A stretch of DNA of 22,344 nucleotides from a virus. The translations under genes and the position numbers were made by a program. Shown here piece by piece: positions 1 to 22,344 of the stretch; position 1 is the stretch's first letter; each line of letters opens with the position of its first letter. The DNA is taken from the IMG/VR virus record IMGVR_UViG_3300020152_000057, positions 1 through 22,344 of that record; one strand, 5' to 3'. Below the pieces are notes generated by a model. The model made no database searches and had not been told where the DNA came from. It was given only the letters and a program-made list of their open reading frames with translations.

Positions 1-23
1 CGGCGGGCCGGGCGAGTCGAGGC

Positions 24-153
24 CCAAGGGTCGAACTGGCGGCGGTGCGGCTGCCATCTGTTCGACCCTCACGGAGTCGCCCGTGAATCCGGCTGTTTCG
101 GAGGTCGCCACGATGGCGCGGCCGCGGCCAAGGGTCGAACGCGGCCCGTGAAT
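24..153. repeat. short direct and inverted repeats at the left of the window
   Basis: The 13-mer CCAAGGGTCGAAC occurs at 24-36 and again at 128-140. Its core also occurs inverted as GTTCGACCCT at 60-69. A second 10-mer, GCCCGTGAAT, occurs at 79-88 and 144-153, so the two motifs recur in the same order. Nothing else in the first 216 bases looks like a gene. The function is unknown: the repeats could be protein-binding sites or the trace of a small duplication. Confidence 0.6.
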
Positions 154-216
154 TGCGTTCCGGGTCTGTTCACGGTATGCCGGGAGGATCCGCAAGCATG
201 CCGCCGAGCGACCCAG

Positions 217-813
217 ATGCCGGAATACCGCGCCCCGACCTATGTGCAGGCGAGCGACTCGACGCGGTTGCACGACTATCGGCCGCCCTATCTCGAGGTG
301 GACTGCGTGCGCTGCAAACGGTTCGCCCAGGTGCGCTCGCACGTGCTGCGGCAGCGCTTCGGCGAGGCGTTGACGCTCAAGGAGGCGGCGCTGGCGGTGG
401 CGGCGGCCGGGCGGTGCAACCTCGCCATGGCCGATCCGGCCGACAATTGCGGGGCGCGGCCCATCGTGCCGCCGGTCGACCACTGGGCCACGCTCTACCA
501 TGCCAGGTTAGGCCAATGGCAGGCGACGCTCACCTGCGGGCGGCGGCTGGCTTCGCTCAAATCGACGACGGCCTGCCCCGAGCTCATCGACCTCGACGTG
601 CTGTCGCTGATCGCGGCGCTGGGCAGCGACTTTCCGCTGGACCGGCTGCAAACGAAGCTCAGTTGCCCGCTCTGCGGTACCCATTCGGTGCGGATCGAGT
701 GGTTCGTGCCGCCGCCGGCGCCGGAGCCGCCAGTGACCATCAACCCACGGCCGCGCGCGGCGATGGCGCCGGCCCCGCCGCACGGCCTGGTGCTGGTGAA
801 GAAGGCCGGTTAA
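217..813 (+). CDS. hypothetical cysteine-rich (zinc-ribbon-like) protein
   Basis: This reads as a 198-residue protein from the ATG at 217. An in-frame GTG at 148 would add 23 residues, but that segment overlaps the repeats at 128-153 and looks less protein-like. It has a CxxC pair near the N-terminus (DCVRCKRF) and a second near the C-terminus (LSCPLCGTH), with further single cysteines between, which suggests metal-stabilised folds. The tail is rich in proline and alanine. I do not recognise a named family. Its TAA stop (811-813) overlaps the stop of the convergent membrane-protein gene, so the two are tightly packed. It could be a host gene flanking the prophage or a phage accessory gene; the sequence does not decide. 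Confidence 0.6.
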
Positions 814-1370
814 CGCAGCGGCGGCTCGATGCGGGGCGCAGTGCGGCCGCGCGGCAGCCGGGGCTCCTCGTAGTCGTCATCGGCGAAGGATTCGCCGCGG
901 GCGCGCCGGCCGGTGGCGCGGTCGACGAGGATGACTTCGCGCCGGCCGCCGAGGAGGAGGACCAGGGCGACGACGAGGAAGATGGCGCCGAGGAAGAAGC
1001 CGATGATGGCGGCGCCCCCGGTGAGCAAAGTGCCGGCGATGCCGGCGCCAATCACGGTGGCGCCCTTTTCACCCGCGTCGGCGGCGTTGGCGGCGTCGAC
1101 GGCGACCCGGCCGGCGAGCAGCATGGTGGAGAGCGGCAGGGCCACGACGCTCAGCGCCAGGCCGAGGAAGGACCAGCCGAAGGCGCGGCGAATGGAGGTC
1201 GAGAAGAAGCCGACGAGGGCGCCAAGCACGACCAGGACGGCGAGCGCGGCGACGGAGCCGTTGGTGACCCCGTTGAGGAGCGCGGCGAGGGCCGGGCTCA
1301 GGGCGATGAAGCAGAGAAAGCCGAAGACGATGCCGAAGACGACGCGGAAAACCGCTGAGACGATGCCCAC
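810..1370 (-). CDS. small integral membrane protein, 4-5 predicted spans
   Basis: The 186-residue protein starts at a GTG (CAC at 1368-1370) preceded by AAAGGGGG six bases upstream, a good ribosome-binding site. Hydrophobic spans lie near residues 5-27, 37-58 and 63-86, with a long stretch at 105-141 that could be one or two helices. The last 45 residues are polar and charged, with an acidic patch (ADDDYEE). There is no enzyme motif. It points the same way as the phage repressor but is separated from it by a hairpin terminator at 1384-1407. Its position next to a repressor fits a lysogeny-expressed membrane protein such as a superinfection-exclusion factor, but it could equally be the first host gene beyond the left end. 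Confidence 0.7.
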
Positions 1371-1383
1371 TTGAACCCCCTTT

Positions 1384-1407
1384 AAAGCCCGCTTTCTGGC
1401 GGGCTTT
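1384..1407 (-). terminator. hairpin terminator between repressor and membrane-protein genes
   Basis: A perfect 9-bp stem, AAAGCCCGC (1384-1392) and GCGGGCTTT (1399-1407), encloses a 6-base loop. It is symmetric, with only three T on either strand, so it could act in both directions. It most likely ends the leftward repressor transcript that stops at 1546. Confidence 0.7.
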
Positions 1408-1545
1408 CCCCAGTTCTACAGTTTGAACCTAATACACATCCGCATTCGACTTGAAGCCCTCCGTAAAAGCCCTAGCCTGACAGGATTAACGCAAGCAGCT
1501 GGGGGGGCGGGCTTGTACCTCAACCCTTTGAACTATGTATTTTAC
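1408..1545. other. non-coding stretch, candidate location of the Mu-like left end
   Basis: These 138 bases between the hairpin and the repressor stop are visibly more AT-rich than their surroundings and hold no convincing gene. Related short words recur: TTTGAACCT near 1422, CTTGAAGCCC near 1450 and TTTGAACT near 1527, loosely resembling repeated transposase-binding sites. In Mu-like phages the left end lies just outside the repressor gene, so this is the natural place for it. No terminal dinucleotide or target duplication can be fixed without the right end. Confidence 0.3.
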
Positions 1546-2421
1546 TCAGCGCGGCGCGAGTTCGTAGACGACACGGCCGACGATATCAGCCGGGTTGCGG
1601 CGGGGGTCGAGACCCGTCGTCCGCCCGACGAGCACAAGCTCGCCGACGCCATCGGGGCGACGCAGCCACTGGCAGACGGCGAGGCGCTCGCCGGTCTCGA
1701 GCACGGCATAGAGGCAGCGGTCAGCGAGGGACCGGGCGCGCGGCGCGGTATCGACGACATAAAGAGCTCCCTGCAGCTCGAGCACACCCAACTCGGTGGC
1801 GTCGAGGCGCTGGCGCACCAGCCACTCTTCGGACAAGGCGAGCGGCGAAGGTTCCTCGCCCAGTGCCGCCTGGCCCAGCCTGGTCGTCATCACCGGCAGC
1901 AGCACCAGGCCATCGGGCTGGTCGGCAAGCCCTGCTGCGCGCGGCAGGAGTCGCGTGGCGGTCGTGTGCTGCGGCCCGGTGGCGGCGAGCCGCCGCGCCT
2001 CGATCTCGGCCCTCAGCTGGTCGACGAGCTGGCGCAGGGCGTTGCGCCGGGCAGTGGTCGTGCCCGCCGGGACGAACTCGCTCTTGAGCTTGTTGAGGCG
2101 GTCGAGCTCGACTTCGAAATCTCTCGGGATCTTCGGAACGCCGGAGACGACATAATCCACCGAAATGCCGGCCGCGTCGGCGATGGCCTGGGGATCGCGC
2201 GGCGTCGTGGTGCTACGGGCTTTGTTCAGCCAGTTCTTGATGTCGTGCAGCGAGGCGCCCATGAGCGCCGCGGCATTCGCCCGTGATCCGCTGGAATGAA
2301 CGATCGCCCCGACGCGATCGCGCCAGGTGCTGACCCCAAGCTCGAAACCAAGGCCGTTGCGCGCCCAGCGGAGATCGTCATCGCCACCGTGATGACTCGA
2401 AAAGGTGTCGTCGGAGTGCAT
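1546..2421 (-). CDS. phage repressor, HTH plus degenerate S24-like domain
   Basis: The 291-residue protein runs opposite to the early operon, the position of the Mu-type c repressor. Residues about 42-90 fit an XRE-like helix-turn-helix (RANAAALMGASLHDIKNWL, then AIADAAGISVDYVVSG). The C-terminal 130 residues align by eye with S24/LexA-like repressors: a PLAL-EEWL segment, LYVVDT, and a closing ADIVGRVVYEL. The usual GDSMEPTL-DGD loop carrying the catalytic serine is missing, with only about a dozen residues before LYVVDT. The catalytic lysine position (normally VKRL) reads VCQWL. It should therefore dimerise and bind DNA but not cleave itself. The start is ATG at 2421 with a weak ribosome-binding site. 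Confidence 0.85.
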   Translation of the reverse strand: MHSDDTFSSHHGGDDDLRWARNGLGFELGVSTWRDRVGAIVHSSGSRANAAALMGASLHDIKNWLNKARSTTTPRDPQAIADAAGISVDYVVSGVPKIPRDFEVELDRLNKLKSEFVPAGTTTARRNALRQLVDQLRAEIEARRLAATGPQHTTATRLLPRAAGLADQPDGLVLLPVMTTRLGQAALGEEPSPLALSEEWLVRQRLDATELGVLELQGALYVVDTAPRARSLADRCLYAVLETGERLAVCQWLRRPDGVGELVLVGRTTGLDPRRNPADIVGRVVYELAPR

Positions 2422-2497
2422 TTCGAGTCACTCGGCCCTTGACGAAGCATCGGTAGCTGTGCCTACTGGTGTCAATTGACACCTTATAGGGTTCAAA
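2422..2497. promoter_or_regulatory. divergent repressor/ner control region with 16-bp palindromic operator
   Basis: The 76 bases separate the leftward repressor from the rightward early operon. They contain the perfect palindrome GGTGTCAATTGACACC at 2468-2483. Each half includes a TTGACA hexamer, one per strand (2476-2481 on +, 2470-2475 on -), so a protein bound here could cover -35 elements of both promoters. A smaller dyad, CGAGTCACTCG, lies at 2424-2434. No clear -10 box sits at 17 bp from either TTGACA, so the promoters themselves are not assigned. Confidence 0.65.
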
Positions 2498-2809
2498 GTG
2501 GCTTCGTTAGTCAACACACACCCCGCTGACGTTATTGCCTTAGTCTGGAAGGCCGGCACGTCGCTCGCCGCGCTGGCGCGCGCGAACACGATGGCCGCCT
2601 CCTCTTTCAACCGCTGTCTTCGTAAGCCGATTCCCAGTGCCAATCGCGCCATAGCGAAGTACCTCGGCGTCAAACCACAGGAGCTTTGGCCCGAATGGTT
2701 CGACGAGAACGGCAACCGCCGCGACCGGCGACGCGCAGCTAGTCACAAACCCAAGCGCGGCACGAGTCCAAAATCGTCGGCATTCGTGGAACGCCGGAGG
2801 GCCGCATGA
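2498..2809 (+). CDS. ner: Ner/Nlp-family DNA-binding regulator
   Basis: The 103-residue protein starts at GTG 2498, with AGGG six bases upstream. Residues about 7-70 match the Ner/Nlp fold of Mu-like phages: a helix-turn-helix (TSLAALARANTMAASSFNRC) followed by the signature IPSANRAIAKYLGVKPQELWP and WFDENG. In Mu, Ner is the first early gene and shuts down early and repressor transcription by binding between the two promoters. The same place in the map supports the same role here. The C-terminal 30 residues are basic and low in complexity, longer than Mu Ner. It overlaps the next gene by four bases (ATGA). Confidence 0.88.
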   Translation: MASLVNTHPADVIALVWKAGTSLAALARANTMAASSFNRCLRKPIPSANRAIAKYLGVKPQELWPEWFDENGNRRDRRRAASHKPKRGTSPKSSAFVERRRAA

Positions 2810-3879
2810 GCCGTCCGGGCGCGATTTTGAAGCGGGCGATGGACAGCAGCGAGGCGGCCGAGCGCCGCCATCGCGCCGCACCGCAGCTCGACATCGTAAC
2901 ATCCCTTCCCGTGGCGGAGGCTTCCCTCCCCGCCGCCGCGGTCGAGGCCGGCGCGCCCCCGAGCGCCGGCATGGGCGGGACCGGCATTCCCATGCACACC
3001 ACGGCCGGTCCCGCCTCATCCTTTGCCCCGGCGCTGCGGCGCGGCCCGGTGGCTCTCCACCTGATCGACGTCGCCGACGACCGGCTGCGGGCGCGCGACG
3101 AGGCCTGGGAAGGCCTCATTGCCTCGACCTATGCCGAAGTGGGGCAGCTGCAGCCGATCCGGCTGGTGCGCGAGCCCTCGGGCCGCTTCACCCTCGACGG
3201 GTTCGGCTTCGGCGTGGGCCGCCTCGAGGCGGCGCGGCTCGCCGGCTGGACCGCGGTCGAAGCCGAATGGTGCGACCGCCCGGAGGTCGACCCCCGCTTT
3301 TATCGGCTGCCCGAAATCATCGAGGCGATCGCCCGGCGCCGCCTCGTGGCGCTCGACGAGTGCCGCTTCCTCGCCGAATACAAGGCGATCCACCTTCGGC
3401 TTCATCCCGAGACCGCCAACGGCGGCAACCGCAAGGGCCAGGTTAAGCAAAAACAGGGACTTGACCACCAGAACGCAAAGTTTGCGTTCTGGTCGGTCGC
3501 GTCGGAGAGCACCGGCCTCGGGCGCCGCGCGGTGGAAATGAAGGTGGCGATCTGGGAGGGGCTCGGGCAAGCCGCCCGGGCTCGGCTCGCCGGCAGCCGC
3601 CTCGCCGACAACCAGTCGGCCCTGCAGCAGCTGAGCGCCCTCGCCTACGGGCTGCAGGACAGGGTGCTGGATCTGCTGCTCGCGGTGCCGGCAGGCGCCG
3701 CCACGGTCGGTGACGCCATCGTGCTGGCCCAGGGCAAGCGGCTCAAGTCGGTCGACGACAAGCGCTTCAACGCCGTGGCCGGCAACATGCAGCGCCTCTC
3801 GGCGGCGGCCCGGCGGCCGCTGTGGACCGCCTATGCCGACGAGATCATCCCGGTGCTGCGCGACGAGGGGCTGATCTGA
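2806..3879 (+). CDS. ParB-like nuclease-domain protein
   Basis: The 357-residue protein has a low-complexity N-terminus (about 1-75). A ParB/Spo0J N-terminal-like domain follows at about 78-200, with the pattern LQPIRLVREPSGRFTLDGFG and GRLEAARLAGWTAVEAEW. The usual GERR-type motif is altered to GFGVGR. After a linker comes a segment like the HTH region of phage ParB-like proteins (STGLGRRAVEMKVAIWEGL) and a helical C-terminus. Such proteins occur in early regions of alphaproteobacterial Mu-like phages; their role is not established, and DNA binding or regulation is likelier than partition in an integrated element. The gene carries a 27-bp palindrome at 3467-3493. It is translationally coupled to both neighbours (ATGA at its start, TGATG at its end). 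Confidence 0.8.
   Translation: MSRPGAILKRAMDSSEAAERRHRAAPQLDIVTSLPVAEASLPAAAVEAGAPPSAGMGGTGIPMHTTAGPASSFAPALRRGPVALHLIDVADDRLRARDEAWEGLIASTYAEVGQLQPIRLVREPSGRFTLDGFGFGVGRLEAARLAGWTAVEAEWCDRPEVDPRFYRLPEIIEAIARRRLVALDECRFLAEYKAIHLRLHPETANGGNRKGQVKQKQGLDHQNAKFAFWSVASESTGLGRRAVEMKVAIWEGLGQAARARLAGSRLADNQSALQQLSALAYGLQDRVLDLLLAVPAGAATVGDAIVLAQGKRLKSVDDKRFNAVAGNMQRLSAAARRPLWTAYADEIIPVLRDEGLI
3467..3493. repeat. 27-bp perfect palindrome inside the parB-like gene
   Basis: The arm ACCAGAACGCAAA (3467-3479) is exactly inverted at 3481-3493 around a single central G at 3480. It encodes residues 221-229 (HQNAKFAFW) of the ParB-like protein and lies in a locally AT-richer stretch beginning near 3440. Such a long exact dyad is not expected by chance. 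It may be a binding site, an mRNA hairpin or a coding constraint. Confidence 0.85.
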
Positions 3880-4331
3880 TGGCGCGCGACGAGATCACGC
3901 TCGATTTGTTCCGCGACTTCAAGCCGCCCGAGGTGGTGGCGCGGTTCGCGCCCGAGCAGGTGCGGGCCGAGACGCTGGCGGGCAAGCTCAGCCGCGCCGT
4001 CAAGGCGACGCTCGACGCCATCGCCCGGCCACGCGGCGACATCGCGGCGGCGATGGGCGAGTTCCTGGGCGAGGACTGCTCCAAGGCCATGCTCGACAAA
4101 TATGCCAGCCAGGGCGCCGAGCACTCGATCTCGGCCGCCCGCCTCGCCGCCCTGGTGGCGGTGACGGGCGATCCGCGGCCGCTCAACACCCTCCTCGAAT
4201 CGCTGGGGCTGATCGTGGTGCCGGAGCGCTACGAATGGCTGATCCGGCGCGAGCGCGCCAAGGAGCTGCAGCGCCTCGCCGAGCGCGAAGCCGCCGCCGC
4301 CGATGCCCAGTACCGGGGGGCGCAGCGGTGA
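3879..4331 (+). CDS. putative phage regulatory protein, CII-like layout
   Basis: The start is ATG at 3879, overlapping the previous stop (TGATG), which gives 150 residues. The middle part (about 45-120) resembles phage CII-type regulators in layout: an inactive-looking HTH region (DIAAAMGEFLGEDCSKAMLD), then ISAARLAALVAVTGDPRPLN. This last piece looks like the 'decide by target, then LTGDP' segment common in phage DNA-binding proteins. The C-terminal 35 residues are a charged helix rich in Arg, Glu and Ala, probably a coiled coil. It lies just upstream of the transposase in the early operon. A role in DNA binding or regulation is inference; the exact family is not certain. Confidence 0.65.
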   Translation: MARDEITLDLFRDFKPPEVVARFAPEQVRAETLAGKLSRAVKATLDAIARPRGDIAAAMGEFLGEDCSKAMLDKYASQGAEHSISAARLAALVAVTGDPRPLNTLLESLGLIVVPERYEWLIRRERAKELQRLAEREAAAADAQYRGAQR

Positions 4332-4621
4332 GCGACAGCGTTCTGACGATTTCCGTGCAAACGGGCGAAGGCGGTGCGGTTTACGAGGCGTCGATCGACC
4401 TCGGTGAAGCCAATACGCCGCGCTTTGCCGGCCAGATGGTCGAGGCGCTGCTGGCCAAGGTCGGCAAGCACGTACGGGCGATCACCGCCGCCGCTGCCCC
4501 TCACCCGGCCGCTGGCGCGGCCACCCTCTCCCCGGAGGGGCGAGGGGAAGAAGGCGCGGCCGCCCCCTCCACCAGCTTCGCTGGTTCCCCTCCCCCGCTT
4601 CGCAGGGGAGGACCCCAGTGA
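4328..4621 (+). CDS. small hypothetical protein with a repeat-derived C-terminus
   Basis: The GTG at 4328 overlaps the previous stop, and the TGA at 4619-4621 overlaps the GTG start of the transposase. The first 57 residues or so (to about base 4498) look like a genuine small alpha/beta domain (ISVQTGEGGAVYEASIDLGE). The remaining 40 residues are translated from a palindromic repeat element and read as low-complexity proline, glycine and arginine. The ancestral protein was therefore probably shorter. No known function; similarly sized genes often precede the transposase in alphaproteobacterial Mu-like phages. Confidence 0.6.
   Translation: MSDSVLTISVQTGEGGAVYEASIDLGEANTPRFAGQMVEALLAKVGKHVRAITAAAAPHPAAGAATLSPEGRGEEGAAAPSTSFAGSPPPLRRGGPQ
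4498..4617. repeat. palindromic REP-like element upstream of the transposase
   Basis: There are several nested hairpins: GGCCGC/GCGGCC (4507-4522, loop 4), a CCCTCTCCCC arm against GGGGCGAGGGG (about 4524-4548), ACCAGC/GCTGGT (4571-4585, loop 3) and CCTCCCC/GGGGAGG (4589-4611, loop 9). This wording is typical of dispersed palindromic repeats of alphaproteobacterial chromosomes. It sits in frame within the small gene 4328-4621. Its last arm, GGGGAGGA, lies a few bases before the transposase GTG and probably serves as its ribosome-binding site. Confidence 0.7.
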
Positions 4622-6834
4622 AGGTCTGGCTGACCGCGACGGAGATCGCGGACCTCGCGATCGAGGGCAAGCTGCCGGGGCTGCCGACGACGCAACGGGG
4701 CGTGCAGAAGCGGGCCGTGGCCGAGGGCTGGGACCGCTATCCGGCGCAGTGCCGGCAGCGCCGGGGGCGCGAGGGTGGTGGCGGGCTCGAATACCACCTC
4801 GACCTGCTGCCGGCGCCGGCGCGGCTCCACTACCTCTCCAGCTTCGTCAAGGTGGCGACCACACCGGCCGAAATCGCCGCTGCGGCGCCGTCCATTCCGG
4901 AAGGCGACGCCCTGACCGGGACGGGCCGCAAGAACCGCGACGCCCGCCTCGCCATCCTCAAGGCCGCCGACCGCTACCGCGCCGGCAACGGGCTCTCGAT
5001 CGTCGCCTCGGACGGCTTCTTCGTCTCACTCTACAATTCCGGCCAGACGGAAATCGCGCCCTGGGTGCGGCCGCTGATCGGCAAGCTGTCGGTGCGCTCG
5101 CTGGCGCGCTGGCGTTCGGCCGCCAGGGCCCACGGCACCGAAGCGCTGGGCCATGATCCCGCACTCAACCGCAAGGATACGGGGGTGCTGGCGCGGGCCG
5201 CGGGCGGTGAGGTCAAGACCTTCATCCTCGCGCTGCTCGCCAAGAACCAGTTCCTCTCCTCGGACCATATCCGCAACGCGGTGATCGACCGTTTCGCCCC
5301 GCGGGGCCTGCTCGACGTGGGCGGCAAGGCGGTCAAGGTGCCGACGCGGCGGGCTTTCCAGATGCAGCTCAGCGCCTGGCGCGACGAATATGCCAATGCG
5401 CTCTTGAAAATCCGCGATCCGGACGGCTATCGCAGCCGCGTCGAAATGGTGGCGCTCGGCACCAGCCGGGCCGACCGGCTCAATGAGTGCTGGCAGATAG
5501 ACGCCTCCCCGCTCGACGCCATCATGCTCTCGGGCAAGCGGCAGACGATCTATGCCGCCGTCGACGTGTTCTCGCGCCGCACCATCATCACCGTGACGGC
5601 GACGCCACGGGCCGAGGCGGTGGGGCTGCTGGTCCGCAAGTGCATCCTGAGCTGGGGCGTGCCCGAGCGCATCAAGACCGACAACGGCTCGGACTTTACC
5701 GCCCACGCCACGCAGCGCCTGCTGAGCGCGCTCGGCATCGAGATCGAGCTCAGCCCGCCCTATTCGCCACGGTCCAAGCCACTGGTCGAGCGGGTGATCG
5801 GCACCTTCCAGCGCGATTTCGCCGCTACCATTCCGGGCTTCATCGGCCACAATGTCGGGCAGCGCAGCGTCATCGAGAAGCGCAAGGCCTTCTCGCAGCG
5901 CCTCGGGCTCGACGACGCGCACCTGTTCGATGCCGACATGACCGAGGCCGAGGCGGCAGCCTATGCCGACGAGTGGGCGGCGGCGATCTACGCGCATTCG
6001 GCCCATGACGGCATCGGCGGCATGACGCCGTTTCAGAAGGCGGCGGGCTATGCCGGCCAGGTGCGGCGGATCTCCAACCCGCAGGCGCTCGACATCCTGC
6101 TCGCCCCGGTGGTGGGCGGGGACGGCATGCGGACGGTGACCAAGACCGGCATCCGGGTGGGCGGCGAGGCCTACTATATCGGCACGGTGCAGGTGGGGCG
6201 GCAGGTCTTCTGCCGCATGGACCCGGCCGACCTCGGGCGCCTCTTCGTCTTCGAGGCCGATGGCGAGACCTTCCTCGGGGTGGCCGAGTGCCCGGCGCTG
6301 CTGGGGCTCGACCCGGTGGCGACGGCGATGCGGGTCAAGGCGGAGCAGCAGGCGCTGCTCGAAGGCCAGCTGAAGCCGATCCGGGCGGCGATGCGCAAGA
6401 TCGGCCCGCGCGCCGTGGCCGATGCCCAGCTCAACGTGGCGCGCGCCAGGGCCGACAACCTCGTCGCCTTCCCGCGACCGAGCGCCGAGCACTCGACGCC
6501 GGCCCTCGACGCGGCCGCCGGGGCCGCCGCGCCGGTCGAGGCGGCGGCCCTGTCACCGGCCGCCCAGGCCGAGCACGAGCAGCTGGTGGCGCTGTTCGCG
6601 GCGCATGAGCCGGAGCGGAGCAACCAGCCGGCGGCCGGCAACATCCGGCCCCTGCGCGCGGGCGAGACGCCGCAGCAGCGCTTCCGCCGGGCCATGGAAC
6701 TGGCCGAGCGCCTGGCGGCCGGGGAGACGCTGGATGCGGCGGACCTGCTGTGGCTGGGCGGCTACCGCACCGGCCCCGAGTTCAAGGCGATGAGCCAGAT
6801 GCATGACGATTTCGGAGACGCGATGCGGCTTTGA
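4618..6834 (+). CDS. muA: Mu-like transposase A (DDE recombinase)
   Basis: This 738-residue protein should bind the phage ends and carry out strand transfer in replicative transposition. The N-terminus (about 1-75) resembles the winged-helix MuA end/enhancer-binding domain (TATEIADLA, RGVQKRAVAEGW). The rve-type catalytic core spans about 285-400. Visible acidic residues are D295 (CWQIDAS), D355 (IKTDNGSDF) and E391 (KPLVERVIGTFQ). The D355-E391 gap is 35 residues, nearer to the DD35E of TnsB/Tn552 types than to the wider spacing in Mu itself. A beta-barrel-like domain follows at about 480-560, then an Ala-rich linker and a helical tail that may contact MuB. The start is GTG at 4618, coupled to the preceding stop. 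All catalytic residues are present, so the protein looks active. Confidence 0.95.
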   Translation: MKVWLTATEIADLAIEGKLPGLPTTQRGVQKRAVAEGWDRYPAQCRQRRGREGGGGLEYHLDLLPAPARLHYLSSFVKVATTPAEIAAAAPSIPEGDALTGTGRKNRDARLAILKAADRYRAGNGLSIVASDGFFVSLYNSGQTEIAPWVRPLIGKLSVRSLARWRSAARAHGTEALGHDPALNRKDTGVLARAAGGEVKTFILALLAKNQFLSSDHIRNAVIDRFAPRGLLDVGGKAVKVPTRRAFQMQLSAWRDEYANALLKIRDPDGYRSRVEMVALGTSRADRLNECWQIDASPLDAIMLSGKRQTIYAAVDVFSRRTIITVTATPRAEAVGLLVRKCILSWGVPERIKTDNGSDFTAHATQRLLSALGIEIELSPPYSPRSKPLVERVIGTFQRDFAATIPGFIGHNVGQRSVIEKRKAFSQRLGLDDAHLFDADMTEAEAAAYADEWAAAIYAHSAHDGIGGMTPFQKAAGYAGQVRRISNPQALDILLAPVVGGDGMRTVTKTGIRVGGEAYYIGTVQVGRQVFCRMDPADLGRLFVFEADGETFLGVAECPALLGLDPVATAMRVKAEQQALLEGQLKPIRAAMRKIGPRAVADAQLNVARARADNLVAFPRPSAEHSTPALDAAAGAAAPVEAAALSPAAQAEHEQLVALFAAHEPERSNQPAAGNIRPLRAGETPQQRFRRAMELAERLAAGETLDAADLLWLGGYRTGPEFKAMSQMHDDFGDAMRL

Positions 6835-6933
6835 GACGGCCCTCCGCCGCCCGGGCGCGGGTGGCGGGAGGGGGACTACGCGGGGGCCTCAGCGGACGGA
6901 GGGCCCGAAACGATAACGAAGAGGAACATTGTC
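6835..6933 (+). promoter_or_regulatory. spacer with long-range hairpin between muA and muB
   Basis: This 99-base gap is the largest in the otherwise packed early operon. GGCCCTCCG at 6838-6846 pairs with CGGAGGGCC at 6897-6905, leaving a GC-rich loop. The ribosome-binding site AGAGGAA near 6920 then precedes the GTG of muB. The hairpin could slow or partly end transcription after muA and so set the MuA:MuB ratio; this is inference. Confidence 0.4.
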
Positions 6934-7683
6934 GTGACTGTAGGGGACGGATCAGGCGGGCACTCGGTGGCTCCGCTCAAGAATGTCGCAGCGCTGATGA
7001 CGCTGGTGGTGACGCTGCGGGACCGGCCGGCAGGCCTGCCCGGCATCGGGGTGGGCTCGGGGCCATCGGGCTTCGGCAAGTCGGTGGCGGCGCAATATGC
7101 GCAGAACAAGGCCGGCTGCACCTATATCGAGGCGCGCTCCTACTGGAGCGCCAAGACCTTCTGCGAAAACCTGCTGATCGAGCTCGGCGCCAGGCCGCGC
7201 GGCACCATCAGCCGGATGATGGACGACATCATCGACACGATGGGCGACCGGCCCGACCGGCCGCTGATCATCGACGAGGCCGACAAGCTCGTCGACAAGA
7301 AGCAGATCGAGCTGGTGCGCGACATCTACGAGACGACGCAGGCGCCGATCGTGCTGATCGGCGAGGAGGAGCTGCCGACCAAGCTCGCCAGCTTCGAGCG
7401 GGTGCACAACCGGGTGCTCGACTGGGTGCTGTTCCAGCCCTGTGACGCCGAGGACACCCGGCACCTGGCGCGGGCAGTGCTGCGCGACCAGGTGAGCGTC
7501 GCCGATGACCTGATCGAGGCCATCCGGATCAAGACCAACGGCCGGGCCCGGCGCATCGCCACCACGCTCCACGCGGTGCTGAACTACGCCAACAATGCCG
7601 GCCTCAGGTCGATCGACCTTGCGACCTACAAGGGCCCGATCGTTTCGGGCGAGACGCCGCGGCGCGCCGGCAAGGCGGGCTGA
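6934..7683 (+). CDS. muB: Mu-like target-DNA activator ATPase B
   Basis: The 249-residue AAA+ ATPase should bind target DNA, stimulate MuA and provide target immunity. Walker A is GPSGFGKS at residues 43-50 and Walker B is LIIDEAD at about 111-117. A sensor-like region follows (IVLIGEEELP), and a C-terminal helical domain (IKTNGRARRIATTLHAVLNYA) corresponds to the MuB DNA-binding tail. It is shorter than Mu MuB (about 312 residues) because the N-terminal HTH domain is absent or reduced, as in many MuB/TniB-like partners. The start is GTG at 6934 with a good ribosome-binding site; the next gene begins three bases after its stop. Confidence 0.93.
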   Translation: MTVGDGSGGHSVAPLKNVAALMTLVVTLRDRPAGLPGIGVGSGPSGFGKSVAAQYAQNKAGCTYIEARSYWSAKTFCENLLIELGARPRGTISRMMDDIIDTMGDRPDRPLIIDEADKLVDKKQIELVRDIYETTQAPIVLIGEEELPTKLASFERVHNRVLDWVLFQPCDAEDTRHLARAVLRDQVSVADDLIEAIRIKTNGRARRIATTLHAVLNYANNAGLRSIDLATYKGPIVSGETPRRAGKAG

Positions 7684-7685
7684 AA

Positions 7686-8312
7686 ATGGACAAGCCGTAC
7701 AACGCCCGCCTCGTCGGGATCGAGCACTATTGGACCGTCATCAAGGCGACGGCCGGCCAACCCTTCACCGTCTCCGAGATCGCCGCGCAAACCCAGGCGC
7801 ATGTCGACAGCGTCGGCGATTATGTGCGCCGCCTCGTGCGCGGCGGATATGTGGCGGCGCATGGCTGGGTCGAAGTCGCCTCGGAGTGGCGGCCGACCGT
7901 ACCGCAGCGCGCGCGGACCTACCGCCTGGTCAAGCGGGCGGCGGCCGCACCCTCGCTGCGCCGGGATGGAAGTCCGGGCCTCTACGGGCTCGGCCGGCAG
8001 CAGATGTGGAACATCCTGAGGGGGAGCCAGGCCACGCCGGGAATCGACGCCACGAACCTGCAGCTGCTCGCCTCCACCGACGTGGTGCCGATCAGCCTCG
8101 CCGCGGCCAAGGATTACCTCAAGACGCTGCATTACGCCGGCTATCTGGCGGTGCTGCAGCCGGCGGCCAACCACCGGCTGACCGTCTATCGCCTGGTGCG
8201 GCGGATGAATACCGGACCGCTGGCGCCGCTGGTCAGTCGCACCCGTGGCCTGGTCATCGACCGCAACCGCGGCGAGGTGGTCTCGCCGGTGACGATCGAG
8301 GACGTGCCATGA
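7686..8312 (+). CDS. winged-helix DNA-binding early protein
   Basis: The 208-residue protein appears to contain two winged-helix units. The first, about residues 10-80, holds HYWTVIKATAGQPFTVSEIA and YVRRLVRGGYV, then a beta wing ending TYRLVK. The second, about 95-180, holds QQMWNILRG, SLAAAKDYLKTLHYAGYL and a wing ending TVYRLVRR. The two halves share the same order of helix, recognition helix and wing, suggesting internal duplication. It probably binds DNA, with a regulatory or replication-accessory role. It follows muB directly and overlaps the next gene by four bases (ATGA). Confidence 0.75.
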   Translation: MDKPYNARLVGIEHYWTVIKATAGQPFTVSEIAAQTQAHVDSVGDYVRRLVRGGYVAAHGWVEVASEWRPTVPQRARTYRLVKRAAAAPSLRRDGSPGLYGLGRQQMWNILRGSQATPGIDATNLQLLASTDVVPISLAAAKDYLKTLHYAGYLAVLQPAANHRLTVYRLVRRMNTGPLAPLVSRTRGLVIDRNRGEVVSPVTIEDVP

Positions 8313-8734
8313 GGCGCGGCCCGGAAAGCGGCGGCGGCCGCAATGCCGACGAGCGGAGCTTCGCCGAGAAGGCGCGCGACGCCCATGCGGGCGAACCGCC
8401 CGACTGGATCGTCGCCCTCGCCGAACTAGCCGATCGCGACGGGCTCAAGGGCGCCGGGTTGGCGATCGGCTACTCGGGCGGCCTCGTCAGCCAGGTGCTG
8501 GCGAACAAGTACCCGGGCGACCTCGGCAAGGTGGAGCAGAAGACCCGTGGCGCGCTGATGGGCGCCACGGTCGCCTGCCCGGAGCTCGAGGTGATCGACC
8601 GCAAGACCTGCCTCGACTGGCAGGACAAGCCGCGGGCGGCGACCAGCGCCTTCCGCGTGCGGATGTACCACGCCTGCCGGCGCTGCCCGGTTTCCAAGCA
8701 CTTTCAGGACAAGGAGGCTAGCCATGGCGGCTGA
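8309..8734 (+). CDS. HTH regulator with a conserved cysteine tail
   Basis: The start is ATG at 8309, overlapping the previous stop, which gives 141 residues. The centre holds a HTH (LKGAGLAIGYSGGLVSQVLANKY, followed by GDLGKVEQKTRGAL), the pattern of small XRE-like regulators in Mu-like phages. The C-terminal part has five cysteines, including VACPE, KTCLDW and the closing CRRCPVSKH, which could bind a metal. It is likely a transcriptional regulator; no target can be named. It overlaps the next gene by 11 bases. Confidence 0.7.
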   Translation: MRRGPESGGGRNADERSFAEKARDAHAGEPPDWIVALAELADRDGLKGAGLAIGYSGGLVSQVLANKYPGDLGKVEQKTRGALMGATVACPELEVIDRKTCLDWQDKPRAATSAFRVRMYHACRRCPVSKHFQDKEASHGG

Positions 8735-9194
8735 CCTGGACGGCCCCGCGATCACGGGGACGGCGGTGATCGAACACAAGGTGCGCCAGATCGGCGTCAT
8801 GCTGCACAAGATGCGGATCGTGGTGCGCGGCATGCGCAACCGGATGCTCGACGGGACGACGGCCGACGCACTCGACACCGGGCTCGAAGCCGTCCGCATC
8901 GATCTGGCCGCCATCCACCGCGACACCCAGGAGCAGCTGCGGCTCGGCGCCGAGGCGCTCGAAGCCGCGCAGGGCGTGCTGAAGGCCATCGGCGCCGAGG
9001 GCCGGCTCAAGCCGCGCGAGCCGCAGCCGGAACATTTCGATTGCCGCTGCGCCGAGCCGCAGCCGGCGGGGTTCGAGGGCTGCTACGTGCCCGAGCCGGA
9101 GCGGCCGGAATACCTCGCCGACATGGCGCGGCCCACCAATGTCGTGATCCTCGCCAATGTGCGGCGCTCGCGGCCGGAAGGCGGTGGGCGATGA
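8724..9194 (+). CDS. hypothetical early protein with coiled-coil and Cys motif
   Basis: The 156-residue protein has a strong AGGAGG ribosome-binding site. Residues about 15-95 are helical with heptad-like spacing. Residues 105-120 contain cysteines (FDCRCAEPQ, GCYVPEP). I do not recognise the family. It takes the place where Mu carries small early genes such as kil and gam, but it lacks Gam features. Its stop overlaps the next start (ATGA). Confidence 0.6.
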   Translation: MAADLDGPAITGTAVIEHKVRQIGVMLHKMRIVVRGMRNRMLDGTTADALDTGLEAVRIDLAAIHRDTQEQLRLGAEALEAAQGVLKAIGAEGRLKPREPQPEHFDCRCAEPQPAGFEGCYVPEPERPEYLADMARPTNVVILANVRRSRPEGGGR

Positions 9195-9571
9195 GCGCGC
9201 CCCTCGCCATGGGGCCGGTGGTGGAGCCGGCGGAGGTCGAGGTCGACTTCGAGGTGACGATCGTGCCGAAGGGGCCGCTCCACCTCCTTTCCGACGACGG
9301 CCGGGCGGCCCTGGCCGAGCTGATGGACAGCGCCCAGAGCGTAGCGCTCGCCACCCTCGCGGGCGCCCGGCCGCCGCTGCCGACCTCGCTCGCCGCCCGG
9401 CTCGCCATCCTGCTCCGGTGTTGGGACGAGCTGATCACGGCCGAAGGCGCCCAGATCGATTCACCCGTCCAGGACGACGCGCTGGCCCACGCCGTCGGCG
9501 CGGCGCGCGAGGAGTTCGACCTCGCTTTCAACGCCCTCAAAACCCGCTTTGAAGAGGAGTTTCCCCAGTGA
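9191..9571 (+). CDS. hypothetical early protein
   Basis: The 126-residue, mainly helical, acidic protein starts at ATG 9191 within the previous gene's stop. It begins with a short beta-like segment (VEVDFEVTIVPKGPLHLL), then helices (GRAALAELMDSAQSVALATL, ARLAILLRCWDELI, AREEFDLAFNALKTRF). No known motif. Membership of the coupled early operon is the main support that it is real. Confidence 0.6.
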   Translation: MSAPLAMGPVVEPAEVEVDFEVTIVPKGPLHLLSDDGRAALAELMDSAQSVALATLAGARPPLPTSLAARLAILLRCWDELITAEGAQIDSPVQDDALAHAVGAAREEFDLAFNALKTRFEEEFPQ

Positions 9572-9762
9572 AGCTGACCAAGTGGACTGCCCGCCGCTCC
9601 GGCGGGTTCATCACCGTGACCGGCAAGGACGCCGAAGGGCACGACCGCAAGATCGTCGAGGTGACCAGCATTGCGCCGGCGTCGAGCGGCTTCGGCGCCG
9701 CCGCCACCACCGGCATCGTCGCTGTCGATCGCGACGGCAACCGGCACCAGCTGGAGGCCTGA
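9568..9762 (+). CDS. small hypothetical early protein
   Basis: The 64-residue protein starts at GTG 9568, which overlaps the preceding TGA. The sequence alternates short beta-like stretches (FITVTGKDAEGHDRKIVEV, GIVAVDRDGNRHQLEA), suggesting a small beta-barrel. No family recognised. The next gene starts four bases after its stop. Confidence 0.6.
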   Translation: MKLTKWTARRSGGFITVTGKDAEGHDRKIVEVTSIAPASSGFGAAATTGIVAVDRDGNRHQLEA

Positions 9763-9765
9763 GCC

Positions 9766-10428
9766 ATGGAAAGCACGTCGTTCACGCCCGCGCCGGTGCC
9801 TTCAGGCATCCAGTCGCTCGGCGGCAAGGAGTATATGCCCGACGCCCGCGGCAACCTGGTGCCGCTCCCCCTGGTGAAGCCGCAGGACAAGCTGCAGGAC
9901 GAGACGGTCCGCAAGATACTCGGCTACGCGATCGCCCTTTCCGACCAGGTCGAGCGCTTCAAGGCCCATACCATGGCCGACCTCGCCGCCCTCGACCAGC
10001 TGCTCGAACAGCAATACGGGCTCGTCAAGCGCGGCAACAAGGGCAAGGGCAACCGCACCTACATGACCGTCGACGGCCTGTTCAAGGTGACGGTGCAGGT
10101 GGCCGACTATGTCGATTTCGGGCCCGAGCTGCAGGTCGCCAAAAGCCTGCTCGACGCCTGCCTCAACGAATGGTCGGCCGACGCGCGGCCGGAAATCCAG
10201 GCCATCGTCACCCGCGCCTTCAACACCGACAAGGAAGGCCAGATCAACCGCTCCGAGATCTTCATGCTGCTCCGCCTCGAGATCGAGGACGAGCGCTGGC
10301 AGAAGGCCATGGCGGCCATCCGTGACGCCATGCGGATCGTCGGCCGCAAGGAGTACGTGCGCTTCGGTATGCGCAGCTCGCCCGAGGCCGACTGGCTCTC
10401 GGTGACCATCGATCTGGCTCAGGCATAG
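9766..10428 (+). CDS. DUF3164 family phage protein
   Basis: The 220-residue protein matches the DUF3164 family of Mu-like phages by overall pattern: an N-terminal YMPDARGNLVP, a central RTYMTVDGLFKVTVQVADYV, a helix with EFQ-like spacing around LLDACLNEW, and INRSEIFMLLRLEIEDERW near the C-terminus. The family sits in the early region of many Mu-like phages. Its biochemical role is not known, and the 'sulfate transporter' label sometimes given to it is unsupported. The length is normal for the family. Confidence 0.85.
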   Translation: MESTSFTPAPVPSGIQSLGGKEYMPDARGNLVPLPLVKPQDKLQDETVRKILGYAIALSDQVERFKAHTMADLAALDQLLEQQYGLVKRGNKGKGNRTYMTVDGLFKVTVQVADYVDFGPELQVAKSLLDACLNEWSADARPEIQAIVTRAFNTDKEGQINRSEIFMLLRLEIEDERWQKAMAAIRDAMRIVGRKEYVRFGMRSSPEADWLSVTIDLAQA

Positions 10429-10437
10429 GGGGCGCCG

Positions 10438-10725
10438 ATGCTGATGCACGAGGACAAGCGCAAGGAGCTGACCCGGCTCCTCGCCCTGGTGGACGAGCGG
10501 CTGGCGGCCTTGCCGGCGCGCTCCTGGGAACAGCGCCACGACCACGACAAGGCCGTCCAGGCGCTTGCCTACGATCTGGAGCAGCAGGGGGCCCGCTTCG
10601 GCGAGCAGAACGGCAACCACACGGTGTCCCTGGGTGGCGTCCGCGCCGCGAGCACCATGAGCATCGACAGCGCCCTGAGGAACTGGTGCGTCGGCGCCCG
10701 CAAGCGGCTGGGGGGTGCGGCATGA
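10438..10725 (+). CDS. small hypothetical early protein
   Basis: The 95-residue protein has an N-terminal charged helix (KRKELTRLLALVDERLAAL), followed by SWEQRHDHDKAVQALAYDLEQ and a short C-terminal segment ending NWCVGARKRLG. No family recognised. It overlaps the next start by four bases. Confidence 0.55.
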   Translation: MLMHEDKRKELTRLLALVDERLAALPARSWEQRHDHDKAVQALAYDLEQQGARFGEQNGNHTVSLGGVRAASTMSIDSALRNWCVGARKRLGGAA

Positions 10726-10943
10726 GCGGCGCCCGCAGGACAACTCTCGTTTCGATCAACGTCGGCTACTCGGCCCACGGCCAGAAGGCGGTGCTGCAGG
10801 GCGGCGAGGACCAGGCCGGCAACTGGAGCTGGGCCCTGAAGCTCGAGGCGCGCACCTTCAAGGAGCAGCCCATCATCGTCGAAGGGCTGACGGCCGAGAC
10901 CATCCGCCAGATGGCGGCAGCGGTGGAAAGGGACGGGCGATGA
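10722..10943 (+). CDS. small hypothetical early protein
   Basis: From ATG 10722, inside the preceding stop, this encodes 73 residues. It looks like a small alpha/beta protein: two strands (TLVSINVGYSAHGQKAVLQG, WSWALKLEART), then a C-terminal helix (TAETIRQMAAAVERD). No family recognised; start and stop are both coupled to neighbours. Confidence 0.55.
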   Translation: MSGARRTTLVSINVGYSAHGQKAVLQGGEDQAGNWSWALKLEARTFKEQPIIVEGLTAETIRQMAAAVERDGR

Positions 10944-11104
10944 GCGCGCATCCTTTCGGCAAGCCCCGCCAGCAGCTGGGGCGGCGCGAGCCGGACGTTC
11001 CGGGCTGGGTGCGGCTCGCGGCCATCTGCGCCCTCGCCACCATCGTGTCGATCGGCGCCCTTGTGGCGGGCATCGACATCGGGCAGTTGGGAGGCGGCAG
11101 ATGA
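10940..11104 (+). CDS. small single-span membrane protein
   Basis: The 54-residue protein starts at ATG 10940 and overlaps both neighbours by four bases. It has a basic N-terminus (about 1-22, with FGKPRQQLGRREP) and one hydrophobic span (LAAICALATIVSIGALVAG, about 26-45), which predicts an N-in orientation. In Mu the early region carries small host-affecting proteins such as Kil; whether this one acts that way is unknown. Confidence 0.55.
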   Translation: MSAHPFGKPRQQLGRREPDVPGWVRLAAICALATIVSIGALVAGIDIGQLGGGR

Positions 11105-12606
11105 ACCTGTTCGCGGCCCTCCAGGACCCAGCCGCGACCAAGATGCGGCAGGCGGTGCGCCTCTTCGCCGAGGCGTTGCTCGAGCTCGCAGCCGAGCCGG
11201 AAGTAGCGCAGGAGACCGCCAGCGAGGCGGCGCCGGCCGCCGACCCGATCGCGGAGGCGGTCAGCATCTCGGAGCGGCTCCAGGATCTGGCGGCAAAGTC
11301 CCGGGCGGCGCCCATCGTCAAGGCAGCCAAAGCGAAGCGCGGCAAGACCGAGGAGAAGCTGCCGCTGCTGCGCCAGCTCGCCGGCACCATGCCGGTGAAG
11401 GAGCTCGAGGCGGCGGTTGGGCTCAGGAAGTCGACGCTCTATCGCCTGGCCAAGGAACACGACCTGCAGCTCGGCCTGGTGGAAAACGGCCTCAAGATCG
11501 ACCTCGACGAGCTGCGCCGGCTGGCGCCCGACATGACGGTGCTGGCGCTGGCGGCGCGGTTCGGCTGTACCGATGGCGCCATCCGGCTCGCGGCCAAGGC
11601 GCACGGCATTGCCCTGATGCGGGCGCCCCACGGCGGGCGGCGCTCAGCGGTGACCTGGACCGACGCAATGCTCGCGACGCTCAAGGCCAAGGCCGGCCGG
11701 GTGCCGGCGACCGAGCTGATGGCCGAGCTCGGGGTGAACCGCAACCCGCTGTTCCTCAAGGCCAGGTCGCTCGGCCTGTCGCTCGCCATGGCGTGGACGC
11801 CGGAACGCTCGGCCGAGCTCGGGCGGCTCGCCGGCACCATGGGCGCGGCGCAGCTCGCGGCGCATTTCCACGTCACCCTCTATTCGCTGGCCGGGGAAGC
11901 GGAGCGGCTGGGCCTCCGGCTCGGGCAAGGCGAGCCGACGCCAGCTCCGAAGCGGCCGAAGCCGGCCCGCCGGGTGACGGAGGTCGGCGCCGCGATCGAC
12001 GCCATCCCTTCGCTCCTGACCCCAGGCGGCTGGGTCGAGCAGCCGGCCGCCGCCGCGGCAGCCGTGGTGGAGTCTACGGCCGTGCCGGAGCGCGAGACGC
12101 CGGTGCTGGAGGGGATCAGCTACACCATCACCACGCCCGATCGCTCGCCGCCTTCGCCGGAACTGGTCGAGGCACTGCAGCCGGTGGTGGAGGCGGCTGT
12201 CGCGGTGATGCGGGGCGAAGCGCCGCCCGCCGTCGCTCCCGTGGAGCCGGTGCCTGAACAGGCGGCGCGGCTCGAGCGGCTGCGCGACGAGCAGGCGGGG
12301 CGGTCGATCGCGGCTTTCGAGCCGTTGCCGGTGGCGCGTCGTCAGCCGCTCCGCAAGGCCACGGCGCCGGTGCGCCGCGGGCCGGTGGACCCGCCCAGCA
12401 AGTGGGTACGGCTGCAGCATCCGGACGGGCGCTGGCTGCGCATGGACGGGCTCGGCTGGGTGACGGACAAGGCCAACGCCTACCAGGTGCTGCGGACCAA
12501 GCTCGACGCGGTGCTCAAGGCGTTTCCGCTGGCGCGCGAATGCAAGGTGGTGTCGGTCGCCGCCTGGTCGCCCAAGGACATCCTCTATGCGGAGACGGTG
12601 CGATGA
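11101..12606 (+). CDS. tandem helix-turn-helix repeat protein
   Basis: The 501-residue protein has four related units of about 40 residues, at about 87-124, 135-172, 188-228 and 236-274. Each reads as a short helix, a HTH of the form ELxAxxGxxxxxLxxxAK, and a closing GLxL or GIAL. Examples are KELEAAVGLRKSTLYRLAKE, VLALAARFGCTDGAIRLAAK and TELMAELGVNRNPLFLKARS. A long Ala/Pro-rich linker (about 280-395) leads to a separate C-terminal domain with WVRLQHPDGRWLRMDGLGW. It probably binds an extended or repeated DNA site. The family is not recognised. Start and stop are coupled to the flanking genes. Confidence 0.75.
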   Translation: MNLFAALQDPAATKMRQAVRLFAEALLELAAEPEVAQETASEAAPAADPIAEAVSISERLQDLAAKSRAAPIVKAAKAKRGKTEEKLPLLRQLAGTMPVKELEAAVGLRKSTLYRLAKEHDLQLGLVENGLKIDLDELRRLAPDMTVLALAARFGCTDGAIRLAAKAHGIALMRAPHGGRRSAVTWTDAMLATLKAKAGRVPATELMAELGVNRNPLFLKARSLGLSLAMAWTPERSAELGRLAGTMGAAQLAAHFHVTLYSLAGEAERLGLRLGQGEPTPAPKRPKPARRVTEVGAAIDAIPSLLTPGGWVEQPAAAAAAVVESTAVPERETPVLEGISYTITTPDRSPPSPELVEALQPVVEAAVAVMRGEAPPAVAPVEPVPEQAARLERLRDEQAGRSIAAFEPLPVARRQPLRKATAPVRRGPVDPPSKWVRLQHPDGRWLRMDGLGWVTDKANAYQVLRTKLDAVLKAFPLARECKVVSVAAWSPKDILYAETVR

Positions 12607-12935
12607 GCAACTTGCATCCGGTGCTCGGCTACAAGAGCAAGTCAGCCGCCGCCTGGGCGCTCCGGCAGGAGGGCCGAACGCATGGCGAAATCGCCCTGGC
12701 GCTGGGGATCAACCCCCGCGGGGTGGGCAACCTCATCCGCCTCGGGCGCGCCGCCAATGGCGACGCGGGGGGCATCCACTACACCGACAAGCTGTCGGCG
12801 CAGCAGCGCACGCGCCTCCGTCTCGAGGCGCAAAAGCGCGGCCTGTCGGTGCGGCAGCTGGTCACGGACGTGCTGGCCATCGTGGCCGACGACAGGCTGT
12901 TTTCGGCGCTGCTCGACACCGGAGGCGATGAATGA
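12603..12935 (+). CDS. small protein with HTH and ribbon-helix-helix-like parts
   Basis: From ATG 12603, this encodes 110 residues. Residues about 12-48 look like a sigma-region-4 or GcrA-like HTH (AWALRQEGRTHGEIALALGI, then RGVGNLIRLGR). Residues about 62-105 look like a CopG/Arc-type segment (LSAQQRTRLRLEAQKRGLS, then QLVTDVLAIV). It is probably a DNA-binding regulator. It follows the four-repeat HTH protein and shares its operon. Confidence 0.65.
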   Translation: MSNLHPVLGYKSKSAAAWALRQEGRTHGEIALALGINPRGVGNLIRLGRAANGDAGGIHYTDKLSAQQRTRLRLEAQKRGLSVRQLVTDVLAIVADDRLFSALLDTGGDE

Positions 12936-13222
12936 GCCCCGACGAGTTTCATGTTGCCGGGCTGATCCGGACGGCGGCGTCGGCCGAGGAGCGGGCGCGG
13001 ATTCTGCTGCGGGTGCCCGACGCCATTATGCTGCAGATGGCGGACGAGCTGCAGCGCGCGTGTGACGAGACGCAGTTCGCGCTCGGCCGGGCCTTTGTCG
13101 ATGTGCGCGTGGCGACGCTCAGCGCCATGCGCCAGCCGGATGGCGAGCTGCCAGCGGCACGGGCCGAGGAATCGACTTTCTATCGCGGGCTGATGCGGTC
13201 GCTGGCCGGGGTGGCGCCATGA
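12932..13222 (+). CDS. small hypothetical early protein
   Basis: The 96-residue, largely helical protein has RTAASAEERARILLRVPDA and MLQMADELQRACDETQFALG as likely amphipathic helices. No motif recognised. It overlaps neighbours by four bases at both ends, including the gemA-like gene that follows. Confidence 0.6.
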   Translation: MSPDEFHVAGLIRTAASAEERARILLRVPDAIMLQMADELQRACDETQFALGRAFVDVRVATLSAMRQPDGELPAARAEESTFYRGLMRSLAGVAP

Positions 13223-13839
13223 GCACCACCCACCAGGCGATCTATGGGCTGCGCAGGGAGCTAGGGCTCGACGACGACACGGCCCGGGATTTTTACGCGC
13301 GCGAGGTCGGCAAGCGCTCGCTGCGGGACATGAGCGTGGGCGAGCAGGTCAAGGTGATGCAGGCCCTGCAGCGCGAGGTGCGCGGCGCCGGCGCCGCCGC
13401 CCAAGGCAAGCTCGGCGGGCCTTATGCCGGCAAGCTGCAGGCGCTGTGGATCTCGGGGTGGAACCTCGGCGTGGTGCGGCTGCGCACCGACGAGGCGATG
13501 CTGAGCTTCCTCGAGCGGCAGACGAAGATCCAGCACACCCGGTTCCTGCGCAACCCGGCCGATGCCACCCGAGTGATCGAGGCGCTGAAGGCGTGGCTGG
13601 CGCGCGAGGGCGGCGTCGAGTGGGCCGACCACGACGAGCCCGAGGATGCGGTGCTCGCCGCCCAGGGGCGGCTTCTCGGCTTCGACACCGATACGCCGGC
13701 CGGCGACCCGGAGGCGCAGGGCTGGGCCCAGTGGCGGCTGGGCGAGCCGGTCGACCGGCGGGGGCTGATGCAGGCTCTGGGCCACAGGATCAGGCAGGCG
13801 GCTGGCGTCAGGCAGAGCACGGGAGAAGACCGGCGATGA
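13219..13839 (+). CDS. gemA: GemA family regulatory protein (DUF1018, Mu gp16-like)
   Basis: The 206-residue protein matches the GemA/DUF1018 family: YGLRRELGLDDDTARDFYAR, GKRSLRDMSVGEQVKVMQAL, then GGPYAGKLQALWISGWNLGV, LSFLERQTKI and DATRVIEALKAWLA. In Mu, GemA modulates expression of host genes and DNA relaxation late in the early phase. Here it lies just before mor, as in most Mu-like phages. The C-terminal 60 residues are an extension of low conservation. The ATG at 13219 lies inside the previous stop. Confidence 0.9.
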   Translation: MSTTHQAIYGLRRELGLDDDTARDFYAREVGKRSLRDMSVGEQVKVMQALQREVRGAGAAAQGKLGGPYAGKLQALWISGWNLGVVRLRTDEAMLSFLERQTKIQHTRFLRNPADATRVIEALKAWLAREGGVEWADHDEPEDAVLAAQGRLLGFDTDTPAGDPEAQGWAQWRLGEPVDRRGLMQALGHRIRQAAGVRQSTGEDRR

Positions 13840-14093
13840 GCGGCAGCGAAAGCAACGAAGGTGATCTGGTTTACGATCTCACGCTCGCCATCGGCGAGCT
13901 GCTCGATGGCGAACCCTCGGAACTGGTACGTGCGTCGGCGCTGGCCGAGGTGCTCAAGGCTCATGCCTTCATGTTCGGCGGTACGCCCGCCGCCGCGGCC
14001 CAGCGCATCGCCCTCGTCGCCGAGGTGGCCAGCGAGCAGCTTGTCGAGGATTGGGACGAGCTCAGCGCGCTGAAGCGACGGGCGGCCAACTGA
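13836..14093 (+). CDS. small hypothetical early protein
   Basis: From ATG 13836, this encodes 85 residues, acidic and helical (DLVYDLTLAIGELLDGEPSE, AAAAQRIALVAEVASEQLV). It is the right size and place for the small ORFs between gemA and mor in Mu-like phages. No function is assigned. Its TGA overlaps the next ATG (TGATG). Confidence 0.55.
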   Translation: MSGSESNEGDLVYDLTLAIGELLDGEPSELVRASALAEVLKAHAFMFGGTPAAAAQRIALVAEVASEQLVEDWDELSALKRRAAN

Positions 14094-14332
14094 TGGACCG
14101 ACTCGAGGCGCTGCGGATCGAACGCGACATGCTCGCTGCCCTGGTGGCGGCGGCGCCGCGCGGCCGGCCCGAGATCGTCGGCCGGCTGCGGCTGGTGACG
14201 ACGGAGCTGCTGCGCCTCGAGCTGGCGCCCCAGTCGTCGGGCGAAGCCCGCGACCACGGGATGAAGCCGCTGCGGGCCGTGCCGGAGTTCCCGGAATCGG
14301 AGGGGCACGAATTGAGGTATTACCAGCGATGA
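14093..14332 (+). CDS. small hypothetical early protein
   Basis: From ATG 14093, this encodes 79 residues. The first half is a likely helical hairpin (LEALRIERDMLAALVAAAP, RLRLVTTELLRLEL), while the second half is polar. No family recognised. It is coupled to both neighbours. Confidence 0.55.
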   Translation: MDRLEALRIERDMLAALVAAAPRGRPEIVGRLRLVTTELLRLELAPQSSGEARDHGMKPLRAVPEFPESEGHELRYYQR

Positions 14333-14586
14333 AGGCCCGTGAAGTCCACCTGGACGTGACCGACCACGCGGTGCTGCGCTACCTCGAGCGCCAGCACGGC
14401 CTCGATGTCGAGGCGGTGCGCCGCCACGTCGCCGGCATGGCGATGAACGGCGCCGCGCTCGGCGCGGTCGGCGTCGCCATCGAGGGCGTCCGCCTGGTGC
14501 TGGCCGAAGAGCCCGCCGTGACCGGCCGCCGCCCCTACGTGGTGGTGGTCACCGCCCTCAGGCGGGGATGGGCCAGCCAGCCATGA
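14329..14586 (+). CDS. small hypothetical early protein
   Basis: The 85-residue alpha/beta protein starts with VTDHAVLRYLERQHGLDVEA, a pattern also seen in small RelE-like or DUF4258-type proteins (start-of-helix histidine followed by RYLER). It ends with strands (GVRLVLAEE, PYVVVVTALRRG). A toxin-like fold is possible, but no partner antitoxin is evident. It sits directly before mor, overlapping it by four bases. Confidence 0.6.
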   Translation: MKAREVHLDVTDHAVLRYLERQHGLDVEAVRRHVAGMAMNGAALGAVGVAIEGVRLVLAEEPAVTGRRPYVVVVTALRRGWASQP

Positions 14587-14963
14587 CCCACGGCCTGCCG
14601 CTCGTGCTCGAGGAGATTGCCGACGTCGCCGGCGTCGAGGCGATGTGGGCGCTCGTCAGGGCCCGCGGCGGCTCGACCATCTTCCTGCCGCGCCGCGTGA
14701 CGGCCCGGCACTGGCTGGCCGAAGTGGTGGGGCTCGAGGCGGCCAACCGGATCTGCGCGCATTTCCGCTCCAACCACCAGTCGCGCGTCGAGGTGCCGCT
14801 GGCCCACGCCGCGCAGAAGACGGAGCGCTGGCGCGACGAGCTGGCCCAGCCCGGCAGCCTGGCGGAGCGGGCGCTGCGCATGAAGGTGACGGAGCGGACG
14901 GTGCGGAACTGGAAGCGGCGGCTGCGCGGCGATCACGACGAGGACCAGGGCGACCTGTTCTAG
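14583..14963 (+). CDS. mor: Mor family transcription activator
   Basis: The 126-residue protein matches the Mor/C family: a central dimerisation part (GGSTIFLPRRVTARHWLAEV, GLEAANRICAHF) and a C-terminal HTH (AERALRMKVTERTVRNWKRR). In Mu, Mor activates the middle promoter at the end of the early phase. As the last early gene, followed at once by a terminator and the lysis genes, it should activate the downstream promoter. I chose ATG 14583, which overlaps the previous stop; an ATG at 14568 would add five residues. No second activator (C) is visible. Confidence 0.88.
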   Translation: MTHGLPLVLEEIADVAGVEAMWALVRARGGSTIFLPRRVTARHWLAEVVGLEAANRICAHFRSNHQSRVEVPLAHAAQKTERWRDELAQPGSLAERALRMKVTERTVRNWKRRLRGDHDEDQGDLF

Positions 14964-14972
14964 CGTCTCTTG

Positions 14973-15006
14973 CCCCACGCTCTGGCATGCGCCAACCGCT
15001 TTGGGG
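14973..15006 (+). repeat. 34-bp direct repeat, copy 1 (before terminator)
   Basis: This begins CCCCACGCTCTGGCATGCG and ends CCAACCGCTTTGGGG. It is near-identical to 15106-15138, differing by one extra A. Each copy has terminal CCCCA/TGGGG and inner TGGC/GCCA complementarity, so it can fold into an imperfect hairpin. Copy 1 starts nine bases after the mor stop. Confidence 0.85.
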
Positions 15007-15065
15007 TTATGGTGAGCCGGAAACCGTTCCGGGGTTATCGGGATAAGCGGCGACGGCACATTGCA
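15003..15065. promoter_or_regulatory. candidate Mor-dependent promoter/operator elements
   Basis: Between the repeat and the terminator lie two GGGGTTAT words (15003-15010 and 15031-15038), the dyad CCGGAA-ACCG-TTCCGG (15017-15032) and the dyad TTATC-GG-GATAA (15035-15046). Mor-family activators bind dyads just upstream of weak promoters, so these are plausible sites. No clear -10 box is seen, and a promoter here would have to read through the terminator at 15066-15103. Confidence 0.35.
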
Positions 15066-15103
15066 CCCCGCGCAAGCGATTTGCGCAAGGGGGCATTTTT
15101 TTT
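15066..15103 (+). terminator. rho-independent terminator of the early operon
   Basis: The stem CCCCGCGCAA (15066-15075) against TTGCGC-AA-GGGG (15081-15092) has a short loop and is followed by eight T (15096-15103). It lies 100 bases after mor and should end early transcription. Confidence 0.85.
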
Positions 15104-15105
15104 GA

Positions 15106-15138
15106 CCCCACGCTCTGGCTGCGCCAACCGCTTTGGGG
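15106..15138 (+). repeat. 33-bp direct repeat, copy 2 (before lysozyme gene)
   Basis: This copy matches 14973-15006 except for one missing base (CTGGCTGCG versus CTGGCATGCG). Its final GGGG extends into the G-rich ribosome-binding site of the lysozyme gene starting at 15145. Confidence 0.85.
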
Positions 15139-15144
15139 GCCCGC

Positions 15145-15891
15145 ATGAACGCCATCGACACCTTCCGCTCCAAGAGCTCCGGCATCGTCGCCAACCTGCT
15201 CGGCGACTTCCCGATGAACCACCAGGACGCCTTCGCCATCGTCGGCAATGGCGGGCACGAGAGCTACGGCTTCACCGACCTGCAGGAGCTCAAGCCCACG
15301 GTGAAGGGTTCGCGCGGCGGCTGGGGCTGGTACCAGTGGACGGCGGCGCGGCGGCGCGCCTTCGAGGCCTACTGCGCCCGCAACCGGCTCGACCCGGCCA
15401 GCGACGAGGCCAACTACGCCTGGCTGTTCCTGGAACTGAAGGGCGCCGAGGCGAAGGCGCTGCCGCGCACCCTTGCCGCCGACACGCTCGACGACAAGGT
15501 CGAGGCCTTCGAGCGCGCCTATCTGCGGGCCGGCATCAAGCATTACGACAGCCGCAAGCTCTGGGCCAAACTGGCGCAGAAGGAATGGGCCCTCTCCGGC
15601 CGCGAGCCCGCGCCGATGCCCGCCGCGCGCAAGAAGGCCGTTCTCGTCGACGAGGCCGGCGCGACCGAGAAGCGCGCCTCGACCGACATGGCGAACGGGG
15701 CGCGCAGCGGCGGCGGCGGCCTGGTGACGGGCGGCGGCGGGGTGGTGGCGCATGACGCTATCCCCTGGGCCGACCTGCTGCTCTTCGGCCTCGGCGCCGT
15801 GATGGTGGGCGTGGCGGTGTGGCTGATCCTGAGGGCGCGGAAGGGTGCGCGGGTCTCGGCGGCGCTGCTCCACGAAGCGGGGAAGGCGTGA
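15145..15891 (+). CDS. phage lysozyme with C-terminal membrane anchor
   Basis: The 248-residue protein should cleave peptidoglycan at lysis. The N-terminal 150 residues match the phage tail-lysozyme type (Phage_lysozyme2-like): IVGNGGHESYGF with E39 as likely catalytic acid, then GWGWYQWTAARRRAFEAYC at about 59-77. A basic and Gly-rich linker (about 155-205) precedes a single hydrophobic span (WADLLLFGLGAVMVGVAVWLIL, about 207-229) and a short basic tail. No N-terminal signal is seen, so export would depend on the holin or on the tail anchor. ATG 15145 has GGGGG seven bases upstream. It is the first gene after the early terminator and is coupled to the holin gene (TGATG). Confidence 0.85.
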   Translation: MNAIDTFRSKSSGIVANLLGDFPMNHQDAFAIVGNGGHESYGFTDLQELKPTVKGSRGGWGWYQWTAARRRAFEAYCARNRLDPASDEANYAWLFLELKGAEAKALPRTLAADTLDDKVEAFERAYLRAGIKHYDSRKLWAKLAQKEWALSGREPAPMPAARKKAVLVDEAGATEKRASTDMANGARSGGGGLVTGGGGVVAHDAIPWADLLLFGLGAVMVGVAVWLILRARKGARVSAALLHEAGKA

Positions 15892-16463
15892 TGGACGGGC
15901 TCTCCGGCATCCTGCTCGGCCTTGGCGGCAAGGCGCTCGCCGGCATCATCGCCAAGCGCTTCGGCGACGACATGGGCGAACTCGCCAAGGCGGCGCTCGA
16001 GGCGCTCGGCCAGGCCTTCGGCGTCGCGCCCGAGCCCGTCGCCATCGAAAAGAAGATCACCGAGGTGCAGGCGGCCGACCCGCAACAGGCCGAGGGCCTG
16101 GTGCGCTGGGCCGAGGGCGCGATCGCGCAGCAGCTGCTGGCCGAAGCCGAGCTGTGGAAGGCGGCGAACGACAGCCAGCGCATGACCAACGAGCTGCTCT
16201 CGGCCCAGATCAAGGAGGGCGGCGCGGCCGGCGCCTGGCTCTGGGTTTGGCAGTGGGTGCTGATGGCGTTCTGGGGCTGGTCCCTGGTCGCGGTGCACCT
16301 GGTCAATGCCGGGCTGCGGCTCCTCGGCGGCGCGCCGGTGCCGGCGCCCGACCTCACCATCCTGATGACGCTGACCGGCGCCTATCTGGCGCTGCACATG
16401 GGCGGGCATACCGTGCTCGAGCTGATGCGCGGCGGCACGTTCAAGAAGGGCGAGAAGGCCTGA
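15891..16463 (+). CDS. putative 3TM-type holin
   Basis: The 190-residue protein has a hydrophobic N-terminus (LSGILLGLGGKALAGIIAK, about 4-22), a helical middle (about 28-110) and two strong spans at about 115-139 (WLWVWQWVLMAFWGWSLVAV) and 154-176 (DLTILMTLTGAYLALHMGG). The C-terminus is basic. This layout fits the GTA/3TM holin family of alphaproteobacteria (PF11351-like). Directly following the lysozyme, it should form the membrane lesion that lets lysis proceed. ATG 15891 overlaps the previous stop. Confidence 0.8.
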   Translation: MDGLSGILLGLGGKALAGIIAKRFGDDMGELAKAALEALGQAFGVAPEPVAIEKKITEVQAADPQQAEGLVRWAEGAIAQQLLAEAELWKAANDSQRMTNELLSAQIKEGGAAGAWLWVWQWVLMAFWGWSLVAVHLVNAGLRLLGGAPVPAPDLTILMTLTGAYLALHMGGHTVLELMRGGTFKKGEKA

Positions 16464-16543
16464 TGTTCTCCGTCGCGTTCATTCTGGTCTGCGCAGTCGC
16501 GGGGTTTGTCTTGGGCCTCCTCTACTCGGGTGGGCGACCCTGA
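16463..16543 (+). CDS. 26-residue membrane microprotein
   Basis: ATG 16463 overlaps the holin stop (TGATG), and its own TGA overlaps the next ATG (TGATG). Almost the whole protein is one hydrophobic span (VAFILVCAVAGFVLGLLY). The precise coupling on both sides supports it as a real gene. It may be a small lysis accessory or a holin modulator; it is too short to be a normal spanin. Confidence 0.6.
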   Translation: MFSVAFILVCAVAGFVLGLLYSGGRP

Positions 16544-16872
16544 TGGATATCGACGCCCTCCGGAACTTCGCGGCGCTGGGCACTTCGGTGCTCTCGATCG
16601 GCACGGTGATCTACGCCTGGCTGACCAGCCGCTCGAAGATCAACAGCGCCGAGATCGAGGCCCTGCGGGCGCTGGTGGCGCAGCAGGGAACCGAAATCCA
16701 GCTGCTGAAGAACGCGCTCGCGCAGATGCCGTCCAAGGACACGGTGCACGCCCTCGATCTCAAGGTGACCGAGCTCACCGGCTCGATCAACGTGGTGGCC
16801 GAAAGCCTGCAGGCGGTGGAGCGCACCGCCCACCGTATCGAAAACTTCCTGCTCGACCAGGCCAAGCACTGA
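16543..16872 (+). CDS. DUF2730 family phage protein
   Basis: The 109-residue protein has an N-terminal membrane span (about 8-28, FAALGTSVLSIGTVIYAWL), followed by a long coiled coil (EIEALRALVAQQGTEIQLLK, LQAVERTAHRIENFLLD). This is the DUF2730 pattern found between lysis and packaging genes in Mu-like phages (Mu gp25 position). A membrane-anchored coiled coil next to lysis genes could be spanin-like, but the function is not established. Confidence 0.82.
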   Translation: MDIDALRNFAALGTSVLSIGTVIYAWLTSRSKINSAEIEALRALVAQQGTEIQLLKNALAQMPSKDTVHALDLKVTELTGSINVVAESLQAVERTAHRIENFLLDQAKH

Positions 16873-17168
16873 TGAACTACAACGAAGCCATCGAACAGGA
16901 CGGGCGCCTGGTCATCCTCAAGGAGCTGGCGCGGCAGGTGGACGGCCGCCTCAACGAAACCGTGCTGATGCGGGTGCTCGATGCTTTCGGCATCACCCGC
17001 TCCCGCGAGTGGGTCCGCACCCAGATCCGCGCCATGGACGAACTCGGCGCCGTCACCTTCACCGAGGTGGGGAGCGTGTTCGTGGCGGAGATCACCCGGC
17101 GCGGCCTCGACCATGCCGAGCGGCGGGTGGTGATCGAGGGCATCGCGCGTCCTTCGCCGGTGCACTGA
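16872..17168 (+). CDS. Mu gp26-like winged-helix phage protein
   Basis: The 98-residue protein resembles the VpaChn25_0724-type family that precedes the terminase genes in Mu-like phages: YNEAIEQDGRLVILKELARQ, NETVLMRVLDAFGITRSREW, RTQIRAMDELGAV and ITRRGLDHAERR. The layout is a winged helix. It is probably DNA-binding or a packaging accessory. The start overlaps the previous stop (TGATG). Confidence 0.82.
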   Translation: MNYNEAIEQDGRLVILKELARQVDGRLNETVLMRVLDAFGITRSREWVRTQIRAMDELGAVTFTEVGSVFVAEITRRGLDHAERRVVIEGIARPSPVH

Positions 17169-17169
17169 C

Positions 17170-17778
17170 ATGGCCGAGGGACGCGGCCAGCTCAGCTCGA
17201 TCCAGAAGCTGCCGCCCGAGTGCGACGGCATCGTCGCCTGGGCCAACGAGGAGCTGCGCCAGAACAAGCGGACCCAGCTCGACATCTACCAGGAGTTCTT
17301 CGGCAAGCTGCAGGCGCTGCAGGCCGAGCACCATGGCGAGCTCGAGTTCGCCATCCCGTCGAAGTCGGCCTTCAACCGCTTTTCGATCAAGCTCGCCACC
17401 CTGACGCGGCGCATGGACCAGACGCGCGAGATCTCGAACGCCCTGGCGGTGAGCTTCGACGCGCAGTCCTCCGACAACCTCACCATCCTCGCGGCCGAGG
17501 CGATCAAGACGCTGGTCTTCGAGCTGGTGACCGCCGGGGGCGAGGCCGGGTTCGAGCCCAAGGAGGCCAAGTCGATGGCCGACGCGCTGCGCTCGGCCGC
17601 CCAGGCGCAGAACATCTCGTCGGGCCGCCGGCAGAAGGTCGAGAAGGAATTCGCCGGCAAGGTGGGCGAGGCGGTGGAGAAGGTGGCGAAGGCCAAGGGC
17701 CTCACCGCCGATTTCATCGAGCAGGTGAAGGCCGAAATCCTCGGGGTGGAAGCACCGCCGGCAGGCGGTGCGGCATGA
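17170..17778 (+). CDS. DUF3486 protein, terminase small-subunit type (Mu gp27-like)
   Basis: The 202-residue protein matches DUF3486: an N-terminal RGQLSSIQKLPPECDGIVAW (the LP-x-LP type motif), a HTH region (TQLDIYQEFF and SKSAFNRFSIKLATLTRRM), then long helices ending LTADFIEQVKAEILGVE. In Mu-like phages it pairs with the terminase large subunit to recognise and package DNA. Only two small genes separate it from the large subunit here. ATG 17170 lies one base after the previous stop. Confidence 0.88.
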   Translation: MAEGRGQLSSIQKLPPECDGIVAWANEELRQNKRTQLDIYQEFFGKLQALQAEHHGELEFAIPSKSAFNRFSIKLATLTRRMDQTREISNALAVSFDAQSSDNLTILAAEAIKTLVFELVTAGGEAGFEPKEAKSMADALRSAAQAQNISSGRRQKVEKEFAGKVGEAVEKVAKAKGLTADFIEQVKAEILGVEAPPAGGAA

Positions 17779-18032
17779 ACCGCTGCGAGTGCTGCCATGC
17801 CGATATCGCCGCCCCGGTGGTGACGACGATCGCCGGTGAGTTCCGCCCGGGCTGGGGCATGTGCCGCGGCTGCTGGCGGATGGTCGGCCGCACGGTGCGG
17901 CGCGAGATCGTCGCGGCGCGGGTAGCGTTCAAGGCCCAGCCCTACATCGAGCAGTCGCTCGCGCTCTACTGGCTGTGGCAGCTGGCCGTGGCCGAGGTGC
18001 TCTACCGCTCGGGCCGGAGAGCCGTGGCATGA
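17775..18032 (+). CDS. small protein with four-cysteine zinc-finger-like motif
   Basis: From ATG 17775, inside the previous stop, this encodes 85 residues. The N-terminus has CECCHADI and later MCRGCWRM, giving two CxxC pairs about 25 residues apart, the layout of a treble-clef or zinc-ribbon site. The rest is helical (TVRREIVAARVAFKAQ, LYWLWQLAVAEVLYR). No family is named. It is an insertion between the terminase subunits compared with Mu. Confidence 0.65.
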   Translation: MNRCECCHADIAAPVVTTIAGEFRPGWGMCRGCWRMVGRTVRREIVAARVAFKAQPYIEQSLALYWLWQLAVAEVLYRSGRRAVA

Positions 18033-18271
18033 GCTGTACTTATTGCGGCTCGCACGAGCACCCCACCAGCCATTGCCCGCGCACACACGGCGGCTCTGCC
18101 GCTCGGGCACACCTGCGCTGCAGCTATTGCGGCGGCACCGACCACAACTACGAGGGCTGCACCAAGCACGCTGGCGGCGGCAAGCTGCCAGGCGCCGTCC
18201 GCGTCGGCCAGCCTGGGCTGCTGCCGTACCAGGCCCTGATGGTCGCCCACCTGCTGGGGCGCCGCCTATGA
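18029..18271 (+). CDS. zinc-knuckle protein with two CCHC motifs
   Basis: From ATG 18029, this encodes 80 residues. It contains two exact C-x2-C-x4-H-x4-C zinc knuckles: CTYCGSHEHPTSHC at residues 3-16 and CSYCGGTDHNYEGC at about 31-44. The C-terminal 30 residues end LLPYQALMVAHLLGRR. CCHC knuckles usually bind single-stranded nucleic acid. Its place directly before the terminase large subunit, overlapping it by four bases, suggests a role in packaging or in holding DNA/RNA, but this is inference. Confidence 0.75.
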   Translation: MSCTYCGSHEHPTSHCPRTHGGSAARAHLRCSYCGGTDHNYEGCTKHAGGGKLPGAVRVGQPGLLPYQALMVAHLLGRRL

Positions 18272-19995
18272 GCTCGCAGTTCAGCAAGGAGCAGTGGAGG
18301 GAGATCAGGCGCGCCTCGACGGCGAACATCGCCGGCATCGGGCTGGTGACCGCCGCGAGTCTGCCGAAAGTGCTGCTGCCCTACCAGGGGCGCGCCCTGG
18401 CGCTGCTCGAATCGGCCGGCACCAATGTGCTGGTAGTGGAAAAGAGCCGCCGCATCGGGCTCACCTGGGGGCTCGCCGCCTATGCCGTGCTGAAGGCCGG
18501 CCGGGAGAAGAAGGCGCGCGGCCAGGACGTGATGTACATCTCCTACTCCCAGGAGATGACGCGCGAGTTCATCGACGCCTGCGCCATGTGGGCCAGGGCC
18601 TTCAACACCGCCGCGCTCGAGGCCGAGGAGACGCTTTTCGACGACGTCGATGCCGATGGCCATACCAGCGCGATCAAGGCCTTCCGCATCCGCTTCGCCT
18701 CGGGCTTCGAGATCATGGCGCTGTCGTCGGCGCCGCGCGGCCTGCGCGGCAAGCAGGGCGTGGTGATCATCGACGAGGCGGCCTTCGTCGAGAACCTCGA
18801 CGAGCTGCTGAAGGCGGCGCTCGCCTTCCTGATGTGGGGCGGCCAGGTCATCGTCTGCTCGACGCATGACGGCACCGAGAACCCGTTCAACGTGCTGGTG
18901 CAGGACATCCTGGGCGGCCGCAAGCCTTATGCCCACCTGCGCATCGACCTCGACGACGCGCTGCGCGACGGGCTGTTCCAGCGCATCAGCATGGTCAAGG
19001 GCGATACGTGGACGCCGGAAGCGGAGGCCGAGTGGCGCGACGGCCTCATCGCCAACTATGGCGACGGCGCCGACGAGGAACTGTTCTGCATCCCGAGCCA
19101 AGGCTCGGGCGCCTGGCTCAGCGGGCCGCTGATCGAGGCGCGGATGACACTCACCTCGGCCGAGGCGCCGATCCTGCGGCTGGAGCTGCCCGGCGACTAC
19201 CTGCACCTGGCGCCCAAGGCGCGGACCGAGCTGATGCGGCCGTTCATGGCCGAGCTTGAAGGGGCGTTGAAACGCCTCGATCCGGCCCTTCAACACGCCT
19301 TCGGCTTCGACTTCGCCCGCGTCGCCGACCTGTCGGTTGGGGCGCTGCTGGCGGTGGAACACGCCCTGCGGCGCAAATCGGCGCTGACCGTCGAGCTGCG
19401 CAACGTGCCGGGCGACGAACAGAAGGCTATCGTGCGCGACATTCTAGAGGCCGCCCCGCGGCTCGTCGGCGCGGCATTCGACGCCACCGGCATGGGCTGG
19501 ACGGTGGCCGAGGACATGGGCCGGCACTTCGGCCTGTGGGACGCGACCCACAACGCCACCGGCCTGATCCGCGCCATCAAGTTTTCCCGCGACTGGTACC
19601 GGTTCGAGATGCCGCCGCTCAAGGTGAAGTTCGAGGACGACGCGATCGCGCTCGCCAAGGATGCCGACCATGCCTCGGACCTGAGGGCCGTGAAGGTGGT
19701 GGGCGGCATCCCGATGGTCTCGGAGATCCGCGTCAACGAAAAGGCCGATGGCGGCAAGAAGGGGCGGAAGCGCCACGGCGACTTCGCCATCGCGCTGGCG
19801 CTCGCCGACTATGCCAGCCGGCAGGCCTGGGCGGAATACGGCTATGTGGCGGTACCGGACGCGCGGCGCGAGGTGCGGGTGCCGACCGGCCGAATGGCCA
19901 TGCTGCCGCCTACCGAGCTCGACGACCTGGTCAGCGAGAAGGGCTGGTGGGAGGGGCCGCTCGGCGCCCGCCTCAGGGGAGGAATCGATGGCTGA
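18268..19995 (+). CDS. terminase large subunit (Mu gp28-like)
   Basis: The 575-residue packaging motor has an N-terminal ATPase and a C-terminal nuclease. The adenine-binding region LLPYQGRAL (about 37-45) is followed by a deviant Walker A, EKSRRIGLTW, at about 58-67, as usual for phage terminases. Walker B is VVIIDEAAF (about 165-173), and the coupling motif is VCSTHDG (about 196-202). The RNase H-like nuclease begins at FGFDFARVADLSVG, with D348 a likely metal ligand and further acidic residues near FDATGMGW and HGDFAIALALAD. It should drive headful packaging with the DUF3486 protein. ATG 18268 lies inside the zinc-knuckle stop. The protein appears complete. Confidence 0.93.
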   Translation: MSSQFSKEQWREIRRASTANIAGIGLVTAASLPKVLLPYQGRALALLESAGTNVLVVEKSRRIGLTWGLAAYAVLKAGREKKARGQDVMYISYSQEMTREFIDACAMWARAFNTAALEAEETLFDDVDADGHTSAIKAFRIRFASGFEIMALSSAPRGLRGKQGVVIIDEAAFVENLDELLKAALAFLMWGGQVIVCSTHDGTENPFNVLVQDILGGRKPYAHLRIDLDDALRDGLFQRISMVKGDTWTPEAEAEWRDGLIANYGDGADEELFCIPSQGSGAWLSGPLIEARMTLTSAEAPILRLELPGDYLHLAPKARTELMRPFMAELEGALKRLDPALQHAFGFDFARVADLSVGALLAVEHALRRKSALTVELRNVPGDEQKAIVRDILEAAPRLVGAAFDATGMGWTVAEDMGRHFGLWDATHNATGLIRAIKFSRDWYRFEMPPLKVKFEDDAIALAKDADHASDLRAVKVVGGIPMVSEIRVNEKADGGKKGRKRHGDFAIALALADYASRQAWAEYGYVAVPDARREVRVPTGRMAMLPPTELDDLVSEKGWWEGPLGARLRGGIDG

Positions 19996-20242
19996 CGTCG
20001 TGACCATGCCGGTGCGGCCGCGCCTCGCCGTGCACGCGGGCGACGGCCAGCCGCCGCTCGCCGACCGGCTGGCGGAGCTGCTCACCGAGATCTGCGAGGC
20101 CGACCTTTTGACCCTGCCCAGCGACGGCGGCCCGCAGGGCCAGCATACCGCCGCCTGGCGGCCGCTCGTGCTGCGGCTCGCTCACCTCAACCCCGACCTC
20201 GCGATGCGCGCCGCCGCGCTCCTCGAGGAGGCGGGCTGGTAG
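19988..20242 (+). CDS. small hypothetical protein after terminase
   Basis: ATG 19988 overlaps the terminase end by eight bases, which gives 84 residues. Helical segments include LADRLAELLTEICEADLLTL and LAMRAAALLEEAGW. No family recognised. The overlap and shared codon style place it in the late operon. Confidence 0.6.
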   Translation: MADVVTMPVRPRLAVHAGDGQPPLADRLAELLTEICEADLLTLPSDGGPQGQHTAAWRPLVLRLAHLNPDLAMRAAALLEEAGW

Positions 20243-20263
20243 TTCGAACCCCAAGGAAACCAG

Positions 20264-20593
20264 ATGCGCAGTTTCACCGACAGGATGTACAACCGGCGCC
20301 AGTTCGCGCCGCCGCCTTCGGACACGATCGACGCCCTCGCGCTCGCCGCCAATACCTCGGAGCGGGTGGCGGTACCGGAAGGCGCCACCTTCGTGATCAT
20401 GTCGGCCGATGGCAACTTCTACGCCAGGTACGGCACCGACAACACGGTGGTGGCGGCCGTCCCCGGCGACACCACGAACGGTTCGGCAGCGGAGCTCAAC
20501 CCCGAGGCGCGGGAGATCCCGAGCGGCGTCACCCATATCGCGGTGATCGCTACGGCCGCCACCGTCGTCACCTTCAGCTGGTACGGCGATTGA
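20264..20593 (+). CDS. hypothetical beta-rich protein, possibly virion-associated
   Basis: The 109-residue protein starts at ATG 20264 with AAGGAAA upstream. After a basic N-terminus (RMYNRRQF) it is rich in beta strands (ERVAVPEGATFVIMSADGNF, THIAVIATAATVVTFSWYG), compatible with a small jelly-roll or decoration-type fold. It is paired by overlap with the SGNH hydrolase gene downstream, so both may act on the virion surface or tail. No firm family. Confidence 0.6.
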   Translation: MRSFTDRMYNRRQFAPPPSDTIDALALAANTSERVAVPEGATFVIMSADGNFYARYGTDNTVVAAVPGDTTNGSAAELNPEAREIPSGVTHIAVIATAATVVTFSWYGD

Positions 20594-21906
20594 CCTTCGT
20601 TCGCAAACCAGGCCGCGGCGCCTTCCGGCCACGCCTGCGCGGCGCCATGGCCCCACGTGGGGGCGCGGGTGGCATTGCGTGGCGCTCGCGCGGCCTCATC
20701 GCCTCGCGCATGTCCGATCCGTTCGCGCTCACCGGCCTGTTCCCTGGGGGCGGGACGAACACGCAGGTCACCGAGAACACGCGCCACATGGTGGCGGTCG
20801 ATGCGACAAATCCCTCGGTGGTGTTCCGCAATGTGCGGAACGGTGCGGACGGCCCGGCCTTCACGGTCAAGTGCGGCATATGGGCGGCGCCTTACAGCGC
20901 CGATCCGGGGCCGGCGCCTGTCGAGTACAAGGCGCTGACATGGTCGGGCGGTTCGGACAGCGGCCGGCGCTCGCCCTCCATCCCGGCGGGCGGCTATCTC
21001 GAGAGCGATCAGGTGGCGCTGGCAGGTCTCGCCGCCGGCAACCTGCTGATGACGCGCCAGTACGAGATTTTCGCTTCGGCGCCCTCTTTCTGGCTTGGCA
21101 ACGAGATCAGCATCCAGGGCACCGGGGACGAAACCGGTTCGGTGGGCACGGCGCTCACGGACACCATCAACAGTTACGTCGATTACGGCGGCGGGGTCTA
21201 CTATGGTTATCCCTCGGGCGGGGGCACGCGTCAGTTCAGCTCGCCCTCGCTGATCCTCGGCGACACGACCACCCGCAAGGCGCGCATCTGCCTGCTCAAC
21301 GACAGCATCGGCATGGGTTCGGGCGAAGGGGCGGGCGGGCTGTTCATCGGCTGGCCGCAGCGCCTGCTGAACGACGACTACCCGTGGTATCTCGTCGGCA
21401 ACCAGGGCTATTCTCTTGCGGCGCTGCTTGCCACCGACGCCGAGCGCGACCGGCGCCTGGCGCTGCTGGACCTCGGCGGCATCACCCATCTCGTCGTCCA
21501 GGTTATTACCAACGACCTCTCAGCCGGCGCGACGGATGTGACCTTCCTCGCCAATGTGGATGCCCTGCAGGCCTACCTCGATACGTTGCCGCTGAAGCCG
21601 AGATGCGTCATCTGCACATCGACGCCGCGCACCAATGCATCGAACAACGCCAAGTACGGCCCGGACGGCGCCCTGGTGCAGGCGAACCGCCTGGCGCTCA
21701 ATGCCGCCATTCGGGCACAGACGAAATATGCCGTGCTCGACGCGGCGCTCTACTCGGAAGCGGCCGGCGATCCGAACCTGTGGGACACGACGGGCGGCAA
21801 GGGCACCGGCGACGGCATCCACCCTAATGCCGCCACCCATGCGGCGATCGCGGCGGGGCTGGCTTCGGCGCCGGCGACTGCTTTCAGCGTGGCGCACTAC
21901 CTCTGA
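20590..21906 (+). CDS. SGNH/GDSL-type hydrolase
   Basis: The 438-residue esterase-like protein has SGNH blocks in the C-terminal half: block I LLNDSIGMG with S239 (usual GDS is NDS here), block II VGNQGYSLAAL with G273, block III VQVITNDLS with N308, and block V DGIHPN with D408 and H411. The N-terminal 200 residues are beta-rich, possibly a binding or attachment domain. SGNH esterases in phages often remove acetyl groups from surface polysaccharides. The called start is a TTG at 20590 within the previous stop. The first 40 residues are Arg/Gly-rich and poorly protein-like, so ATG 20710 (residue 41) is an alternative. In Mu the portal gene follows the terminase, so this gene is unexpected here. 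Confidence 0.85.
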   Translation: MTFVRKPGRGAFRPRLRGAMAPRGGAGGIAWRSRGLIASRMSDPFALTGLFPGGGTNTQVTENTRHMVAVDATNPSVVFRNVRNGADGPAFTVKCGIWAAPYSADPGPAPVEYKALTWSGGSDSGRRSPSIPAGGYLESDQVALAGLAAGNLLMTRQYEIFASAPSFWLGNEISIQGTGDETGSVGTALTDTINSYVDYGGGVYYGYPSGGGTRQFSSPSLILGDTTTRKARICLLNDSIGMGSGEGAGGLFIGWPQRLLNDDYPWYLVGNQGYSLAALLATDAERDRRLALLDLGGITHLVVQVITNDLSAGATDVTFLANVDALQAYLDTLPLKPRCVICTSTPRTNASNNAKYGPDGALVQANRLALNAAIRAQTKYAVLDAALYSEAAGDPNLWDTTGGKGTGDGIHPNAATHAAIAAGLASAPATAFSVAHYL

Positions 21907-21969
21907 ATTGTGGGTCACAGCCGGCAACATGTTGATGCCTTGCCTGAAAATCAGTTATTCGGCTCGGAC

Positions 21970-22062
21970 ATGACCACTCGCGGCAAAATCTGGCTACTGG
22001 CGCTGGCGTTCAGCCTTGCCGCCTGGGGGCTGATCACCTGGGGCATCGTCAGCCTGAACTGA
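21970..22062 (+). CDS. 30-residue membrane microprotein
   Basis: ATG 21970 to TGA 22060-22062. A basic start (TTRGK) leads into one hydrophobic span (IWLLALAFSLAAWGLITWGI). It is the last rightward gene visible. No strong ribosome-binding site is seen and it is short, so the call is tentative. The leftward gene at 22049-22237 overlaps its end by 14 bases. Confidence 0.45.
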   Translation: MTTRGKIWLLALAFSLAAWGLITWGIVSLN

Positions 22063-22237
22063 CCGCGAGGTGCTCCTGATGCCGCCGGCGCAGTTCCTCC
22101 GCGGCGATCGACTGCAGGTCGCCGCCGCGCTCGAGGGGAACGTCGTCGAGGGTGAAGCGGCTCTCCCAGCGGCCGCAGCTGCAGGTGGCGGTCCAGGTCT
22201 CGCGGTCGGGGTGCGCCAGCGCGAGCGCGTGGCTCAC
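22049..22237 (-). CDS. small hypothetical protein with CxC motif
   Basis: The start is GTG (CAC at 22235-22237), overlapping the stop of the gene upstream on the same strand (GTGA), which gives 62 residues. It reads SHALALAHPDRETWTATCSC, then GRWESRFTLDDVP and a C-terminal helix (SIAAEELRRRHQEHLAV). The CSCGRW piece resembles small phage or actinobacterial-type proteins with a single Cys pair. Function unknown. A longer start at 22276 exists but would overlap the upstream gene more. Confidence 0.55.
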   Translation of the reverse strand: MSHALALAHPDRETWTATCSCGRWESRFTLDDVPLERGGDLQSIAAEELRRRHQEHLAVSSG

Positions 22238-22344
22238 TCGGGCTTCACCGTCTCGTCGTCGTCCGCGCCGATCCACAGCGTCTCGCGATTGCCGTTCGGC
22301 ATGGCGACGGTCACCCAGGTTACCTCGGGCAGGTTGGCGTTGGG
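22234..22344 (-). CDS. partial hypothetical protein, cut by the window edge
   Basis: The last 36 codons of a leftward gene are open up to the window edge and end with TGA at 22234-22236. The visible part reads EVTWVTVAMPNGNRETLWIG, then an acidic ADDDETVKPE tail. A four-base overlap with the next leftward gene supports a two-gene unit. The rest lies beyond 22344. Confidence 0.5.
   Translation of the reverse strand, partial: PNANLPEVTWVTVAMPNGNRETLWIGADDDETVKPE

Follow-up and report, generated by a model that had tools for sequence, protein, structure and literature searches.

The window analysed here (22,344 bases) corresponds to a complete IMG/VR virus record and belongs to a Mu-like phage, encoding a MuA-type transposase, GemA and Mu Gp27. 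The nearest named phages, as judged from the transposase, are Rhodobacter phage RC1 and Rhodovulum phage RS1 (43%). The locus under study extends from the gene of a Mor-like late transcriptional activator to a lysozyme gene (Table 1). Besides its PHROG family, the activator matches gp51 of POA1180 by tblastn and the Pfam family Mor weakly (E 0.023). Between the two genes lie two short repeats, in like orientation and 99 bp apart. A sequence-only reading of this DNA had described them as a near-identical pair differing by one base, which brackets dyads and a terminator just after mor and just before the lysozyme gene and whose second copy reaches the lysozyme ribosome-binding region. This description could be confirmed, with the refinement that the difference is a 1-nt indel (an extra A in copy 1) and not a substitution, so that all 33 shared bases are identical. 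A chance match with up to three mismatches within the window was obtained in 0 of 100 shuffles. Further GC-rich palindromic stretches, of a type common among dispersed repeats, are present in the window just upstream of the transposase gene (4495-4615; CCCTCACCC...CTCTCCCC...GAGGGG).

Table 1. Features of the interval between the activator and lysozyme genes (positions in the window).
Feature	Position	Strand	Details
Late transcriptional activator (Mor-like), 131 aa	14568-14963	+	PHROG 836, E 7.9e-26
Repeat copy 1	14973-15006	+	34 nt, CCCCACGCTCTGGCATGCGCCAACCGCTTTGGGG; model match 14969-15011; missing in relative L004
Predicted Mor-type activator site	15017-15032	+	perfect 16-bp dyad CCGGAA-ACCG-TTCCGG (5-bp arms CCGGA-AACCGT-TCCGG), centre 15024.5
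Dyad TTATC-GG-GATAA	15035-15046		between predicted activator site and -10
Predicted -10 hexamer CACATT	15057-15062	+	GGCACATT kept in L004 and POA1180
Bulged stem-loop, intrinsic-terminator-like	15062-15103	+	TGCACCCCGCGCAA-gcgat-TTGCGCAAGGGGGCA + T8; stem 15062-15095
Repeat copy 2	15106-15138	+	33 nt; model match 15102-15143; orthologous copy in L004
Weak Shine-Dalgarno of lysozyme, GGGGG	15135-15139	+	provided by copy 2, predicted paired inside copy 2
Lysozyme (Phage_lysozyme2), 248 aa	15145-15891	+	ATG 15145; Pfam PF18013, E 1e-15

The distribution of the element was analysed by pattern scans of IMG/VR, followed by a covariance model built from eight copies and a second model built from 12 copies. 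The exact 33-mer has no match in IMG/VR, and most matches to two relaxed patterns were due to chance and fell within genes. True copies were identified by the pattern scans in L031/L051, L032, L041, L027 and L064, beside unrelated genes. The covariance model unveiled 13-14 copies in seven virus records, in both orientations and located between genes as well as in frame within genes. These matches score 28-60 bits and are distributed over the window (two), the L004 record (three), L031 (four), L032, L041, L027 and L064. With the eight-copy model, L031 gained three additional, diverged copies and the L004 record two, all of which were confirmed by the 12-copy model. A control scan of 5.9 Mb of alphaproteobacterial plasmid DNA yielded one weak match (E 0.04). 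Named phages and plasmids gave only weak matches (E 0.3-10) and no convincing copy, and no relatives were found via the lysozyme. Azospirillum and Sinorhizobium plasmids were rejected as carriers, since whole-plasmid scans gave no real copy. An intergenic stretch of the Escherichia coli plasmid pS142-3 (L095, 1497-1537) matches the element model with 21.5 bits (E 0.006), probably by chance. According to the sequence-only reading, many copies across the host chromosome would mark the element as a dispersed repeat; essentially such a repeat was found, by way of copies in other phages.

The copies share an architecture of outer stem, GC pair step, internal loop and inner stem. In single folds, seven of eight copies adopt this structure as the best fold or nearly so, the exception being L041. 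Across 12 copies, 96% of the stem cells are paired and six of the 11 pairs are changed on both sides, where cells count sequences rather than events and L027 stands for one event; none of 500 shuffles was paired as well. In L027, the whole outer stem is flipped from CCCC/GGGG to GGGG/CCCC, and in four copies a UA pair of the inner stem is replaced by CG. GU occurs at the terminal pair only, so that the pairing holds on both DNA strands. The flipped-stem copy of L027 (1743-1786) is located just 5' of a reverse-transcriptase-like ORF that resembles, by eye, a diversity-generating retroelement. A known RNA family was rejected as the identity of the element: comparison with Rfam gave nothing up to E 5 for 14940-15200, and no match in six sources reached the gathering score.

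The conserved internal loop and the compensatory stem changes would also agree with a selected RNA leader motif, in which CCCC pairs with the GGGG Shine-Dalgarno and represses translation and which spreads because it is regulatory. Consistent with this idea, the Shine-Dalgarno is predicted to be paired in the window and in L004, and copies in the window, L004, L031a and L041 are placed before start codons. However, at least four or five copies lie within ORFs and others are antisense to neighbouring genes, and the lack of an Rfam match and the equal pairing on both DNA strands likewise speak against an RNA leader, which we consider quite improbable.

The element occurs in frame in an 899-aa helicase/methyltransferase-like ORF of L064, twice in a tail ORF of L031 and in the transposase of the L004 phage, the linker of which forms an occupied/empty contrast with that of the window transposase. 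Copies that are reversed relative to the genes were found in L031 (1577), L032 and the L004 record (15451). Comparison of L031 and the L004 record revealed two pairs of occupied and empty sites, which are to be read with caution on the junctions of L031, as this sequence looks rearranged. At one site, the tail ORF of L031 reads ...HPDNSAPAPASADRLGSQPAPAEQ and that of the L004 record ...HPDNAPAPAEQ, a 39-bp in-frame difference. The other is a spacer with CGACCAATC-[about 46 bp]-GACGAAGAGG in L031 and CGACCAATC-GAAGAAGAGG in the L004 record. No target-site duplication, which is a MITE criterion, was seen at these two L031 sites in comparison with the L004 record.

Such insertion polymorphisms bear on the possibility that the pair in the window arose by simple local duplication from copy 2 and that the element itself is not mobile. 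The complete identity of the shared bases, the common orientation and the close spacing of the two copies would be accounted for in this way, but the mobility of the element is evident from the polymorphisms elsewhere, and the 5' flank of copy 1, TCTTG, agrees with that of the L064 copy but not with that of copy 2 (five bases only). A purely local duplication is therefore rather unlikely, and a mobile element is preferred; copy 1 may still have arisen from copy 2 by recombination.

The relative age of the two copies can be estimated from the closest relative, the viral contig bearing L004, which encodes an activator 56% identical to that of the window and a closely similar lysozyme. Its mor-lysozyme interval retains the 40-nt block upstream of copy 2 (GGCACATTGCACC...GCGATTTGCGCAAGGGG) and contains a single element copy directly 5' of the lysozyme ATG, which spans the ribosome-binding site and has most of its 33 bases in common with copy 2. 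No counterpart of copy 1 is present in this interval. Judged by this comparison, copy 2 predates copy 1, which is peculiar to the window, because L004 has a counterpart of the former and none of the latter.

A true regulatory pair, for example twin sites for the activator or paired RNA elements with an effect on the terminator, would explain a control region bracketed by two near-identical copies. It would fit with the retention of copy 2 and its 5' block in L004, and with the finding that copies in L004 and L031 often lie just upstream of a start codon and supply a GGGG ribosome-binding stretch. Yet L004 has copy 2 only, other mor-lysis regions are without the element (none with E < 0.1 in nine mor-bearing relatives, 12-copy model), and elsewhere copies sit inside genes and in reverse orientation. 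This makes a regulatory pair very improbable. The sequence-only reading had suggested that the copies could be a twin Mor-binding site or, more generally, a duplicated phage control site. Both proposals had to be abandoned on these grounds: the element recurs at unrelated loci of other phages, L004 keeps the control block with one copy, and the dyad that fits Mor has another sequence and lies between the copies.

Dispersal, both orientations, in-frame insertion within genes, occupied versus empty sites and maintained stem pairing are all documented by these sequence comparisons. The best explanation of the element is a new family of mobile palindromic repeats, which resembles two known types and fits the definition of neither. 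REPs are short, imperfect hairpins with a conserved internal loop that are dispersed in both orientations. The element is similar in length, forms a hairpin with an internal loop and is found in both orientations, but several copies lie inside genes and are thus not extragenic, no GTAG-type foot was seen, and no Y1 (REP-associated, RAYT-like) transposase (PF01797) is encoded in the seven element-bearing records. Rickettsia palindromic elements (RPE) are palindromic repeats of Rickettsia, about 150 bp long in the review cited, that occur between genes and in frame within genes, with occupied and empty sites between relatives (PMC10969869). The element is likewise palindromic, dispersed and in frame in protein genes; it differs from RPE (100-150 bp) in being phage-borne and only 39-46 bp long in the occupied/empty comparison, and is set apart by description. 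Copies 1 and 2 would accordingly represent two separate insertions, or one insertion and a subsequent duplication, of a mobile palindromic repeat that is about 40 bp long and forms a hairpin. The older copy 2 would have been co-opted, or merely tolerated, as the lysozyme ribosome-binding region, and copy 1 would be a later arrival between mor and the late promoter.

We infer that functional control resides between the copies and not in the copies themselves. An activator-dependent promoter is predicted there from the sequence, composed of the 16-bp dyad, the -10 hexamer and a start at the first purine within the usual distance, about 15070. The prediction is based on a dyad/-10 spacing shared with relatives and on the layout of Mu Pm. 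In the window, the dyad centre lies 32.5 nt upstream of CACATT, and in eight mor-lysis intervals (window, L004, POA1180, L019, L020, L022, L024 and L025) it is separated by 31.5-33.5 nt from the weak -10-like pattern xACRKT, the L004 dyad having one mismatched pair and the L024 arms 5 bp (both read by eye). Taken singly, the spacings would turn up in 0.4-1.8% of shuffles (seven intervals tested), figures that are optimistic because the pattern was written after viewing these intervals. The combination of dyad and xACRKT is unique in the window on both strands; perfect dyads of such size are common (5 per kb). No such dyad arrangement was found in Rhodovulum phage RS1. A scan for sigma70 promoters (-35/-10) gave no match, and a sigma54-type site over GGCAC... 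was discarded by inspection because of its unfit spacing. L004 retains part of the TTATC-GG-GATAA dyad (GGTTATCGGG).

The Mu promoter Pm lacks a -35 and carries a 16-bp dyad, made up of two 5-bp arms, with its centre at -43.5 (PMC4390567). The window resembles it in having a 16-bp dyad about 44 bp upstream of the predicted start, a -10, no -35 and an activator gene just upstream, whereas the sequences of dyad and -10 are unlike those of Mu, the region feeds the lysis gene directly, and start and activator binding are predictions only. A Mor-like activator would bind the dyad and start late transcription from the -10 hexamer. The sequence-only reading had also considered an RNA switch that lets transcription enter the late genes. 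Its choice of place holds, as late/lysis transcription is probably entered between mor and lysozyme, where a switch by RNA structure is also plausible; the duplicated element drops out as the control site.

The stem-loop downstream of the -10 has the GC-rich stem (-19.2 to -19.4 kcal/mol) and U run of an intrinsic terminator; a simple terminator scan did not list it, probably because of its bulges. Since the predicted start is located within the 5' arm, the whole terminator would fold in read-through early RNA and end it ahead of the lysozyme gene, and activator-driven RNA, lacking the CCCC arm (15066-15069, opposite GGGG at 15089-15092), would pass. In RNA begun at 15070, a 6-bp hairpin is all that remains, and it lies far away from the U run (-8.7 kcal/mol versus -19.2 for the whole). 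In the window alone, the pairing of the spacer to downstream sequence is not significant, 10% of shuffles being as good. The terminator is not conserved, as L004 has a weaker hairpin without a T run.

A comparable arrangement has been described for T4 gene e, where the long early RNA forms an inhibitory structure and the late RNA escapes, its promoter being situated in the part that encodes the 5' strand (PMC3014915). The predicted late start of the window lies similarly inside the 5' strand of an inhibitory hairpin, which is here a terminator, whereas hiding of the Shine-Dalgarno as in T4 is predicted in L019, L020, L022 and L024. In these phages, the sequence from the -10 on folds into a strong hairpin (-16 to -20 kcal/mol), which masks the endolysin Shine-Dalgarno and no longer forms without the first 13 nt; its single-sequence significance is modest (shuffle fractions 0.02-0.31). 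The hairpin follows the activator gene (4396-4550 in L020), extends from the predicted -10 to the Shine-Dalgarno and would hide the latter only in read-through RNA. From these folding models we infer a switch by a start inside a hairpin, and the related phages seem to conceal the Shine-Dalgarno of their lysis gene in the manner of T4 gene e.

Two mobile-repeat copies flanking a Mor-driven late promoter with its start inside a terminator are, as a whole, the probable explanation of the locus. A wider proposal can be advanced only tentatively. It combines an undescribed phage-borne mobile palindrome of about 40 bp, spreading through unrelated phages and into genes, with a general lysis-timing device shared by PHROG 836 phages: late transcripts would begin within the 5' arm of a hairpin, and only in read-through early RNA would this hairpin block the lysis gene, by termination or Shine-Dalgarno hiding. 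If true, a very short mobile palindrome that is tolerated by genes and moves among phages would be added to those already known, and the compact genomes of phages make its insertions easy to recognise. The start-inside-hairpin layout, which parallels T4 gene e with a terminator in the window phage, would provide a simple rule, open to testing, by which Mu-like phages silence their lysis genes until the late activator acts.
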